In this document: positions 1 to 64,000 of the stretch, piece after piece
Numbering within the stretch: position 1 is the stretch's first letter
Layout of the letters: every line of letters begins with the position of its first letter
Source of the DNA: Actinomycetospora sp. NBRC 106375
GTDB taxonomy: Bacteria > Actinomycetota > Actinomycetes > Mycobacteriales > Pseudonocardiaceae
DNA length: 64,000 nucleotides
Assembly: GCF_030269665.1 (NCBI RefSeq)
Contig: NZ_BSTS01000006.1
Coordinates: 124,001-188,000 of the forward strand
Direction: 5' to 3'
Notes under the pieces: model-generated
Databases searched by the model: none
Seen by the model: only the letters and a program-made list of their open reading frames with translations
What the model was told of the DNA's origin: nothing
Program-made: the position numbers and the translations under genes

Positions 1-49
1 ACCGCGGGCGGGGCAGGCTCCCGACGTGGGTGGTGCGGATGCGCGGCAC
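1..49 (-). CDS. MetE-like (cobalamin-independent methionine synthase family) protein, 5' end only
   Basis: Only the first 16 codons are in the window; the gene runs off the left edge. Read from GTG at 49 on the minus strand they give MPRIRTTHVGSLPRPR. The T-T-H-V-G-S-L-P-R-P signature opens the vitamin-B12-independent methionine synthase II-like family, which includes small MetE-like methyltransferases and epoxyalkane:coenzyme M transferase relatives with a Zn-dependent barrel. A GAGGAG ribosome binding site lies about 7 bases upstream of the GTG. It is divergent from the aromatic operon, so the interval up to 260 probably holds both promoters. The exact substrate cannot be judged from this fragment. 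Confidence 0.7.
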   Translation of the reverse strand, partial: MPRIRTTHVGSLPRPR

Positions 50-139
50 GGGCGTCTCCTCGTCGTCGAGTTATTTCCTGTACCGATGGGTTCAGGTGGA
101 GGGTGGACCTGGAGGCGCCGCGGGTCAACCACGCGAGAG

Positions 140-160
140 TTGAGATGCTGCTCATCTCAA
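140..160. promoter_or_regulatory. Perfect 8-bp-arm palindrome in divergent promoter region
   Basis: TTGAGATG (140-147) and CATCTCAA (153-160) form a perfect inverted repeat with a 5-base spacer. It sits about 100 bases before the flavin monooxygenase start and about 90 bases before the divergent MetE-like start. Its size and symmetry fit a dimeric regulator site (MarR, IclR or TetR type). Which regulator binds cannot be told from the sequence. Confidence 0.5.
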
Positions 161-260
161 TGATTCTGCATTCACCTCTTTTTCGTCCGGGATGGCTCGT
201 GTCACGCTCGGCGGCAGACGTTCGAGGAGGAGCGTCCGGGAACGAGCGGAGGTGCGCGGC

Positions 261-1493
261 ATGACCCGTGTCGTGGTCGCCGGGGCCGGCATCGGGGGCC
301 TCACGCTGGGCATCGCCCTGGCCCGCGCCGGCATCGCGGTCGACCTCTACGAGCGCGCCGACGAGCTGCGCGAGGTCGGCGCGGCCGTGGCGCTCTCGGC
401 CAACGGGTCCCGGCACCTCCACCGGCTCGGGGTCGGCGACGCCCTCGACGCGGTGTCCACCCAGCCCACCGAGCTGATCTACCGCGACGGCCGCACCGGC
501 GCGCGGATCGCCGCCCACCCCGGCGGCGACGCCTACCGCGCACGCTTCGGCGCGCCCTACTGGGGCGTGCACCGCGTCGACCTCCAGCAGACCCTCGCCG
601 CCGCGTTCACCGCCGCCGCGGGCGCCGAGCACCTGCACCTCGGACACGCGATCACCGCGGTGGACGCCGAGGCGGGCGCCCTGACCCTCGACGACGGCCG
701 CACGGTCGCCGGCGACGTCGTCGTCGGCGCCGACGGGGTGCGCTCGATCGTGCGCGAGGCCGTCGCCGGCCCGGGCACCGGACCCACCTACTCCGGCACG
801 AGCGGCTTCCGGGGGCTCGTGCCGATCGCGGCGCTGCCGAGCCTGCCGGACCCGCACGCCATCCAGTTCTGGGCCGGCCCCGGAGCGCACCTGCTGCACT
901 ACGCGCTGGGCCGCGACGACGACACCGTCAACTTCCTCGCCGTGCTCTGCGGACCCGGGACGTGGGACGGCGCCCAGCGCGAGGCCCCCGCGGGCGAGCT
1001 GCTCGAGGCCTTCGCGAGCTGGCACCCGGCGGTGCGCGAGATGCTCGCCGCGGTGCCGCAGAGCCCGCGCTGGCCGCTGCTCGCGCAGGCGCCGCTGCGC
1101 CGGTGGACCCGGGGCCGCGCCGTGCTGCTGGGCGACGCCTGCCACGCGATGCTGCCCCACCACGGGCAGGGCGCGAACCAGGCGATCGAGGACGCCGCGA
1201 CGCTCGCCCGCCTGCTCGTCGAGCACGACCCCGCCACCGCGCTCGCGGCCTACCCCGGCGGCCGGCGTGCCCGCACCCGCGCCGTCGCCGCCAGCGCCTG
1301 GGACACCGGGACGCTGCTGCACCTCGACGACGACCACCCGCGCCTCGCGGAACGCGACAAGCGCTTCGCGGGCTACCTGCCCGACAACGCCTGGGTCCAC
1401 GACCACGACGCCGCCCTGGACCTCGACCACCACCGGCCGACGGGTCGAGCTCCGCTCCGCTCCGTCTCCCACCACAGGAGGACGACCGCATGA
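261..1493 (+). CDS. FAD-dependent aromatic monooxygenase, probable salicylate 1-hydroxylase
   Basis: Class A flavin monooxygenase of about 410 residues. A dinucleotide-binding GxGxxG lies at residues 8-13 (GAGIGG) with an acidic Y-E-R strand end near residue 34. A DG motif (GADGVRS) sits mid-protein, and the second FAD motif GDACHAML starts near residue 291, followed by GQGANQAIEDA. ATG at 261 is chosen because GGAGG lies 8 bases upstream and the GxGxxG then sits at the N terminus; an upstream in-frame ATG at 192 would add 23 unlikely residues. The stop overlaps the catA start (ATGA at 1490). Being first in a catechol operon, it most likely makes catechol, for example from salicylate. This is inferred from context; hydroxybenzoate hydroxylation is the alternative. 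Confidence 0.8.
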   Translation: MTRVVVAGAGIGGLTLGIALARAGIAVDLYERADELREVGAAVALSANGSRHLHRLGVGDALDAVSTQPTELIYRDGRTGARIAAHPGGDAYRARFGAPYWGVHRVDLQQTLAAAFTAAAGAEHLHLGHAITAVDAEAGALTLDDGRTVAGDVVVGADGVRSIVREAVAGPGTGPTYSGTSGFRGLVPIAALPSLPDPHAIQFWAGPGAHLLHYALGRDDDTVNFLAVLCGPGTWDGAQREAPAGELLEAFASWHPAVREMLAAVPQSPRWPLLAQAPLRRWTRGRAVLLGDACHAMLPHHGQGANQAIEDAATLARLLVEHDPATALAAYPGGRRARTRAVAASAWDTGTLLHLDDDHPRLAERDKRFAGYLPDNAWVHDHDAALDLDHHRPTGRAPLRSVSHHRRTTA

Positions 1494-2359
1494 CCACCAC
1501 GGAAGACCAGTCCGTCTCCGGCGCCGCGCTCGCCGGCTCGCACGCCACCGACTCCGCCCGCGCGGGCGCGTCGAACCTGCGCGGCCCGGCCGCCGGCGGG
1601 GTCGACCAGCAGCGCGTCGCGACCGTCGTCGGCGCCGCGCTGGAGGGCATCCGCTCGGCGATCCGCGAGAACGAGGTCACCTACGAGGAGTTCGACGCGT
1701 TCAAGCAGTGGCTGATCGCGGTCTCGGACACCGGTGAGTGGCCGCTGTTCCTCGACGTCTACCTCGAGTTCGAGGTCGAGAAGGTCGCCGCGGCGACCCA
1801 GCAGGGCTCGGTCGGCACGATCCTCGGCCCGTTCTGGCTCGACGGGCAGGTGCAGCTCGACTCGCCGGCGACGCTGCCGATGCGCGACGACGAGCCGGGC
1901 ACCCCGATGATCCTGGCCGGGCAGGTCACCGCGACCGACGGCACGCCGCTGGCCGGCGCGACCGTCGACATCTGGCACACCGACGACGAGGGCTGGTACT
2001 CCGGCTTCGCGGAGAAGCCCCCGGCAGGGAACCTGCGCGGCGTGGTGCGCTGCGACGACCAGGGCCGCTTCGAGATCCACACCCGCAAGCCTGCCCCGTA
2101 CACGATCCCGCTCGACGGGCCGACCGGGCAGATGACCCAGGCCGCCGGCTGGAGCCCGTGGCGTCCCGCGCACATCCACCTGCTCGTCGCCGCGCCCGGG
2201 CACCGCACCCTGACCAGCCAGCTGTTCTTCACCGGCGACCCCTACCTCGGCAACGACGTCGCCTCGGCCGACAAGCCCGAGCTCACCCTCGACCCCCAGC
2301 CCACGGGCAACGGCGCCGAGGTCCGCTCGGACCGGGACTTCGTGCTGGAGCCGGAGTAG
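1490..2359 (+). CDS. catA: Catechol 1,2-dioxygenase (intradiol)
   Basis: Intradiol ring-cleavage dioxygenase of 289 residues that opens catechol to cis,cis-muconate using non-haem Fe(III). The four iron ligands of the family can be placed at Tyr170 (GWYSG), Tyr204 (APYTIP), His228 and His230 (RPAHIHLLV). An N-terminal helical dimerisation segment (about 40-110) precedes the beta-sandwich core. The start overlaps the monooxygenase stop by four bases, implying translational coupling. The presence of catB and catC downstream favours catechol over hydroxyquinol as substrate; sequence alone does not fully separate these subfamilies. Confidence 0.92.
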   Translation: MTTTEDQSVSGAALAGSHATDSARAGASNLRGPAAGGVDQQRVATVVGAALEGIRSAIRENEVTYEEFDAFKQWLIAVSDTGEWPLFLDVYLEFEVEKVAAATQQGSVGTILGPFWLDGQVQLDSPATLPMRDDEPGTPMILAGQVTATDGTPLAGATVDIWHTDDEGWYSGFAEKPPAGNLRGVVRCDDQGRFEIHTRKPAPYTIPLDGPTGQMTQAAGWSPWRPAHIHLLVAAPGHRTLTSQLFFTGDPYLGNDVASADKPELTLDPQPTGNGAEVRSDRDFVLEPE

Positions 2360-2362
2360 CGC

Positions 2363-3307
2363 GTGGAGACGCGCCAGCTGCGCTACTTCGTCGCGGTCGC
2401 CGAGACACGGCACTTCGGGCGGGCGGCCGAGCGGCTGCACATCGCCCAGTCGCCGCTGTCCCAGGCGATCCGGCAGCTCGAGGCGCAGCTGGGCGCTCCG
2501 CTGTTCGACCGCACGACCCGCCGGGTCGACCTCACCGAGGCCGGGGAGGCGCTGCTCCCGGAGGCCGTGCGCATCCTCGCCTCGCTCGACGCGGCCCGCG
2601 ACCAGGTGGGCCGCGTCGCCGCGGGGGCGCTCGGGCACCTGCGCGTCGGGGCGACGGGGCTGGCGACCTACCGCCACGTCCCGGACCTCGTCCGGCGCCT
2701 GGCGCGCGAGCTGCCCGGCCTCGAGCTGGCGTTCACCACCGAGCTGCTCACCCCGGCGCTCGAGAAGGCGCTCGCCGACCACCGCATCGACCTCGCCGTC
2801 CTGCGCCCGCCCGTGAGCGACCCGGGGCTGGCGCACCACGTCCTCGCCCGCGAGCACCTCGTCCTCGCGGTCCCCGCCGGGCACCGGCTGGCGTCGGGGT
2901 CGGGGAGCGAGGGCGCCCCTCGCTGCGTCCACGCCGCGGCGCCGGCGCACCTCGCCGACCTCGCCGACGAGGACTTCGTCGTCTACGCCCCGCCGGGCTC
3001 GGTGGTGGGCGACGCGGCGGCGCGGGCGTGCCGGGCGGCCGGGTTCACGCCGCGCCGCACGCATTCCGCCGACCAGACCTCGATCGTCCTGGCCCTCGTC
3101 GCCGCGGGCGTGGGGGTGGCGCTGCTGCCGTCGTCGGTGCTCGCCGTGGCCGTCGAGGGCGTGCGCTACGTGGATCTCGACGAGCGCGAACCCGTCACCA
3201 CCGACGTCGCCCTGGCGTGGCGCCGCGACGACCCGCAGCCGGCCCTGGCGCGGGCGCTCGCCGTGCTGTGCCGTCCCGCGACCGACCAGGAGGACACCCC
3301 AGCGTGA
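2363..3307 (+). CDS. LysR-family regulator inside the cat operon
   Basis: 314-residue LysR-type transcriptional regulator. The N-terminal winged helix-turn-helix opens METRQLRYFVAVAE and carries the HFGRAAERLHIAQSPLSQAIRQLE-type signature typical of CatR, CatM and BenM relatives. A periplasmic-binding-like effector domain fills residues about 90-300. GTG at 2363 lies 3 bases after the catA stop, and the gene ends in a GTGA overlap with catB. Family knowledge suggests activation of cat genes with muconate as co-inducer. LysR regulators are usually divergent from their targets; here the gene is embedded co-directionally, so it would be transcribed with the genes it presumably controls. Confidence 0.9.
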   Translation: METRQLRYFVAVAETRHFGRAAERLHIAQSPLSQAIRQLEAQLGAPLFDRTTRRVDLTEAGEALLPEAVRILASLDAARDQVGRVAAGALGHLRVGATGLATYRHVPDLVRRLARELPGLELAFTTELLTPALEKALADHRIDLAVLRPPVSDPGLAHHVLAREHLVLAVPAGHRLASGSGSEGAPRCVHAAAPAHLADLADEDFVVYAPPGSVVGDAAARACRAAGFTPRRTHSADQTSIVLALVAAGVGVALLPSSVLAVAVEGVRYVDLDEREPVTTDVALAWRRDDPQPALARALAVLCRPATDQEDTPA

Positions 3308-4404
3308 AGATCACGTCCGTCGAGGCGATCCCCCTCGCCGTGCCCTACCGGCGGCCCTTCGCCTTCGCGAGCGGCACCGTCACCGCCGCCGACCACGTCC
3401 TCGTCCGGATCACCACCGACGACGGCCTGGTCGGGCACGGCGAGGCCCCGCCGCGCCCCTACACCTACGGCGAGACCGCGGCGTCGATCGTCGCCGCGGT
3501 CCGCGACCTGTTCGCCCCGGTACTCGTCGGCGCCGACCCCTTCGCCCGCGAGCGCCTCCGCGCCGACCTCGCCCGTACCGTCGCCAACAACGCCGCCCGC
3601 GGCGCGATCGACGTCGCCCTGTGGGACCTCGTCGGCCAGGCCTGCGGCCAGCCCGTGCACGTGCTGCTCGGGCACGCGGCCGACGACGTCGCGGCCGCCC
3701 ACATGATCGGGCTGGGCACGCCGGCCGAGATGGTCGCCGACGCGGTGGAGGTCAACGACACCCACGGCGTCGAGGCGTTCAAGGTCAAGGTCGGCCGCGA
3801 CCTCGCCCACGACCTCGCCGCGGTCCGCGAGCTCCGGCGCGAGCTGGGCGACGCGGTCGAGCTCTACGCCGACGCGAACCGCGGCTGGGACGCCGACACC
3901 GCGATCGTCGCCGCCCGCCGCCTCGCCGACTTCCACGTGACCATGCTCGAGGAGCCCAACCCCGCCGACGACGTCCTCGGGCGCCGCCGGATCGTGCGCG
4001 AGAGCCCGATCCCGGTGGTCGGCGACGAGTCCACGATCACCCTGGGAGGGGTCGCGCGCTCGCTGCTCGACGGCGACTCCCAGGCCATCAGCGTCAAGGT
4101 CGCCCGCACCGGGTTCACCGACTCCGCGAAGATCGTCGGGCTCTGCGAGGGGCTCGGTGTCACCACCATGGTCGGCAACCAGATCGACGGCATGATCGGC
4201 ACGGTGGCGTCCACGGCGCTCGCGTGCGGCCAGCGCGCCCTCGCCCGCCACCCCGTCGAGGTCACCAACTTCCTGCTCATGGCCGACGACGTCCTCGCCG
4301 AACCGCCGGTGATCGCCGACGGCCGCACCGCCCCGCGCCAGGCCCCCGGCCTCGGCATCACGATCGACCCCGACAAGCTCGCCCGCTACCGCGCCGACCG
4401 GTAG
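3304..4404 (+). CDS. catB: Muconate cycloisomerase
   Basis: 366-residue member of the enolase superfamily (muconate-lactonizing group) converting cis,cis-muconate to muconolactone. Catalytic features visible: the KxK pair Lys160/Lys162 (FKVKVG), metal ligands Asp190 (DANRGW), Glu216 or Glu217 (LEEPN) and Asp241 (GDES), and the second-face Lys265 (ISVKVA). GTG at 3304 overlaps the LysR stop. A longer open frame upstream is an out-of-frame shadow of catA and the LysR gene. A repeat element follows the stop, separating it from catC by about 70 bases. Chloromuconate activity cannot be excluded. Confidence 0.93.
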   Translation: MKITSVEAIPLAVPYRRPFAFASGTVTAADHVLVRITTDDGLVGHGEAPPRPYTYGETAASIVAAVRDLFAPVLVGADPFARERLRADLARTVANNAARGAIDVALWDLVGQACGQPVHVLLGHAADDVAAAHMIGLGTPAEMVADAVEVNDTHGVEAFKVKVGRDLAHDLAAVRELRRELGDAVELYADANRGWDADTAIVAARRLADFHVTMLEEPNPADDVLGRRRIVRESPIPVVGDESTITLGGVARSLLDGDSQAISVKVARTGFTDSAKIVGLCEGLGVTTMVGNQIDGMIGTVASTALACGQRALARHPVEVTNFLLMADDVLAEPPVIADGRTAPRQAPGLGITIDPDKLARYRADR

Positions 4405-4412
4405 ACGGGGTT

Positions 4413-4468
4413 GTCAGCGAAGTGCCGTCGCAGACACTGAGCGTCCGTATCCGTACTTCGATCACCGG
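4413..4468. repeat. Intergenic repeat family 1, copy A
   Basis: Between catB and catC. It shares the 14-mer GTCAGCGAAGTGCC with copy C (minus strand, 15567-15580) and, allowing two mismatches, with copy B at 13918. It also shares the CTGAGCGTC centre and the 10-mer CGATCACCGG (with copy C). The catC ribosome binding site follows directly. It could form an imperfect hairpin and might modulate readthrough from catB to catC. Confidence 0.6.
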
Positions 4469-4477
4469 GAGAAACCC

Positions 4478-4759
4478 GTGCAGTTCCTCGTCCGCATGGA
4501 CGTCCGCCTCCCCCACGACATGCCGCAGGACGTCGCCGACGACCTCCGCGCCCGCGAGAAGGCCCGCGCACACGAGATCCAGCGCTCCGGCAAGTGGCCC
4601 GAGCTCTGGCGTGTCGTCGGCCAGTACGCGAACGTCAGCCGCTTCGACGTGGACTCGGGCGACGAGCTCCACCAGCTGCTCACGAGCCTGCCGCTGTTCC
4701 CCTACATGCAGGTCGAGGTCACGGCGCTCACCGTGCATCCGTCGAAGCTGGACTCCTGA
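4478..4759 (+). CDS. catC: Muconolactone delta-isomerase
   Basis: 93-residue protein with the length and sequence pattern of CatC: N-terminal MQFLVRMDVRLP, a helix rich in Arg and Glu (RAREKARAHEIQRSGKWPELWRVVG in pattern, about 25-50), and the C-terminal LPLFPYMQVEVTALTVHPS segment. It isomerises muconolactone to 3-oxoadipate enol-lactone as a decamer in characterised relatives. The start is GTG at 4478, with GGGAGAA 6-12 bases upstream. It follows catB and precedes pcaD with only a short gap, completing the conversion of muconate to the enol-lactone. Confidence 0.92.
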   Translation: MQFLVRMDVRLPHDMPQDVADDLRAREKARAHEIQRSGKWPELWRVVGQYANVSRFDVDSGDELHQLLTSLPLFPYMQVEVTALTVHPSKLDS

Positions 4760-4810
4760 TGGGTGGAAGCGGACGGTTCACCCGCCCCCACCACCGGGCA
4801 CGGTGAGGGC

Positions 4811-5575
4811 GTGAAGCTCCACCACGTCTCCGACGGACCCGCCGACGGCCCCCCGCTCGTGCTCCTGTGCTCGCTGGGCAGCACGGTCGACATGTGGGCG
4901 CCCCAGCGCCGGGACCTCGCCGGCGAGTACCGGGTGATCACTCTCGACACCCGCGGCCATGGCGGCTCGCCCGTCGCCGACGGCCCGTACGAGGTCGCCG
5001 ATCTCGCCCTCGACGCCCTCGAGACCCTCGACGACCTCGGGGTCGAGCGCGCGTCGTTCGCCGGCGTCAGCCTCGGCGGCGCGGTCGCCCAGTGGATCGG
5101 GCTGCACGCCCCGGAGCGGGCGGCGAGCCTCGCCATGCTCTGCACGGCCGCGCGCTTCCCGAACGCCGACGCCTTCCGGGACCGCGCGACCACCGCGCGG
5201 ACCGAGGGCGTGGCCTCCATCGCCGACGCCGTCGTCGCGCGCTGGTTCACCGACGAGTTCGCCGAGACCGAGCCCGACACCGTCCGGCGGATGCGCGACA
5301 TGATCGCGTCCACCCCGGCCGAGGGCTACGCCGGGTGCTGCGAGGCGGTCGCCGCGTGGGACGTCGTCGACCAGCTCGGCGGCATCACCGTGCCGACGCT
5401 CGTGGTCGGCGGCGTCGAGGACCCGGCGACCCCGCCGGAGTGCCAGCAGATCCTCGCCGACGGGATCCCCGGCGCCCGTCTCGAGACCGTCACCAACGCC
5501 GCGCACCTGGCGTCGTACCAGCGTCCCGACGTCGTGACGCCGCTGCTGCGCGAGCACGCGAAGGGAGCCTCGTGA
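4811..5575 (+). CDS. pcaD: 3-oxoadipate enol-lactonase
   Basis: Alpha/beta-hydrolase of 254 residues. The nucleophile elbow is GVSLGG with Ser87; the acid is probably Asp204 ([10 protein letters not shown]) and the base His232 (NAAHLASY). It hydrolyses 3-oxoadipate enol-lactone to 3-oxoadipate. GTG at 4811 gives the typical family start ([19 protein letters not shown] in pattern). An in-frame GTG at 4763, three bases after the catC stop, would add 16 residues and is the main alternative. The gene ends in a GTGA overlap with pcaI. Function is supported by both the fold and its position after catC. Confidence 0.87.
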
Positions 5576-6351
5576 CGATCGACAAGACCGTCGCCTCGGC
5601 CGACGAGGCCGTCGCCGACATCGGCGACGGGGCCTCGCTGGCCGTGGGCGGCTTCGGCCTGTCCGGCGTGCCGATCGTGCTGATCGACGCCCTCTCGCGG
5701 GGCAGCGCCACCGACCTGCGCGTCGCGTCGAACAACTGCGGCACCGACGGCTGGGGCCTGGGCATCCTGCTCGAGCAGCACCGCATCGGCCGCGTCGTCG
5801 CCTCCTACATCGGCGAGAACAAGGAGTTCGGCCGGCAGTACCTCGCCGGCGAGCTCGAGGTCGAGCTGACCCCGCAGGGCACCCTGGCCGAGCGGCTGCG
5901 CGCTGCCGGCTCGGGAGTGCCGGCGTTCTACACGCCCGCCGGCGTCGGCACCTGGGTGGCCGACGGGGCGATGCCGTGGCGCTACGCCCCCGACGGGTCG
6001 GTGGCGGTGACGTCGCCGCCGAAGGAGGTCCGCGAGTTCGACGTGGACGGGGTGCGGACCCCGTTCGTCCTCGAGCTGTCGCTGGTGTGCGACTTCGGGC
6101 TCGTGCGCGCGGCCAAGGGCGACCGGCACGGCAACCTCGTCTTCCACCGCTCCGCGCGCAACTTCAACCCGCTCGCGGCGATGGCCGGGCGCACCACGAT
6201 CGCCGAGGTCGAACAGCTCGTGGAGCCCGGGGAGATCGACCCCGACGACGTCCACGTGCCCGGCATCTTCGTCCACCGCGTGGTGGAGCTGACCGCCGAG
6301 CAGGTCGCGAACAAGCACATCGAGAAGCGGACCACCCAGGAGAACACGTGA
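5572..6351 (+). CDS. pcaI: 3-oxoadipate CoA-transferase, subunit A
   Basis: 259-residue family I CoA-transferase alpha subunit. Recognisable features are the glycine-rich N-terminal GGFGLSGVP (about 22-32), [12 protein letters not shown], the [33 protein letters not shown]-type core and [21 protein letters not shown] near the end. GTG at 5572 overlaps the pcaD stop and the gene overlaps pcaJ, as expected for a heterodimer made stoichiometrically. The same fold includes succinyl-CoA:3-ketoacid transferase (ScoA); operon context favours 3-oxoadipate, with succinyl-CoA as donor. Confidence 0.85.
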
Positions 6352-7004
6352 GCCTGACCCGCGAGCAGATGGCCGCCCGCGCGGCCCGCGAGCTGACCAA
6401 CGGCTCCTACGTCAACCTCGGCATCGGCCTCCCGACGCTCATCCCGAACCACCTGCCCGACGGCGTCGACGTGCTGCTGCACTCGGAGAACGGGCTGCTC
6501 GGCGTCGGGCCCTACCCGACCGAGGACGAGGTCGACCCCGACCTCATCAACGCCGGCAAGGAGACCGTGACCGTCCGCGACGGGGCCTCGTTCTTCGACT
6601 CCGCGCTGTCGTTCGGGATGATCCGCGGCGGCAAGGTCGACACCGCCGTCCTCGGCGCCATGCAGGTCGCGACCAACGGCGACATCGCCAACTGGGCGGT
6701 GCCCGGCGCGATGGTCAAGGGCATGGGCGGGGCGATGGACCTCGTCCACGGCGCCCGCCGCGTCATCGTCGTCATGGAGCACGTGACGAAGAAGGGCGGG
6801 GCGAAGCTCGTCGAGTCGTGCTCGCTGCCGCTGACCGGACGCGGCGTCGTGTCCCGGGTGATCACCGACCTCGCCGTCGTCGACGTGACCCCCGGCGGCT
6901 TCGTCCTGCGGGAGCTCGCTCCGGGGGTCACCGCCGACGAGGTCCGCGAGCAGACCGACGCGGCCCTCGCCGACGCCGACGACCTCGCGGAGATGGCGGC
7001 CTGA
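6348..7004 (+). CDS. pcaJ: 3-oxoadipate CoA-transferase, subunit B
   Basis: 218-residue beta subunit. The catalytic glutamate is Glu47 in the [10 protein letters not shown] motif, which forms the enzyme-CoA thioester in this family. Other family segments are [15 protein letters not shown] and [14 protein letters not shown]. Its GTG start overlaps the pcaI stop. It is the last gene of the aromatic operon: a 127-base gap follows and no PcaF thiolase is present downstream, so the last step to succinyl-CoA and acetyl-CoA must be encoded elsewhere. Confidence 0.87.
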
Positions 7005-7131
7005 CGGCCGTCTGGCCATCCGGCGAACGATCCGGACACAGACGGTCGCCGATGGTCGACGGAGTGTTGTCCCGCACCCGGTCACGCTGCATAGTCGCCG
7101 CCTCGCTGCTTCCCCACCACAGGGCAACCCC

Positions 7132-7785
7132 ATGATCACGAACAGTGACATATCGGTCATCCCGCGCGACACCGCACGCGCGATGCTGCGGTGCGCCCGG
7201 ACCGTCGGCGGCGAGCGCCGCGCGACCGAGCTCGCGACCGCGTCGCTGCTCCGGATCCAGCGGGTCGCGCTCCGCCTGCTGGCCCGGGCCGGCCTGTCAG
7301 ACCCCGACACGCGGACGGCCCTGCGCATCGAGGCCGACGAGCTCGACGGCGCCGTCCGGGCGGCCCGTGACGTCCTCTTCCCGCCGCCGCCGAACGCCGA
7401 CGACCCGAGGGACCTGCCCGAGCGGACGGTCGAGACCGCGCTCCTGGACGACACCGGGACGATCGTGTGGGTCAACCGGGCGTGGCGCGAGTTCTGCCTG
7501 GCCAACGGCGGGGACCCCGCGCGGGCCGGGGTCGGGCGCTCGTTCCTCGCGCTGTGCGACGAGGCCGCCGACGCCCAGAGCGCCGCGGTCGCCGCCGCGA
7601 TCCGCACCGCGCTGCGCGGCGACCTCCCGGCGCCGGCGCGCGTCGAGGTGCCCTGTCACGCACCGCACCGGCCCCGGTTCTTCGACGTCCTGATCTCGTC
7701 ACGCCGCGACGACCGCGGCGACGTCCTCGGCGCGACGGTCACGCTCTCCGAGGTCGTCCCGGCACGTGCCGTTCTCTCGCCCTGA
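7132..7785 (+). CDS. PAS-domain protein of unknown role
   Basis: 217-residue soluble protein. Residues about 1-85 are helical and Arg/Ala rich. Residues about 98-210 look like a PAS fold: VETALLDDTGTIVWVNRAW begins the sensor core, followed by EFCLANGG, GVGRSFLALCDEA, a helix, and the two closing strands ending GDVLGATVTLSEV. No kinase, GGDEF or DNA-binding domain follows, so the output is unknown; it may sense a ligand and act through a partner. ATG at 7132 is preceded by only a weak ribosome binding site. GC is typical of the genome, unlike the region after it. Confidence 0.65.
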   Translation: MITNSDISVIPRDTARAMLRCARTVGGERRATELATASLLRIQRVALRLLARAGLSDPDTRTALRIEADELDGAVRAARDVLFPPPPNADDPRDLPERTVETALLDDTGTIVWVNRAWREFCLANGGDPARAGVGRSFLALCDEAADAQSAAVAAAIRTALRGDLPAPARVEVPCHAPHRPRFFDVLISSRRDDRGDVLGATVTLSEVVPARAVLSP

Positions 7786-7796
7786 GACCGCGTTCG

Positions 7797-8330
7797 TCAG
7801 CTCGTTCTCACCAGCAGATTGACTGCGCGGAGCAGGTTCGCCTGGCTCCACAGCAAGGGCGTGTGGTCGTTCTTCACCCAATGACTGGTCGCGCCGTCGA
7901 ACTCGAGATAGTAGGCCTCGGGAAGGGCTTTCCGGTTCCGGCGCTCGGCCTCGATATCGACCAGCTGCGACAGCGATCGCCGCAGATAGTGGAGTTGACG
8001 CTCGCGGTGCAGCTCGCCCCCACCGGACTCATAGTTCCTGCCCCAGTACACCGAGAGTACGGGGTCGAACAGGGTCCACTGAGCTTCCGTTCCGGAGTAG
8101 GCGACGCCGGACGCCATGAGATTCCGGTCCTCGATCCGCCCCTCGGCGACCGAGGTACGTTCTCCGACACCGAGGATGTCCGGGAATCGTGGCTCCCAGT
8201 ACGTGTCGCCCAGATATCGAGCCACCCTGTGACCTACATCACGTGTCGACTCCGCCCGCGACTGCGTCGCGAGCTCGGTGATCCAGGGCTGTTCATGTGG
8301 GAGGAGTTCCTCCGGAACGAGGGCCGGCCG
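7797..8330 (-). pseudogene. C-terminal remnant of a GH15 (glucoamylase-like) glycoside hydrolase
   Basis: The minus frame reads as the last ~175 residues of a GH15/phosphorylase-kinase-like hydrolase: RYLGDTYWEPRFPDIL, then SGTEAQWTLFDPVLSVYWG, HYLRRSLSQL, PEAYYLEFDG and NDHTPLLWSQANLLRA, all in family order down to the stop at 7797. Full-length members run to about 600 residues or more. Here homology stops near 8330, and further upstream the frame reads as antisense of a different plus-strand fragment. GC is visibly lower (about 60%) than in flanking genes. I read this as a truncated gene in a degraded or transferred segment. Family assignment is from recalled motifs. Confidence 0.6.
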
Positions 8331-8360
8331 GGCCGCGCTCCGGGTCCGTGGCTCCCTGCG

Positions 8361-8777
8361 ATGAACACGAGAGCCGGTTCTCCGACGTTGGACAGACTGA
8401 AGAAAGCCATCGGTCCTGGGCAGGACTCCCGCGAGGGAACGCTCGTCGCCTCGGTAGCGTTCTTCCTGCCGTCCCCGCTCATGTTCGGCTACTACGTCTT
8501 CCACCTCCTCTCGACGGGGGCGTTCTCCGTCTGGCCGATGTTCCTTGTCGTCACGGCCCTCTTGACGTGGCTCTATGCGAGCCTTCACGTCTGGCGTACC
8601 ACCGGCTGGATCAGCGACATCGACGAAATGATCATGGGTTACGTCGGTATGAAAAGCTCCCGACCGTCCGGGGACAACGCACGGCCATACCCGCTGGTTG
8701 CCAGCGTGGCGAGCCATACGGCCGGATACACGCCGCGAGGCGAGCCCGAGCAGGGCGGAGCCCCAGCCAGACGATAA
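8361..8777 (+). CDS. Small membrane protein or 3' fragment of a larger membrane protein
   Basis: About 138 residues with two strongly hydrophobic helices (LVASVAFFLPSPLMFGYYVF and a WPMFLVVTALLTWLYASLHVW-like segment) joined by a short loop, then a polar tail (DIDEMIMGYVG) and a low-complexity end. ATG at 8361 has no clear ribosome binding site, and upstream codons are antisense to the GH15 remnant. High third-position GC through the membrane part suggests it is or was coding. I do not recognise the family. It may be the 3' end of a longer gene cut at the same breakpoint (about 8330-8370) as the GH15 remnant. Confidence 0.4.
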   Translation: MNTRAGSPTLDRLKKAIGPGQDSREGTLVASVAFFLPSPLMFGYYVFHLLSTGAFSVWPMFLVVTALLTWLYASLHVWRTTGWISDIDEMIMGYVGMKSSRPSGDNARPYPLVASVASHTAGYTPRGEPEQGGAPARR

Positions 8778-8910
8778 CCGTGACGCCGGGACCCTCCAGT
8801 CGTGATCGACCCTGACACTCGGCCGTGCCGGTCTCCAGTCCGGTCGCTGCGACGGGCCGCAGACCGTCGGGGCTGGGCCCGCGCGGCCGTTTGTCGAACA
8901 TGATCCCTCC

Positions 8911-8953
8911 AGGTGCTCCTCTCACCCGACCACATCGGGTGAGAGGAGCACCT
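8911..8953. terminator. Perfect 19-bp hairpin downstream of aacS
   Basis: Left arm 8911-8929 and right arm 8935-8953 are exactly complementary, with a 5-base loop (CCACA). No T-run follows on either side. It lies about 60 bases past the aacS stop in that gene's direction of transcription, so a terminator role is likely. The rest of 8778-9014 shows nothing else I can support. Confidence 0.65.
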
Positions 8954-9014
8954 GGGCGGATCAAGCGCCGAGCCCACGAGGATCTCGGTGGGTGATCGCT
9001 GACGCCGGCGAACC

Positions 9015-10991
9015 TCAGTCCCGGGCCCGCGCGACCACCGTCTCCAGGGCCTCCGGGTTGCGCAGCGCGTCCTTGCTGACGGCCTTCTCGACCGGGGTGC
9101 CGGCGAGGATGCGCTTGACCGGCACCTCGGACTTCTTGCCGTTGAGCGTGCGGGGGATGTCCTCGACGACGAGGAACCGGTCGGGCACGTGGCGCGGCGA
9201 GAGCTGCGACCGCAGGGCCTTCTTGAGCTGCGGTTCCACGTCGGAGAACGACACCCCCTCGCCCAGCACCAGGAAGCACAGCAGCTCGCCGCCGTCGCGC
9301 GCGCCCTCGAGCCCCGAGGTGTCGATGACCAGCGAGTCGAGCACCTCGTCGAACGACTCGACGACCTCGTAGAACTCGGCGGTGCCCATCCGCACACCGC
9401 CGCGGTTGAGCGTCGAGTCGCTGCGCCCGCGGATGACGCACGAGCCGCGCGGGGTGATCCGGATCCAGTCGCCGTGGCGCCAGATGCCGGGGAAGTCCTC
9501 GAAGTAGGACTCGTGCATCCGGCTGCCGTCCGGGTCGTTCCACAGCATCACCGGCATCGACGGCATGGGCTGGGTGATCACGAGCTCGCCGACCTCGTCG
9601 ATCATCGGGTTCCCCTGCGGGTCGAACGACTCGACGGCGCAGCCCAGGGCGCGGCAGGAGATCTCGCCGCGCCACACCGGGACGGTGGGGGCGACGCCGA
9701 CGAACGCGGCGCAGGTGTCGGTGCCGCCGGAGACCGAGGCGATCTGGATGTGGCTGCCGACGGCGTCGCGGATCCAGTCGAAGCCCTCCGGCGAGAGCGG
9801 CGACCCGGTGGAGCCGACCGAGCGGATCGCCGTGAGGTCGAAGGCGTCCTTCGGCCGCAGCCCCGCCTTGAGGCACGACTGGACGAACGAGGCCGACGTC
9901 CCGAACAGCGTCACGCCCTCGTCGGCGGCCATCTTCCAGAGGACGTCGAGGTCGGGGTGGCCCGGGCTGCCGTCGTAGGCGACCACCGTCGTGCCCACGA
10001 GCAGGCCGGAGATGAGCAGGTTCCACATCATCCAGCCGGTGGTGGTGAACCACGTGAAGCGGTCGCCCGGACCGAGGTCGTGCTGCAGCGACAGCGCCTT
10101 GAGGTGCTCGACGACGATCCCGCCGTGCGAGTGCACGATGCCCTTGGGCAGCCCGGTGGTGCCCGAGGAGTAGAGGATCCACAGCGGGTGGTCGAACGGC
10201 ACGGGGTCGACGGCGAGCTCGGCGTCGGGGTGATCGGTGAACGACGCCCAGCCGACGACGCCGTCGTGGCCCGCCCAGGCGCCGTCGGCGAGGTAGTCGA
10301 TGCCGACGACGGCGGAGAGCGTCGGCAGCTGCGCGCGCAGCGAGCCGACGGTGTCGCGGATGTCGTAGGACTTGCCGTTGTAGAGGTAGCCGTCGACGGC
10401 GACCAGCACCGACGGCTCGATCTGCGCGAAGCGGTCCACGACGGCGCGCGGGCCGAAGTCCGGCGAGCACGACGACCACGTCGCCCCGAGCGACGAGGCG
10501 GCCAGGAACGCGACGAGGGTCTCGACGGAGTTGGGCGACAGGGCGACGACCCGGTCGCCGAACCCGACCCCGAGCGCGACGAGCCCGGCCCGGGCGCGGG
10601 CGACGTCGGCGCGCAGCTCGCCGAAGGTGCGGGCGACCCGGCGGCCGTCCTCGCGCACGGCGACGATCGCCGTGTCGCCGTCCGCCCCGCCCTCGCGGGG
10701 CCACAGCGCGTGCTCGGCGTAGTTGAGCGTGGCGCCCGGGAACCAGCTCGCCCCGGGCATCGCGCTCGACGCCAGGACCTCGCGGGGCTGCTCGTGGAAC
10801 CGGACGCCGAGGTGGTCGACGACGGTGCCCCAGAACTCGGGGACGTGGTCGGTGGACCACTGCCAGAGCAGGTCGTAGTCGTCGACGCTCGCCCCGTGCT
10901 CCCGGGCCACCCGCTGCGCGAACGCGGTGATCCGCGCCCGGCGGACCGTCTCCTCGTCGGGCTGCCACAGGATCTCGGGCTGATCGCTCAT
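9015..10991 (-). CDS. aacS: Acetoacetyl-CoA synthetase
   Basis: 658-residue acyl-adenylate-forming ligase converting acetoacetate, ATP and CoA to acetoacetyl-CoA. It begins MSDQPEILWQPDEE, and the long N-terminal region with DYDLLWQWSTDHVPEFW followed by PGATLNYAEHAL is characteristic of this group rather than of acetyl-CoA synthetase. The phosphate-binding SSGTTGLPKG lies near residues 274-283. A catalytic Lys is expected close to the C-terminal NGKKSEVPVKRI. ATG at 10991 gives the family start; the longer frame into the methyltransferase gene is a shadow. It is monocistronic or shares a promoter with the methyltransferase 17 bases upstream. Confidence 0.88.
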   Translation of the reverse strand: MSDQPEILWQPDEETVRRARITAFAQRVAREHGASVDDYDLLWQWSTDHVPEFWGTVVDHLGVRFHEQPREVLASSAMPGASWFPGATLNYAEHALWPREGGADGDTAIVAVREDGRRVARTFGELRADVARARAGLVALGVGFGDRVVALSPNSVETLVAFLAASSLGATWSSCSPDFGPRAVVDRFAQIEPSVLVAVDGYLYNGKSYDIRDTVGSLRAQLPTLSAVVGIDYLADGAWAGHDGVVGWASFTDHPDAELAVDPVPFDHPLWILYSSGTTGLPKGIVHSHGGIVVEHLKALSLQHDLGPGDRFTWFTTTGWMMWNLLISGLLVGTTVVAYDGSPGHPDLDVLWKMAADEGVTLFGTSASFVQSCLKAGLRPKDAFDLTAIRSVGSTGSPLSPEGFDWIRDAVGSHIQIASVSGGTDTCAAFVGVAPTVPVWRGEISCRALGCAVESFDPQGNPMIDEVGELVITQPMPSMPVMLWNDPDGSRMHESYFEDFPGIWRHGDWIRITPRGSCVIRGRSDSTLNRGGVRMGTAEFYEVVESFDEVLDSLVIDTSGLEGARDGGELLCFLVLGEGVSFSDVEPQLKKALRSQLSPRHVPDRFLVVEDIPRTLNGKKSEVPVKRILAGTPVEKAVSKDALRNPEALETVVARARD

Positions 10992-11008
10992 GGTCACCGT
11001 TCTATCCC

Positions 11009-11656
11009 TCAGCGGGCGGCGAGCACCAGCATCCGCGCGTCCACACCGGCGCCGGCGCGGTACGGAGTGATGTCCGCCGACACCAGCTGGGCGGCGCCGG
11101 ACGCGGCCAGCCGGTCGACCTCGCTGCGGTATCCGCCGGACTCCCAGATGTCGTCGAGCACGGTGGCGACGACGGTGCCACCCGGACGGGTGAGGCGCAC
11201 GAACTCGGCGAGGGCCTCGGGACCGACGTGGCCGTGGGTCAGCGTGCCGACGCAGACCACGGCGTCGTAGCTGTCGGCGGGCGTGGGCAGCGGGCGGGTG
11301 AGGTCGGCGGGCTCGAGCGTGCGGTACGCGCCGGTCGCCCGCGCCTGCTCGAGCATGCCGGGCGAGACGTCCACGCCGTCGATCACGCCGACGCCCCGCT
11401 CGGCGAGCGCCGCCCCGACCAGCCCGGTCCCGCACCCGGCGTCGAGCACGGTGACGCCGGTGCCCGCGACGCGCACGACGGTGTCGGCGGCGAGCCCCGG
11501 CGCCACGTAGCCCTGGCTCTCGCCGGCGAGCTCGGCGTCGTAGCTCGCCGCCCACTCGTCGTAGAGCGCGCGGGCGTCGTCGGGACCCTGCAGGCGGTAG
11601 GCGCGCTCGACGTGGCTGCTGCCGCCGCTCGGGGTCGTGGGCTCGTCGGAGGTCAT
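11009..11656 (-). CDS. Class I SAM-dependent methyltransferase
   Basis: 215 residues with a Rossmann methyltransferase core: motif I VLDAGCGTGLVG (about 70-82), an acidic strand end in IDGVDVSPGMLEQA, then DAVVCVGTLTHG and LTRPGGTVVATV. The N-terminal RAYRLQGPDDARALYDEWAASYD pattern is seen in Williams-Beuren-type and related small-molecule methyltransferases. ATG at 11656 is preferred over one at 11719, which would lie within the palindrome upstream. The substrate is unknown. It ends 17 bases before aacS on the same strand, so co-transcription is likely. Confidence 0.8.
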   Translation of the reverse strand: MTSDEPTTPSGGSSHVERAYRLQGPDDARALYDEWAASYDAELAGESQGYVAPGLAADTVVRVAGTGVTVLDAGCGTGLVGAALAERGVGVIDGVDVSPGMLEQARATGAYRTLEPADLTRPLPTPADSYDAVVCVGTLTHGHVGPEALAEFVRLTRPGGTVVATVLDDIWESGGYRSEVDRLAASGAAQLVSADITPYRAGAGVDARMLVLAAR

Positions 11657-11670
11657 GCGCGCCAGTCTTC

Positions 11671-11716
11671 TATGTGAGCGAAATTCACGGCTATAGCCGG
11701 GAATTTCGCTCACATA
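11671..11716. repeat. Intergenic palindrome family 2, copy D
   Basis: A perfect 16-bp inverted repeat, TATGTGAGCGAAATTC (11671-11686) with its complement (11701-11716), encloses a second palindrome GGCTATAGCC (11689-11698). It is in the divergent promoter region between the methyltransferase and MFS genes, so it cannot be a simple terminator. A related copy lies at 52191-52231 between convergent genes. Confidence 0.65.
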
Positions 11717-11823
11717 CACTCGAGCACGTGCAGAACGCGTTCCGGCGACATTGATCGCCTGACAGCAGGGTCCCGCGCGGGTTCGGCGCCCGGGTCGTCG
11801 CCGTCGAGGCGCTCGGCCAGTTC

Positions 11824-12951
11824 GTGCCGCTGTACCCGCTCTACGCCCTGCTCTTCGTCGAGCACGGCCTCTCCGACACCGCGATCTCAGCGCTGTTCGG
11901 GCTGTGGTCGGTGACGACGCTGGCGTTCGAGGTGCCGTCGGGGGCGTGGGCCGACGTCACCTCGCGGCGCCGGATGCTCGCGCTCGCCGGCCTGCTGTCC
12001 GGGTCGGCGTTCGCCCTGTGGGTGCTGGCCCCGAGCCTGCCGGTCTTCGCGGTGGGCTTCGTGCTCTGGGGCCTCGGTTCCGCGCTCGCGTCCGGCACCC
12101 TCGAGGCCCTGGCGTACGACGCGCTGGCCGGCTGGGACGCCACGGAGCGCTACGCGACGCTGATGGGCCGCGCCCGGTCCGGCTACCTCGCGGCCACGCT
12201 CGTCGCGACGCTCGCCGCCGCGCCGCTCGTGCAGATCGGGGGCTACCTGCTGCCGGGGCTCGTCGGGGCGGCCGCCTCGCTCGCCGGAGGGGCACTCGCC
12301 CTGACGTTGCCGGAGGCGGAACGACCGAGGGCGCACCGGGCGTCGTCGCGGGGCGCGCTCACCGCGTGGTGGGCGACGTTGCGCGCCGGGCTCGCCGAGG
12401 TCTCGCGCACCGCCCTGCTGCGCCGCGCGGTCGTCGTCACCGCCGTCTTCACCGGCCTCATGGCGCTCGACGAGTACCTGCCGCTGCTCGCCGCCGACCG
12501 CGGCGCCTCGCCGGCGGTGACCGCGCTCGTCCTCGCCGGCGTCGGCGTCGCGGAGAGCGCCTGCGTCGCCCTCGCCGGCCGGGTCGCGCGGGCGCGCGGG
12601 CCGGTGCTCGGTGTGCTGCTGGGCCTCGCGGCGATCGCTGTGGCCGTCGGCGCGCTCCTCCCGCTCGGCCCCGGCTTCGCCGTGCTCGGCGCGGGGTGGG
12701 GTGTGCTGCAGATGCTGCTGGTGGTCGTCGAGACGCGGGTCCAGGACGCCGTCGCCGGCGAGGCGCGCGCCACCGTCACGTCCGTGGCCGGGCTGGGGTC
12801 GGAGGCGGTCGCGCTCGGGGTGCTCGCGGTGGTCGGCGCGGGCTCGCCCTGGGTGTCGCTGCCCGTCCTCGTCGCCGCGCTGGCCGTCCCGTTGCTGGCG
12901 GTCGCGGTGATGGTCGCCCGCCACGAGAAGTCACCGTCCGGGTCTGGCTGA
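11824..12951 (+). CDS. MFS transporter, 5' end doubtful
   Basis: Major facilitator transporter of about 375 residues from GTG 11824, with about 11-12 hydrophobic helices, a motif-A-like GAWADVTSRRRML loop after helix 2, and no signal peptide. The start is odd. Codons upstream stay open and read as a natural helix 1 lead-in (RVVAVEALGQFVPLYPLY) back to a TGA at 11752. Beyond this the same frame continues to a GTG at 11728 giving MQNAFRRH before the TGA. So either translation begins late at 11824 inside helix 1, or a nonsense codon has truncated a gene that began at 11728. Substrate unknown; it resembles drug or metabolite exporters. Confidence 0.65.
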   Translation: MPLYPLYALLFVEHGLSDTAISALFGLWSVTTLAFEVPSGAWADVTSRRRMLALAGLLSGSAFALWVLAPSLPVFAVGFVLWGLGSALASGTLEALAYDALAGWDATERYATLMGRARSGYLAATLVATLAAAPLVQIGGYLLPGLVGAAASLAGGALALTLPEAERPRAHRASSRGALTAWWATLRAGLAEVSRTALLRRAVVVTAVFTGLMALDEYLPLLAADRGASPAVTALVLAGVGVAESACVALAGRVARARGPVLGVLLGLAAIAVAVGALLPLGPGFAVLGAGWGVLQMLLVVVETRVQDAVAGEARATVTSVAGLGSEAVALGVLAVVGAGSPWVSLPVLVAALAVPLLAVAVMVARHEKSPSGSG

Positions 12952-13009
12952 ACCCGGACGGTTCCTGTCATATTCGTGTGACGTCGAGAACCCGACGAAG
13001 GGACCGGCC

Positions 13010-13438
13010 ATGCGCATCGCGGACGTGCTCGCTCGCAAAGGGAACGCGGTGCTCACCGTCCCGCCCGACGCCCCGGTCACCGAGCTGCTGGCTGTGCTCG
13101 CCGAGCGCAACGTCGGCGCCGCCGTCGTCCTCGAGGGCGAGCGGCTGGCCGGCATCGTCTCCGAGCGCGACGTCGTGCGGCACCTGCACCAGCGCGGGAC
13201 CGACCTCCTCGCCGCACCGGTCTCCGAGATCATGACCAGCGTTGTCGCCACGTGTCGCGGCGGCGAGGACCTGCAGACCCTCAGCCGCACGATGACCGAG
13301 CGCCGCATCCGGCACATCCCCGTCGTCGACGACCAGGACCGGCTGGCGGGGATCGTCAGCATCGGCGACGTCGTCAAGAACCGGATCGACCAGCTCGAGG
13401 AGCACCGCGACCAGCTCGAGGCCTACATCTCGGGCTGA
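13010..13438 (+). CDS. Two-CBS-domain protein
   Basis: 142-residue cytosolic protein made of a tandem CBS pair: domain 1 about 8-60 (TVPPDAPVTELLAVLAERNVGAAVV, GIVSERDVVRHL) and domain 2 about 75-128 (TLSRTMTERRIRHIPVVDDQ, GIVSIGDVVKNRI). A helical tail QLEEHRDQLEAYISG follows. CBS pairs bind adenosine nucleotides and regulate partners; stand-alone versions are common in Proteobacteria and actinobacteria with unknown targets. ATG at 13010 has a GAAGGGA ribosome binding site. It is isolated, with 58 bases before and 79 bases after it. Confidence 0.88.
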   Translation: MRIADVLARKGNAVLTVPPDAPVTELLAVLAERNVGAAVVLEGERLAGIVSERDVVRHLHQRGTDLLAAPVSEIMTSVVATCRGGEDLQTLSRTMTERRIRHIPVVDDQDRLAGIVSIGDVVKNRIDQLEEHRDQLEAYISG

Positions 13439-13517
13439 TCCGCTCTGGTCCTTGTTCAGGATCACGACGTCCCCCTACAGTACGGAGCTCCCCCCGCCCC
13501 GCTGCCGAGGAGCTCCG

Positions 13518-13910
13518 ATGACCGCGCCGACCCCCACCAGCACCACCGTGTCGAACCTGGGCGTCGCCATGTTCGCGGTCGCCGACCAGGACGCCGCGCT
13601 CGCCTTCTACACGCAGACGCTCGGGTGGGAGCTGCGCGGCGACGCGCGCTTCGGCGAGAACGGCGAGAACCGCTGGGTCGAGGTCGCGCCACCGGGCTCC
13701 ACCGCGCGGCTCGCGCTGAACCCGCCGATGGGCGGACAGCCCGGCGGCGGCAGCATCGGCGTCGAGACCCCCGACGTCCGCGCCGAGCACGCACGCCTGA
13801 CCGCGATCGGCGGCGTCGACCTCGACCCGGTCATGGAGGCGCCCGGAGCGCCGACGTTGTTCATGATGCGCGACCCCGACGGCAACCACCTCGCCGTCGT
13901 CCAGGTGTAG
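13518..13910 (+). CDS. VOC-superfamily (glyoxalase-like) protein
   Basis: 130 residues with two paired beta-alpha-beta-beta-beta modules of the vicinal oxygen chelate fold: GVAMFAVADQDAALAFYTQTLGWE near the start, RFGENGENRWVEVAPPGS, and the ending DPDGNHLAVVQV that closes the second module. Family members bind a divalent metal, or act as resistance proteins or lyases; the substrate is not predictable here. ATG at 13518 follows GAGGAG and is preferred to an upstream ATG at 13452 in noncoding-looking sequence. It faces the glycosyltransferase gene across repeat copy B. Confidence 0.8.
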   Translation: MTAPTPTSTTVSNLGVAMFAVADQDAALAFYTQTLGWELRGDARFGENGENRWVEVAPPGSTARLALNPPMGGQPGGGSIGVETPDVRAEHARLTAIGGVDLDPVMEAPGAPTLFMMRDPDGNHLAVVQV

Positions 13911-13917
13911 CCGGCGT

Positions 13918-13970
13918 GTCAGCGACGCGCCGTCACGGACGCTGAGCGTCAGTAACGGCACTTCGCTGAC
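13918..13970. repeat. Intergenic repeat family 1, copy B
   Basis: GTCAGCGACGCGCCGT (13918-13933) pairs with ACGGCACTTCGCTGAC (13955-13970), 14 of 16 positions matching, around an inner palindrome GACGCTGAGCGTC (13938-13950). It lies between convergent VOC and glycosyltransferase genes. The repeat encodes the last 11 residues and the stop of the glycosyltransferase (…QRSAVTDAQRP). Confidence 0.65.
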
Positions 13971-15138
13971 GCGTCTCGGCGAGCTCGCCCTCGACCACGT
14001 CCGCCGCCGCGGCCGCGCCGCCGCCCCGACGGATCGCGTCCCGCTCCGCCGCGAGCCTCGCCGCGACCTCCGACGACGACGTCAGCGCGCGCAGCGCCTC
14101 ACGCAGCCGCTCCGGGGTCGCCTCGTCGTCCGGCACCGTGCGGGCCACGCCGGCCGCTTCCAGCATCGCCGCGTTGCCGAACTGGTCGACGGCCTGCGGG
14201 ATCGCGATCATCGGGACGCCCTGGTAGAGCCCCTCGGCGCACCCGCCCATCCCGGCGTGGGTCACGAAGGCGCTCGTCCGGCCGAGGACCCCGAGCTGCG
14301 GCACCCACCGGTGCGCCGTCACGTGCTCGGGCAGCTCGCCCAGCGCGTCGAGGTCGACGTGCGGGCCGATCGCCAGCACGACCTCCCACCCCGCCGGGGC
14401 GAAGGCGTCCGCGCACGCGCGGAACAGGCCGGGGTGCTCGTGGTAGGCCGACCCGAACGACACGAGCACGAGCGGGCGCTCCGGCGCGGGCCAGTGCTCC
14501 TGCTGCGCCCGCCGGTGCAGGTCCGGGCCGACGAACGTGTAGACGTCCGGGTCGACGCGGTCGGCGCACGGCTGCAGCACGCGGGGGATCTCGACGATCG
14601 AGCGCCGCGGGCGTCCGACGAGCTGCTCGGGGTCGTCGTCGATCCCGAACCCGGCGAGCCACGCGGAGAACCGCGCGAGGTACGCGGCGTACTGCGGGGT
14701 CTCACGGAAGGCGAGGTCGTCGGCGAGGTCGGTCTCGTAGCCGTCCCACGCGACGAGCGCAGGCGAGAGCTGCACCGCCGGGATGCCCCAGACGCGCGCC
14801 AGGACGATCGCGGGATGGCCGCCGATGTCGTGGAGGGCGATGTCCGGGACGTCGTCGGCGAGGGCCCGGCGGATCGGCGGCAGCGACTGCACCGCCTCGT
14901 CGAGGAAGAGCGCGGTGCCCGCGACGGGATCGGTGGGCCACTGCTCGCCGCGGCCCTGGTCGGGCAGCACGGACGGGTGGACCAGCGGTGTGGCGCCGGT
15001 GGCCGCGACCATGTCCGCGAACGCCGCCGGGATCGCGTAGGTCACCCGGTGACCGCGGGCGACGAGCTCGGCGACGACGGGCAGGTGCGGGTGGGTGTGA
15101 CCGTGCGCGCCGACACCGACCATCAGGACGTGGGCCAT
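13933..15138 (-). CDS. Macrolide-type GT1 glycosyltransferase
   Basis: 401-residue GT-B glycosyltransferase of the macrolide glycosyltransferase (MGT/OleD-like) group. N-terminal MAHVLMVGVGAHGHTHPHLPVVAELVARGH contains the catalytic-type His near residue 15. The C-terminal donor-binding stretch includes LVLVSFGSAYHEHP, HRWVPQLGVLGRTSAFVTHAGMGGCAEGLYQGVPMIAIPQAVDQFGNA (PSPG-like). Such enzymes glucosylate macrolides or phenolics, often as self-protection or detoxification. ATG at 15138 lacks a good ribosome binding site. Its C terminus runs into repeat copy B. It faces no biosynthetic cluster here, so a detoxifying role is more likely than a biosynthetic one. Confidence 0.85.
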   Translation of the reverse strand: MAHVLMVGVGAHGHTHPHLPVVAELVARGHRVTYAIPAAFADMVAATGATPLVHPSVLPDQGRGEQWPTDPVAGTALFLDEAVQSLPPIRRALADDVPDIALHDIGGHPAIVLARVWGIPAVQLSPALVAWDGYETDLADDLAFRETPQYAAYLARFSAWLAGFGIDDDPEQLVGRPRRSIVEIPRVLQPCADRVDPDVYTFVGPDLHRRAQQEHWPAPERPLVLVSFGSAYHEHPGLFRACADAFAPAGWEVVLAIGPHVDLDALGELPEHVTAHRWVPQLGVLGRTSAFVTHAGMGGCAEGLYQGVPMIAIPQAVDQFGNAAMLEAAGVARTVPDDEATPERLREALRALTSSSEVAARLAAERDAIRRGGGAAAAADVVEGELAETRQRSAVTDAQRP

Positions 15139-15185
15139 GGCCCCACCCTGTCCCGATCGGGACGAACCGGGCGAACGGCTTTCCG

Positions 15186-15488
15186 TCAGAGGTCGTCGGG
15201 CAGAGCGAACTGGATGCGGTCGATCGAGGCGGCGATCGGCGCGAAGAGCTCGCGGCGGATGCGGTTGTGCTCCGGGTCGGCGTCGTAGATCCGGTAGGCC
15301 TCGTCGTCGACGAAGTCGGCGGTCAGAGCGAAGCTCGCGTTGCCCTCGCGCAGCCCGCGGTCCTGGCCCCCGACGAGGCGGAACGCGACGCCGTCCACGG
15401 TGAGGTCCCGCAGGGCCTGGATCGCGGCCTCGACCTGCTCGGCCGGCACGCCCTCGCGGACCCGGCCCATCACCACGTTGCGAATCAT
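15186..15488 (-). CDS. Stress-responsive alpha/beta-barrel (Dabb) domain protein
   Basis: 100-residue single-domain protein: MIRNVVMGRVREGV, a helix (EQVEAAIQALRDL), a strand, FALTADFVDDEAYRIYDADPEHNRIRRELFAPIAASIDRIQF. The spacing and the D-x-x-A-Y-x-x-Y-x-x-x-P-x-H motif are those of the dimeric ferredoxin-like Dabb family, whose members include plant stress proteins and small cyclases. Function is unknown. ATG at 15488 has GGGAGGA upstream; its 5' leader contains repeat copy C. It ends 47 bases before the glycosyltransferase start on the same strand and could share a transcript with it. Confidence 0.85.
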   Translation of the reverse strand: MIRNVVMGRVREGVPAEQVEAAIQALRDLTVDGVAFRLVGGQDRGLREGNASFALTADFVDDEAYRIYDADPEHNRIRRELFAPIAASIDRIQFALPDDL

Positions 15489-15505
15489 GGCTCGATCCTC
15501 CCGGA

Positions 15506-15580
15506 CCGGTGATCGACGTCCCGCTACGGACGCTCTCAGCGTCGATCAGGGGAGCACGCCGATAGGGGCACTTCGCTGAC
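15506..15580. repeat. Intergenic repeat family 1, copy C (diverged)
   Basis: On the minus strand it has GTCAGCGAAGTGCC (15580-15567), the inner palindrome GACGCTGAGAGCGTC (15543-15529) and CGATCACCGG, the same blocks as copy A. The TetR-type gene ends inside it, so the repeat supplies that protein's C-terminal residues (QRSAPIGVLP) and stop. It then forms the leader of the Dabb gene. Confidence 0.6.
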
Positions 15581-16457
15581 CACCCGCGCGGCTCCCGAAC
15601 CCGTCGAGGAGCGCCGCGAGGCCGGTGTCGAAGATCCGCTGGAGGTCGTAGGGGTAGTCGCCGACGCGACGCAGGGCCGGACCGCCGTGGGCGTGCAGGG
15701 TCTCGCGCAGCCGGGGGTCCCGGTCGGCCCAGGTGTCGGCGTCGACGCCCGTGTCGGCCTCGGCGTCGAGCTCCGCGGCGAGGTCGACGGCCATGCCCCG
15801 GACGTAGCTGGTCAGCACGACGTGGAGGTCGAAACGGGTGACGGGGTCGGCGACGACCTCCTCCAGCGCCGCGAGCTCGGCCTCGGCGAGGCGCAGCAGC
15901 GCCGGGGAGGACTGGGGCCGGCTCAGCGACAGGGCCCGGGCGAGCCAGGGGTGGCGCCGGTGCACCCGCCACTGCCGCCGCGCGAGGGCCTCCAGCCGCG
16001 CGCGCCAGGACCCCGTGGCCGGCGGTAGCGCGGCGGCGGCGAACACCGCGTCGATCATCGCGACGAGCAGGTCCTCCTTGCCGCGCACGAGCCGGTACAG
16101 CGACATCGTCGGGACCCCGAGAGCGCTCGCGACGCGGCGCATCGACAGCGCCGCGAGCCCGTCGGCGTCCGCGATCCCGATCGCCACCTCGACGACGTCC
16201 CGGCTCCCGGTGCCCGCCCGCGGGACCGCACCGGGCTCGTCCCGCGACGCCACCACCGACCCGGACCGCGGCACCGTGCGGAGCCAGCCCCGATCGCGCA
16301 GCAGGGTCAGCGCCCGGGCCGCCGTCGAGAGCGCGACGCCGTGCTCGGCGGCCAGCGCCCGCGTCGAGGGGACGCGGTCGCCCGGCGCCAGGTCGCCGTC
16401 GACGATCCGGCCGCGCAGCGCCGCGGCGACCCGTTCCGAGGGGAGGTCGTCGTCCAC
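15546..16457 (-). CDS. GntR-TetR fusion transcriptional regulator
   Basis: About 303 residues with two different DNA-binding modules. Residues about 1-70 are a GntR winged helix (LPSERVAAALRGRIVDGDLAPGDRVPSTRALAAEHGVALSTA, GWLRTVPRSGSVV). Residues about 85-140 are a TetR helix-turn-helix (LSMRRVASALGVPTMSLYRLVRGKEDLLVAMID), followed by a TetR-like helical ligand domain. This architecture is known in actinobacteria as repressors of drug-modifying or efflux genes. GTG at 16457 is chosen because it starts right before the GntR domain and leaves a 92-base divergent promoter; an ATG at 16529 would overlap the operator. It probably controls the divergent FAD monooxygenase. Confidence 0.82.
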   Translation of the reverse strand: MDDDLPSERVAAALRGRIVDGDLAPGDRVPSTRALAAEHGVALSTAARALTLLRDRGWLRTVPRSGSVVASRDEPGAVPRAGTGSRDVVEVAIGIADADGLAALSMRRVASALGVPTMSLYRLVRGKEDLLVAMIDAVFAAAALPPATGSWRARLEALARRQWRVHRRHPWLARALSLSRPQSSPALLRLAEAELAALEEVVADPVTRFDLHVVLTSYVRGMAVDLAAELDAEADTGVDADTWADRDPRLRETLHAHGGPALRRVGDYPYDLQRIFDTGLAALLDGFGSRAGGQRSAPIGVLP

Positions 16458-16469
16458 GATCTGTCCTGT

Positions 16470-16496
16470 CTGTGCCGGCACAGTTCGCCGGCACAG
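16470..16496. promoter_or_regulatory. Candidate operator of the GntR-TetR regulator
   Basis: CTGTGCCGGCACAG (16470-16483) is a perfect 14-bp palindrome, and its half CCGGCACAG recurs 13 bases further (16488-16496). It is centred in the divergent interval between the regulator and the monooxygenase, the expected place for an autoregulatory site. Binding is inferred. Confidence 0.55.
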
Positions 16497-16549
16497 CCTT
16501 CCCCACCGGCAGATTTCCTGCTCGTACACCGTACTGCGAGGAGGAACAG

Positions 16550-17700
16550 ATGACCGAGGTGCTGGTGTCCGGTGGGGGCGTCGCGGGCGCGACGACCGCG
16601 TTCTGGCTGCGCCACCACGGGTTCACGCCCGTCGTCGTGGAGGCCGCCCCGGCGCCCCGCCACGGCGGCCAGGCCGTGGACGTCCGCGGGCCCGCGCTGA
16701 CCATCGCCGAGCGGATGGGTCTGGGCGAGGCGCTGCGGGCCTCGCGCACCGACATGCGCGGGATGTCCGTGGTCGACGAGGACGGCACCGAGCTGATGCG
16801 CACCACCGACCTCACGCTGACCGGCGGGCCGGTGGGCGGGCCCGACGTGGAGATCCTGCGCGACGACCTCGTCGACATCCTGGTCGGCGCGACCGCCGGC
16901 GTGGAGTACCGCTACGGCGAGCGCGTCACCGGCCTGGAGGACACCGGGGACCGCGTGCGCGTGGAGCTGAGCAGCGGCGAGCGCCGCGACGTCGACCTCG
17001 TCGTGGGCGCCGACGGCCAGTTCTCCGGCGTCCGCCGCCTCGCGTTCGGCCCGGACGACGACGGCCGGCTCTACCCGCTCGGCCAGCACATCGCCGTGTT
17101 CACCCTGCCCAACACCTTCGGGCTCGACCGCTGGCAGGTGTTCCTCCAGCGCCCGGACGCGATGGTCGGCCTGTACACGGCGCGGCAGAACACGGAGGTC
17201 CGGGCCGTCATGGGCTGGGCCGACCCGGACGACCGGCCCGTCACCTACGACCACCGCGACCTCGGCCTGCAGCGCCGCCTCGTCGCCGAGGCCTTCGCCG
17301 CCGGCGGCTGGCGCATCCCGGAGATGCTCGAGGGCATGGCGGGCGCCGACGACTTCTACCTCTCGCCCATGACCCAGGTCCGGATGCCGGAGTGGTCACG
17401 GGGACGGGTGGTCCTCGTCGGCGACGCCGCCTACTGCGCGACCGCCGTGTCGGGGCAGGGCACGAGCCTCGCGATGGTCGGCGCGTACGTGCTCGCCGGC
17501 GAACTGGCCCGCGCCCACGGCGAGCCCACGGCGTTCGCGGCCTACCGGGAGCGGATGCGCGGGTTCGTCGAGGCCAACCAGCACCTCGCGCTGGTCAACG
17601 CCGAGCGCACCCGCCAGATGACCGGCGCGAGCGAGGCCGTCGAGGGGTTCGACGAGCACTGGGTGGCCAGCGCGGCCACCGCGATCGACCTGCCCGCGTA

Positions 17701-17704
<4 letters not shown>
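16550..17704 (+). CDS. FAD-dependent monooxygenase, Tet(X)-like
   Basis: 384-residue class A flavoprotein monooxygenase. GxGxxG lies at residues 8-13 (GGGVAG), an acidic residue ends strand 2 (VVVEAAP), the DG motif GADGQFSGVRRLAFG sits mid-protein, and GDAAYCAT starts near residue 291, followed by GQGTSLAMVGAYVLAGEL. The overall pattern resembles Tet(X)/RdmE-type enzymes that hydroxylate polycyclic drugs. ATG at 16550 has a strong GAGGAGG site. The divergent GntR-TetR regulator suggests induction by the compound it modifies; the actual substrate is unknown. Its TAG stop interlocks with the ABC ATPase stop. Confidence 0.82.
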
Positions 17705-18792
<1,088 letters not shown>

Positions 18793-18805
18793 CTGATGAA
18801 TCCCC

Positions 18806-19687
18806 TTACTTGACCGCGCCGAACGACAGGCCCTGCACCAGCTTGTTCTGCGCCACCCAGCCGGCGATGACGACCGGCAGCGCGGCCAGGGTGGCCGCCG
18901 CGGAGAGCTGGGCCCAGTACAGGCCCTCCGAGGTGATGAACCCGACCAGGAAGACCGGCATGGTGCCGGCGTTGGCCGCGGTCAGGTTGACCGCGAAGAA
19001 GAACTCGTTCCACGCGAAGATCACGCAGATCAGCGCGGTCGCGAAGATGCCGGGCGAGATGATCGGCAGCACGATCTCGCGCAGCGTGCGCCACAGCGGC
19101 GCGCCGTCGATGCTCGCCTGCTCCAGCAGCTCGCCCGGGACCTCCAGGAAGAACGACCGCATCATCCACACCGCGATCGGCAGGTTCATCCCCGTGTAGA
19201 GGACGACCAGGGTCCAGATGTTGTCGAGCATGCCGATCTGGTTGACGACGACGTAGATGGGCACGATCACCGCGACCACCGGCAGCATCTTCGTGGAGAT
19301 GAAGAAGAACAGGACGTCTTGCGTCTTCTTCACCGGGCGCAGCGACACCGCGAACGCCGCCGGGATCCCGAGGACCAGCACGAACAGGGTGGAGAACACC
19401 GTGGCGATCACGGAGTTCACCACGTACGGGCCGACCCCGGCGGCGAAGACGCCCTCGTACTGCTCCAGCGTCGGCTCGAAAATGATCTTCGGCGTGGTGG
19501 TGTAGGCGTCGGTCTCCTGCTTGAACGACGTCAGCACCATCCAGAAGACCGGGAAGAAGAACGCGATCCCCACGACCCAGGCGATGACGCCCAGCCACAC
19601 GTTGGCGGCGCTGCGCTTCTGACGGCGGGGCTCGGGCGGCGCTGCGGGCTCCTGCGTGTCGGGTGGAGTGCTCGTCGTGACCGCCAT
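18806..19687 (-). CDS. Carbohydrate ABC transporter permease (MalG type)
   Basis: 293-residue inner-membrane permease with six predicted helices. An N-terminal Pro/Arg-rich cytosolic tail is followed by NVWLGVIAWVVGIAFFFPVFWMVLTSFK. The EAA loop that docks on the ATPase reads EQASIDGAPLWRTLREIVLPIISPG. Its ATG at 19687 overlaps the stop of the upstream permease by one base, so the two subunits are translationally coupled. The substrate is probably a polyol or sugar, judging from the LacI regulator and xylulokinase nearby. Confidence 0.9.
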   Translation of the reverse strand: MAVTTSTPPDTQEPAAPPEPRRQKRSAANVWLGVIAWVVGIAFFFPVFWMVLTSFKQETDAYTTTPKIIFEPTLEQYEGVFAAGVGPYVVNSVIATVFSTLFVLVLGIPAAFAVSLRPVKKTQDVLFFFISTKMLPVVAVIVPIYVVVNQIGMLDNIWTLVVLYTGMNLPIAVWMMRSFFLEVPGELLEQASIDGAPLWRTLREIVLPIISPGIFATALICVIFAWNEFFFAVNLTAANAGTMPVFLVGFITSEGLYWAQLSAAATLAALPVVIAGWVAQNKLVQGLSFGAVK

Positions 19688-20631
19688 CAGGCCGCCTCCT
19701 GCTCGCCACTGAACGACTTGAAGATCAGGCGGAGGGCGAAGTTCGCCGCGATGAGGGTCAGGATCACCACGACCACGCCCATCGCCGCCGACTGGCCGAT
19801 GTCGAAGCCGAGGAACGCGCGCTGGTAGATGTAGAAGGGCAGGTTCGCGCTGGCCACGCCCGGTCCGCCCTGGGTCATCATGTAGACCTGGTCGAAGATG
19901 TTGACCAGGTAGATGGTGCCGAGCACGACGCCGAGCTCGATGAACCGGCGCAGGTGCGGGAGGGTCAGCTCCCGGAACGTCGACCACGCGCTCGCGCCGT
20001 CGACCCGCGCCGCCTCCAGCTGGTCGGTCGGCATGCTCTGCAGCCCCGCGAGCAGCAGCAGCATCATGAACGGGGTCCACTGCCAGATCAGAGCAGCCAT
20101 GACCGAGGCCAGCGGGTACTGGCTGATCCACTCCGTGCCCGACAGGCCGAACGGCGAGAGCACGAAGTTGATCAGACCGAGCGTCGGGTCGAGCAGCACC
20201 GTCTTCCACAGCAGCGCCGCCGCCACCGGGGTGATGAGGAACGGCGTGATGAGCAGCGTGCGCACCACACCGCGCCCGACGAACTGCCGGTTGAGCAGCA
20301 GCGCCAGCAGCAGGCCGAGGACCACGGCGATGAGCACCGAGCCCAGCGTCATGATCACGGTGTTGAGCGCGACCGTCCGGAACTGGCTGTCGGCGAAGAC
20401 GTCGCCGTAGTTCGAGAACCAGACGAACTCCTGCGACCCGGGCCGGACCAGGTTCCACGACTGCAGCGAGTAGTAGAGCGTCAGGATGAACGGGATCTGC
20501 GTGACGATGATCGTGAAGATCAGTGCCGGGAGCAGCGGCCCCCGCCGGCGCCAGCCCTCGGCGCGGTCGATCATCGCGGCGCCGCCGACGTTGGCCTCGG
20601 CGGCGGGGCGTTCTTCGAGCGTGGCCGTCAT
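19687..20631 (-). CDS. Carbohydrate ABC transporter permease (MalF type)
   Basis: 314 residues with six helices; the first is LLPALIFTIIVTQIPFILTLYYSL, followed by a periplasmic loop NYGDVFADSQFRTVALNT. The EAA loop is EAARVDGASAWSTFRELTLPHLRRF. It pairs with the MalG-type permease to form the membrane channel. ATG at 20631 is 34 bases after the stop of the binding-protein gene. The sequence pattern resembles sorbitol/mannitol-type (SmoF-like) transporters more than maltose ones, which is a weak judgement. Confidence 0.9.
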   Translation of the reverse strand: MTATLEERPAAEANVGGAAMIDRAEGWRRRGPLLPALIFTIIVTQIPFILTLYYSLQSWNLVRPGSQEFVWFSNYGDVFADSQFRTVALNTVIMTLGSVLIAVVLGLLLALLLNRQFVGRGVVRTLLITPFLITPVAAALLWKTVLLDPTLGLINFVLSPFGLSGTEWISQYPLASVMAALIWQWTPFMMLLLLAGLQSMPTDQLEAARVDGASAWSTFRELTLPHLRRFIELGVVLGTIYLVNIFDQVYMMTQGGPGVASANLPFYIYQRAFLGFDIGQSAAMGVVVVILTLIAANFALRLIFKSFSGEQEAA

Positions 20632-20665
20632 CGTGGGGCTCCAGCTCTGCTTCGCTTCGTGTCGC

Positions 20666-22045
20666 TCATCGCTGGTAGCTCTCCCCCACCGTCTCCGCGT
20701 AGTTCTGCGACTGCTCCAGTGCCTCGTCGACGCTGATCTGCCCGGCGATCGCCGCGCTGACCTGCTGGCTGGTGCGGGTGCCGAGGTCCTGGAACTCGGG
20801 GATGCGCACGAACTGCACGCCCTGGTACGGCACCGGCTGCACGGTCGGCTGCTGCGGGTTCGCCCGCTGCAGGCCGTCGAGGATCAGCGGCGCGTACTGG
20901 CCGGCCACCTGCTGGTACTCGGGGATCTGGTAGGTCGACTGGCGGGACCCGGGCGGCACCGACGTCCACCCGATGCTCGGGTCGCGGCCGGCCCGCTGGA
21001 TGTACTCCTTGCTGGTCATCCAGGACATGAACCTCCACGCCGCGTCCTTGCGCGGAGAGGTCTGCGGGATGCCCAGCGACCACGTGTAGAGCCAGCCCGA
21101 GGACGGCGTCGCGACCACGGGCGCCGGCGCGTAGCCGATGCGGCCGGCGACGGTCGACTCCTCGGGGTCCTCGACGGTGCCGGCGGCCGACGTCGCGTCG
21201 TACCACATCGCGACCTCGCCCTGACCGAACTGCGTCGCGCACTCGGAGAAGCCGGCCTGTGACGCGCCCGGCTCGCCGTGCTCCCGGACGAGGTCGACGT
21301 AGAACTGCACGGCCTGCTTCACCTCGGGGGAGGTCAGCTGCGCGCGCCACTGCGGGTCGTACCAGCGGCCACCGAAGGTGTTGATCACGGTGTCGAGCGG
21401 CGCCATGACCTCGCCCCAGCCCGGCTTGCCGCGCAGGCAGATGCCGCGGCGCTGGCCCTGGCCCTGGTCGAGCTGGGCGGCGATCTGCGCGATCTGCGGC
21501 CACGTCGGCTGGGCGGGCATCTGGATGCCGGCCTGCTCGAAGAGGTCCTTGCGGTACATGAGGAACGACGACTCGCCGTAGAAGGGCACCGAGTACATCG
21601 CGCCCTGGTACGACAGCGAGTCGCGCACCGTGGGGATGAAGTCGTTGCGGTCGTAGCCCGGGGTCGCGGCCATGTAGGGCTCGAGGTTCGTGAGCCAGCC
21701 GTTCTGCGCCCACTGCGGCGTCTCGTAGTTCGAGATCATGACGATGTCGAACTCGCCGCCGCCGGTGGCCACCGACGCGGTGATCTTGGCGCGGGCCTCG
21801 TTCTCCGACAGCGAGACGAACCGCAGCCGGATACCCGGGTTCTCCGCCTCGAACTGGGGCGCGAGCGAGATCGCGTCCTCCATCTGCGGGTTGGACACGA
21901 TCGCGACCGTGACGGTCTCGACGCCCTCGGCCGCCCCCAGCGCGCCCGCGCCGGAACAGCCCGCGAGCAACGCCAGGCTCGCCAGGACCGCCCCGAGGAC
22001 CGCCGGTGTGCGGCCCCTTCCCCGCCGTCGCGCCGCGCCGCGCAT
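20666..22045 (-). CDS. Solute-binding lipoprotein of the polyol/sugar ABC transporter
   Basis: 459-residue family 1 extracellular solute-binding protein. The signal peptide ends in a lipobox LLAGC (Cys about residue 29), so it is anchored to the membrane outside. The mature protein has the two-lobe pattern: TVTVAIVSNPQMEDAISLAPQFEAENPGI, GEFDIVMISNYETPQWA, YSVPFYGESSFLMYRKDLFEQAG, and W/Y-rich ligand-side segments. It is first gene of the four-gene transport operon and is divergent from the LacI gene across a 223-base interval with two candidate operators. A polyol ligand is inferred from context. Confidence 0.9.
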   Translation of the reverse strand: MRGAARRRGRGRTPAVLGAVLASLALLAGCSGAGALGAAEGVETVTVAIVSNPQMEDAISLAPQFEAENPGIRLRFVSLSENEARAKITASVATGGGEFDIVMISNYETPQWAQNGWLTNLEPYMAATPGYDRNDFIPTVRDSLSYQGAMYSVPFYGESSFLMYRKDLFEQAGIQMPAQPTWPQIAQIAAQLDQGQGQRRGICLRGKPGWGEVMAPLDTVINTFGGRWYDPQWRAQLTSPEVKQAVQFYVDLVREHGEPGASQAGFSECATQFGQGEVAMWYDATSAAGTVEDPEESTVAGRIGYAPAPVVATPSSGWLYTWSLGIPQTSPRKDAAWRFMSWMTSKEYIQRAGRDPSIGWTSVPPGSRQSTYQIPEYQQVAGQYAPLILDGLQRANPQQPTVQPVPYQGVQFVRIPEFQDLGTRTSQQVSAAIAGQISVDEALEQSQNYAETVGESYQR

Positions 22046-22148
22046 CGCGCCTCCCGCCCCCGTGATCCGCCGTCATCGGTCCCGCGCCCGGCAACGTGCG
22101 TGACGTGGGCCACTGGCGGTGGCGTGACCGTAAAGCTCCGCTCCGTCA

Positions 22149-22217
22149 TAAGCAAGCGCTTAACCGCGTCAGATCGGGGGCGAGCGCCGATCGCGCGCAA
22201 GCGGTACAACTTGCGCG
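22149..22217. promoter_or_regulatory. Two candidate operators between ABC operon and lacI-type gene
   Basis: The first is centred on AAGCGCTT (22154-22161) within TAAGCAAGCGCTTAAC, the classic LacI-family core. The second is CGCGCAAG (22194-22201) with CTTGCGCG (22210-22217), 8-bp perfect arms around 8 bases. Both lie in the divergent promoter, so the adjacent LacI regulator probably controls itself and the transporter. Confidence 0.6.
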
Positions 22218-22268
22218 TGGGGGCGGCAGGTCGCCGAAGCGACACCGCCGGATGGACGGGAGCCGCGC

Positions 22269-23327
22269 ATGGTCACGATGGCCGACGTCGCGCGGATGGC
22301 CGGGGTGTCGACGGCCACCGTCTCCCACGTCCTCAACGGGACCCGGCCCGTACGCGCCCGCACCCGCGAGCTCGTCCTGTCCGCGGTCGCCGCGACGCAG
22401 TACACCCCGAACACCGTCGCCCGGTCCCTGGCGACCGCGCGGACGACGACGATGGGCCTGGTCCTGTCCGCGATCTCGAACCCGTACTTCGGCGAGCTGC
22501 TGCACGCCGCCGAGTCCGCCGCGGCGTCGGCGGGCTACACGCTGCTCCTGGTCGATCCCCACGAGGACCCGGACTACGAGCTCACCGTCGTCACGCGCCT
22601 GCACCACCACCGCGTCGACGGCGTCGTGCTCGCGCCGTCGGCGGTCCCGGACGCGGCGCTCACCTACCTCGCGCGCCACGAGGTGCCCACGGTGCTGCTC
22701 GACCGCCTCATCGACGCCGGCCACGACCAGGTCGGCAGCGAGAACCGGGACGCCACCGCCGCATTGACCGGCCACCTCGCCGACCACGGGCACACCCGCA
22801 TCGGCCTCGTCGCCGGTCTCGCCGGGCTCGCCACCACCTCGGAGCGCCGCGACGGCCACCGCGACGCGCTGCGCGCCCGCGACCTGCCCGTCGACCCCGA
22901 CCTCGAGGTCACCGGCGCCTCCGAGACCGCCACGGCCCGGACCGCCACACACCGCCTGCTGGAGCTCGACGACCCGCCGACCGCGATCGTCGCCGGCAAC
23001 AACAGCATGACCATCGGCGTCATGCAGGCGCTGCGCGACGCCGGGCTCTCGGTGCCCCGCGACGTCGCCGTCGCGTCGTTCGACGACTTCGCCTGGGCGG
23101 ATCTCTTCTCCCCGCGCCTGACCGTCGTCGCCCAGCCGTTCCACGAGATCGCGGCGACGGCCGTGCACATGCTGCTGGCCCGCATCGCCGAGCCCGACGC
23201 CCCGGCCACCACCCGCCGCATCCCTCCGGAACTGATCATCCGGGAGTCGTGCGGCTGCGAGCCCGCTCCGGCGGAGCCGTCCGGTGCCCGCGGGGCCGCG
23301 CGCGAGGGTCCGGCGCGGACGGCGTGA
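22269..23327 (+). CDS. LacI-family transcriptional regulator of the ABC operon
   Basis: 352 residues. The DNA-binding head is MVTMADVARMAGVSTATVSHVLNGTRPVRARTRE, with the hinge helix NTVARSLATARTTT. The periplasmic-binding-like core runs from MGLVLSAISNPYFGELLH to SFDDFAWADLFSPRLTVVAQP. The C terminus ends in RESCGC plus an Ala/Arg-rich tail. It is divergent from the sugar ABC operon and probably represses it in the absence of the sugar. The stop is 9 bases from the convergent TrkA-like gene. Confidence 0.92.
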   Translation: MVTMADVARMAGVSTATVSHVLNGTRPVRARTRELVLSAVAATQYTPNTVARSLATARTTTMGLVLSAISNPYFGELLHAAESAAASAGYTLLLVDPHEDPDYELTVVTRLHHHRVDGVVLAPSAVPDAALTYLARHEVPTVLLDRLIDAGHDQVGSENRDATAALTGHLADHGHTRIGLVAGLAGLATTSERRDGHRDALRARDLPVDPDLEVTGASETATARTATHRLLELDDPPTAIVAGNNSMTIGVMQALRDAGLSVPRDVAVASFDDFAWADLFSPRLTVVAQPFHEIAATAVHMLLARIAEPDAPATTRRIPPELIIRESCGCEPAPAEPSGARGAAREGPARTA

Positions 23328-23336
23328 GGAGGGGCC

Positions 23337-25016
23337 TCAGGAGGAGATCCGCGCGGCGCACCGCGCGTGCACGTCCACCAGCCCGTTGCGGGTCGCGGCG
23401 ACGACGAGACGGTCCCCGACCTTGAGCCGGCGCTGGGGTCGCGGCGGGCACTCGAGCACCGCGTCCTCCCCGGAGCCGCGGTAGACCCCCACCACGCGGA
23501 CCTCGCCCTCGATCTCCGCCACGGACGCGGCCAGGCCCGCGAGCAGGGCGCTGCGCCCGATCGGGACGTCGGCGAGCAGGAGCACCGAGCGCCCGACCGG
23601 GACGGTGGCCACCACCTGGTGCTCGCGCATCGCCGCGGCGAACGCCGGCGCCGCGAGGAACGAGACGCTGCGGGACACCGCCACCTCGAGCGTGCGGTCG
23701 AGCCGGCGGGCGAGGTCGTCGTCGCGCAGCCGCAGCACCACCCGCAGCCGCGCGCGCAGGGAGCGGCCGACCAGACCGGTCTCGAGGTTCGCGACGTCGT
23801 CGCGCCCGACGGCGACGAGCGCGCGGCAGTCGGCGACCGAGGCCGCGTCCAGGGTCGACTGCCGCGTCGAGTCGCCGACGATCACGGGCACGCCCAGGCG
23901 GCGCACCTGGGTCACCCCGGGGCCCTCCACGTCGTCGACGGCGACCACCGGCACGCCGCGCTCGTGCAGCTGCTCGACGACGCGGACCCCGACGTTGCCC
24001 AGGCCGACCACGACGACGTGCCCCCGTCGCGGGCGCGAGCGCTGCGGCGTGCCGGCGAACCGGGCGCTGACCGCCGCGTCGACGACGACGGCGGTCACCA
24101 GCGGGATGATCGCGATCCCGACGACGGTCACGAGCGCCTGGATGGTGCGGGCGACCGGCGAGACGTGGGTGTCCGGGTCGGCGGCGCCCGCGGAGTCCAG
24201 GACGGTCAGGAAGATCGCGTCGCCCCACGAGAGATCGGCCAGCGTCGCGAACGCGACCGTGCCGAGCACGAGCAGCCCGATCAGGCCGAGGGTCGCCTGG
24301 GCCAGCGAGCGGGTCATGCTCGCGCGGGCCCGGCGCCACATCCGGGCCAGCACCCGCCGCCAGATCGCGCGGCGGTGCCCGACGACGCGCCCCTCGCGAT
24401 GGAGCGGGACGCGGGCGAGGACGAGGTCGGCGCCGGTGTCGTCGGTCGGGAGCAGCTCGGGCTCGCCGGCGTCCGGGCGGCGCGCCAGCCCGCACACGAC
24501 GCGCTCGGGCCGCAGCCCGTCGCGGTCGGCGACGATCATCGGGTGGCCGGGCAGGTCGACGTCCTGACGCGAGCTCGCGCCGATCGCCGCGGTGACGAAC
24601 GCAGGCGCGGCCGTCGCCGAGACCGACAGGACCGTGGCGTGGGGCAGCAGCATCCGGATCCGCCCCGCCAGCGCCGGCGCGTGGAGCCGGACGACGAGGC
24701 GCGCGGCGGGGGCGAGCTCCTGCACGCGCAGGGCGCGGTGGATGTTGACGACGTCGTCGCGGTGCACGAGCGCCACCGACGTCGCGGCGTCGACGCCGGC
24801 CGCGGCGAACGCCTCGTCGTCGGGTTCGGCGACCTCGACGACCTCGACCCCGCGGATCGCCCGGAGCCGGTCGACCACGGCGCCGCCCGGGGCCGTCAGG
24901 ACGACGACGTCGGTGGTCCCGCGCCGCGCCTGCCGCACGAGCGCCTCGACCATCCGCAGGGAGAGCATGTCCTCGCCGCAGACCACGAACCGTTCCCGGA
25001 ACCCCCCAGTGGTCAC
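23337..25016 (-). CDS. Membrane protein with two TrkA-N/RCK-like domains
   Basis: 559 residues: an N-terminal Rossmann-like domain (about 8-130, FVVCGEDMLSLRMVEALVRQA), a two-helix membrane module (about 240-325), then a second NAD-binding RCK domain with intact GxGxxG (VVVGLGNVGVRVVEQL) and a C-terminal TrkA-C-like part. The layout resembles K+ channels or transporters with RCK gating rings. But the pore-loop region WGDAIFLTVLDSAGAADPD lacks the TVGYG filter, so K+ selectivity is doubtful. ATG/GTG start at 25016 was taken from the open frame. It is convergent with lacI and divergent from xylulokinase with only 34 bases between starts. Confidence 0.75.
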   Translation of the reverse strand: MTTGGFRERFVVCGEDMLSLRMVEALVRQARRGTTDVVVLTAPGGAVVDRLRAIRGVEVVEVAEPDDEAFAAAGVDAATSVALVHRDDVVNIHRALRVQELAPAARLVVRLHAPALAGRIRMLLPHATVLSVSATAAPAFVTAAIGASSRQDVDLPGHPMIVADRDGLRPERVVCGLARRPDAGEPELLPTDDTGADLVLARVPLHREGRVVGHRRAIWRRVLARMWRRARASMTRSLAQATLGLIGLLVLGTVAFATLADLSWGDAIFLTVLDSAGAADPDTHVSPVARTIQALVTVVGIAIIPLVTAVVVDAAVSARFAGTPQRSRPRRGHVVVVGLGNVGVRVVEQLHERGVPVVAVDDVEGPGVTQVRRLGVPVIVGDSTRQSTLDAASVADCRALVAVGRDDVANLETGLVGRSLRARLRVVLRLRDDDLARRLDRTLEVAVSRSVSFLAAPAFAAAMREHQVVATVPVGRSVLLLADVPIGRSALLAGLAASVAEIEGEVRVVGVYRGSGEDAVLECPPRPQRRLKVGDRLVVAATRNGLVDVHARCAARISS

Positions 25017-25050
25017 GCGACGTCACCCTAATCGTGGGGATACTGCGGCC

Positions 25051-26448
25051 ATGGCGCGTTCGGAGCGGTATGTCGCGGGGATCGACTCCTCGACCCAGGC
25101 CACCAAGGTCCTCGTCGTGGATCCGGCCGACGGCACGATCGTGCGGGAGGCCCGTCGCGGCCATCCCGACGGCACGGAGGTCGATCCGCAGGCGTGGTGG
25201 GACGCCCTGGCGGGCGCGCTCGGTGAGGTCGGGACCTCCGACGTCGCCGCCATCGGTGTCGCCGGCCAACAGCACGGGATGGTGCTGCTCGACGAGGGCG
25301 GCGAGCCGGTGCGCGACGCGCTGCTGTGGAACGACACCCGCTCCGCGCCGGACGCCGAGGCGCTGATCGAGGAGCTCGGCGGGCCCGACAAGTGGGCCGA
25401 GGCCGTCGGCACCGTGCCGGTCGCGAGCATCACCGCCACCAAGCTGCGCTGGACCTCCCGCGCCGAGCCCGAGGTCGCCGACCGCGCGCGGCGCGTGATG
25501 CTGCCGCACGACTGGCTGACCTGGCGGCTCTGCGGCTCGCCCGCCGAGGCGACCACCGACCGTGGCGACGCGTCGGGCACCGGCTACTGGTCGACCGTCA
25601 CCGACTCCTACCGCCCCGACCTCCTGGAGATGGCGTTCGGGCGCGGGCTCGACGTGCCGCGGGTCGCCGCGCCCGGCGAGGTGGTCGGGCGGACCCCCGA
25701 CGGGCTCGCCGTCTCGGCCGGCACCGGCGACAACGCCGGCGCGTCCCTCGCGATCGGGCCGGGGCCGGGCGAGGTGGTCGTCTCGATCGGGACCTCCGGC
25801 GCGGTGTTCACCGGCCACGACCGGCCCACCACCGACGCCTCGGGGCTCGTGGCCGGCTTCGCCGACGCGCGCGGCGGCTACCTGCCGCTGCTGGCCACCC
25901 TTAACGCCGCGCGCGTGCTCGGCGCCGGCGCGGCGCTGCTGGGGGTGGACCCGGCCGGCTTCGACGAGCTGGCGCGCGCCGCTGCCCCGGGCGCGGGCGG
26001 GCTGACCCTGCTGCCCTACCTCGACGGCGAACGCACCCCCAACCGCCCGGAGGCACGCGGTCGCTACGTCGGGCTGACCACGGCGAACGCCACCCGCGAG
26101 AACCTCGCCCGCGCGACCGTCGAGGGCATGCTCTGCGGGCTCGCCGACGCCGTCGACGCGCTCGCCGCGCAGGACGTGCCGACCCGGCGGGCCCTGCTCA
26201 TCGGCGGCGGCTCGCGCTCCGGGGCGGTCGCGGACCTCGCGCCCGACGTCCTCGGCCTGCCCGTCGAGGTCCTCGCGCCCCAGGAGTACGTCGCCCTCGG
26301 CGCCGCCCGCCAGGCGGCCTGGGCGCTGCACGGCGAAGAGCCCGGCTGGACCGTCGCCCGCGAGACCACCCGCGACGTCACCGACGCCTCGATCTCCGAG
26401 CAGGTCCGCTCCCGCTACGCCGACGTCCGCGACGGCCGCGCCCCGTAG
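25051..26448 (+). CDS. xylB: Xylulokinase
   Basis: 465-residue FGGY carbohydrate kinase that phosphorylates D-xylulose. It opens with YVAGIDSSTQATKVLVVD (phosphate-1 loop), then VAGQQHGMVLLDE, LLWNDTRS, LPHDWLTWRLCG, GDASGTGYW and SAGTGDNAG. The C-terminal ATP site reads LLIGGGSRSGAVADLAPDVLG with PQEYVALGAARQAAW. The GQQHG and DWLTWRL signatures separate xylulokinases from glycerol kinases. ATG at 25051. The nearby ABC transporter and LacI gene suggest pentitol or pentose input, although no dehydrogenase or isomerase for it is in the window. Confidence 0.9.
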   Translation: MARSERYVAGIDSSTQATKVLVVDPADGTIVREARRGHPDGTEVDPQAWWDALAGALGEVGTSDVAAIGVAGQQHGMVLLDEGGEPVRDALLWNDTRSAPDAEALIEELGGPDKWAEAVGTVPVASITATKLRWTSRAEPEVADRARRVMLPHDWLTWRLCGSPAEATTDRGDASGTGYWSTVTDSYRPDLLEMAFGRGLDVPRVAAPGEVVGRTPDGLAVSAGTGDNAGASLAIGPGPGEVVVSIGTSGAVFTGHDRPTTDASGLVAGFADARGGYLPLLATLNAARVLGAGAALLGVDPAGFDELARAAAPGAGGLTLLPYLDGERTPNRPEARGRYVGLTTANATRENLARATVEGMLCGLADAVDALAAQDVPTRRALLIGGGSRSGAVADLAPDVLGLPVEVLAPQEYVALGAARQAAWALHGEEPGWTVARETTRDVTDASISEQVRSRYADVRDGRAP

Positions 26449-26480
26449 CCCGTCGCCCCGCCGTCGCCGTCATCGCACAC

Positions 26481-26556
26481 GGGGTGTGCGAGCAATGCGG
26501 CTTTGCTGGCGTGTGACGCCAGGATCGCCACATCCTCGCTCGCGCGACACGCCGAG
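26481..26556. repeat. 76-bp inverted repeat, left copy, before hsp20
   Basis: Matches the reverse complement of 27337-27412 at 71 of 76 positions by hand alignment. It contains an internal hairpin CTGGCG-TGTGA-CGCCAG. It lies 33 bases after xylB and about 100 bases before hsp20. The pair brackets hsp20 and its three downstream palindromes. Confidence 0.85.
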
Positions 26557-26579
26557 GCGAGAACTCCTCGAGACCGGGA

Positions 26580-26600
26580 ATTGAGCGGACCCGACTCAGG
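26580..26600 (+). promoter_or_regulatory. HAIR-like (HspR) operator before hsp20
   Basis: ATTGAGC-N7-ACTCAGG matches the actinobacterial HAIR consensus CTTGAGT-N7-ACTCAAG at 5 of 7 positions in each arm, with the exact 7-base spacing. HspR represses dnaK and hsp18-type genes through this site in Streptomyces. Position about 60 bases upstream of the hsp20 ATG fits control of this gene. Confidence 0.65.
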
Positions 26601-26658
26601 TTGCATGAGTCGAGAGCCCGCAAGGCCGGGCTGCCTTCCCCATCGAGGAGGAACCACC

Positions 26659-27192
26659 ATGAGCACCCTGATCCCCTGGGGCCCGCGCTTCGTCGACCCG
26701 TTCGCCGTCGCTCCCGCCCTGTTCCGCCGCCCCGGAACCGTTCGCCCCGCCGCCTGGTTCGCGCCGACCACCGACGTCGTCCGTGAGGGCGACGACGCCG
26801 TGGTCCGCGTCGAGCTGCCCGGCGTGGACGTCGCCAAGGACGTCACCGTCGAGGTCGACGGCGACCGCCTGACCGTCCGGGGCGAGCGCCGCGACGAGCA
26901 GTCCGGCGAGGGCTACCGGCAGAGCCGCTACGGCTCGTTCCGCCGGAGCTTCACCCTCCCCCAGCACGTCGACGCCGACGCGGTCACCGCGTCCTACGAC
27001 GCCGGTGTGCTGACCCTGCGCGTCGCCGGCGCCCACGCCGAGCCGGCCCAGCCCGGTGCCCGGCGCATCGCCATCGACGGCGTCACCGCCCCAGAGCCCT
27101 CGGACGAGCCCACCGGCTCCAACGAGTCCGGCTCCGACGAGTCCGGCTCCGACGAGTCCGGCTCCGACGAGTCCGGCAGCGCCGCCGCCTGA
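26659..27192 (+). CDS. Small heat-shock protein Hsp20 with ESGSD repeat tail
   Basis: 177 residues. An N-terminal arm carries FVDPFAVAPALFRRPG. The alpha-crystallin domain (about 35-130) begins APTTDVVREGDDAVVRVELPGVD and includes RLTVRGERR, YGSFRRSFTLPQHVDAD and the closing AGVLTLRVAGA (family A-x-x-x-G-V-L). It is an ATP-independent holdase. The C terminus has tandem ESGSD units encoded by a 15-bp DNA repeat, replacing the usual I-x-I ending. ATG at 26659 has a GAGGAGGA site; an upstream ATG at 26503 lies in the inverted repeat and is rejected. A HAIR-like box suggests HspR control. Confidence 0.92.
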   Translation: MSTLIPWGPRFVDPFAVAPALFRRPGTVRPAAWFAPTTDVVREGDDAVVRVELPGVDVAKDVTVEVDGDRLTVRGERRDEQSGEGYRQSRYGSFRRSFTLPQHVDADAVTASYDAGVLTLRVAGAHAEPAQPGARRIAIDGVTAPEPSDEPTGSNESGSDESGSDESGSDESGSAAA

Positions 27193-27207
27193 CGAGCGCC
27201 TCCTGAC

Positions 27208-27312
27208 GCAGCGAACGAGCTGTTCGCTGCCTCGAGGCGCACGAAGTCCCCGTTGATCACGAGGTGATCAGCGATCCCAACGCCCGCGGCACCACCTCGG
27301 TGCCGCGGGCGT
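27208..27312. terminator. Three consecutive perfect palindromes after hsp20
   Basis: In order: GCAGCGAAC-5-GTTCGCTGC (27208-27230), TGATCAC-3-GTGATCA (27254-27270), and a 14-bp stem with loop ACCTC (27280-27312, ACGCCCGCGGCACC arms). The last is a strong terminator candidate for hsp20, although no T-tract follows. The middle one looks more like a protein site. Nothing else is apparent between hsp20 and the right inverted repeat. Confidence 0.65.
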
Positions 27313-27336
27313 CGTCGTGTCCGGGACGGGTGAGCT

Positions 27337-27412
27337 CTCGGCGTGTCGCGTCACCGAGGATGTGGCGATCCTGGCGTCACACGCCAGGAAAGCCGCATTG
27401 CTCGAACACCCC
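27337..27412. repeat. 76-bp inverted repeat, right copy, after hsp20
   Basis: Inverted partner of 26481-26556. It overlaps the 3' end of the SCO6045-like gene, so roughly the last 20 codons and stop of that gene are repeat-derived. No target-site duplication or transposase was seen beside either copy. Confidence 0.85.
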
Positions 27413-27758
27413 GCCAGCCACGACCACGACGACCACGACGACGGCGGCGCGGGGAGGGTGGGACGAGGTCGGCGGCGCGGAGGAGGTCGACGAACGCCGT
27501 CGCCTCGTCGTGCAGCGACGTCCCGGTGCGCCGGGCGTGGGTCCGGATCCAGCCGTCGATGCGCGCGACGAGATCGGCCCCCAGCTGCTCGTGGACCTCC
27601 GCCGGGATCAGGCGCAGGAGCAGCCGGCGTCGTTTCGCGCGCAGGGCGTCGGCCTCGAGGGCCAGGCGCGCGGGGTCGAAGCCGGCCGGGGCGGGGCCGT
27701 CGGCGACGAGCGCGGCGAGCAGCGCGGCCTGGCGCGCCGCGAGGTCCTCGCGGCTCAC
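27351..27758 (-). CDS. SCO6045-C-terminal-like partner protein of the MNIO enzyme
   Basis: 135 residues, Ala/Arg/Leu rich: SREDLAARQAALLAALVADGPAPAGFDPARLALEADALRAKRRR, then helical RLIPAEVHEQLGADLVARIDGWI and TSLHDEATAFVDLLRAADLVP. This resembles the domain that follows the DUF692 domain in Streptomyces SCO6045-type proteins, from memory. In analogous MNIO systems the partner (MbnC or DUF2063) binds the substrate leader. GTG at 27758 overlaps the MNIO stop by four bases. The Arg-rich end (PSPRRRRRGRRGRG onward) is encoded partly by the right inverted repeat, so the original stop may have been lost. Confidence 0.65.
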   Translation of the reverse strand: MSREDLAARQAALLAALVADGPAPAGFDPARLALEADALRAKRRRLLLRLIPAEVHEQLGADLVARIDGWIRTHARRTGTSLHDEATAFVDLLRAADLVPPSPRRRRRGRRGRGWRGVRAMRLSWRVTPGSPHPR

Positions 27759-28597
27759 GCCCGCACCCGCGCGTGCACCGACCGCAGCGCCGCCAGCTCC
27801 GCGGCCAGCTCGTCGTCGGGCGGGTAGCGGTCGTCGCGCTCGAGCAGGACCGCGGGCGGGCGGCGGCGCGCGCAGAGCTCGTCGAGCAGGTCGAGCACCG
27901 GCGGGGTCAGGGGATGCGCGTGGGTGTCGTGGTAGACGCCGTCGCGCTCGACCCCGCCCGCGGCGTGCACGTAGACGACACGCTCCAGCGGCAGCTCGTC
28001 GAGCACCTCGCCCGGGTCCTGGCCCAGGTTCACCGCGCTCGCGTGCAGGTTGGCGACGTCGAGCAGCAGCCACGCCCCGGTCCGCTCGCAGAGCTCGCCC
28101 AGGAACGCGCCCTCGGTCATCGCGTCGTCCGGCCACGCCAGCAGCGGCGCGATGTTCTCGAGCGCGAGGGGCACGCCCAGCTCGGCCTGGGTCGCGCGGA
28201 CGTTGTCGACGACGACCGCGAGCGCCTCCCGGGTGCGCGGCACCGGCAGCAGATGGCCCGACTCGAGCCCGCCCGCCCGCACGAACGCGACGTGGTCGCT
28301 CGCCATCGGGGCGCCGAGGGCGTCGGCCACGGCGGCGAGGTGCCGGACGCGGTCGTGCCGCAGCGGCTCGGCGCCCCCGAGCGACAGCGACACCGCGTGC
28401 GGCAGCACGGGCAGGCCGCGCTCGCGCAGCACGCCGAGGGACGCCGGCAGCTCGTCCGGGTCCAGGTCCTCGGCCACGACCTCGACGAAGTCGACGCCCG
28501 GCAACCGCTCGACGGTCAGGTCGATCTCGCGGCGCCAGCCGATGCCGACCCCGACGGGCCCGCCCGGCAGCGCCGGCGCGTCCGGCGACGGGGTCAT
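27755..28597 (-). CDS. DUF692 / MNIO multinuclear non-haem iron oxygenase
   Basis: 280-residue TIM-barrel protein of the DUF692 family (MbnB, TglH and BufB relatives), which modify Cys residues of ribosomal peptides with two or three iron ions. Family landmarks: GVGIGWRREID, FVEVVAEDL, LPHAVSLSLGGAEPL, ASDHVAFVR with metal His, LALENIAPLL (Glu ligand), LLLDVANLHASAVN (Asp/Asn/His), VVYVHAAGG and DTHAHPLTPPV. ATG at 28597 overlaps the TGA of the upstream Cys/Gly-tailed membrane protein (ATGA), a strong hint that the two act together. The frame extending further upstream is a shadow. Confidence 0.88.
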   Translation of the reverse strand: MTPSPDAPALPGGPVGVGIGWRREIDLTVERLPGVDFVEVVAEDLDPDELPASLGVLRERGLPVLPHAVSLSLGGAEPLRHDRVRHLAAVADALGAPMASDHVAFVRAGGLESGHLLPVPRTREALAVVVDNVRATQAELGVPLALENIAPLLAWPDDAMTEGAFLGELCERTGAWLLLDVANLHASAVNLGQDPGEVLDELPLERVVYVHAAGGVERDGVYHDTHAHPLTPPVLDLLDELCARRRPPAVLLERDDRYPPDDELAAELAALRSVHARVRA

Positions 28598-29514
28598 CCG
28601 CCGCAGCCCCCGCCGCCTCCGCCGCCGCACCCACCGCCGCCACCACCGCAGGACGAGCCGCACGACGACCCGCCGTCGGAACCGCCGCCGTCCCACCCGC
28701 CGCCCCCGCCACCGACCGGCGCGGCGAGCAGTCCGGCGAGCTGCGGGTCCGGGTAGGACGACAGTCCGAAGACCGCGACGAGCCCGGCCACCCCGAGCGA
28801 CCCGGCGAGGACCGCCCCGGGAGCGCGCGCGTGCGCCGGCGCTCCGCCCTGGCGGCTCTGCATCTCCCGCGACCAGGCCTGCGACAGCGTCGCCTTCCCG
28901 CGCGGCGTGACGCGCCGGGTCGAGACGAAGAGCGTCGTGAACGCGACGACGGCGGCGATCACGACCAGGACGACGAGGAAGCCGACGGCCGCGTCGCGCG
29001 CGATGCCCGCCGCCACCCGGGCCACGCCGAGCACGAACACCGCCGCCGCCGCGCCGGTGCCGATCGCCTTCGTCCGGCGCACGGCGGCGGGGTCGTGCAG
29101 CAGGCCGCGGCGCTGGGCGCCCGCCTCCAGGTCGCGGACCGCCGCGGACGGCGTGGTCCGGGCGACGATCCCGGCGGTGGTGGACGGGCGCGCCTCGACC
29201 ACCCCGACGACGGTCTCGTCGAGCTCGCCGATCGGGGGGCGACCCGTGAACGCGAGCCGGCGGTCGGTCGAGACCCGCAGGACACCACCCTCGACGAGCC
29301 GCGCGATCGCCGCCTCGACCAGCCGGCGCCGCCCGCCCGCGAGCAGGGCGAGATCCTCGACGCTCGCGTCCGGTACGGCGGCCTCGCCGTGGTCCCGGGC
29401 GCTGCGTCGGTCGAGTGAACGCCGCAGCACCGGCCCGACGACCGCGGCGGCCACGAGCAGGACCACGTACACGAGCAGGAACAGCGGCCCGGAGATGCCC
29501 CAGGTGGGTCCCAC
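28594..29514 (-). CDS. TIGR04222-type membrane protein with Cys/Gly-rich C-terminal tail
   Basis: 306 residues. An N-terminal helix (ISGPLFLLVYVVLLVAAAVV) is followed by a cytosolic domain (DLALLAGGRRRLVEAAIARLVEGGVL, winged-helix-like), two helices (about 165-210), another helix near 250, and a tail that is almost only Gly, Ser and four Cys: SSCGSSCGGGGGGCGG then a further Gly run and CGG to the end. This matches actinobacterial proteins labelled TIGR04222, as I recall them. GTG at 29514 is chosen for GGAGG five bases upstream. The stop overlaps the MNIO start, so the tail is a plausible substrate for oxidative modification. Confidence 0.8.
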   Translation of the reverse strand: MGPTWGISGPLFLLVYVVLLVAAAVVGPVLRRSLDRRSARDHGEAAVPDASVEDLALLAGGRRRLVEAAIARLVEGGVLRVSTDRRLAFTGRPPIGELDETVVGVVEARPSTTAGIVARTTPSAAVRDLEAGAQRRGLLHDPAAVRRTKAIGTGAAAAVFVLGVARVAAGIARDAAVGFLVVLVVIAAVVAFTTLFVSTRRVTPRGKATLSQAWSREMQSRQGGAPAHARAPGAVLAGSLGVAGLVAVFGLSSYPDPQLAGLLAAPVGGGGGGWDGGGSDGGSSCGSSCGGGGGGCGGGGGGGCGG

Positions 29515-29629
29515 GACGACCTCCGGGTCGCGACGCACGGGTGTCACGCACGGGCGTGCGCGTGATCGCAGCGTCGCCCGGGACGACCGCAGACAGCAAG
29601 CGTCGCCACTCGAACGGCCCAGCAATCAG

Positions 29630-29646
29630 CTACTCAGGGTGAGTAG
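29630..29646. promoter_or_regulatory. Palindrome upstream of the Cys/Gly cassette
   Basis: CTACTCA-GGG-TGAGTAG, perfect 7-bp arms, in the 136-base interval between the helicase stop and the TIGR04222-type gene. It is the only symmetric site there and could be an operator for the cassette. As a hairpin it is too weak to be a confident terminator. Confidence 0.45.
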
Positions 29647-29650
29647 TACC

Positions 29651-31348
29651 TCAGCGGCGCCGGCCCCTCCCGGCACCCGAGCGCGCGGAGTGCGCCGCGG
29701 CGGAGTGCTGCGGGCTCGACGAGCCGGACGCGGACGCGGACGACCCGGACGACGCCGGCGCGCGGCGACCGCCGTGCGACGACGACGACGTCCCCCGGCC
29801 CGGCTCCGCGGGCGCTCCACCGCCACCGCCCCGTCGTCCGCCGCCACGGCGACCCGACCGGCCGGTGCCGGAGGCGCCACCCGAGCCCCCGCCGGACGCG
29901 CCGCCCGAGGCCCCACCCGAGGCCCCGGCGCCGCGGGGACCGCCGGATCCACCCCGCCGCGACGAGCCGCCCGAGCGCCCCGGACGACCCGAGCCCCCGG
30001 ACCGGCTCCCCGCCGCGGGCTGCGGATCGGGCTTGCGGGCCGCGGACGGCGGCCCCTCCTCGGGCGCCACGCGGGGAGCGGGCTCGCCGACCAGGGCCGT
30101 GATCTCCCGGGCGCCCGGCGCCACGTCCACCGGCTTGGCCTTGATGCCGGCCTTCCGCGTCATCGACGCGACCTCGGCCCGCTCGGCCGGTGGCACCAGG
30201 GTCACGACGTCGCCGGCGGACCCGGCGCGCGCCGTGCGCCCGGAGCGGTGGGTGTAGGCCTTGTGCTCGGCGGGCGGGTCGACGTGGACGACGAGGCCGA
30301 CGTCGTCGACGTGGATCCCGCGCGCGGCGATGTCGGTGGCGACGAGCACCCGCACGTCGCCCGCGGCGAAGCCGGCGAGGTTGCGGTCGCGGGCAGGCTG
30401 GGACAGGTTGCCGTGCAGCTCCGTGGCCGGGATGCCCGCCGCGGTGAGCTGGCGGGAGAGCTTGCGCGCCGCGTGCTTGGTGCGGGTGAACAGCATGCTG
30501 CGGCCGTGCCCGGACGCGAGCTCGTGCACCACCGCCGTCCGGTCGGCCGGGTCGACCGTGAAGACGTGGTGGGTCATGTCCGGGACGGGCTCCTCGGCGG
30601 CGTCGACGCTGTGCGTCACCGCGTCGTGGAGGAACTCGCGCACGAGCCGGTCGACCTCGCCGTCGAGGGTGGCCGAGAACAGCAGGCGCTGGCCGTCGCG
30701 GGGCGTGCGGCGCAGCAGGCGGCGCACGGCGGGCAGGAAGCCGAGGTCGCTCATGTGGTCGGCCTCGTCGAGCACGGTCACCTCGACGCGGTCGAGGTCG
30801 ACGAGGCCCTGGTTGATGAGGTCCTCGAGACGGCCGGGGCAGGCGATCAGCAGGTCGACGCCCCGGCGCAGGGCCTCGGCCTGGCGACCCTGCCCGACGC
30901 CGCCGTAGACGACGGTCTGGCGCAGGCCGAGGATCTCGGCGAGCGGGGCGAGGGCGTCGCGGACCTGGCTCGCGAGCTCGCGCGTCGGCAGCAGCACCAG
31001 GCCGCGCGGGCGCTGCGGGACGGTGCGCCCGCCGTGCAGGCGCGTGAGCACCGGCAGGCCGAACGCGAGGGTCTTGCCGCTGCCGGTGCGGCCGCGGCCG
31101 AGCACGTCGCGCCCGGCCAGCGCGTCGCCGATCGCGGCGCACTGAATGGGGGTGGGCTCGGTGATGCCGCGCTCGGCGAGCGCGTCGACGACGGTGCCGG
31201 GGACACCGAGGTCGAGGAACGTCGGGGCGGGACGAGCAGACGTCGTCGGGATGTCGGGAACCTCTCCACGGGGAACAAGGGGCCGCGAGCGTCGGCCCGT
31301 CCGTCGGGGGAGGGAGACCGCGTGGTGCGCGGTGCGCTGACGACCCAC
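29651..31348 (-). CDS. DEAD-box RNA helicase (RhlE/DeaD type)
   Basis: About 565 residues. Q motif FLDLGVPGTVVDALAERGITEPTPIQ, motif I GRTGSGKT, Ia PTRELASQV, II LDEADHM (DEAD), III FSATL, IV-V LFTRTKHAARKL and ATDIAARGIHV, VI YTHRSGRTAR are all present. The C-terminal ~150 residues are Gly/Ser/Arg rich, an RNA-binding extension common in actinobacteria. The start is unsettled: no ATG or GTG lies in frame close to the Q motif, and the nearest GTG is at 31348, adding about 38 basic residues without a clear ribosome binding site. Likely role: rRNA or mRNA remodelling, cold or stress growth. Confidence 0.85.
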   Translation of the reverse strand: MGRQRTAHHAVSLPRRTGRRSRPLVPRGEVPDIPTTSARPAPTFLDLGVPGTVVDALAERGITEPTPIQCAAIGDALAGRDVLGRGRTGSGKTLAFGLPVLTRLHGGRTVPQRPRGLVLLPTRELASQVRDALAPLAEILGLRQTVVYGGVGQGRQAEALRRGVDLLIACPGRLEDLINQGLVDLDRVEVTVLDEADHMSDLGFLPAVRRLLRRTPRDGQRLLFSATLDGEVDRLVREFLHDAVTHSVDAAEEPVPDMTHHVFTVDPADRTAVVHELASGHGRSMLFTRTKHAARKLSRQLTAAGIPATELHGNLSQPARDRNLAGFAAGDVRVLVATDIAARGIHVDDVGLVVHVDPPAEHKAYTHRSGRTARAGSAGDVVTLVPPAERAEVASMTRKAGIKAKPVDVAPGAREITALVGEPAPRVAPEEGPPSAARKPDPQPAAGSRSGGSGRPGRSGGSSRRGGSGGPRGAGASGGASGGASGGGSGGASGTGRSGRRGGGRRGGGGGAPAEPGRGTSSSSHGGRRAPASSGSSASASGSSSPQHSAAAHSARSGAGRGRRR

Positions 31349-31449
31349 GGGCGCCGGTGCGGCGCCGCGTACGGGCTCCAGTCTCCCAGAGATCGACGAC
31401 GGCCGTGGCACGGCGGGGGGTGTCGGTCGTCTCGGGCAGACTGACCGGT

Positions 31450-32550
31450 GTGTCCGGCTGCCGCTGCGAGATCGCCCCGCCGTCGCTGCTGCTGGCCGTG
31501 GCCGAGCGCGGCGATCCCCGGGTCCGCGACGCGGCGCTGCGCACGCTGCTGACCTCCGCGGCGCTGCGCTCGCGACGGTCCTCGCTGGGGCCGACGCTGC
31601 GCCGGCTCGGGATCTCCCCCGCGGACGTGGCGTTCCTGCCCGCGCGGGCCCCCGCGACGGGCCCGGACAACACGGTCTACGACATGGCGGGCGGCGACGA
31701 GGGCTCGCTGCCGGGCCGCCGCGTCCGGGGCTCGGCCGACGCACCGGTCGCGGATACGGCGGTCAACGAGGCGTTCGACGGGGCCGCCAGCACCGCGGCG
31801 TTCTACCGGGACGTGTTCGGCCGCGACTCCATCGACGGCCGCGGGCTCGACCTCGTCTCGTCGGTGCACTTCGGGCAGCGCTACGACAACGCGTTCTGGA
31901 CCGGCGACCAGATGGTCTACGGCGACGGCGGGGGCGGCGTCTTCGCGGCGGGCGCGCTGACGCGAGCGCTCGACGTCGTCGCCCACGAGCTCACCCACGG
32001 CGTCACGCAGTTCGCCGCCGCCCTGCAGTACCGCGGACAGAGCGGGGCGCTCAACGAGTCGTTCTCCGACGTGTTCGGCAGCCTGGTCGCGCAGTGGGCG
32101 CGCGGGCAGGACGCGCGGGCCGCGACGTGGCTGATCGGCGAGGGCACCCTCGAGCCCACGCTCGGCGGCGCCCTGCGCAGCATGATCGCGCCCGGGACGG
32201 CCTTCAGCGGCGACGACCAGCCCGCCGACATGGACGGCTACGCCGACCTGCCCGTCGACGACGACCCGCGCAACGACAACGGCGGCGTGCACGTGAACTC
32301 CGGCATCCCCAACCGCGCCTTCGCCGAGGCGGCCCGCGCCCTCGGCGGTCGCGCGTGGGAGACGGTCGGGCCGGTCTGGTACACGGTGCTCACCGACGGC
32401 CGCCTGCGTCCCACCGCCGACTTCGCGGCCTGCGCGGCGCTGACCGTCACGGTCGCGGGCGAGCGCTACGGCGAGGGCTCGCCGCAGCAGGACGCGGTAC
32501 GCGGCGGCTGGGAGGCGGTGAAGGTCCGGTTGGCCGCGGACCCGCGGTGA
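31450..32550 (+). CDS. Protealysin-like M4 metalloprotease
   Basis: 366 residues, thermolysin family. Zinc site H179-E180-L-T-H183 (VVAHELTHGV), third ligand Glu203 (ALNESFSDVFG), transition-state His281 (GGVHVNSGIPNRAF). There is no secretion signal; the short N-terminal part (CRCEIAPPSLLLAVAERG) resembles the small propeptide of protealysins, which act inside the cell or leave by unknown routes. GTG at 31450 gives that start. It overlaps the emfourin-like inhibitor gene by GTGA. An upstream ATG at 31357 would extend into the helicase promoter and is rejected. Confidence 0.9.
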   Translation: MSGCRCEIAPPSLLLAVAERGDPRVRDAALRTLLTSAALRSRRSSLGPTLRRLGISPADVAFLPARAPATGPDNTVYDMAGGDEGSLPGRRVRGSADAPVADTAVNEAFDGAASTAAFYRDVFGRDSIDGRGLDLVSSVHFGQRYDNAFWTGDQMVYGDGGGGVFAAGALTRALDVVAHELTHGVTQFAAALQYRGQSGALNESFSDVFGSLVAQWARGQDARAATWLIGEGTLEPTLGGALRSMIAPGTAFSGDDQPADMDGYADLPVDDDPRNDNGGVHVNSGIPNRAFAEAARALGGRAWETVGPVWYTVLTDGRLRPTADFAACAALTVTVAGERYGEGSPQQDAVRGGWEAVKVRLAADPR

Positions 32551-32849
32551 GGGTCACCGTGGTCCGTTCCGGCGGGGTGGCCGGCATGGTCCTCACCGTC
32601 GACGTGGACGCCGCCGAGCTGGACCCGGACGCGGCCACGGCGCTCACCGTGCTCGTCGACGGGTGCGACCTCGTCGACGGTCCCCCGAGCACGGTCGCGG
32701 ACGGGTTCGCCTACGAGGTCACCGTCGCCGGCGACGACGGGTCGGTGCGCCGCGCCCGGTTCGGCCAGGGCGGGGCGCCTCCGGGCGCCGACGCGCTGGT
32801 CGCGTGGGTGATCGACGGCTCCCACGGCACGCGCCGCCTCGGCCGCTGA
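32547..32849 (+). CDS. Emfourin-like M4 protease inhibitor
   Basis: 100 residues. RVTVVRSGGVAGMVLTVDVDAAELDP begins like emfourin, the protealysin inhibitor of Serratia, whose first strand carries R-S-G-G-x-x-G. The middle contains FAYEVTVAGDDGSVRRARFGQG and the end a short helix (ADALVAWVIDG). In the characterised pair it blocks the active site of protealysin and is co-transcribed with it. The GTGA overlap with the M4 gene here supports a bicistronic enzyme-inhibitor unit. Assignment rests on pattern plus context. Confidence 0.82.
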   Translation: MRVTVVRSGGVAGMVLTVDVDAAELDPDAATALTVLVDGCDLVDGPPSTVADGFAYEVTVAGDDGSVRRARFGQGGAPPGADALVAWVIDGSHGTRRLGR

Positions 32850-32860
32850 CCCCCGGCGGC

Positions 32861-33646
32861 TCACCAGTCGCCGAAGTCGAAGCCCCCACCGTCGAACATG
32901 CCGCCGCCGTCGAAGCCGCCGTCCATGCCCGGGTCCATCCCGGGGTCCATGCCCGGATCCATGCCCGGATCCATGCCCGGGTCCATGCCGCCGTCGAACC
33001 CGCCGCCCATGTCGGCGGCCATCACGTCGCCGCCGATCGCGGCGGCGCCGAAGCCGGAGAAGAGCGCGCTCGCGACCATCATCCCGCCGAAGGCGCCCAC
33101 GCCGCCGAGGAGCATCGGCTTCCACCAGGGCTCGGAGTACCAGCCGGCGGGCACGGGGCGGCCGCCGACCATGCCGCCGGGGTAGTAGTGGTTGTTCTGC
33201 GCCGAGGGCTGCGGCGAGCCGGTGACGCTGCGGCCCTCGACATCGACGGACTGCTCCTCGCCGAGGCTGCCCGCGCGGGAGCGCTCGGCCGAGCCGGGGA
33301 GGTCGGGGCCGGGATCCATGCCCATCGCGGTGCGCGCGGCGCGCACGTAGTAGAGGCCCTCGAGCGCCGTGTCGCCGGCCAGCCGGTACTGCTGGGCGGT
33401 CTTGGCCTGCTCGAGCTGCGAGCCGGCGGCGTTGTACCGCTCGCCGGCGTCGGCGAGCGCCTGCTTCGAGGGGTCGTCGCTGCCGGTCAGGTTGAGGACC
33501 TGCCCGCCGAGACGGTCGTACCAACGCCGGGCCTCCGCCTCGGCGTCGCCGAGCTGGTGCTCCGCTGTGGTCCCCCGCCCGCGTCCCCGCGTGAGCACGA
33601 GGGCGAGCAGGCCGCCGACGACGAGCAGGATGAGCAGAATCTCCAC
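32861..33646 (-). CDS. Membrane-anchored protein with GMDP repeats
   Basis: About 261 residues. A single N-terminal helix (VEILLILLVVGGLLALVL) anchors it. A helical middle (about 30-115, AEAEARRWYDRLGGQVLNL, YNAAGSQLEQAKTAQQYRLA, GLYYVRAARTAMG) is followed by a Pro/Tyr region, a hydrophobic Gly-rich stretch (MLLGGVGAFGGMMVASALFSGFGAAA), and a tail of five or six GMDP units then Gly/Phe/Asp repeats ending DFGDW. Family not recognised. GTG at 33646 is preferred to GTG 33655 because GGAGAG then has proper spacing. The repeat DNA is a 12-bp tandem array near 32925-32990. Confidence 0.7.
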   Translation of the reverse strand: MEILLILLVVGGLLALVLTRGRGRGTTAEHQLGDAEAEARRWYDRLGGQVLNLTGSDDPSKQALADAGERYNAAGSQLEQAKTAQQYRLAGDTALEGLYYVRAARTAMGMDPGPDLPGSAERSRAGSLGEEQSVDVEGRSVTGSPQPSAQNNHYYPGGMVGGRPVPAGWYSEPWWKPMLLGGVGAFGGMMVASALFSGFGAAAIGGDVMAADMGGGFDGGMDPGMDPGMDPGMDPGMDPGMDGGFDGGGMFDGGGFDFGDW

Positions 33647-33691
33647 GTTTCCCACTCTCCGCCCGGGTCCTGAGATGCGCCTGTGAGGGAG

Positions 33692-34120
33692 CTAGGGACG
33701 GCGCATCGGCACGTGCGGGATCCCGTCCTCGTCGTAGCCGGGGCCGTCGACCGCGAAGCCGAGGCGCTCGTAGAACCCCTGCGCCTGCACCTGGGCGCCG
33801 AGCACCACCGGCCCGTCGATGCCGCCGAGCACCGCCCGCATCAGCGCCGCCCCCGCGCCCGTGCCCCGGTGCTCGGGCGCGGTGACGATGCGACCGAGCC
33901 GCACCACACCCCCGCCCTCGTCGCCCACGCGCAGGTACGCCGCGACCTCGCCGCCGGGGCCACGGGTCCACACGTGCTCGGCGACCGCGTCGCGGCCGTC
34001 GAGCTCCTGGTAGGCGCACTCCTGCTCGACGACGAACACCCGCACCCGCAGGGCGAGCAGGTCGTAGAGCTCGGCGGGGGTCAGGTCGGCGAAGGCACGG
34101 CGGTTCAGGGCGGGGATCAC
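33692..34120 (-). CDS. GNAT acetyltransferase (ElaA family)
   Basis: 142 residues: [27 protein letters not shown] is the ElaA-type beginning. The acetyl-CoA site is [22 protein letters not shown], and [28 protein letters not shown] closes the fold. Acceptor substrate unknown. GTG at 34120 overlaps the ilvD stop (GTGA), so it is made from the same mRNA as dihydroxy-acid dehydratase; there is no obvious functional link between them. Confidence 0.88.
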
Positions 34121-35805
34121 GCGAACCCGACGACGGCCCCCTCGGCCGCCGAGCCGACCAGGCGCGCGTACTTGCCCAGCACCCCGGTGCGGTGCTTGGG
34201 CGGCGGCGTGGTCCAGCCCTCCGCGCGCGCCGCGAGCTCCTCGGGGGAGATCAGCAGGTCGAGCGTGCGGGCGGCGAGGTCGAGCCGGATCCGGTCGCCG
34301 TCGCGGACGAACGCGATCGGGCCGCCGTGGTCGGCCTCCGGGGCCACGTGGCCGACGCAGAGGCCCGTCGTCCCGCCCGAGAAGCGGCCGTCGGTGAGCA
34401 GCAGGACGTCCTTGCCGAGACCGGCGCCCTTGATGGCGCCGGTGACCGCCAGCATCTCCCGCATCCCGGGCCCGCCGCGAGGCCCCTCGTTGCGGATGAC
34501 GACGACGTCGCCGGGCTGCAGCCCGTCCGGACCGGACGACTCGACGGCCTCCATGGCCCCCTGCTCGCCGTCGAAGACCCGCGCGGTGCCCTCGAAGGAC
34601 GCCGTGTCGAAGCCCGCCGACTTGACCACCGCGCCGTCGGGGGCGAGCGAGCCGCGCAGGATCGTCAGCCCGCCGGTGGGGTGGATGGGGTTCGACAGCG
34701 GCCGCAGGATGTCGCCGTCGAGGCCCTCCGGGCGCAGGTCGTCGAGGTTCTCCGCGACCGTCTTCCCGGTGACGGTCAGGCAGTCGCCGTGGATGAGCCC
34801 GGCGTCGAGCAGGGCCTTCATCACCACCGGCACGCCGCCGACCCGGTCGACGGTGTTCATCATCCAGCGCCCGAACGGCTTGACGTCGGCGAGGTGCGGC
34901 ACCTTGTCGCCGATGCGGTTGAAGTCGTCGAGGACCAGCTCGACACCGGCCTCCCGCGCGATCGCGAGCAGGTGCAGCACGGCGTTGGTCGACCCGCCGA
35001 AGGCCATGACGATCGCGATCGCGTTCTCGAAGGCCTCGCGGGTCATGATGTCGCGGGCGGTGTGGCCCCGGGCGAGCATCCCGACCACGGCGTCGCCGGA
35101 GGCGCGGGCGAAGCCGTCGCGGCGGCGGTCGGCGCTCGGCGGCGAGGACGAGCCGGGCAGCGACATCCCCATCGCCTCGGCGGCGCAGGCCATGGTGTTG
35201 GCGGTGTACATGCCGCCGCAGGCGCCCTCGCCGGGGCAGATCGCGCGCTCGATCTCGTCGACCTTCTCGCGGCTGATCAGGCCGCGCGCGCAGGCCCCGA
35301 CGGCCTCGAAGGCGTCGATGATCGACACCTCCTTGCCGTCCACGGTGCCCGGCATGATCGAGCCGGCGTAGAGGAAGACCGAGGCGAGGTCGAGGCGCGC
35401 GGCGGCCATGAGCATGCCGGGAAGGGACTTGTCGCAGCCCGCGAGCGTGATCGTGCCGTCGAGGCGCTCGGCGGACACGACCGTCTCCACCGAGTCGGCG
35501 ATGACCTCCCGGCTGACCAGCGAGTAGTGCATGCCGACGTGGCCCATGGAGATCCCGTCGGACACCGAGATCGTGCCGAACTCCATCGGGTAGCCGCCGG
35601 CGTGGTGCACGCCCTCCTTGGCCGCGGAGGCCAGGCGGTCGAGCGAGAGGTTGCACGGGGTGATCTCGTTCCACGACGACGCGACCCCGATCTGCGGCTT
35701 CGCGAAGTCGTCGTCACGCATGCCGACCGCGCGCAACATGCCGCGGGCCGCGGCCCGCTCCATCCCGTCGGTGACGTCACGGCTGCGGGGCTTGAGGTCG
35801 GCCAT
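34117..35805 (-). CDS. ilvD: Dihydroxy-acid dehydratase
   Basis: 562 residues; converts 2,3-dihydroxy-isovalerate and -methylvalerate to 2-keto acids in branched-chain amino acid synthesis. Iron-sulfur cysteines are Cys51 (ITPCNLS), Cys124 (AGCDKS) and Cys196 ([12 protein letters not shown]), the three-Cys pattern of the [2Fe-2S] DHAD group. Further signatures are [20 protein letters not shown] and [19 protein letters not shown] at 35805 starts [14 protein letters not shown], the normal family start. Stand-alone; no other ilv genes are near. Confidence 0.94.
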
Positions 35806-35857
35806 GAGGCGAACGTAACGCTTGTCGACCACCCGGGCCCGAGGCACACTCGCCCGC

Positions 35858-35938
35858 ATGTCCGGGGAGACGCTCGAGCGGTTCTGGCCGAGCCGTCGCC
35901 CCGACGCGTACGACGAGCTCTGTCGCCGGGGCGCCTGA
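35858..35938 (+). CDS. Possible 26-residue small protein
   Basis: ATG at 35858 opens a short frame reading [15 protein letters not shown] and ending CRRGA before TGA. It lies in the 218-base gap between ilvD and the luciferase-like gene. No strong ribosome binding site is seen and no family is recognised. The W/R/Y composition is not typical of random GC-rich frames, so I list it tentatively; it could also be the relic of a longer gene. Confidence 0.2.
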
Positions 35939-36023
35939 CCGCCCCGAGGGATTCCTCGCGCCGGTCGCCAGGCGCCGTCCGCCCGTGCCGGACCCCCGCG
36001 ACCACCCCAGGAGCTCGCCCGCC

Positions 36024-36455
36024 ATGACCACCGTCGCCCCGCCCCGCGTCGTCCACCTCGACCCCGTCGACCACGGGCTCGTGACACCAGCCGGCGGTTC
36101 CCGCGACCTCGACGCCATGCTCGACCGGGCCCGGGCGGCCGAGGCCGACGGCGCCACCGTGCTCGTCGTCCCCACCGCCGGCGCCGACGCCCCGGCCCGC
36201 CACCACTGGCCGGCCACCGCCCAGGCGCTCGCCGTCCTGCTCGCGACGACCACGGCGCGGGTCGCGCTCGACGTCCCCGCCGCCGCCTGGGATCCGACGG
36301 CCCTGGCGCGCTTCGCCGCGAGCGCCTCCGGTCTCGCCGGAGGGCGCCTGGTGATCCGGGCCGTGGGCGCGGGCGCTGCGACGTTCGCCGCGGAGCTCTC
36401 GGCGCGCTGGCCGGGCGGCGTCGTCGTCGGTGACGACGACGCCGCTCTCGCCTGA
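36024..36455 (+). CDS. Short luciferase-like (LLM) protein, probably truncated
   Basis: 143 residues. [91 protein letters not shown] follows the order of beta-alpha units 1-4 of bacterial luciferase/SsuD-type flavin monooxygenases (pattern T-T-x-R-V-A...ASGLAGGRL). Those enzymes need about 330-400 residues for a full TIM barrel, so this is a half-barrel. GGAG lies upstream of ATG 36024 and GC is normal, so it may be a maintained small protein rather than debris. No catalytic assignment is possible. Confidence 0.55.
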
Positions 36456-36502
36456 CCGCCCGCCCCGGCCGCGCGGAGACGGCCGTCACAGTCGGGCCTG
36501 AT

Positions 36503-36558
36503 AGTTGACGTCTCAACAGTGAGTGCTACGCTGTGCCTTGAAAGTTGATGCTTCAAGT
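36503..36558 (+). promoter_or_regulatory. Promoter with two MarR-like boxes before yceI-type gene
   Basis: AGTTGACGTCTCAACA (36503-36518) and AGTTGATGCTTCAAGT (36543-36558) are similar imperfect palindromes 40 bp apart. TTGACG (36505-36510) and TACGCT (36527-36532), 16 bases apart, could be -35 and -10 elements, so the first box covers the -35 and the second lies just past the start site. This layout suits repression by a MarR/OhrR-type dimer. Confidence 0.55.
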
Positions 36559-36573
36559 CCCACGGAGGACACG

Positions 36574-37128
36574 ATGACCGAGACCGCCGCGCCGACCCTC
36601 GAGCTCGCGGGCGACTACCAGCTCGACCCCGCGCACACGCGCATCGGTTTCACCGCGCGCCACGCCATGGTCACGAAGGTCCGGGGCTCGTTCGGCGAGT
36701 TCCGCGGCACCGCGACGATCGGCGAGGACGCGTCGCTGTCGTCGACCGAGATCGTCATCGCCGCCAGCAGCCTGGACACCGGCCAGGAGCAGCGCGACGG
36801 TCACGTCCAGGGCGACGACTTCCTGGCCGTGAACGTCTACCCGGAGATCACCTTCCGTTCGACCTCGGTCGAGAAGGACGGCGACACCTACAACATCACC
36901 GGCGACCTGACGATCCGCGACACCACGAAGTCGGTGACCGTCCCGTTCGAGTTCACCGGCCTGGCCAAGGACCCGTTCGGCAACGTCCGCGCCGGCTTCG
37001 AGGGCGCCACCACGATCAACCGCAAGGACTGGGGCATCACGTTCAACGCCGCGCTCGAGACCGGCGGCGTGCTGGTGTCCGAGAAGATCGGCCTCGAGTT
37101 CGACGTCTCGGCGATCAAGGAGGCCTGA
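36574..37128 (+). CDS. YceI-family lipocalin-like protein
   Basis: 184 residues of the YceI fold, an extended eight-strand barrel that binds isoprenoid or amide lipids: GDYQLDPAHTRIGFTARHAMVTKVRGSFGEFRGTA, the conserved D-x-R-D/D-x-H-V segment (GQEQRDGHVQGDDFLAVNVYPEITF), GDLTIRDTTKSV and INRKDWGITFNAALETGGVLVSEKIGLEFDV. No signal peptide, so cytosolic in contrast to E. coli YceI. ATG at 36574 has GGAGG. The paired operator-like boxes upstream suggest it is induced by a small molecule or oxidant. Confidence 0.9.
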   Translation: MTETAAPTLELAGDYQLDPAHTRIGFTARHAMVTKVRGSFGEFRGTATIGEDASLSSTEIVIAASSLDTGQEQRDGHVQGDDFLAVNVYPEITFRSTSVEKDGDTYNITGDLTIRDTTKSVTVPFEFTGLAKDPFGNVRAGFEGATTINRKDWGITFNAALETGGVLVSEKIGLEFDVSAIKEA

Positions 37129-37162
37129 GCCTCTGGCGAGCCCGACACGGCCCGCGCCCTCC

Positions 37163-38218
37163 TCACGGGGACGCGGGCCGTCGCGCGTCCGGGGCCGGGT
37201 CCGGGTCCGGCACCACCGCGCCGCGCTGTTCCGGGATCTCCGGCGCGGGCTCGCCGTCGAACGTCACGTCGACGGTCTGGTGGTCCTTCTGCCGCTCGGA
37301 CTCCGCGTAGAAGGCGTAGGCGCGCCGGTCGGCGGCGGTGGTGTCCCGGTCCTCGGGATACATGCTGAACAGGCTGCGCGGGAGCAGGCGCCGGGCCAGC
37401 ACGCTGTCGAGCTCGGCGCAGAGCACGAAGACCGACCCGGCGAGGTAGAGCCAGGCCATCAGCCCGAGCACGATGCCGAACAGCCCGTAGGTGGCGCTCG
37501 CGCCCTGCAGCCGGGTGCCCACGAGCCACGTACCGATCGAGAGCAGCAGCTGCCACGTCACGCCGGCCACGACCGCGGCGATCCAGCGGTCGCGCAGGTT
37601 GCCGGGCCGGGCCGAGAGCAGGTGGTAGGCCAGCAGGAACAGGCCGATGTTGACGACGACGCCGGCGAGCGTGGCGACGGTGCCGACAAGCGTGCCGAGT
37701 CCCGTCGTCGCCCCCACCGTCGTGGCCAGCGCCGACAGCCCGGCGGTGAGCAGCATCCCGATGCCCACGATCACGATCACGAGCGCGCCCTTGCCGTAGG
37801 CGGCGTGGATGCTCGCGCGTTCCGCGCGCGGGACCGACCAGATCCGGTCGAGCGCGTGCTGGGCGGCGTGCATGACCCCGAGCGCGCCGTAGACGGCGAC
37901 GAGGACGCCCACCACCAGGGCGGCCGGGTTCCCGGTGAGGGTGTGCACGTTGTTCTGGAGCTGGTCGCCGATCACCGGCACGTTGCGCAGCGCCGTGCTG
38001 AGGACGGCCTGCTGGGCGGCGGGGTCGCCGTGCAGGACGTAGCCGAGCACGGTGACCGCGAGCAGGAGCAGCGGGAAGAGCGACAGGAAGCCGTAGTACG
38101 CGAGCAGCGCAGCGAGGTAGGTGCCCTCGTCGTCGACGAACTTGTAGACCACCGCCACGGGCAGGGCCGCCCACCGGTGCCGGCGCTGGAACGCGTCGAT
38201 CCGCCTCGAGAAGCCCAC
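37163..38218 (-). CDS. YihY/BrkB-family inner membrane protein
   Basis: About 351 residues with six helices: DDEGTYLAALLAYYGFLSLFPLLLLAVTVLGYVL is the family hallmark (A-A-L-x-Y-Y-x-x-x-S-x-x-P). HAAQHALDRIWSVPRAERAS, then pairs of helices up to GLMAWLYLAGSVFVLCAELDSVLARR follow. A polar C-terminal tail of about 65 residues contains DRRAYAFYAESER. Function unresolved (an old RNase BN label is wrong; BrkB is serum resistance). GTG at 38218 has GGGAGAGG upstream and is preferred to the longer open frame to 38356. Confidence 0.88.
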   Translation of the reverse strand: MGFSRRIDAFQRRHRWAALPVAVVYKFVDDEGTYLAALLAYYGFLSLFPLLLLAVTVLGYVLHGDPAAQQAVLSTALRNVPVIGDQLQNNVHTLTGNPAALVVGVLVAVYGALGVMHAAQHALDRIWSVPRAERASIHAAYGKGALVIVIVGIGMLLTAGLSALATTVGATTGLGTLVGTVATLAGVVVNIGLFLLAYHLLSARPGNLRDRWIAAVVAGVTWQLLLSIGTWLVGTRLQGASATYGLFGIVLGLMAWLYLAGSVFVLCAELDSVLARRLLPRSLFSMYPEDRDTTAADRRAYAFYAESERQKDHQTVDVTFDGEPAPEIPEQRGAVVPDPDPAPDARRPASP

Positions 38219-38395
38219 CGCGCCACCTCTCCCGACCCCCGCACAGGTGAGTACCCCGTTCGTGGCACGGCCGCAACGGGCACCTGGTGCGCGACCGATC
38301 GGACAGCCACGACCTGAGCGAGGGGTGGGCTGGTTCCCCTCGGATGCGACCGCCACACTGGCGGCCCCACACGCCGATCACCGGGAGGGTCCAGC

Positions 38396-38890
38396 GTGGA
38401 GTTCGACGTGCTGGTCGAGGTGCCGCAGGGCAGTCGCAACAAGTACGAGATGGATCACGAGACGGGGCGGCTGCGGCTGGACCGCACGCTGTTCACGGCC
38501 ACGCGCTACCCCGCGGACTACGGCTATATCGAGAACACCCTCGGGCAGGACGACGACCCGCTCGACGCGCTCGTCCTCATCCAGCAGCCGACCTTCCCCG
38601 GCTGCCTGGTGCGCAGCCGCGCGATCGGCATGTTCCGCATGACCGACGAGGCCGGCGGCGACGACAAGGTGCTCTGCGTGCCCAGCGAGGACCCGCGCCT
38701 GGAGCACCTGCGCGACATCCACCACCTCGACGAGTACCACCGCATGGAGATCCAGCATTTCTTCGAGGTCTACAAGGCCCTCGAGCCCGACAAGACGGTC
38801 GAGGGCCACGAGTGGGTCGGGCGGGCCGCGGCCGAGAAGGAGGTCCAGGCCTCGCTGGACCGCGCCACGAAGGCGGGCTACCGGACGTGA
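38396..38890 (+). CDS. ppa: Inorganic pyrophosphatase (family I)
   Basis: 164 residues. [53 protein letters not shown] (signature D-x-D-P-x-D with the catalytic Asp residues) and [27 protein letters not shown] are the standard features. It hydrolyses PPi in the cytosol using Mg2+. GTG at 38396 follows GGGAGGG closely. It is divergent from the YihY gene; the 177-base interval should hold both promoters. The next gene starts 16 bases after its stop. Confidence 0.96.
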
Positions 38891-38906
38891 CCCCGGGATC
38901 GACACC

Positions 38907-39437
38907 GTGACCGAGCCCCCGGACCCGCCGCCGACCATCGCGACCATGCGCACGATCGGCATGGTCTGGCTGGTCGTCGGCGGCGTGGCGATCGTCGTCG
39001 GGGCGATCGCCACGGTGGCCGCGGTCGCCATCTTCGGGGTGCTCGCGGTGCTGCTCGGCGGTGGCCTCGTGGCCATCCAGCAGGTCCGGGCGCGGTCGGC
39101 GATCCGGGCGTCGCGGACGCTGACCAACACGCCGCCCCCGCCCGCGGCGCCGCCCCCGAACACCCCCGGACCCCGGCGCTCGGCGTCGGCCGGGCCCACC
39201 CCGGGGCCGCCCGACGGCAGCACCGGCGGGCCGTCCTCGACGGGCGACGACACGGGTGCCGAGGCGGCGGTCGGGTCGACGTCGGCCTCCGGGGACGGCT
39301 CTAGGGACGACGGCTCCGGGGACGACACCCATGAGGCGGAGATCGTGGAGGAGCGGGAGCCGTCGATCTCCGACGAGGAGGACGGCACCGGGTCGCGCAG
39401 CGAGGACGACGACCCCCCGGGATCCCGCCGCGACTGA
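38907..39437 (+). CDS. Small membrane protein with acidic/proline-rich tail
   Basis: 176 residues. Two helices (about 15-60, MVWLVVGGVAIVVGAIATVAAV and a second segment ending GGGLVAIQQ) precede a long disordered tail, first Pro-rich, then Ser/Asp/Glu-rich (GDGSRDDGSGDDTHEAEIVEE). GTG start 16 bases after ppa suggests co-transcription. No family recognised. Low-complexity composition makes homology weak, but it has a clear membrane anchor and a consistent frame. Confidence 0.6.
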   Translation: MTEPPDPPPTIATMRTIGMVWLVVGGVAIVVGAIATVAAVAIFGVLAVLLGGGLVAIQQVRARSAIRASRTLTNTPPPPAAPPPNTPGPRRSASAGPTPGPPDGSTGGPSSTGDDTGAEAAVGSTSASGDGSRDDGSGDDTHEAEIVEEREPSISDEEDGTGSRSEDDDPPGSRRD

Positions 39438-39514
39438 ACGCCCGTGACGCGTGACACCACCGGCCCTCGGGTAGGTGGTGGACGACGCCGCCGTCGACCC
39501 CAGGAGACCCCGCC

Positions 39515-39841
39515 GTGCCGACGCCCACCGAAGACGACCGCAACCTGCTCACCGTGATCGCCCACATGAAGGCCCTGCCCGGCAAGGAGGCGCAGCTGCG
39601 CTCGGAGCTCGAGCAGCTCGTCTCCCCCACCCTGGCCGAGGACGGGAACGTCAACTACGACCTGCACGTGGCCGTCGACGACCCGGGGACGTTCTACTTC
39701 TACGAGAACTGGAAGAGCCCGGGCCACCTCGAGGCGCACATGGCCAACAGCCACCTCGTGGAGTTCGCCGGCAAGCTCGACGAGTACCTCGTCGGCGGCG
39801 CCGACGGCCTGACGATCACGCAGCTGCAGCGCATCAAGTGA
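39515..39841 (+). CDS. Antibiotic biosynthesis monooxygenase (ABM)-domain protein
   Basis: 108 residues: NLLTVIAHMKALPGKEAQLRSELEQLV, EDGNVNYDLHVAVDDPGTFYFYENWKSPGHLEAHMANSHL. This is the dimeric ferredoxin-like ABM/YgiN pattern (quinol monooxygenases, haem-degrading relatives). The conserved W-K-S-x-x-x-L-x-x-H segment is intact. Cofactor-free oxidation of quinols is the known activity of some members; the substrate here is unknown. GTG at 39515. Confidence 0.85.
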   Translation: MPTPTEDDRNLLTVIAHMKALPGKEAQLRSELEQLVSPTLAEDGNVNYDLHVAVDDPGTFYFYENWKSPGHLEAHMANSHLVEFAGKLDEYLVGGADGLTITQLQRIK

Positions 39842-39872
39842 CGCGGGAGACGGAGCGCAGCGGAGCTCGACC

Positions 39873-41021
39873 ATGAGCTCCGGCGGCCCCTCTCCGCGCA
39901 CGGTCGCCTCGGCGATGGCCGAGGCGGCCGCGGCGTGGATCGACACCCTCGACGCGGAGCAGCGGGCGGTCGGCGCCTGGGACTGGCCGGGCTCGAAGGC
40001 CGCCGACGCCGAGCGGGTGCGGTGGTTCTACACGCCGACCGACCACGGCGGCCTCACCGTCCACCAGCAGCGCCCCCACCAGCACCGCGCCGCGATGCGG
40101 CTGCTGGCGACCGGACTGTCGGAGGAGGGGTACGTCACCGCCTCGACGATCATGGGCCTGGAGAACGTCCTCGACCGCACCGAGGGCTTCACCACGGGGT
40201 TCGACCGCGACCGCGGCCGCGACCCGGGCATGTACTACCTGCGGGTCTTCGGCGACCCGACCGGCAACGGGCCCTGGTCGTGGCGCTTCGGCGGGCACCA
40301 CGTGTCGGTGCACCACCTCGTCCTCGACGGCGAGGCGGCCGCGGGCAGCCCGTGCTTCCTCGGGGCCGACCCGATGGTCTCGCCGCTGCTCGGAGGCCGG
40401 GAGCTGCGCCCGCTGGGCGGGATCGAGGACTCGGCCCGCCAGCTGCTGCACGCCCTGGACGCCGAGCAGCGCTCGCGCGCCGTGCTGACGCCGACCGCGC
40501 CCGCGGACATCATCAGCGCCAACCGCGTGCGGCCCATCCCCGGCGACCGGCTGATCCCGCTGCCCGACATCTGGCGCGGTCACTTCGCGCAGGACCTCGA
40601 GGACCGGCTCTGGTCGATGCACGACGGCCTCGAGAGCCGGCTCGGGGTCACCGACACCGACCGGTCGGCCACCGAGCTCACCGCGACGCCCCGCGGGCTG
40701 CCTGCGTCGGAGATGACCGCCGACCAGCGGGAGATGCTGCGCGGGGTGCTGGAGACCTACGTCGGCCGGATGCCGCCGGGCGTCGTGGAGCGCGAGCGGG
40801 CCCGGTTCGACGGGGACGCCCTCGACGGCGTCGCGTTCGCCTGGGCCGGCGGGGCCGAGCGCGGTCAGCCGCACTACTACCGTCTCCAGGGCCCCCGGTT
40901 GCTCGCGGAGTGGGACCACACGCAGCGCGGGGTGAACCACGCGCACTCCGTGTGGCGCGACCCCGGCCACGACTTCGGGCTCGACCTCCTCGGCGAGCAC
41001 CTCGCCGAGCACCACGAGTGA
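39873..41021 (+). CDS. DUF3500-family protein
   Basis: 382 residues. Characteristic blocks: WDWPGSKAADAERVRWFYTPTDHGGLTV, TASTIMGLENVLDRTEG, MYYLRVFGDPTGNGPWSWRFGGHHVSVHHLVLDG, and the C-terminal WDHTQRGVNHAHSVWRDPGHDFGLDLLGEHL. The His-rich GGHHxSVHH and NHAHSVWRD motifs suggest metal binding and recall DUF3500, a family without known function. ATG at 39873; no signal peptide. It stands 31 bases after the ABM gene and may be co-transcribed with it. Confidence 0.8.
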   Translation: MSSGGPSPRTVASAMAEAAAAWIDTLDAEQRAVGAWDWPGSKAADAERVRWFYTPTDHGGLTVHQQRPHQHRAAMRLLATGLSEEGYVTASTIMGLENVLDRTEGFTTGFDRDRGRDPGMYYLRVFGDPTGNGPWSWRFGGHHVSVHHLVLDGEAAAGSPCFLGADPMVSPLLGGRELRPLGGIEDSARQLLHALDAEQRSRAVLTPTAPADIISANRVRPIPGDRLIPLPDIWRGHFAQDLEDRLWSMHDGLESRLGVTDTDRSATELTATPRGLPASEMTADQREMLRGVLETYVGRMPPGVVERERARFDGDALDGVAFAWAGGAERGQPHYYRLQGPRLLAEWDHTQRGVNHAHSVWRDPGHDFGLDLLGEHLAEHHE

Positions 41022-41101
41022 CACCAATCGTGACGTCGCACCTGACACCACGGGACGTGGTAAGCAGGAGAGGACGCCACCGGAACCAGAGAGGTGACCC
41101 C

Positions 41102-41383
41102 ATGGCACTGATGCGCAGGGTCGCGGCCCTCGGCGCCGCCGTCGCCGCCGCGCGGCAGTACGCCCGCCAGAACCCCGAGAAGGTCAACAAGTACACCGAC
41201 CAGGCGGCCGCCTTCGTCGACAGCCGCACCGGCGGCCGGTACCGCAAGCACATCGACTCCGCGGTGCGCCAGGTCCGCAAGCAGACGAGCATCCCGGGAC
41301 GCACGCAGCCGTTCCCGGAGCCGCAGTACTACGGCCCGCAGTCGGCGACGCGCTACCCGAGCCAGCGCACCGACCGCTCCTGA
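41102..41383 (+). CDS. Rv0909/MT0933-like antitoxin-family protein
   Basis: 93 residues. ARQYARQNPEKVNKYTDQAAAFVDSRTGGRYRKHIDSAVRQVRKQ follows the repeated helical pattern of the MT0933 antitoxin family (K-V-x-x-x-x-D-x-x-A-x-x-V-D-x-x-T-G-G-K-Y). The tail is Pro/Gln/Tyr rich. No toxin gene (Rv0910-like) lies beside it, so a lone role in envelope or DNA stress is as likely as an antitoxin. ATG at 41102 has AGAGAGGTG upstream. The SDR gene begins 2 bases after its stop. Confidence 0.7.
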   Translation: MALMRRVAALGAAVAAARQYARQNPEKVNKYTDQAAAFVDSRTGGRYRKHIDSAVRQVRKQTSIPGRTQPFPEPQYYGPQSATRYPSQRTDRS

Positions 41384-41385
41384 GC

Positions 41386-42201
41386 ATGACGCGCACCGTC
41401 CTTGTCACCGGCGCCACCGACGGCCTCGGCCGGGCCCTGGCCCACGACCTCGCGGGCCGGGGCGACGCGGTGCTCCTGCACGGCCGCGACGACGAGCGCG
41501 GCAAGGCCGCGCTGGACGAGATCCGGCGGGGGACCGGCAACGAGGCCCTGTCCTGGTACCGGGCGGACCTCGCCGAGCTCGCGCAGGTGCGCGAGCTCGC
41601 CGACCGGGTCGCCGCCGACCACCCGCGCCTCGACGTGCTGGTCAACAACGCCGGGATCGGCGCGGACGTGCCCGGCGGCGGCGAGCGGCAGGAGAGCGCC
41701 GACGGTCACGAGCTGCGGTTCGCGGTGAACTTCCTCGCAGGCCACCTGCTGACCCGCCGGCTGCTCGGGCCGTTGCGGGCCGCGGGCGCCGACGGCGACC
41801 CCGCGCGGATCGTCATGGTGTCGTCGGCCGGGCAGGCGGCCCTCGACTTCGACGACCTCATGCTGCGCCGCGGCTACTCGGGCTGGCGGGCGTACTGCCA
41901 GAGCAAGCTCGCGCAGATCCTCGACGCGTTCGACCTCGCCGAGGAGCTCGATCCCGACGTCGTCACCGCGACCGCCCTGCACCCGGCCACGTACATGCCC
42001 ACCAAGATCGTGCCCTCGCCGATCAGCACGATCGCCGAGGGCGTCGAGGCGACGGCGCGGCTCGCGGTCGACCCGGAGCTCGCCGGGGTCACGGGCCGGT
42101 ACTACAACGGTCTCCGGGAGGCCGAGCCCGATCCGCAGGCCCACGACGCGCTGGCGCGGCGACGGTTGCGCGGGATCGCCGACGAGCTGACGGGTCCCTG
42201 A
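41386..42201 (+). CDS. Short-chain dehydrogenase/reductase
   Basis: 271-residue classical-type SDR. Cofactor motif TGATDGLGRAL (TGxxxGxG, about 8-16), NNAGIG (about 87-92), active-site Ser in MVSSAG, YCQSK (YxxxK) near 168-172. The DLAELAQVRELAD and light-dependent protochlorophyllide reductase/retinol-dehydrogenase-like pattern suggests NADPH-linked, with an unknown substrate. It starts directly after the Rv0909-like gene. Confidence 0.88.
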   Translation: MTRTVLVTGATDGLGRALAHDLAGRGDAVLLHGRDDERGKAALDEIRRGTGNEALSWYRADLAELAQVRELADRVAADHPRLDVLVNNAGIGADVPGGGERQESADGHELRFAVNFLAGHLLTRRLLGPLRAAGADGDPARIVMVSSAGQAALDFDDLMLRRGYSGWRAYCQSKLAQILDAFDLAEELDPDVVTATALHPATYMPTKIVPSPISTIAEGVEATARLAVDPELAGVTGRYYNGLREAEPDPQAHDALARRRLRGIADELTGP

Positions 42202-42237
42202 CAACGGGTGTCAGCTCACGCGCGCGAGGATGCGCGG

Positions 42238-42633
42238 GTGACCACACACCTCGAGAGCGCCTTCACCATCGACGTCTGGGAACCGGCCGAGGGTGACGCC
42301 CTGGCCGAGCCCGAGGGCCGGGGCCCGGCGACCGGCCGGGCGCTGGTCCGCAAGACCTACACCGGGCCGCTGGCGGGGACCTCGGTGGCCGAGCTCCTCA
42401 CCACCCAGGGCGAGGGCGGTGCCGCCTACCTCGCGCAGGAGCGCGTGGTCGGCGAGCTCGAGGGCCGGGCCGGAAGCTTCGTGCTCCAGCACGGCGCGGC
42501 AGGCGGCGACGGCCAGGAGCTGCGGCAGTGGGCCTACGTCGTCGCGGGGTCGGGCACCGGCGGGCTCGCCGGGCTGCAGGGCACCGGGATCCTCGCCCAC
42601 GAGCTGCTGACCCTCGACTACGAGCTGCCCTGA
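42238..42633 (+). CDS. DUF3224-family protein
   Basis: 131 residues: FTIDVWEPAEGDALAEPEGRGPATGRALVRKTYTGPLAGTSVAELLTTQGEGGAAYLAQERVVGELEGRAGSFVLQHGA, ending GLAGLQGTGILAHELLTLDYELP. This is the allene-oxide-cyclase-like barrel of DUF3224, which has no assigned function. GTG at 42238 has GAGGA seven bases upstream and fits the family start better than the open frame to 42208. The OsmC gene starts 2 bases after its stop. Confidence 0.85.
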   Translation: MTTHLESAFTIDVWEPAEGDALAEPEGRGPATGRALVRKTYTGPLAGTSVAELLTTQGEGGAAYLAQERVVGELEGRAGSFVLQHGAAGGDGQELRQWAYVVAGSGTGGLAGLQGTGILAHELLTLDYELP

Positions 42634-42635
42634 CC

Positions 42636-43115
42636 ATGGCTTTCACCCGCGACCCCGACGGCACCCACCGCTACCGCGCGACGTGCACCTGGTCGGGCTC
42701 GACCGGCCTCGGCTACGACGGCTTCGTGCGCGCGCACCGGGTCGAGGCGCCGCCGGCGGCGACCGCGCTGGAGCTCTCCAACGACCCCTCGCTGCGCGGC
42801 GACGCGAGCCTGCTCGACCCCGAGCAGCTGGTGCTGGCCGCGGCGGCGTCGTGCCAGCTGCTGTCGTTCCTCGCGATCGCCGCCCGGGCCCGCGTCGACG
42901 TCACCGACTACCGCGACGACGCCGAGGCGACGATGTCGCACGACGAGGGCCCGGCCCGGATCGCGGCGATCGTGCTGCGCCCGCACATCACGGTGGCGCC
43001 GGGACCGAGCGTCCCCCGCGTGGAGCGCCTGGTCGAGCTGGCCCACAAGGAGTGCTACATCGCCAACAGCCTGGCCACCCCCGTGGCGGTCGAGCCCGTG
43101 GTCACCTTCATGTGA
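42636..43115 (+). CDS. OsmC-family peroxidase-like protein
   Basis: 159 residues. RYRATCTWSGSTGLGYDGFVRAHRV, DASLLDPEQLVLAAAASCQLLSFLAIAARARV with the conserved Cys in AASCQ, and the C-terminal AHKECYIANSL with the second Cys give the two-Cys OsmC/Ohr pattern. It detoxifies organic hydroperoxides in characterised members. The stop TGA is part of a perfect 19-bp hairpin that serves as its terminator. Likely operon with the SDR and DUF3224 genes. Confidence 0.9.
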   Translation: MAFTRDPDGTHRYRATCTWSGSTGLGYDGFVRAHRVEAPPAATALELSNDPSLRGDASLLDPEQLVLAAAASCQLLSFLAIAARARVDVTDYRDDAEATMSHDEGPARIAAIVLRPHITVAPGPSVPRVERLVELAHKECYIANSLATPVAVEPVVTFM

Positions 43116-43151
43116 GCAGTTGGCGCCCTTAGAAGGGCGCCAACTGCTCAC
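43112..43151. terminator. Perfect 19-bp hairpin (palindrome family 3, copy F)
   Basis: GTGAGCAGTTGGCGCCCTT (43112-43130) pairs exactly with 43133-43151 around a 2-base gap. It lies between convergent osmC-type and indolepyruvate oxidoreductase genes and includes the osmC stop codon. A close relative is at 53947-53986. Confidence 0.8.
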
Positions 43152-43160
43152 GTAGGCCGG

Positions 43161-46100
43161 TCAGCCCAGGAGCTCGGCCAGGCGGGCGCGGTAGCGGGCG
43201 ACGTTGTCGAGCTTGATCTGCTCGTAGCCCCGGACCATGTCGGGCAGGGCGGCGATCTCCGCCGCTCGCTCGGCGTCGTCCATGGACAGTAGCGTCGGCA
43301 CCAGCGCGCGGTACTCGGCCACCAGCTCCCGCTCGACGCGGCGGACCTCGGCGACGCCGAACGGGTCGAGCTTCGTGCCGCGCAGCCGGCGCATGGCGCG
43401 CAGGGTGCGGTAGCCCGGCCGGAACCAGCGGCCCAGCGTGATCTTGCGCTGCATGCCCGCGGCCCGCAGCACCGGCGGGTGCAGCTTCCAGGCGTAGCGC
43501 GCCCCGTCGCCGAACTGCGCGCGCACCGACGCGTCGAGGGCGGGGTCGAGCGACAGGCGCGCGACCTCGTACTCGTCCTTGTAGGCCATGAGCTTGTACA
43601 GCCCGGTGGCGAGCGCCTCGGACAGGCGCGGGTCGGCGTCGACCGTCGCCGCCACGACGTCCGCGTACTGCCGCGCGTAGGCCGCGTCCTGGTAGGCGAC
43701 GAGCTCGGGCACCCGGATGCCGACGAGCCGCTCGAGCTCGCTGCCCGCGGGCGCGCCGATCGCGGCGACGATCTCCGCGGCCTCGGCCTCCCCGCGCTCG
43801 GTGAGGCCGGGGACGCCGGTGTCGGGACCCGTCCCGGTGGCCTGCCCGACCACCTGCGCGAACGCCTCGGGGTCGGCCACGGACTGGCGCCCGCGGCGGA
43901 ACGCCTGGAGGTTCGTGTCCACGGCGGCGCCGTTGAGCGTGAACGCCTCCTCGATCGACTCCGCCGGCAGCGGCAGCGCGCCGGCCTGGAACGCGGCGCC
44001 GACGAGCAGCGTCAGCGCGAACTGGTCGTCGCCGAACAGCGCGTCGGCCAGCGCGCGGGCGTCGACGACGATCCCGACGTCGCGCCGGACGCGGTCGGTG
44101 ATGCGCCGCAGCACGGCGTCCGTGTCCGGGAAGGTGACCGTCGGGTCGACGACCATCGCGCCCGTCGGCACCTTCGCCGACGACACCGCGGCGACGGTGC
44201 GCCAGGAGGCGCAGGTGGCGAGGTTCGCCGTCTCGGCCGCGACGAGGAGGTCGGCGCCGAGGTAGAGGTCGCACTCGCCCTCGGCCGCCCGCCCGGCGGC
44301 GTCCTGGGCCGACCGGCTGATCTTGATGTCGGAGATGACGGCGCCGCCCTTCTGGGCCAGCCCCGTCTGGTCCAGGCCACGGACGTGGCGCCCGGCGGCG
44401 AGGCCGGCGGTCGCGAGCACCTGGGACACCGTCGTCACGCCCGTCCCGCCGATGCCGGCGAGGCGGATCGTGAACGCCTCGGTGTCGACGACGGACCGCG
44501 GCCGCGGGAGGGCGTCGGCCGCCAGCGGGGCGAGCGCCGGAGGTGCCGCCGCCGTCCCCGGCTCGACGGTGAGGAACGCCGGGCAGTCGCCGTCCAGGCA
44601 GGAGTAGTCCTTGTTGCAGGACGCCTGGTGGATGCGGGTCTTGCGGCCGAACTCGGTGTCGACCGGCGTCACCGACAAGCAGTTCGACGTCTGGCCGCAG
44701 TCGCCGCAGCCCTCGCAGACCCGCTCGTTGATCATGACGCGGGTCGACGGGTCGGCGAGCGTGCCGCGCTTGCGCTTGCGCCGCTTCTGGGCCGCGCACT
44801 CCTGGTCGTGGATCAGCACGGTCACGCCGGGGGTGTCGGCGAGGACGCGCTGGGCCTCCTCGTAGCGCGAGCGGTCCCAGACGGCGACCCCCTTGGCCAG
44901 GCGCACGCGCCGGTACCGCGACCGGTCCTCGGTGGTGACGATGATCCTCGTGACGCCCTCGGCCATCAGCGACTGCGTCAGCGCCGGCATCGACAGCGCG
45001 CCGACGGCGTCCTGCCCGCCGGTCATCGCCGCGGCGCCGTTGTGCAGCAGGCGGAAGGTCAGGTGCGAGCCGGCGGCCACGGCGGCGCGGACCGCCAGCG
45101 AGCCGGAGTGGTGGAACGTCCCGTCGCCCATGTTCTGGACGAAATGGTCGGCCTCGACGAACGGTGCCATGCCGAGCCAGTGCGCGCCCTCGCCGCCCAT
45201 CTGGGTCAGCCCGGTGACCTCGCCGACCTGCTCCTCGGGCATCAGCAGCACCATCGTGTGGCAGCCGATGCCGGCGCCGACGAGCGAGCCGTCGGGGATC
45301 GCGGTGGTCGAGGTGTTGTGGGGGCAGCCCGAGCAGTAGAACGGCGTGCGCTGCGCGCCCGCGACCGGCGTCAGCGACAGGTCGATGCGGCTGCGGCGGG
45401 CCTTCTCGTCGCGCCACGCGCGGACGCTCGGGACGTCGCCGTGCGCGAGGAGACGCTCCCCGACGCGGCGGGCGACGACGTCGGGGTCGAGGTCGCCGGC
45501 CTCGGGGAACATCGGCATGCCCTCGGGTCCCCGCTTGCCGTACACCCGCGGGGCGCCGGCGCGGCCGTAGAGGAGCTCCTTGATCTGGGTCTCGAGGAAG
45601 GCGCGCTTCTCCTCGACCACGACGATCTCGTCGAGGCCCTCGGCGAAGCGCTCGACGACGCCGGGCTCGAGCGGCCAGGGCATCCCGACGCGCAGGAGCC
45701 GGACGCCGCGACGCTCCAGCTCCGCCTCGTCGAGGCCGAGGGTGTCGAGGGCCTGGCGCAGGTCGAGCCAGCTCTTGCCGGCGGCGACGACGCCGATCCG
45801 CGCCGGGCCGTGCCCGACGATCCGGTTCAGCCCGTTGGCGGCGGCGTAGCGGCGGGCGATCTCGAGGCGGGCCCGGTAGAGGTCGCGCTCGATCGGGCCG
45901 AGCTTCGGCTGGAGCAGGGTCGCCGAGGGCGTGTGGACGTACTCGCGGCCGTCGATCGTGAGGTCGGGGGTGACGATCGCGAGCCGGTCCGGGTCGACGT
46001 CGACGGTGCCGGAGCCGTCGGCGACCGCGGTGACCATCTTCAGCGCGGTCCACAGCCCGCTCACCCGGGAGAGGGCGACGGCGTGGCGGCCGAGGTCGAG

Positions 46101-46691
46101 GACGTCCTGGGAGTCGGCGGGGAAGAGCACCGGGACGGCCATGTCGGCGAGGGCGGCCTCGGAGGCGCAGGGCACGCTCGAGGACTTCGCGGCCGGGTCG
46201 TCGCCGACGAACGCGACGGCGCCGCCGCGGGGGTGGGTGCCGGTGAGGTTCGCGTGGCGCAGGGCGTCGGTGGCGCGGTCGAGGCCGGGGGCCTTGCCGT
46301 ACCAGTAGCCGACGACGCCGTCACGGGTCAGGCCGCCGGTGGCCGCGGCGAGCTGGGTGCCCTCGACCGCGGTGAGCGCGAGCTCCTCGTTCAGGCCGGC
46401 GGCGAAGACGACGTCGTTCTCGGTGAGCAGGGCGCGCTGGCGGGCGAGCTCGAGGTCGTAGCCGGCCAGCGGCGAACCCTCGTAACCGGAGACGTAGCCG
46501 CCGGTGCGCAGGCCGGCCCGGAGGTCGGCGCGGTGCTGGTCGAGCGGCAGGCGCACGAGGGCCTGGACGCCGGTGAGGTGCACGCGGCCGGCCTCGAGCG
46601 TGTAGCGGTCGCGCAGGGTCATCGGCCGGCGGGGCTCCCCGTCGTCGCCGTGGGGCACGTCGAGTGCGGGCGGGCGGACGTCGACGGTCAT
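43161..46691 (-). CDS. Indolepyruvate ferredoxin oxidoreductase, fused single-chain type
   Basis: 1176 residues. The N-terminal pyrimidine-type TPP region starts LRDRYTLEAGRVHLTGVQALVRLPLDQ with YVSGYEGSPLAGYD. The TPP-binding part is TPFYCSGCPHNTSTTAIPDGSLVGAGIGCHTM. Ferredoxin-type cysteines lie around 690-740 (CEGCGDCGQTSNCLSV, CNKDYSCLDGDCPAF). The C-terminal gamma-type domain (about 770-960, IRLAGIGGTGVTTVSQVL) and a long alpha-helical end follow. It decarboxylates aryl-pyruvates to acyl-CoA, coupled to ferredoxin, in amino-acid breakdown. ATG at 46691 has GAGGAGG seven bases upstream. A divergent AsnC gene probably regulates it. Confidence 0.92.
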   Translation of the reverse strand: MTVDVRPPALDVPHGDDGEPRRPMTLRDRYTLEAGRVHLTGVQALVRLPLDQHRADLRAGLRTGGYVSGYEGSPLAGYDLELARQRALLTENDVVFAAGLNEELALTAVEGTQLAAATGGLTRDGVVGYWYGKAPGLDRATDALRHANLTGTHPRGGAVAFVGDDPAAKSSSVPCASEAALADMAVPVLFPADSQDVLDLGRHAVALSRVSGLWTALKMVTAVADGSGTVDVDPDRLAIVTPDLTIDGREYVHTPSATLLQPKLGPIERDLYRARLEIARRYAAANGLNRIVGHGPARIGVVAAGKSWLDLRQALDTLGLDEAELERRGVRLLRVGMPWPLEPGVVERFAEGLDEIVVVEEKRAFLETQIKELLYGRAGAPRVYGKRGPEGMPMFPEAGDLDPDVVARRVGERLLAHGDVPSVRAWRDEKARRSRIDLSLTPVAGAQRTPFYCSGCPHNTSTTAIPDGSLVGAGIGCHTMVLLMPEEQVGEVTGLTQMGGEGAHWLGMAPFVEADHFVQNMGDGTFHHSGSLAVRAAVAAGSHLTFRLLHNGAAAMTGGQDAVGALSMPALTQSLMAEGVTRIIVTTEDRSRYRRVRLAKGVAVWDRSRYEEAQRVLADTPGVTVLIHDQECAAQKRRKRKRGTLADPSTRVMINERVCEGCGDCGQTSNCLSVTPVDTEFGRKTRIHQASCNKDYSCLDGDCPAFLTVEPGTAAAPPALAPLAADALPRPRSVVDTEAFTIRLAGIGGTGVTTVSQVLATAGLAAGRHVRGLDQTGLAQKGGAVISDIKISRSAQDAAGRAAEGECDLYLGADLLVAAETANLATCASWRTVAAVSSAKVPTGAMVVDPTVTFPDTDAVLRRITDRVRRDVGIVVDARALADALFGDDQFALTLLVGAAFQAGALPLPAESIEEAFTLNGAAVDTNLQAFRRGRQSVADPEAFAQVVGQATGTGPDTGVPGLTERGEAEAAEIVAAIGAPAGSELERLVGIRVPELVAYQDAAYARQYADVVAATVDADPRLSEALATGLYKLMAYKDEYEVARLSLDPALDASVRAQFGDGARYAWKLHPPVLRAAGMQRKITLGRWFRPGYRTLRAMRRLRGTKLDPFGVAEVRRVERELVAEYRALVPTLLSMDDAERAAEIAALPDMVRGYEQIKLDNVARYRARLAELLG

Positions 46692-46816
46692 GGCGGACCT
46701 CCTCGGCGGAAGCGGGCTCGGAGTGGGTGGTCTCCGGCGGCCGGATCCACGCGTGTTCGCGGTGGTCGCCAAGCTAGGGAGTTACTCGCCAGTGGTCTAC
46801 TGTCGTCCTCAGCGAC

Positions 46817-46831
46817 TGGGCCATTGGCCCA
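46817..46831. promoter_or_regulatory. AsnC-type operator candidate
   Basis: TGGGCCATTGGCCCA is a perfect 7+1+7 palindrome between the oxidoreductase and AsnC-family genes; GGCCATTGG recurs at 46861-46869. A nearby CAGTGGTCTACTG (about 46790) adds another symmetric element. Position in the divergent promoter suggests the AsnC regulator binds here. Confidence 0.55.
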
Positions 46832-46877
46832 CTGCGCACCGGGCTTGACTGATCCGCTTCGGCCATTGGACGACACC

Positions 46878-47357
46878 GTGGACCTCGACGACCTCGATCG
46901 GGCACTGCTGCTCGCCCTGCTCGAACGCCCGCGGGTGGGGCTGCGCGAGCACGCGCGGGCCCTGGGCATCGCCCGCGGCACCGCACAGGCGCGCTTCCTC
47001 CGGCTCCAGGAGCGCGGGGTCATCGTCGGTTTCGCCCCGCACGTGGACCCGGGTGCACTCGGCTACGACGTGCAGGCCTTCGTCACGCTGCACATCACGC
47101 AGGGCCGGCTCGACGACGTCGCCCAGCGCCTGGAGGAGGTGGCCGAGGTCGTCGAGGTCCACAGCATCACCGGCGACGGCGACCTGTGGGCCAAGGTCGT
47201 CGCGCGGACCAACGCCCACCTCGAACAGGTCGTCCAGGGGATGATCGGCACGCCGGGCGTGGAGCGCACCCGCACGGAGATCGCGCTCACCGAGCGGGTG
47301 CCCCACCGGGTGCTGCCGCTGGTGCGGGCGCTGCCGCGGGGCCGGCGCGGCGGGTGA
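46878..47357 (+). CDS. Lrp/AsnC-family regulator
   Basis: 159 residues. Helix-turn-helix VDLDDLDRALLLALLERPRVGLREHARALGIARGTAQARFLRLQERGVI, then the RAM effector domain (about 65-145) with VDPGALGYDVQAFVTLHIT and VEVHSITGDGDLWAKVVARTNAHLEQVV. It senses amino acids or aryl-pyruvates in related systems. GTG at 46878 is chosen; a TTG at 46866 is possible. Divergent from the indolepyruvate oxidoreductase, its probable target. Its stop overlaps the thioesterase start (GTGA). Confidence 0.88.
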   Translation: MDLDDLDRALLLALLERPRVGLREHARALGIARGTAQARFLRLQERGVIVGFAPHVDPGALGYDVQAFVTLHITQGRLDDVAQRLEEVAEVVEVHSITGDGDLWAKVVARTNAHLEQVVQGMIGTPGVERTRTEIALTERVPHRVLPLVRALPRGRRGG

Positions 47358-48178
47358 GTGGTCTACTCGGCCGCGTGATCGGTGAGCTGGCGCTCGACAG
47401 CGCGTCCGAGCGGGTCGGCGACGGGGTCCACGTGATCGACCTGTCCGACCGCTGGTGCCTGCAGGACGGGCGCCTCAACGGGGGCTACCAGCTCAGCGTG
47501 GCGCTGCGGGCGCTCGCCGCGGAGGTCCCGCTGCCCGATCCTGTCGTGGCGTCGGCGTCCTACCTGCGCCCGGCGATGCCGGGGCCGGCCCGGGTGCTCA
47601 CGTCGGTCGTCCGGGCCGGGCGGCGCCTGGCCACGGGGACGGCGCGCCTGGTGCAGGGCGGGCCCGACGGGGCCGAGCGCGACGTCCTGAGGCTCGAGGC
47701 CACGTTCGCCGACCTCGCGGCGAGCCCGGCCGAGACCGTCGACCTCACCGCGCCGCGGGACCTGCCGCCCTTCGCCGAGTGCCGGACGTTCGGCGGCGAG
47801 GACGCGCCCCCGGACATCGCCTCGGTCGGGCGGCGGATGCGCTACGGGGTCGCCGAGATGCCGGGCTGGACCCGGGGGACGCCGTCGGGCGACCCGCGGG
47901 CGGAGTTCTGGTTCGCCTTCGCCGACGGGTCGGACGCCACGCTGCTCGACCTGGCGTTCGTCGTGGACGGCGCGGCGCCGGTGGTGCTGGAGCTGGGCCG
48001 CGGGTCGAGCACGGTCCAGCTGACGGTGCACCTGCGCGAGCACCCGGCGCCCGGGCCGCTGGCCTGCCGGACGGTGACGCAGCACCTGTCCCACGGCTTG
48101 CACGAGGAGGACGTCGAGGTCTGGGACGCGCGCGGCGTCCTCGTCGCCCAGTCGCGCCAGCTCGCCCTGCTGCTGTGA
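47354..48178 (+). CDS. Thioesterase-superfamily (TesB-like) protein
   Basis: 274 residues with tandem hotdog halves: WCLQDGRLNGGYQLSVALRALAAE with a G-G-Y-x-x-x-x-x-x-R-A helix, VASASYLRPAMPGPARVLTSVVRAGRRLATGTARLVQ, and the second half VLELGRGSSTVQLTVHLREHP, VTQHLSHGLHEEDVEVWDARGVLVAQSRQLALLL. This is the acyl-CoA thioesterase fold common in mycobacteria. It is co-transcribed with the AsnC gene. Substrate unknown; release of aryl-acyl-CoA made by the neighbouring oxidoreductase is an attractive but unproven idea. Confidence 0.85.
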   Translation: MSGLLGRVIGELALDSASERVGDGVHVIDLSDRWCLQDGRLNGGYQLSVALRALAAEVPLPDPVVASASYLRPAMPGPARVLTSVVRAGRRLATGTARLVQGGPDGAERDVLRLEATFADLAASPAETVDLTAPRDLPPFAECRTFGGEDAPPDIASVGRRMRYGVAEMPGWTRGTPSGDPRAEFWFAFADGSDATLLDLAFVVDGAAPVVLELGRGSSTVQLTVHLREHPAPGPLACRTVTQHLSHGLHEEDVEVWDARGVLVAQSRQLALLL

Positions 48179-48196
48179 GGTGCCCTGCGGGCATCC

Positions 48197-49288
48197 TCAC
48201 GTCCAGTACAGCATGCGGGCGGACGGCAGATGCTCGGCGAGCTCCGACGTCACGTGCGCCCGCAGGTCGGCCATGACGTCGTCGGGGTACACGTGCTTCA
48301 CCGCGCCGAACTTCCCGCGCTTGGTGCGCCGCTGGTCCGGGTCCATCTCCAGCCGCGTGCGCGGGTACCAGCTCTCGAGGGTCTCCTTGCTGCCCGGCGT
48401 GAAGCGGTGGGTGATGCACTCGGCGGTGAGGTCGAGGTCCTCGACGCCGTCGAGAACGGCACCGACCCGTGCGAACAGATCGGTGTAGGCCGCCCGCCAG
48501 TCACCGACGGGCATGATCGGCGCGATCGTCAGCCCGACCGGCCAGCCCGCCTGCGCGAGCGTCGCCAGCGCGTCGATCCGCGCGGCAACGGGATCCGTCC
48601 CGCCCTCGAACCGGCCCACCACCGACTCGGGTCCGACCGAGAACCGCAGGCGCGTCCGCCCGCCGTGGGGCAGGTCGAGCAGGCCGTCAACGTCGGCGAA
48701 CTTCGTGGTCGCCCGCAGCTGCACCGGGCCGCCGAAGTCGTGGGTGCCGACGTGGTGGACGGCGGCGGACAGGCTGCCGGTGACGTGCTCGATGCCGAGC
48801 GGGTCGGTGTAGCAGGACGCCTCGAACGTCGTCCCCTCGCCGGCGCGGGCGGCCGAGGCGGAGGTGATCGTGCCGTGCCCGACGTACGCGTCCAGCCCGT
48901 GCAGGATCGCGTCCAGGTCGCCGAAGACCCGGGTCACCGGCGGTCCGGTCAGCGACCCCGCGAGGTAGCAGTACTGGCAGTGCGCCGGGCACCCGCGGGC
49001 CAGGTCCACGCGCCAGTCGGCGCTCGGCGGGATGGGATCGAGCTTCCGCGCCGACGCCGGGCTCGTGACCACCGCCAGCGTCGACTTCGCGCGGGCGTAG
49101 GTCTCGCGGTCGGTCTCCCCGCGCACGGTGATCCGGTCGCCGCGGAGCAGCGCGACGTCGTCCACGCCCGCGGCCTCGCAGCGGCGGAGGATCTCGGCGG
49201 TGTGCGGGTGCTCCTGGGCGGACCGGGTGACGAGCACCTGCGCCGGGGTCCAGGGGCGGTGCCGGGACGGGGAGAGGGTCGCGCTCAC
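48197..49288 (-). CDS. Spore photoproduct lyase-family radical SAM protein
   Basis: About 363 residues. Radical SAM cluster motif CPAHCQYC (C-x3-C-x2-C) at about residue 105, preceded by VDLARGC. Other SPL-type segments: VTSPASARKLDPIPP, FEASCYTDPLGIEHVTG, LRFSVGPESVVGRFEGGTDPVAARIDAL, TAECITHRFTPGSKETLESWYPRTRLEMDPDQRR. SPL repairs spore photoproduct in Firmicutes; actinobacterial homologues are of unsettled function. GTG at 49288 is the preferred start; the open frame continues to 49366. The stop faces the thioesterase stop 19 bases away. Confidence 0.85.
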   Translation of the reverse strand: MSATLSPSRHRPWTPAQVLVTRSAQEHPHTAEILRRCEAAGVDDVALLRGDRITVRGETDRETYARAKSTLAVVTSPASARKLDPIPPSADWRVDLARGCPAHCQYCYLAGSLTGPPVTRVFGDLDAILHGLDAYVGHGTITSASAARAGEGTTFEASCYTDPLGIEHVTGSLSAAVHHVGTHDFGGPVQLRATTKFADVDGLLDLPHGGRTRLRFSVGPESVVGRFEGGTDPVAARIDALATLAQAGWPVGLTIAPIMPVGDWRAAYTDLFARVGAVLDGVEDLDLTAECITHRFTPGSKETLESWYPRTRLEMDPDQRRTKRGKFGAVKHVYPDDVMADLRAHVTSELAEHLPSARMLYWT

Positions 49289-49410
49289 GTCGTCGGGTCC
49301 CCCGTCCGGCGGCTTCCGCCCACACGAGGTGATTCGGCCGATGGTGGGCGGGATACTCGCCGACATCCGGCGTGGCGCCGGTCACACCGAACCTCGCGGG
49401 AGGCACCCCG

Positions 49411-49626
49411 ATGTCCGCTCCGTCCACCGGCCCCGACCTGCGGCCCGCGGCCCTCGACGACACGGCGCTCGACGAGCTCCACCGCCTCGAGGAGCGGCTC
49501 GGCACGCCGGTCGTCGCCTACGAGGCCGCCAGCCCCTACGCCGAGCTCTCCGCCGACCAGCTCGCCGCGATCCAGCGCACCGAGTCCGCGCTCGGTGTGC
49601 GCCTCCTGGCGTACCGCCAGGCCTGA
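49411..49626 (+). CDS. Small conserved-looking hypothetical protein
   Basis: 71 residues with no membrane segment: DLRPAALDDTALDELHRLEERLGTPVVAYEAASPYAELSADQLAAIQRTESALGVRLLAYRQA in pattern, two helices separated by a strand-like turn with an internal echo (LGTPVVAYEA and LGVRLLAYRQ). ATG at 49411 has GGGAGG seven bases upstream, which supports translation. I do not recognise the family. It precedes the phosphotriesterase gene by 66 bases on the same strand. Confidence 0.6.
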   Translation: MSAPSTGPDLRPAALDDTALDELHRLEERLGTPVVAYEAASPYAELSADQLAAIQRTESALGVRLLAYRQA

Positions 49627-49692
49627 CCTCCCACGCTCACCGCCGTAGGGTGGTCCGCGTCACAGCCCGACGACGCGGCGGAGGTGCGGGCG

Positions 49693-50667
49693 ATGCCCTC
49701 GGTGGAGACGGTGCGCGGTCCGGTGGACGTGGGCGACCTCGGGACGACGCTCATGCACGAGCACGTCTTCGTCCTCACGCCGGACATGATGCAGAACTAC
49801 GGCGACGAGTACTGGGACGAGGAGGTCCGGGTCGCCGACGCGATCGACAAGCTGCGCCGGCTGCGTGACCTCGGCGTCACCACGATCGTCGACCCCACCG
49901 TCGTCGGGCTGGGCCGCTACATCCCGCGCGTGGCCCGGATCAACGCCGAGGTCGACCTGAACATCGTGGTGGCCACCGGGCTCTACACGTTCGACGAGAT
50001 CCCGCACTACCTGCACTACCGCGGCCCCGGCACGCTGCTGGGCGGCGACGAGCCCATGGTCGAGATGTTCGTCAAGGACATCCGCGAGGGCATCGGGGGC
50101 ACCGGCATCAAGGCGGCCTTCCTCAAGGGCGTCGTCGAGGAGCGCGGCCTGACGCCGGACCAGAGACGGGTGCAGCTGGCGATCGCCGAGACCCACACGG
50201 AGACCGGCGTCCCGATCACCGTGCACACCAACAGCGCCCACCAGACCGGGCGGCTCGCCCTCGACCTCTACGACGAGGTCGGCGTCGACCTCATGAAGGT
50301 CGTGGTCGGGCACGCCGGTGACACGAACGACCTCGACTACCTGCGCGAGATCATGGACCGGGGCGCCACCATCGGCTGCGACCGCTTCGGGCTCGACCTG
50401 TTCAACCCCACCGAGCAGCGCGTCGCGACGATCGCGGCGCTGTGCGCCCAGGGCTACGCCGACCGGATCGTGCTGGCCCACGACGCCGCCTGCTACATGG
50501 ACTTCTTCTCCGGCGAGGCCTCGCAGGCAGCGCTGGCCCAGGCGGCGCCGAACTGGCACTACGAGCACATCCACCACGACGTGCTCCCCGCGCTGCGCGA
50601 GCAGGGCGTCACCGAGGACCAGCTCACGACGATGCTCGTCGAGAACCCGCGCCGGTACTTCTCGTGA
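49693..50667 (+). CDS. Phosphotriesterase-like lactonase (PLL/amidohydrolase)
   Basis: 324 residues of the phosphotriesterase family. Metal ligands: HEH (TLMHEHVFV), the carboxylated Lys in IKAAFLK, His in ITVHTNS, His in VGHAGDTND, and Asp in VLAHDAAC. The binuclear site is complete. Natural members are mostly lactonases for acyl-homoserine or other lactones, with weak paraoxonase activity. ATG at 49693 is preferred over GTG 49684 because GGAGG is then 8 bases away. The stop overlaps the acyl-CoA ligase start, so lactone opening and CoA activation of the resulting acid may be linked. Confidence 0.88.
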   Translation: MPSVETVRGPVDVGDLGTTLMHEHVFVLTPDMMQNYGDEYWDEEVRVADAIDKLRRLRDLGVTTIVDPTVVGLGRYIPRVARINAEVDLNIVVATGLYTFDEIPHYLHYRGPGTLLGGDEPMVEMFVKDIREGIGGTGIKAAFLKGVVEERGLTPDQRRVQLAIAETHTETGVPITVHTNSAHQTGRLALDLYDEVGVDLMKVVVGHAGDTNDLDYLREIMDRGATIGCDRFGLDLFNPTEQRVATIAALCAQGYADRIVLAHDAACYMDFFSGEASQAALAQAAPNWHYEHIHHDVLPALREQGVTEDQLTTMLVENPRRYFS

Positions 50668-52184
50668 GCACCGAGCCGCTCGACCGCGGGGCCGCACCCT
50701 TCGACACCACCGGCATCACGCGCGGCGCCGACGGCGTCGCCCGCTACGACCACCTGCACCCGTCGGTGGTCGCCATGGTCCGGGCGTCGGTCGAGCGCCA
50801 CCCCGACGTCGAGGCGCTCGTCGAGGTCGGCGGCGGGCGGGTGACCTACGCCGAGCTGTGGGACCGCGCGGCCCGGGTCGCCGGCGGCCTCGTCGCCGAC
50901 GGCGTGAGCCGCGGCGACCGCGTGGCCTCCCTGCTGCCGGCGGGTCTCGACTGGGTGGTCGGGTTCCTCGGCACCCTGCTCGCCGGCGCCGTGGCGGTCC
51001 CGGTCAACACCCGTTTCGCGCCGCCGGAGGTCTCCTACGTCCTGGCCGACAGCGAGGCGGCGGCCGTGCTGCGACCGGGCGCGCCGCTACCGAGCGGGCA
51101 TCCCGAGGCCCTCGACGACCTCGTCCCCGGCGACCTCGCGGCGATCTTCTACACCAGCGGCACCACCGGCCGGCCGAAGGGCGCCCGGACCACCCACGGC
51201 AACTTCCTGTCCAACGTCGAGACCGCGATCCGCGTGATCGGCATCGACCGCGCCGACGGGCCCACGCTGCGCAACCTCGTCTCGGTGCCGCTGTTCCACG
51301 TCACCGGCTGCAACTCCCAGCTGCTGGTGCAGCTCGGGCTCGGCGGCACGACGGTGGTGCTCCCGGCGTTCGACGGGGCGGCGTTCGTCCGCACGATCGT
51401 CGCCGAGCGCACCGACACCCTCGTCAGCGTCCCCGCGATCTACGGCCTGACCCTGGCGCGCGAGGACGTCGACGCCGACCTGTCGCACGTCCGGCGCCTG
51501 ACCTACGGCGGCGCCCCGATGGCGCCCGCGCTGGTCCGCCGGCTGACCGAGCGGCTCCCCCGGGCCCGGCTCGGCAACGGGTTCGGCCTCACCGAGACCT
51601 CCTCGATCGCCACGTTCCTGCCCCACGAGTGGGCCGTCGACAACGCGGACGCGGTCGGGTTCGCCGCCCCGGTCGTCGACGTCGCCCTCACCGACGTCGA
51701 CGACGCCGGCGTCGGCGAGCTGCTGATCCGTGGGCCCAACGTCGTCGACGGCTACTGGAAGGCCGCCGAGGCGACGGCGGCGACCTTCGTCGACGGCTGG
51801 CTGCACAGCGGCGACCTCGCCCGCGTCGACGACGGCATGGTCCGGATCGTCGACCGCGCCAAGGACGTGATCAACCGCGGCGGCGAGAACGTCTACTCGG
51901 TGGAGGTCGAGAACGCGCTGGCCGGCGCGCCGGGGGTCGCGGACGCGGCCGTCGTGGGCGTCCCGGACGACGTCATGGGCGAGAAGGTGGGCGCCGTGCT
52001 CGTCGGCGGCGACATCGACGTCGGCGCCGTGCTGGAGTACCTGGACACCCAGCTCGCCGACTTCAAGGTGCCGCAGTACGTCGTGGTCAGCCCCGATCCG
52101 CTGCCCCGCAACCCGGGCGGCAAGCTGCTCAAGCGGACCCTCCGCGACGGCACCGCCTGGGGCTCGCCGGTCCGGGGCCGCTGA
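50664..52184 (+). CDS. Acyl-CoA synthetase / AMP-dependent ligase
   Basis: 506 residues of the ANL family. P-loop YTSGTTGRPKGARTTHGN (about 160-178), NGFGLTETSS, YWKAAEATAATFVDGWLHSGDLARVDDGMVRIVDRAKDVINRGGENVYSVEVE and C-terminal catalytic Lys in PGGKLLKRTL. The domain pattern is that of medium/long-chain or aromatic acid:CoA ligases. GTG at 50664 overlaps the PLL lactonase stop (GTGA). Substrate not predictable; a hydroxy acid released by the lactonase is a reasonable guess. Confidence 0.88.
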   Translation: MSTEPLDRGAAPFDTTGITRGADGVARYDHLHPSVVAMVRASVERHPDVEALVEVGGGRVTYAELWDRAARVAGGLVADGVSRGDRVASLLPAGLDWVVGFLGTLLAGAVAVPVNTRFAPPEVSYVLADSEAAAVLRPGAPLPSGHPEALDDLVPGDLAAIFYTSGTTGRPKGARTTHGNFLSNVETAIRVIGIDRADGPTLRNLVSVPLFHVTGCNSQLLVQLGLGGTTVVLPAFDGAAFVRTIVAERTDTLVSVPAIYGLTLAREDVDADLSHVRRLTYGGAPMAPALVRRLTERLPRARLGNGFGLTETSSIATFLPHEWAVDNADAVGFAAPVVDVALTDVDDAGVGELLIRGPNVVDGYWKAAEATAATFVDGWLHSGDLARVDDGMVRIVDRAKDVINRGGENVYSVEVENALAGAPGVADAAVVGVPDDVMGEKVGAVLVGGDIDVGAVLEYLDTQLADFKVPQYVVVSPDPLPRNPGGKLLKRTLRDGTAWGSPVRGR

Positions 52185-52190
52185 CCGCTA

Positions 52191-52231
52191 TGTGAGCGAA
52201 CTTCGGTGCTATAGCCCCCGAGTTCGCTCAC
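52191..52231. terminator. Palindrome family 2, copy E, between convergent genes
   Basis: GTGAGCGAACT (52192-52202) pairs with AGTTCGCTCAC (52221-52231) and encloses GCTATAGC. It shares TATGTGAGCGAA and the CTATAGC centre with copy D (11671-11716). Here it lies between the acyl-CoA ligase and DICT gene stops, where it can act as a bidirectional terminator. Confidence 0.7.
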
Positions 52232-52238
52232 GGAGGAA

Positions 52239-53771
52239 CTAGCGGGGCTGCGGCACCTCGGTGGCGACGACGCCGTGCGAGCCGGGCAGCAGGTGGTCGG
52301 GGTGCTCGGGCTCGTCGTCGGCGTCGGCCCCGAACCAGGGGTGTTCGGCCGTGGTGTCGACGTCCCGCTCGTGACGGCTCGGCGCCTCACGGCCCGGCCC
52401 GGGCACGACCCGTCCGGTGCGGGTGCTGACCGCGGCGACCCGCTCGCCGGTGACCGTGCGCCCGGCGTCCACGACACCGGACCCGTCGGCCCGCAGCCGC
52501 GTGAGGGCGACCCGCAGGTCGTCCAGCGGCAGCGGCCGGGAGTGCGTGACGATCGTGGCGACGCCGGCGCTCAGGGACACGTGCGGGTAGCCGTCGGAGG
52601 AGAGCTCGAGCTGCTCGGCGATCTCGTCCCCCAGGCCCGCGAGGTGGCGGGGCGAGGCGCCGGGGACGACGACGAGGAACTCGCGGCGGTTCAGGCGCAC
52701 CGCCGCGTCCACCGGCCCGAGCGGCTGTTCGAGGGCAGCCGCCACCTTCCGGGCGGCGTGGTACTCGGCGCGCGGCTCCTCGAAGGACGCGGCGAGGCCC
52801 GGCACGTCGACCAGCGCGAGGCCCACCGGGAGCTCGGCCGCGCCGCCGGGCGCCGCCCATCGCTCGAGGAAGTCCGGCGTCAGCAGCCCGCTCGAGGGGT
52901 CGGTCTCCGCGGAGCGCTGGGCGTCGGCGGCGCGGTGGGCGTCGGCGAGCTGCTCGCGCAGCGCGCGGCTGCCCGCCTGCGCGGTCTGCATGCGCGTGAT
53001 CATGTATGCCAGCGACGCCGTCGCCCACGCCTCGCCGGGCGTGCCCCCGCTGCCCGCCACCTCGCCGCCGGCGGCCATGACCTCGCCGAGCAGCGTGTCG
53101 ATGCGGCGCAGCAGGGCATCGGGCAGGCGCGTCCCGAGCGCCAGGCGCAGCCGGGCGAGCTCGGCGCCGGCCTGGACGTGCGCGTAGCCCCAGCGCCCCG
53201 CGAACTGGCGGCTCGCCTCCCGGTCGCGCTCGTGGGCGTCGTAGGCGTGCTGGTCGGTGGCCACGAGGAACGCTCCCGCGCGGGGGCCGACCGCGACCAC
53301 GGTCCACTCGTCGGCGAGCTTCTCGTCGGGGTCGACCAGCACGGTGTGCACCCCCCGCGGCGGGGCGTGCTCCTCCCCGCGCACGAAGCCCACGACGACG
53401 TCGGCGCCCGCCTCGGCGAGGCGCTCGTAGACCACCCGTTCCCGCTCGAAGAACTCGAGGCGCTGGAAGAGCGCGACGACGACGGTCGGCGCGCCGGAGA
53501 CCGGCGAGGAGACCACGGCCTTCTCGATCGCGTGGCTCACCGCGACCAGCAGGCGCTTGGGCACGAGCGACGGCCGTCCGCCCGCGGTGTGCTCCCACGT
53601 GTGACGGGGGTCGGCGTCCAGGCGCGTCCGTGTGGCGCGGGCGGTCGCCTCCGCGACGGCCTGCGACAGGGGACCGGCCACCCCGGCCGTGCCCCCGGCC
53701 GGCACGCGACGCACGGGCGGGACGGTCGGCACGGGGGCGAGCGGCGAGCGGCCGTTCGGGTGGCTGGTCAC
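52239..53771 (-). CDS. DICT-domain protein with degenerate GGDEF module
   Basis: 510 residues. The N-terminal half (about 55-230) resembles a DICT sensory domain: KRLLVAVSHAIEKAVV, VVVALFQRLEFFERERVVYERLAEAGADVVVGFVRG, AFLVATDQHAYDAHERDREASRQFAGRWGYA. A helical linker leads to a GGDEF-like fold (about 310-450) starting DPSSGLLTPDFLERW. Its signature reads RLNRREFLVVVPG, so GGDEF is NRREF and cyclase activity is unlikely. Pro/His/Asp-rich tail. GTG at 53771 has AGGAG. Soluble; possible light or redox sensing, as DICT partners often do. The output is unknown. Confidence 0.75.
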   Translation of the reverse strand: MTSHPNGRSPLAPVPTVPPVRRVPAGGTAGVAGPLSQAVAEATARATRTRLDADPRHTWEHTAGGRPSLVPKRLLVAVSHAIEKAVVSSPVSGAPTVVVALFQRLEFFERERVVYERLAEAGADVVVGFVRGEEHAPPRGVHTVLVDPDEKLADEWTVVAVGPRAGAFLVATDQHAYDAHERDREASRQFAGRWGYAHVQAGAELARLRLALGTRLPDALLRRIDTLLGEVMAAGGEVAGSGGTPGEAWATASLAYMITRMQTAQAGSRALREQLADAHRAADAQRSAETDPSSGLLTPDFLERWAAPGGAAELPVGLALVDVPGLAASFEEPRAEYHAARKVAAALEQPLGPVDAAVRLNRREFLVVVPGASPRHLAGLGDEIAEQLELSSDGYPHVSLSAGVATIVTHSRPLPLDDLRVALTRLRADGSGVVDAGRTVTGERVAAVSTRTGRVVPGPGREAPSRHERDVDTTAEHPWFGADADDEPEHPDHLLPGSHGVVATEVPQPR

Positions 53772-53946
53772 CGGGGGCTCCTGGCGGGTGGATCGACGCG
53801 GGTGGCTCGGGCCGTTCCCCGCCGACGCGTCCTCCACCCGCCGCCGAGTGGCCGAGCGACGAACGGCCCACGACGGTCGACGAAGAGACGCACGCCACCC
53901 GAACGGCCCGCACCCGCCCGAGGATCTCCCCGGTCACCCTCCGTAC

Positions 53947-53986
53947 GTGAGCAGTCGGCGCCTCGATGAGGGCGCCGACTGCTCAC
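53947..53986. terminator. Perfect 16-bp hairpin (palindrome family 3, copy G)
   Basis: GTGAGCAGTCGGCGCC (53947-53962) pairs exactly with 53971-53986. It contains the lutC stop codon and shares GTGAGCAGT-GGCGCC with copy F at 43112. It probably ends the rha-lut transcript. The rest of 53772-53946 shows no gene. Confidence 0.8.
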
Positions 53987-54624
53987 ATGGGGCCGACCAG
54001 CACCACGTCCAGGCGGCGGGGGCCGTGGACGCCCTCGACGCGGTCGAGCTCGATGTCGCTGGTCGCCGAGGGACCGGAGACGAAGGTCAGCGGGCCGTCC
54101 GGGTCGAGGCGAGCGAGGGCCTCGGGCACCGACGACACCACGGCGTCGGCGCGCACCACGCACACGTGGTGGTCGGGCACGAGGCTGATCGCCCGCCGCC
54201 CCTGGTCCGGGGCGAGCGCGTCGAGCACGAAGGTGCCGGTGTCCGCGATCGCCACCGCGGCCCCGGTGACGACGGCGTCGACCCGGTCGAGCTCGGCGAC
54301 CGACAGCGGCGGCTCGTCGGGCCGGACCCGCGCCGTCACCGCGGCGACCCACCGCGCGGGCAGCCCGGGCGGCGCGACGAACGTCGTGGCCCCCGCCTCC
54401 TCGAGCACCCGCGCGACGGCCTCCGAGACGTCGTCCTCGTCGGCGACGCGGTGCACCGTCGCGCGGTAGTCGGTCAGCGTCTCGTCGAGACGGGCGACGA
54501 CCTCGGCGCTGCCCGGGGCGAACGCGCCGGTGCGTCGATAGCCCCGCGGCACGTCCGGCGGCGTCGCCCCGCCCGCGTCCCGCGCCGCCCGCAGCCGCGC
54601 CAGGACCTCGTCACGTGCGGTCAC
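53983..54624 (-). CDS. lutC: L-lactate utilisation protein C
   Basis: 213 residues of the LutC/YkgG family: EVLARLRAARD, VPRGYRRTG, a central NagB-like fold, DAVVTGAAVAIADTGTFVLDALAPDQGRRAISLVPDHHVCVVRADAVVSSVPEALARL and GPSATSDIELDRVEGVHGPRRLDVVLVG, the SATSDIE signature. With LutA and LutB it oxidises L-lactate to pyruvate. GTG at 54624 overlaps the lutB stop region. Its last residue and stop are provided by hairpin G. Confidence 0.92.
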   Translation of the reverse strand: MTARDEVLARLRAARDAGGATPPDVPRGYRRTGAFAPGSAEVVARLDETLTDYRATVHRVADEDDVSEAVARVLEEAGATTFVAPPGLPARWVAAVTARVRPDEPPLSVAELDRVDAVVTGAAVAIADTGTFVLDALAPDQGRRAISLVPDHHVCVVRADAVVSSVPEALARLDPDGPLTFVSGPSATSDIELDRVEGVHGPRRLDVVLVGPM

Positions 54625-56107
54625 GTCGGGCCCACCACTCCCTGAAGGTCTCGGTCGGCGGCGCCGGCATGTCGCGGGCCCCGAACCACGCCGACGCTCC
54701 CGGTCCCGGCACCGACCGGATCCGCCCCGACCGCCCCAGCAGACGCCCCAGCCGCAGCGCCCGCTCGGCGAGCGAGAAGCGCCGCGGCGACGCCATCGCG
54801 GTCGCCGCCGCGCGCATCGCGACGTCCTGGGCCGTCGGCCGCCCGTGCGCCTCGACCGCCGCCGCGCGCTGCTGCACGAGCAGGTGCGGGATGTCGATGC
54901 GCACCGGGCAGGCGTCGAAGCACGCCCCGCACAACGAGGAGGCGTAGGGCAGCGAGGCGTTGACGTCGTCGGGACCGTCGATCCCCGTGAGCTGCGGCGA
55001 GAGCACCGCTCCGATCGGGCCGGGGTAGATCGACCCGTAGGCGTGCCCGCCGGTGCGCTCGTAGACCGGGCAGACGTTGAGGCACGCCGAGCAGCGGATG
55101 CAGTGCAGCGCCTGCCGGCCGTCGGGCGAGGCGAGGACGTTCGACCGGCCGTTGTCCATCAGCACCAGGTGGAACGCCTGCGGGCCGTCGCCGGGGGTGA
55201 CGCCGCTCCACGTCGACGTGTACGGGTTCATCCGCTCGCCGGTCGAGCTGCGCGGCAGCAACTGGAGGAACACCTCGAGGTCCGACCACGTCGGGACGAT
55301 CTTCTCGACGCCCATCACCGTGATCAGGGTGTCGGGCAGCGTCAGGCACATCCGGCCGTTGCCCTCGGACTCGACGACCGAGATCGTCCCGGTGTCGGCG
55401 ACCGCGAAGTTCACCCCGGAGATGCCGACCGTCGCCGACAGGAACTTCCGCCGCAGGTGCGTGCGCGCGGCCATCGCGAGCCGCCGGGGCTCGTCGGTCA
55501 GCGCCGGGTCCACGTCGGGCATCTCGCGCAGGAAGATGTCGCGGATCTCCGAGCGGTTGCGGTGGATCGCCGGCACGAGGAAGTGCGAGGGCGTGTCGTC
55601 GGAGAGCTGCACGATCAGCTCGGCGAGGTCGGTCTCGAGCGCGGCGATCCCGGCCGCGCCGAGCGCCTCGTTCAGCCCCGTCTCCTGCGTCGCCATCGAC
55701 TTGACCTTGACGACCTCGTCGGACCCGGTCTCCCGCACGAGGTCGACGACGATCCGGTTGGCCTCCTCGGCGTCGCGCGCCCAGTGCACGACCCCGCCCC
55801 GCGCGGTCACCGACGCCTCGAGCTGCTCGAGGAGCTCCGGCAGCCGGGCCATGACGTCGGCCTTGACGCCCTCGCCGGCGCGGCGCAGCTCCTCCCAGTC
55901 GTCGACCTCGCCCACGACCCCGGCGCGCTTGGCCCGGATGGTGCGGGTGGCGTGGCCGAGGTTCTGGCGCAGCTGCGTGTCGGCCAGGGCCCGGTGCGCG
56001 GCGACGGGGAACGGCTCGGTGCCGCGCAGGTGGTGGTGCGGGTCCGACGCGACGGTCGGCATGCCGAGGTCGGTGGTCATGCGGCCGTTTCCGAGATCGG
56101 TGGTCAC
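54611..56107 (-). CDS. lutB: L-lactate utilisation protein B (iron-sulfur)
   Basis: About 498 residues. LutB core includes VKVKSMATQETGLNEAL, FLVPAIHRNRSEIRDIF, AVADTGTISVVESEGNGRMCLTLPDTLI. Iron-sulfur cysteines are CIRCSACLNVCPVYE and LCGACFDACPVRIDIP. It passes electrons in the LutABC lactate oxidase. Start uncertain: GTG 56107 overlaps the lutA stop; ATG 56080 is nine codons further. The two starts sit in a short duplication, both followed by T-T-D-L-G. It overlaps lutC by 14 bases. Confidence 0.92.
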   Translation of the reverse strand: MTTDLGNGRMTTDLGMPTVASDPHHHLRGTEPFPVAAHRALADTQLRQNLGHATRTIRAKRAGVVGEVDDWEELRRAGEGVKADVMARLPELLEQLEASVTARGGVVHWARDAEEANRIVVDLVRETGSDEVVKVKSMATQETGLNEALGAAGIAALETDLAELIVQLSDDTPSHFLVPAIHRNRSEIRDIFLREMPDVDPALTDEPRRLAMAARTHLRRKFLSATVGISGVNFAVADTGTISVVESEGNGRMCLTLPDTLITVMGVEKIVPTWSDLEVFLQLLPRSSTGERMNPYTSTWSGVTPGDGPQAFHLVLMDNGRSNVLASPDGRQALHCIRCSACLNVCPVYERTGGHAYGSIYPGPIGAVLSPQLTGIDGPDDVNASLPYASSLCGACFDACPVRIDIPHLLVQQRAAAVEAHGRPTAQDVAMRAAATAMASPRRFSLAERALRLGRLLGRSGRIRSVPGPGASAWFGARDMPAPPTETFREWWARRDRT

Positions 56108-56865
56108 GCCGGCACCCCGTCGGTCGTCGACGCCAGGATCTCCGCGAGGTGCACCGTGCGCACCCCGGAGCGCAGCCGGGACAGGCCGCCGCCGATGTGC
56201 ATGAGGCACGACGAGTCGCCGGCGGCGCAGACCTCGGCGTGGGTGGAGACCACGTTCGCCATCTTGTCCGCGAGCATCGCCGTCGAGGTCTCCGCGTTCT
56301 TCACGGCGAAGGTCCCCCCGAACCCGCAGCACACCTCGGCGTCGGGCAGCTCGGTCAGCGTGAGCCCGCGGACCTCGCGCAGGAGCCGCAGCGGCTTGTC
56401 CCCGACGCGCAGCATCCGCAGCGAGTGGCACGTCGGGTGGTAGGTGACGCGGTGCGGGTAGTACGCGCCGACGTCGGTGACGCGGAGGACGTCGACGAGC
56501 AGCTCGGAGAGCTCGTAGGTGCGGGCCGCGAGCTCCTCGGCGGCCCGGGCCAGCTTCTCGTCGCCGCCGCGGCGGGCGACCATCGCGTGCTGGTGGCGCA
56601 CGCAGCCGACGCACGACCCGGACGGCGCGACGGCGACGTCGGCGCGCCCCGACGAGAGGGCACCGGAGAAGACGTCGACGTGGTGGCGCACGAGCGGCAG
56701 CGCCATGTCGAGGTAGCCGGTGTTGACGTGCATCTGGCCGCAGCACGTCTGGTCGGCCGGGAAGACGACCTCGTGGCCGAGGCGCTCGAGCAGCTCGACC
56801 GTGGCCCGTGGGGCCTGCGGAAACATCGCGTCGCCGAGGCAGGTGGCGACGAGGGCGATCCGCAC
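56104..56865 (-). CDS. lutA: L-lactate utilisation protein A (CCG domain)
   Basis: 253 residues: two cysteine-rich CCG domains, QTCCGQMHVNTGY and AEVCCGFGGTFAVKNAETSTAMLADK, plus PSGSCVGCVRHQHAM and SSCLMHIGGGLSRL. These bind unusual [4Fe-4S] clusters in heterodisulfide-reductase-like and LutA proteins. GTG at 56865 lies 55 bases after the rhaB stop with no hairpin between, so it is probably on the rhamnose transcript. Confidence 0.93.
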   Translation of the reverse strand: MRIALVATCLGDAMFPQAPRATVELLERLGHEVVFPADQTCCGQMHVNTGYLDMALPLVRHHVDVFSGALSSGRADVAVAPSGSCVGCVRHQHAMVARRGGDEKLARAAEELAARTYELSELLVDVLRVTDVGAYYPHRVTYHPTCHSLRMLRVGDKPLRLLREVRGLTLTELPDAEVCCGFGGTFAVKNAETSTAMLADKMANVVSTHAEVCAAGDSSCLMHIGGGLSRLRSGVRTVHLAEILASTTDGVPA

Positions 56866-56920
56866 GGGACTCCTCGCGGTCGTGGTGGTGGTCGGAGCAG
56901 TGTCCCCCGGCAGGGGGCGG

Positions 56921-58369
56921 TCAGCGACCGAGGCGGGCCTCGAGATCGTCCCATCGGCCCGGGTCGCCGCCGGGCGCGAACGTCTCGGTGGCGACGTGCC
57001 GCACGAGGAACGACCGCAGGTCGCGCAGACCGCCCGGGACCGCGCCGAGCGCCCGCGCCGCGACCAGCGCGTTGCCGGTGGCGGTGGCCTCGACCGGCCC
57101 CGCGACGACCGGGAGGTCGCAGGCGTCGGCGGTCAGCCGGCAGAGCAGGAGGTTGCGGGCCCCGCCGCCCACGACGTGGACGACGTCGACGGACCGCCCG
57201 GAGAGCGCCGCGGCCTCGCGGACCGCGCGCCGGTGGGCCAGCGCCAGGCTGTCCAGCACGCAGCGCACGATCCCCTCGCGTGTCTCGGGCGCCGGCTGGC
57301 CGAGCGCGCGCACCGCCCCGACGATCCGCGCGGGCATGTCGCCGGGGGCCAGGAACACCTCGTCGGCGGCGTCCACGACCGCCGGCGGCCCGTCGTGGGT
57401 CGCGGCGCCGGCGAGCAGCGGGTCGAGCTCCGGAGAGCCCCACGCCCGCAGGCACTCCTGCAGCAGCCAGAGCCCCGTGACGTTGCGCAGGTAGCGGACC
57501 GTGCCGTCGACTCCGCGCTCGTTGGAGAAGTTCGCCGCGCGGGAGGCCTCAGAGAGCACCGGGGCCTCGAGCTCGACGCCGACCAGGGACCAGGTCCCGC
57601 ACGAGACGTAGGCGAAGCGGTCGGTCGTGGCGGGCACGCCGGCGACGGCCGAGGCCGTGTCGTGCGACCCGACCGCCAGCACCGGCGTCGCCGGGTCGAG
57701 CCCGGTCTCGAGGGCGACCGACGGGGTCACCGGCCCCACGACGGAGCCCGGGTCCCGCAGCGGCGCCAGCAGCCCGGGGTCGATCCCGACCCGGCGGGCC
57801 AGGTCGGTGTCCCAGCCGGAACCGTCCGCGGCGAGCAGGCCGGTGGTCGAGGCGTTGGTCCGCTCCGCGCCGCGCGTGCCGGTGAGCCACCAGGTCAGCA
57901 GGTCGGGGACGAGCAGCAGGCTCCGCGCCGCCCCGAGCTGCGCCGACCCGGCCGCCGCGACGAGCTGGTAGATCGTGGTGAACGGCAGCTCCTGCAGCCC
58001 GGTGCGGGCGTAGAGCTCGGCCGCGGGCACGACCTCGTGCACCCGCGCGGCCACGCCCGCGGTGCGCTCGTCGCGGTGGTGCACCGGCGTGCCGAGCAGC
58101 GCGCCGTCGGCGTCGAGCAGGCCGTAGTCGACGCCCCAGGTGTCGATGCCGATCCCGTCGACCGGTCCGACCGCGCCCAGCCCGGCGAGGATCTCCCGGT
58201 GCAGGCCGACGACGTCCCAGTGCAGCGTGTCGCGCACGCGGACCGGGCCGTTGGCGAAGCGGTGGACCTCGGTGAGCTCCAGCCCCGCCGCGCCCCCGAC
58301 GCGGGCCCGCACGACCCGCCCGGACGAGGCGCCCAGGTCGACGGCGGCGACCGTGACCCCGGAGGTCAT
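56921..58369 (-). CDS. rhaB: Rhamnulokinase
   Basis: 482-residue FGGY kinase: VAAVDLGASSGRVVRARVGG (phosphate-1), HRFANGPVRVRDTLHWDVVGLHREILAGL, GIGIDTWGVDYGLLD, HHRDERT, TNASTTGLL, GSHDTASAV, CGTWSLVGVE and VVGGGARNLLLCRLTADACDLPV. The R-F-x-N-x-P and DTWGVD signatures are those of L-rhamnulose kinases. ATG at 58369 overlaps the fusion-enzyme stop (ATGA). It makes rhamnulose 1-phosphate for the aldolase encoded just upstream. Confidence 0.94.
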   Translation of the reverse strand: MTSGVTVAAVDLGASSGRVVRARVGGAAGLELTEVHRFANGPVRVRDTLHWDVVGLHREILAGLGAVGPVDGIGIDTWGVDYGLLDADGALLGTPVHHRDERTAGVAARVHEVVPAAELYARTGLQELPFTTIYQLVAAAGSAQLGAARSLLLVPDLLTWWLTGTRGAERTNASTTGLLAADGSGWDTDLARRVGIDPGLLAPLRDPGSVVGPVTPSVALETGLDPATPVLAVGSHDTASAVAGVPATTDRFAYVSCGTWSLVGVELEAPVLSEASRAANFSNERGVDGTVRYLRNVTGLWLLQECLRAWGSPELDPLLAGAATHDGPPAVVDAADEVFLAPGDMPARIVGAVRALGQPAPETREGIVRCVLDSLALAHRRAVREAAALSGRSVDVVHVVGGGARNLLLCRLTADACDLPVVAGPVEATATGNALVAARALGAVPGGLRDLRSFLVRHVATETFAPGGDPGRWDDLEARLGR

Positions 58370-60408
58370 CGCAGGAAGGCCGCCGCGACGCCGGCGTCGA
58401 CGGGGACGTGGAGGCCGGTGGTGTGCGACAGGTCCGCCGAGCACAGTGCGAAGACCGCGTTCGCCACGTGCTCGGGCAGCACCTCGCGCTTCAGCAGCGT
58501 CCGCTGCGCGTAGAACGCGCCCAGCTCGGACTCCTCGACGCCGTAGACCGCGGCCCGCTGCGCGCCCCAGCCGCCGGCGAAGATCCCCGACCCGCGGACC
58601 ACCCCGTCGGGGTTCACGCCGTTGACGCGGATGCCGTGCTCCCCCAGCTCGGCGGCGAGCAGCCGCACCTGGTGGGCCTGGTCGGCCTTCGCGGCGCCGT
58701 AGGCCACGTTGTTCGGCCCGGCGACGACCCCGTTCTTCGACGCGACGTAGACGATGTCGCCGCCGAGGCCCTGGTCGACCATGCGCCGCGCCGCGGCGCG
58801 CGAGACGACGAACGAGCCCCGGGCCATGACGTCGTGCTGGAGGTCCCAGTCGGCGTCGGTGGTCTCGAGCAGCGGCTTGGAGATCGACAGCCCGGCGTTG
58901 TTGACGACGAGGTCGACGCCGCCGAAGGCCAGGGCGGCCGCGTCGAGGGCGGCCTCGACCGCCTCGGCCGACGTGACGTCGGCGGCGACCGGGACGGCGA
59001 CGTCGGCGCTCCCGATCTCCCCCGCCACGGTCGTGGCCGCGTCCGCGTCCCGGTCGGCCACGACGACGCACGCGCCCGCGTCGGCGAGCCGGTGCGCGAC
59101 GGCGCGGCCGATCCCGGAGCCGCCGCCGGTGACGAGCGCGATGCGCCCCGCCAGGGGTTCCGGCGCCGCCCGCCGCGCGAGCTTGGCCTCCTCGAGGGCC
59201 CAGTACTCGATGCGGAACTTCTCCCGCTCGTCGATCGGCGCGTAGGTGGACAGGGTCTCGGCACCGCGCATGACGTTGATCGCGTTGACGTAGAACTCGC
59301 CGGCGACCCGGGCGGTCGCGGCGTCGGCTCCGAAGGAGAACATCCCGACACCGGGGACGAGCACGATCGCCGGGTCCGCGCCGCGCATCGGCGGCGACCC
59401 GGCGTCGGCGTGGCGCTCGTAGTAGGCCCGGTAGTCCTCGCGGTAGGCCGCGTGCCGCTCGCGCAGCCGCGCGAGGACGTCGTCCAGCGGAGCGGTCGCG
59501 GGCAGGTCGAGGACCATCGGCCGGACCTTGGTGCGCAGGAAGTGGTCGGGGCACGAGGTCCCGAGGGCGGCCAGCCGGTCGAGCTCGGAGCGCGCCAGGA
59601 ACTCCAGCACCGCGTCGGTGTCGGTGTAGTGGCCGACCACGCGCCGGTCGGTGGACGCGAGCCCGCGCAGCACCGGGGCGAGCGCGGCCGCCCGGGCGTG
59701 GCGCTCGGCCTCCGGCAGGGCCGCGAAGCCCGGGCGGACCGCCCCGAACGCCACCGACGGGTCGGTGCCGCCGCGGGCGTCGATCGCGTCCCGGGCCAGG
59801 CGGATCATCTCGAGCGACCGCCGCTCGCACTCCTCGGACGTCGCCCCCCACGCGGTGATGCCGTGTCCGCCGAGGACGACGCCGATCGCCTGCGGGTTCT
59901 CGCGGGCGACGGCGGCGATGTCGAGGCCGAGCTGGAAGCCCGGGCGCCGCCACGGGATCCAGACCACGCGGTCGCCGAAGATCTCCTTGGTCAGCGCCTC
60001 CCCGTCGGCGGCCGTGGCGATCGCGATCCCCGCGTCGGGGTGCAGGTGGTCGACGTGCGCGGCGTCGACGAGGCCGTGCATCGCGGTGTCGATCGACGGC
60101 GCGGCACCGCCGGGACCGTGCCGGCAGTAGTCGAACGCGGCGACCATCTCGTCCTCGCGCTCGACGCCGGGGTAGACGTCGACGAGGCCGCGCAGGCGGT
60201 CGAGGCGCAGCACGGCCAGCCCGGCCTCGGTGAGGGTCCCGAGGTCGCCGCCCGAGCCCTTGACCCACAGCAGCTCGACCTCGCGGCCCGTCGCCGGGTC
60301 GGTGGCGGTGCCCGTCGCCGAGGTGTTGCCGCCGGCGTAGTTCGTCGTCGTCGGGTCGGCGCCCAGCCGGTGGCTGCGGGCGAGCAGGTCGTGCACGGTG
60401 TCGCTCAC
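58366..60408 (-). CDS. rhaD: Bifunctional rhamnulose-1-phosphate aldolase / lactaldehyde dehydrogenase
   Basis: 680 residues in two parts. Residues about 1-410 are a class II aldolase: TTTNYAGGNTSATG, WVKGSGGDLGTL, HGLVDAAHVDHLHPDAGIAIA (zinc His residues), GGHGITAWG. Residues about 415-680 are a classical SDR: RIALVTGGGSGIGRA, NNAGLS, YVASKNGV and YGAAK. This is the RhaEW-type fusion that splits rhamnulose 1-phosphate to DHAP and L-lactaldehyde and oxidises the aldehyde to L-lactate. GTG at 60408 overlaps the rhaI stop. Proximity to lutABC fits lactate as its product. Confidence 0.93.
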   Translation of the reverse strand: MSDTVHDLLARSHRLGADPTTTNYAGGNTSATGTATDPATGREVELLWVKGSGGDLGTLTEAGLAVLRLDRLRGLVDVYPGVEREDEMVAAFDYCRHGPGGAAPSIDTAMHGLVDAAHVDHLHPDAGIAIATAADGEALTKEIFGDRVVWIPWRRPGFQLGLDIAAVARENPQAIGVVLGGHGITAWGATSEECERRSLEMIRLARDAIDARGGTDPSVAFGAVRPGFAALPEAERHARAAALAPVLRGLASTDRRVVGHYTDTDAVLEFLARSELDRLAALGTSCPDHFLRTKVRPMVLDLPATAPLDDVLARLRERHAAYREDYRAYYERHADAGSPPMRGADPAIVLVPGVGMFSFGADAATARVAGEFYVNAINVMRGAETLSTYAPIDEREKFRIEYWALEEAKLARRAAPEPLAGRIALVTGGGSGIGRAVAHRLADAGACVVVADRDADAATTVAGEIGSADVAVPVAADVTSAEAVEAALDAAALAFGGVDLVVNNAGLSISKPLLETTDADWDLQHDVMARGSFVVSRAAARRMVDQGLGGDIVYVASKNGVVAGPNNVAYGAAKADQAHQVRLLAAELGEHGIRVNGVNPDGVVRGSGIFAGGWGAQRAAVYGVEESELGAFYAQRTLLKREVLPEHVANAVFALCSADLSHTTGLHVPVDAGVAAAFLR

Positions 60409-61571
60409 GCGCCCCACCCCGCCTGCGTGCCGCCGACGCGCTCGGTCTCGAGGCGTTCCTGGTGGCCCGAGCGGCGGTAGGCGCCCAGGGGATCGGGGTC
60501 GAGGCCCTGCTCCTCGCGGACCTCGCGCAGCAGCGGGCGGACGTCGGTGGCGTAGGCGTCCATGAGGACCTCGTGCGCGCCGAGGACGTCGCCGCCGTCG
60601 CGGGCCGCGGCGAGCGCGTCCCGGTCGAGCACCAGCGCCTTGGCCGTGGCCTCCTGCACGTTCATCACCGAGCGGATGATCGCGGGGATCTTCGCCTCGA
60701 TGTTGTGGCACTGGTCGAGCATGAACGCGATGCCCGAGGCCGGGGTGTGGACGCCGGCCTCGACGATCTCGTTCATGATCCGGAAGAGCTGGAACGGGTC
60801 GGCGGCGCCGACCATGAGGTCGTCGTCGGCGTAGAAGCGCGAGTTGAAGTCGAACGCGCCGAGCCGCCCGGCCCGGACCAGGAACGCGACGATGAACTCG
60901 ATGTTCGTGCCGGGGGCGTGGTGGCCGGTGTCGATGCAGACCGTCGCGCGCGGTCCGAGCTCGAGGCAGTGCGCGTACGACGTCCCCCAGTCCGGCACGT
61001 CGGAGTGGTAGAAGGCCGGCTCGAAGAGCTTGTACTCGAGCAGGATCCGCTGGTCGTCGCCCAGGCGGCCGTAGACCTCCGTGAGGGCCTCGGCGAGACG
61101 GTCCTGCCGGGCGCGCATCGAGTCCTGGCCGGGGTAGTTCGTGCCGTCGGCGAACCACAGCTTGAGGTCGCGGCTGCCGGTGGCGTCCATGACGTCGACA
61201 CATTGCAGGAGCGCATCGACGGCCTTGCGGCGCACCCGCGGGTCGGGGTGCGTCACCGAGCCGAGCTTGTAGTCGTCGTCCTGGAAGACGTTGGCGTTGA
61301 TCGCGCCGATCCCGACGCCCTGCTCGGCGGCGTGCTTGGCGAGCTCGCCGTAGTCGTCGACGCGGTCCCAGGGGATGTGCAGGGACACCGTCGGTGCGGC
61401 GCCGGTGAGCCGGTGGACGACGGCGGCGTCGTCGATCTTCTCCCACGGGTCGCGCGGCACGCCGGCCTGCGCGAAGACCTTGAACCGGGTGCCCGAGTTC
61501 CCGTACGCCCACGACGGGGTGTCGATGCTCTGCGCCGCGAGGTCGCGCCGCACGGCGACCGGGTCGGTCAT
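60405..61571 (-). CDS. rhaI: L-rhamnose isomerase (RhaI type)
   Basis: 388-residue TIM-barrel sugar isomerase of the Pseudomonas stutzeri-like RhaI group: WAYGNSGTRFKVFAQAGVPRDPWEKIDDAAVVHRLTGAAPTVSLHIPWD, WFADGTNYPGQDS, ILLEYKLFEPAFYHSDVPDWG (Glu metal ligand), CIDTGHHAPGTNIEFIVA (Asp/His) and AFDFNSRFYADDDLMVGAADPFQLFRI. It converts L-rhamnose to L-rhamnulose with Mn2+. ATG at 61571; first gene of the minus-strand rha-lut unit, preceded by a LacI-type operator. Confidence 0.93.
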   Translation of the reverse strand: MTDPVAVRRDLAAQSIDTPSWAYGNSGTRFKVFAQAGVPRDPWEKIDDAAVVHRLTGAAPTVSLHIPWDRVDDYGELAKHAAEQGVGIGAINANVFQDDDYKLGSVTHPDPRVRRKAVDALLQCVDVMDATGSRDLKLWFADGTNYPGQDSMRARQDRLAEALTEVYGRLGDDQRILLEYKLFEPAFYHSDVPDWGTSYAHCLELGPRATVCIDTGHHAPGTNIEFIVAFLVRAGRLGAFDFNSRFYADDDLMVGAADPFQLFRIMNEIVEAGVHTPASGIAFMLDQCHNIEAKIPAIIRSVMNVQEATAKALVLDRDALAAARDGGDVLGAHEVLMDAYATDVRPLLREVREEQGLDPDPLGAYRRSGHQERLETERVGGTQAGWGA

Positions 61572-61586
61572 GGTCGACCCTCCTTC

Positions 61587-61745
61587 TTCGATCGTTTCAA
61601 TTCGCAGGCTAGAGAGGCCGTGAGGGCCCGGTCAACGACGGCGCGGCACGTCGCAACGCTGGAGCGGTTCAGCAACATCGACACCTCGTGATGCCCTTGT
61701 GACCCGTACGACGCGTTCTTACGTTGCCTTGCTAATACGTTTCAA
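61587..61745. promoter_or_regulatory. Paired LacI-type operator candidates between rhaI and MFS genes
   Basis: TTCGATCGTTTCAA (61587-61600) and CTAATACGTTTCAA (61732-61745) share the half-site CGTTTCAA (TTGAAACG on the other strand), typical of LacI-family sites. One is just upstream of rhaI, the other just upstream of the MFS gene. The LacI regulator downstream is the likely binder, giving joint induction by rhamnose or a derivative. Confidence 0.6.
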
Positions 61746-61763
61746 CGACGACGAGGAGCCCGG

Positions 61764-63080
61764 ATGTCCACGACACCGGACGCAGCGGCCGGTCCCCCGC
61801 GGGACGACGACACCATCAGCAGGCAGCAGTGGAAGTGGACGGGCCTGGCCGGCATGGCGTCCTACCTGGACGCCGGCTCCATCGTCGCCCTCGCCTCCGG
61901 CCTGACCGTGTTCCAGGATGAGTTCGGGCTCTCGGACACCGGCGTGGGCGTCCTCGCCGCCATCGGCCCGAACGCGATCGGGTGCGCGGTCGGCGCCTTC
62001 GTCGGCGGGCGGCTGGGCGACAGGCTCGGCCGCAAGCGCATCTACCAGTGGGATCTCCTGGTCTACGCCTTCGGCATCGCGCTGATCGCCCTCGCGGTGC
62101 ACCCGGCGATGCTCTTCGTCGGCACCGTGATCGTCGGTGTGGCGGTGGGCGCCGACGTCCCGACCTCGCTGGCGCTGGTCGGCGAGTTCGCGCCGGACCG
62201 CGCCCGCGGCCGCCTGCTGGGCCTGACCCAGGTCGCCTGGTACGTGGGCCCGGTCGTCGTGCTGCTGCTGGCGCTCGTGCTCGACCCGCTCGGCGTCCTG
62301 GGCACGCGCCTGGTGTTCGCGAGCCTGTTCGTCGTGGCACTCGTGACCTGGGCACTGCGACGCGGGATCGCCGAGTCCGCCCGGTGGCGCTCGGCGAGCG
62401 AGCTGCCGGGCAACGCCGCCCAGCGCGTGCGCACCCTCCTGCGCGGCAACCACCTCAAGGCGCTGCTCTACACCGGCACCTTCTACATGTTCTGGAACCT
62501 GGCGGCCGGCACCGCCGGCATCTTCACGCCGTACATGGTCACGACCATCGGCGCCGGCTCGAACGCCGCGGGCGTCGCGCTGTCGTGCCTCGGGTTCGCC
62601 GCCGGCATCGTCGGCACCCTCGCGCTGTTCATGCCGTTCTACGACCGGTCGCACGGCGTCCGGAAGGGCCTCTTCGCCCTGGGTGCGGTCATGCAGATCG
62701 GCGCCTACGGGCTGTACCTCGTCGTCGACTTCACCGTGCTGAGCGTGATCGCGAGCGTCCTGCTCTTCTACGTCGGCAGTGCCGTGGCCGGCGAGGCGAC
62801 GTACAAGGTCACCAGCCAGGAGCTGTTCCCGACGATGCTGCGCGGCACGGCGCAGGGCCTCACGTTCGGCGTCGCCCGCGTCGTCCTCGGCGTCTTCAGC
62901 CTCGTCGTCCCGCTGCTCTCGGCGATCGGCATCGTGCCGGTGGCGCTGCTGCTCACGTTCTTCCTCCTGGTCAGCGGCGTCGTCGGCTACCTCGCGATGC
63001 CCGACACCACGGGCAAGTCGCTGGAGCGGATCGAGGCGGAGCGCGCCGATCCCGCGCCGACGACGGTCGGCTCAGGCTGA
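61764..63080 (+). CDS. MFS sugar transporter, probable rhamnose importer
   Basis: 438 residues, 12 helices, of the sugar porter/metabolite:H+ symporter type. Motif A appears as GGRLGDRLGRKRIYQWD after helix 2 and again less strictly after helix 8. GEFAPDRARGRLLGLTQVAWYVGPVV matches the helix 4-5 signature. TSQELFPTMLRGTAQGLTFGVARVVLGVFS lies near helix 10-11. It is divergent from rhaI with shared operators and 9-base tail overlap with the LacI gene. Rhamnose as substrate is inferred from this context. Confidence 0.87.
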   Translation: MSTTPDAAAGPPRDDDTISRQQWKWTGLAGMASYLDAGSIVALASGLTVFQDEFGLSDTGVGVLAAIGPNAIGCAVGAFVGGRLGDRLGRKRIYQWDLLVYAFGIALIALAVHPAMLFVGTVIVGVAVGADVPTSLALVGEFAPDRARGRLLGLTQVAWYVGPVVVLLLALVLDPLGVLGTRLVFASLFVVALVTWALRRGIAESARWRSASELPGNAAQRVRTLLRGNHLKALLYTGTFYMFWNLAAGTAGIFTPYMVTTIGAGSNAAGVALSCLGFAAGIVGTLALFMPFYDRSHGVRKGLFALGAVMQIGAYGLYLVVDFTVLSVIASVLLFYVGSAVAGEATYKVTSQELFPTMLRGTAQGLTFGVARVVLGVFSLVVPLLSAIGIVPVALLLTFFLLVSGVVGYLAMPDTTGKSLERIEAERADPAPTTVGSG

Positions 63081-64000
63081 GACCGAGCGGCCCGGGACGA
63101 TCGTCGAGGCGCGCACGACGAGCTCCGGGTCGAACACCACCTGGCGGTGCTCGTGCCCGTCCCCCGCGGCGACCTCCGCGAGCAGGAGGTCGACCGCGGT
63201 GCGCCCGAGGAGGTCCCGGGGCTGCGCCACCGAGGTCAGCGGGACGGCCGCGGCCTCGGCGAACTCGATGTCGTCGTAGCCCACGATCGCGAGGTCGTCG
63301 GGGACGCGCAGCCCCCAGTGCACGCTGCGCTGCAGCAGGCCGAGGGCGAGCAGGTCGTTGGCGCAGAAGACACCGGTCGGGCGGCGCCGGGCCGGCAGGC
63401 CCGCCAGCCGCTCCCCCGCGCGACGCCCCTCGGCGACCGTGAGGCCGGCGGTCTCGAGGACGACGAGATCCTCGGGGTCCCGCCCGGCGTGCTCGAGCGC
63501 GGCGCGGGCGCCGGTGACGCGGTCGGCGACCTGCCCGAGCGTCGCCGGACCGCCGACCACCGCGATGCGCTCGTGCCCGAGCTCGACGAGGTGGCCCACC
63601 GCGAGGGCGCCCCCGGTGACGTCGTCGACGGTCACCGAGCAGTGCGTCGGGCCCGCCCGGCGGTCGACCACGACCACCGGCGTGCCGCGCCGGGGCAGGG
63701 ACTGCAGCCGCGCGTCGGCGTCGTCGACCGGGGTCACCAGGACGCCCTGCACCCGCTGCTCGGCGAGCAGGTCGAGGTAGCGCGCCTGGCGCCCGGCGTC
63801 GCCGCCGCAGTCGCAGAGGTAGGTCGCGAGCCCGGCGGCGTCCGCCCCGTGCTGGACGCCGGCCGCCACGTCGGTGAAGAACGGGTTGGCGGCGTCGAGC
63901 ACGACGTACGCGAGGCTGCGGCTGCGTCCCGACCGCAGGTGGCGGGCGGACTCGTTACGGACGAAGCCCAGCTCGGCGATCGCCGACTCGACCCGCTCGC
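63072..64000 (-). CDS. LacI-family regulator of the rhamnose locus, 5' end cut
   Basis: The last ~309 residues are present; the DNA-binding head lies beyond the window. The visible part starts in the hinge region (RVESAIAELGFVRNESARHLRSGRSRSLAYVV), then the sugar-binding core: DAANPFFTDVAAGVQHGADAAGLATYLCDCGG, GVLVTPVDDADARL, VVVVDRRAG, HLVELGHERIAVVGGPA, GVFCANDLLALGLL, IVGYDDIEFAEAAAVPLTSVAQP. The frame is open to the edge at 64000. It overlaps the MFS gene tail by nine bases and probably represses both rha promoters. Confidence 0.9.
   Translation of the reverse strand, partial: ERVESAIAELGFVRNESARHLRSGRSRSLAYVVLDAANPFFTDVAAGVQHGADAAGLATYLCDCGGDAGRQARYLDLLAEQRVQGVLVTPVDDADARLQSLPRRGTPVVVVDRRAGPTHCSVTVDDVTGGALAVGHLVELGHERIAVVGGPATLGQVADRVTGARAALEHAGRDPEDLVVLETAGLTVAEGRRAGERLAGLPARRRPTGVFCANDLLALGLLQRSVHWGLRVPDDLAIVGYDDIEFAEAAAVPLTSVAQPRDLLGRTAVDLLLAEVAAGDGHEHRQVVFDPELVVRASTIVPGRSVSA

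What the first reader, a model, noticed from the sequence alone, without database searches (positions are those of the whole stretch)
27351..29514. Three-gene MNIO cassette with a membrane-fused Cys/Gly tail as likely substrate
A membrane protein ends in a tail of Gly, Ser and four Cys (SSCGSSCGGGGGGCGG plus a last CGG). Its stop overlaps the start of a DUF692/MNIO enzyme, which in turn overlaps a small SCO6045-like protein. MNIO enzymes oxidatively modify Cys in peptides (methanobactin, bufferin, TglH systems) with a partner protein. Here the substrate would be the C-terminal tail of a polytopic membrane protein rather than a free peptide, giving a membrane-tethered modified metal-binding or redox tail. 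Seen: gene order, overlaps, tail. Known: MNIO chemistry. Inferred: the modification and its role.
Basis: partly seen in the sequence, partly recalled or inferred. Interest (0 to 1): 0.82.

Follow-up and report, generated by a model that had tools for sequence, protein, structure and literature searches.

The report
MNIO cassette with membrane Cys-Gly tail
Three overlapping genes very probably make an iron enzyme, its small helper, and a membrane protein whose cysteine-glycine tail they modify; this gene set has been described in print, but where the tail sits and what it does may differ from what was proposed.

Summary
On the minus strand of an Actinomycetospora-like genome lie a TIGR04222 membrane protein ending in a Gly/Ser tail with four Cys, a DUF692/MNIO enzyme and a small third protein, joined by 4-bp stop-start overlaps. 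The main interpretation, TIGR04222 tails as MNIO substrates with a "PME-type 2" partner, is already published (PMC12452194), so the locus is a new member of a known kind. Added here: the arrangement recurs in 78 of 80 (upstream) and 80 of 80 (downstream) related loci; the third protein is DUF2063-like and is fused to the MNIO in 32 of 94 loci; tail Cys follow MNIO presence (78 of 90 genomes with a linked MNIO, 2 of 30 without), though a tree-aware test is not significant; the membrane protein carries a GPP34/GOLPH3-like domain; charge evidence puts that domain, and less surely the tail, in the cytosol, against the published periplasmic placement; in 65 of 80 relatives (not here) msrB lies directly upstream, and SCO6045 is H2O2-induced in print. 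A thiol/peroxide role is at least as likely as copper handling. Modification itself is unproven.

The parts
28594..29514 (-). TIGR04222 membrane protein (T), 306 aa, GTG start, C-terminal Cys/Gly/Ser tail; proposed MNIO substrate
   Evidence: 88 of 88 members of the alignment, window protein included, match TIGR04222
29425..29490 (-). TM1 of T (residues 11-32 of P0001); N-terminus predicted outside
   Evidence: AlphaFold helix 11-44; hydropathy and charge
29074..29388 (-). GPP34/GOLPH3-like domain of T (residues 45-149), predicted cytosolic
   Evidence: hhalign against 26 GPP34 proteins: probability 93.0, E 3.4e-07 for a single comparison; VIA-align GOLPH3 Z 8.4, 148 residues, rmsd 4.9 over model 49-269
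28927..29073 (-). TM2-TM3 helical hairpin of T (residues about 150-198)
   Evidence: AlphaFold helices 144-174 and 180-197; hydropathy
28765..28821 (-). Hydrophobic C-terminal segment (residues 234-252): fourth TM or last helix of the GPP34-like fold; decides the side of the tail
   Evidence: AlphaFold helix of 9 residues only (243-251); KD-TM-like in 18% of 88 sequences, but KD 2.06 in the window's own protein and not told apart from TM1/TM2 by run length
28597..28725 (-). Gly/Ser tail with four Cys, disordered (block pLDDT about 39-52)
27755..28597 (-). MNIO / DUF692 enzyme (M), 280 aa
   Evidence: PF05114 E 3.7e-78; H67, H102, E147, D180, D224, H226, E253 in 81 of 81 sequences
27351..27758 (-). 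Small DUF2063-like MNIO partner (P), 135 aa: five helices in residues 3-95, then an Arg-rich low-confidence end
   Evidence: its family is fused to MNIO in 32 of 94 loci

Best explanation
The cassette is a TIGR04222-MNIO-partner system. The MNIO (M), helped by the small DUF2063-like protein (P), oxidises Cys residues in the Gly/Ser tail of the membrane protein (T), probably to ring or related groups as in bufferins and oxazolins. T is anchored by three (perhaps four) transmembrane helices with a GPP34/GOLPH3-like domain in the cytosol, and its tail more likely than not stays on the cytosolic face, so that M and P can reach it without an export step. The modified tail is then a membrane-tethered thiol-derived site; from neighbours in relatives and published expression data it serves peroxide/redox or haem-iron stress at least as likely as copper. 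Shown here: gene order, overlaps, conservation, MNIO residues, partner relationship, M-P fusion, Cys-MNIO co-occurrence. Inferred: the modification, its chemistry, the side of the tail, the physiological role.
For: Overlapping genes; T upstream in 78 of 80 and P downstream in 80 of 80 loci. T and M co-occur: 30 of 31 T-bearing among 61 relatives; in 393 class genomes 83 of the 113 that I read off the list as T-bearing have M, against 15 of the other 280. Tail Cys follow MNIO: 78 of 90 genomes linked, 2 of 30 without MNIO; in family f96 14 of 14 against 0 of 16; Gly-rich tails 77 of 78 against 1 of 15. In the 88 motif-bearing linked tails Cys are preceded by G/S in 407 and followed by G/S in 423 of 440. 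Partner: at E up to 10, 22 of 57 family members list PF09836, best E 5.5e-07 and over its cut-off (L085, 30.2 against 27.2 bits); fused to M in 32 of 94 loci. Topology: K/R density 0.22 on the predicted cytosolic flanks against 0.05 on the outer ones, same direction in the 73 of 88 sequences that could be scored; GPP34 match. Redox: msrB 65 of 80; SCO6045 3.01-fold up with H2O2, deregulated in the mutant of the HbpS-SenS-SenR system (PMC4991794 Table 1).
Against: No modified TIGR04222 protein appears in the papers seen. The tree-aware test is not significant: 6 MNIO changes on the T tree, 5 independent pairs, of which on average 0.7 agree, 0.0 disagree and 4.3 do not differ, so the small Fisher p-values mostly reflect shared ancestry. 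Twelve of 90 linked genomes, 10 of them in family f18, lack a motif-bearing tail in the copies read; beside those 10 M-P fusions I saw no convincing other Cys-tailed ORF, so such MNIOs are kept where no Cys tail is seen. Motif-bearing T copies also lie unlinked in 10 of 17 genomes whose MNIO is elsewhere or on another contig. Most of the 22 PF09836 hits are weak; the window's P has none, and its family against six typical DUF2063 proteins gives hhalign probability 35.8, E 3.8e-04; fold searches with P found nothing. GOLPH3 is not among the 26 Foldseek rows for T, and a VIA Z of 8.4 is within what unrelated helical models reach by the tool's own note. A run-length measure does not set the possible fourth TM apart: runs of 17 or more residues free of D,E,K,R,N,Q,H,P occur in 29 of 88 there, 27 in TM1, 10 in TM2, 48 in TM3, and the window's own segment is hydrophobic enough (KD 2.06). 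msrB and hemQ were not found in this window, and their linkage may be mere conserved synteny.
Confidence: 0.57

Rival explanations
1. As published: the Cys tail lies outside the membrane (fourth TM helix present), is modified before export of the C-terminus, and acts as a surface metal chelator like bufferins.
For: PMC12452194 states this from AlphaFold2 topology of selected members. In the window's own protein residues 234-252 are hydrophobic enough for a TM (KD 2.06, a 22-residue run without charged or polar residues), and by run length this segment is no worse than TM1 or TM2 across the family (29, 27 and 10 of 88).
Against: By mean hydropathy 18% of 88 sequences have a TM-like segment there against 82-88% for TM1-3 (segments under 19 residues count as not TM-like); AlphaFold gives a 9-residue helix; the segment falls where the last GPP34 helix would be, although the C-terminal part alone has no significant profile match (E 0.38).
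Confidence: 0.33
2. The tail Cys are used unmodified (metal binding or disulfides) and the MNIO-partner pair modifies another substrate.
For: Cys-tailed T copies exist far from MNIO genes, and MNIO-partner fusions exist beside T copies without tails. No tree-aware support for coupling.
Against: The T stop lies 60 bp or less before the MNIO domain start in 63 of 78 loci; 14 of 15 Gly-rich tails in genomes without MNIO lack the Cys motifs.
Confidence: 0.25
3. The low-complexity tail is a neutral expansion of G+C-rich codons; Cys codons arise by drift and the operon has an unrelated role.
For: The tail is a low-complexity run of G+C-rich codons, lengths vary, and 12 of 177 TIGR04222-like frames have no Cys in the last 70 residues.
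Against: One tail Cys column (C298) is at least 90% conserved in the 88-row alignment, though low-complexity columns align loosely; 14 of 15 Gly-rich tails in genomes without MNIO lack the Cys motifs; 49 of 88 motif-bearing linked tails end in CGG.
Confidence: 0.05

Closest known systems
TIGR04222-MNIO-PME-type 2 gene clusters (Antoine et al. 2025, PMC12452194)
   Same: Same families, gene order substrate-MNIO-partner, Cys/Gly/Ser C-terminal tail, Actinomycetota; their PME-type 2 model A comes from Saccharothrix sp. NRRL B-16314, the strain of locus L107 here (that it is the same protein is inferred from strain and small size, 115 aa in print).
   Different: They place the tail and large domains in the periplasm, find partners in at least 10% of TIGR04222 clusters, and discuss copper and other metals. 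Here the partner family is present in 80 of 80 loci of this clade and often fused to the MNIO elsewhere, the domain is GPP34-like and cytosolic by charge, and neighbours in relatives point to peroxide.
Bufferins (BufA-BufB-BufC) and oxazolins (HvfA-HvfB-HvfC)
   Same: MNIO plus DUF2063-type partner acting on Cys (PMC12452194); P0002 scores 185 bits against the BufB model (cut-off 310).
   Different: Here the proposed substrate is a membrane protein, not a small secreted peptide; the partner shows no RRE domain.
MbnB-MbnC methanobactin and TglH-TglI systems
   Same: The conserved His/Asp/Glu of M align with the solved MNIO chains 8hci and 7dz9 (that 8hci is TglH is recalled).
   Different: Free peptide or carrier-linked substrate and own partner families (recalled).
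GPP34 / GOLPH3 family
   Same: Residues 45-149 of T share a profile (E 3.4e-07) and the model aligns with GOLPH3 over 148 residues.
   Different: T has TM anchors, a helical hairpin after the matched stretch, and a Cys tail; 3 of 88 family members list PF05719, only weakly (best E 0.01).

Membership tests
TIGR04222 (NCBIfam near_uncomplex) | Score over curated cut-off (43 bits) | tested here: met
   111.1 bits, E 6e-32
MNIO (PF05114) | Score over cut-off (25 bits) | tested here: met
   262.9 bits
MNIO (PF05114) | Conserved metal-ligand His/Asp/Glu (ligand assignment recalled; positions align with solved MNIO chains) | tested here: met
   H67, H102, E147, D180, D224, H226, E253 in 81 of 81; D101 in 78 of 81
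MNIO (PF05114) | Bound iron and oxidative activity | not testable with these tools
   needs protein
Bufferin maturase BufB (NF050167) | Score over equivalog cut-off 310 | tested here: not met
   185.1 bits
PME-type 2 / DUF2063-like MNIO partner | No DUF2063 signature of its own but related to DUF2063 | tested here: met
   Window protein: no Pfam hit; at E up to 10, 22 of 57 family members list PF09836, most weakly, L085 at 30.2 bits over cut-off 27.2; profile comparison weak, 35.8%. The paper's own test (HHpred to 3dee/8hi7) was not run
PME-type 2 / DUF2063-like MNIO partner | Gene follows or is fused to the MNIO gene | tested here: met
   80 of 80 loci downstream; 61 separate, 32 fused, 1 without of 94
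PME-type 1 (DUF2063 + RRE, about 260 aa) | Full RRE domain after DUF2063 | tested here: not met
   135 aa; no helix or strand after residue 95 in the model, pLDDT 53-68 there
RiPP precursor | Post-translationally modified core | not testable with these tools
   no mass data
GPP34 (PF05719) | Score over Pfam cut-off | tested here: not met
   Window protein not listed; 3 of 88 members listed, best E 0.01
GPP34 (PF05719) | Shared profile or fold (distant homology) | tested here: met
   hhalign probability 90.8 and 93.0, two unrelated controls 0.3 each, C-terminal part alone 0.2; GOLPH3 is the top two VIA rows, Z 8.4 and 8.3, rmsd 4.9, next row 7.5, but absent from the Foldseek list

The most novel reading that the evidence does not exclude
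TIGR04222 proteins are membrane-anchored relatives of GOLPH3 whose Cys-Gly tail is on the cytosolic face and is modified in place by an MNIO with a minimal DUF2063 partner (often one fused polypeptide), giving a membrane-tethered, peroxide-linked thiol-derived site rather than an exported copper chelator.
Probability: 0.3. Interest if true: 0.75.

Novelty: new member of a known kind. Interest (0 to 1): 0.5.

Why it matters
MNIO enzymes are known for modifying small peptides. A case in which the substrate is the tail of an integral membrane protein, kept on the cytosolic side, would extend the chemistry to ordinary proteins and change what these systems are thought to do in many actinobacteria. 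The fusion of enzyme and partner in one polypeptide offers a single-protein reagent with which to test the modification.

Tried and rejected
Fold search of the partner model: Foldseek best E 4.4, VIA-align best Z 3.7, nothing usable; known MNIO partners are not in those lists, which excludes nothing. Foldseek with the T model: best E 1.0, no GOLPH3 among 26 rows. Profile search of the partner against PDB sequences: none up to E 10. The T profile against PDB sequences gave low-complexity hits to the tail and weak CRP-type regulator hits (E 0.42-0.49); a winged-helix/RRE reading of the T domain was considered and set aside for the better GPP34 match. Looking for another Cys-rich substrate beside tail-less MNIO-partner fusions found none convincing by eye (25 loci scanned, six listed in full). 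Paper searches for this locus, SCO6045, its neighbours or GPP34 in bacteria gave PMC12452194 as the one paper seen that joins TIGR04222 with MNIO; the library holds open-licence papers only; one search was spoilt by word stems ('buffering'). Fisher tests are quoted as counts, since one search shows few independent events.

Rows and limits: 3 of 174 T places ran off contig ends and were dropped. Of 113 class genomes that I read off as over the cut-off (its own tally says 114), 11 were not fetched (G641, G648, G565, G452, G702, G605, G621, G497, G505, G634, G380); some second copies and fragments in fetched genomes were not fetched either. The TIGR04222 scans scored only part of their first-look candidates (up to 38, 9 and 7 a genome), so absence of T is less sure than presence. 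The two no-MNIO genomes that score are G407 (T ends about 140 bp from a contig end, where an MNIO would lie) and G489 (frame reads on past a Gly/Pro stretch). G genomes of the window's genus overlap the named loci L061-L065 and L131 (shared contig lengths), so the two sets are not independent.
Full report
What is there. The window lies in a 6.8 Mb genome whose nearest named relatives are five Actinomycetospora records (87-89% MNIO identity). Three minus-strand genes follow each other with 4-bp overlaps: T (29514..28594), M (28597..27755) and P (27758..27351). T is a TIGR04222 membrane protein (E 6e-32) ending in a Gly/Ser tail with four Cys. M is an MNIO/DUF692 enzyme (PF05114 E 3.7e-78). P has no Pfam match by itself. 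The genome search found one copy each of PF05114 and TIGR04222.

Conservation. A scan of named bacterial genomes with M returned 80 loci (the best 80 of 172). T-family genes lie upstream in 78 and P-family genes downstream in 80; in the two without T the MNIO match starts 50 bp (L120) and 351 bp (L139) from the contig end. T stops 60 bp or less before the MNIO domain in 63 of 78 loci, and the P domain starts within -30 to +60 bp of the MNIO stop in 76 of 80. Up to six T copies occur per locus. Of 177 T-like frames 165 have Cys in the last 70 residues.

Prior art. Antoine et al. 2025 (PMC12452194; abstract and outline, passages, and section 18 seen) already describe TIGR04222 proteins as putative MNIO substrates with C-proximal Cys in Ser/Gly regions, note that only a subset is MNIO-linked, and define PME-type 2 partners, including a 115-residue one from Saccharothrix sp. 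NRRL B-16314, the strain of locus L107 here. They place the tail in the periplasm and report partners in at least 10% of TIGR04222 clusters. The locus is therefore a new member of a published kind. A 2016 Pseudonocardia paper (PMC5183585, one passage) mentions a TIGR04222 peptide in a bacteriocin-type cluster.

Do tail Cys go with MNIO? I listed TIGR04222 and PF05114 in the same genomes: 61 relatives (31 T over cut-off, 31 M, 30 both), 296 of the phylum (11 T, 15 M, 10 both), and 393 of the class (113 T as I read the list, 98 M, 83 both). I then read 171 T copies to their stop. With an MNIO within 12 kb, 78 of 90 genomes have a copy with at least two [GS]C[GS] motifs; with an MNIO elsewhere or on another contig, 10 of 17; with none found, 2 of 30, both explainable (contig end; frame read-through). 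Within one family (f96) it is 14 of 14 against 0 of 16. Of Gly-rich tails, 77 of 78 linked ones carry the motifs, 1 of 15 in genomes without MNIO. Against this, a tree of 161 T domains shows only 6 MNIO changes and 5 independent pairs, of which on average 0.7 go the same way, 0.0 the other way and 4.3 do not differ; not significant. The association is consistent but rests on few independent events. It has exceptions: 12 linked genomes without a motif-bearing tail, 10 of them in family f18, where a tail-less T sits beside an MNIO-partner fusion.

The partner. At E up to 10, 22 of 57 P-family members list Pfam DUF2063 (PF09836), most of them weakly; the best (L085) reaches 30.2 bits over the 27.2 cut-off and spans the whole domain. 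A profile comparison with six typical DUF2063 proteins is weak (35.8%, E 3.8e-04). The window protein models as five helices in residues 3-95 followed by a low-confidence end, that is, without room for the RRE domain. In 32 of 94 MNIO loci the P domain lies in the same reading frame behind the MNIO domain: 22 of 25 in family f18 (unnamed; probably Streptomycetaceae, inferred), 9 of 11 in f97, 1 of 1 in f9, 0 of 57 elsewhere; one locus has no P. Fusion plus adjacency make P the MNIO partner with good confidence. A search of PMC12452194 for 'fusion', 'fused' and 'chimaer' (12 of 13 places shown) showed no MNIO-partner fusion; supplements were not seen.

The membrane protein. AlphaFold with an 88-row alignment (mean pLDDT 85.1) gives a long first helix, a globular part, a helical hairpin, a short C-terminal helix pair and a low-confidence tail. 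VIA-align ranks GOLPH3 first and second (Z 8.4 and 8.3, 148 and 144 residues, rmsd 4.9; next row 7.5). That is a middling score and Foldseek does not list it, so I tested it by sequence: the T profile against 26 actinobacterial GPP34 proteins gives hhalign probability 90.8, E 1.2e-06, and residues 45-149 alone 93.0, E 3.4e-07, while two unrelated pairings give 0.3. The C-terminal part alone is not significant (E 0.38). The helical hairpin follows the matched GPP34 stretch, near the loop that dips into the membrane in GOLPH3 (the role of that loop is recalled).

Which side is the tail on? K/R density is 0.22 beside the globular domain and after TM3, and 0.05 at the N-terminus and in the TM2-TM3 loop, in the same direction in all 73 of 88 sequences that had enough residues. 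That puts the domain in the cytosol. A fourth TM would carry the tail out again. By mean hydropathy the candidate segment is TM-like in 18% of sequences (82-88% for TM1-3), and it is a 9-residue helix in the model. But by length of runs free of polar residues it does not differ from TM1 and TM2 (29, 27 and 10 of 88; TM3 48), and in the window's own protein it is hydrophobic (KD 2.06). I favour a cytosolic tail for the family (about 0.55) and call the window's own case open. This goes against the published placement and is directly testable.

Likely role. In 65 of 80 named loci (15 genera) msrB (TIGR00357) lies on the same strand directly upstream of the first T (median 237 bp; 59 of 65 within 300 bp). 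It was not found in the window or in the six Actinomycetospora loci, one of which (L065) lacks upstream sequence. hemQ, the H2O2-dependent haem synthase (NF042928), lies within the fetched flanks in 42 of 80 loci, on the opposite strand in 41, and in 22 of the 25 f18 MNIO loci. In S. coelicolor the protoporphyrinogen oxidase and the chlorite-dismutase-type protein (the hemQ family, recalled) are SCO6041 and SCO6042 (PMC5069765, passages), and SCO6045 is one of 28 genes up-regulated by H2O2 (3.01-fold), all deregulated in the mutant of the HbpS-SenS-SenR system, with cysteine synthesis genes among them (PMC4991794, section 20 part 1). Together these favour a peroxide/thiol role at least as much as copper, without proof.

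Verdict. Observation confirmed; interpretation plausible and already in print; the partner evidence is broader than published, and tail side and role are open and may differ from the published view.

Noticed in passing
window 27371-27396 and 26497-26522: A dispersed element of about 65 bp around the palindrome CTGGCGTNNNACGCCAG; 56 exact-core copies are listed in the genome and none of the reversed control pattern. One copy lies inside the 3' end of the partner gene and may have lengthened its reading frame. Among the other loci held it was seen only in A. lutea (L061 and the same contig as G012).
   Followed up: partly
L221, L225, L226, L339 and other f18 loci: MNIO-partner fusions followed by a TIGR04222 protein without any Cys tail (in the loci listed, with a membrane-type protein between); the substrate there is unknown.
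   Followed up: partly
L061-L140, upstream of the first TIGR04222 gene: msrB directly upstream in 65 of 80 loci, and a small one-TM protein without NCBIfam hit (104 aa representative) in 64 of 80.
   Followed up: partly
L198, L199 (G025), L196 (G024): TIGR04222 copies with 5-10 Cys in the tail on contigs other than that of the genome's MNIO gene.
   Followed up: no
window 26650-27192 (+) and 29651-31573 (-): Flanking genes resemble a small heat-shock protein with a repeated SGSDE end and a DEAD-box RNA helicase with a Gly/Arg/Ser-rich end (scores below the equivalog cut-offs). Whether they flank the cassette in relatives was not tested.
   Followed up: no
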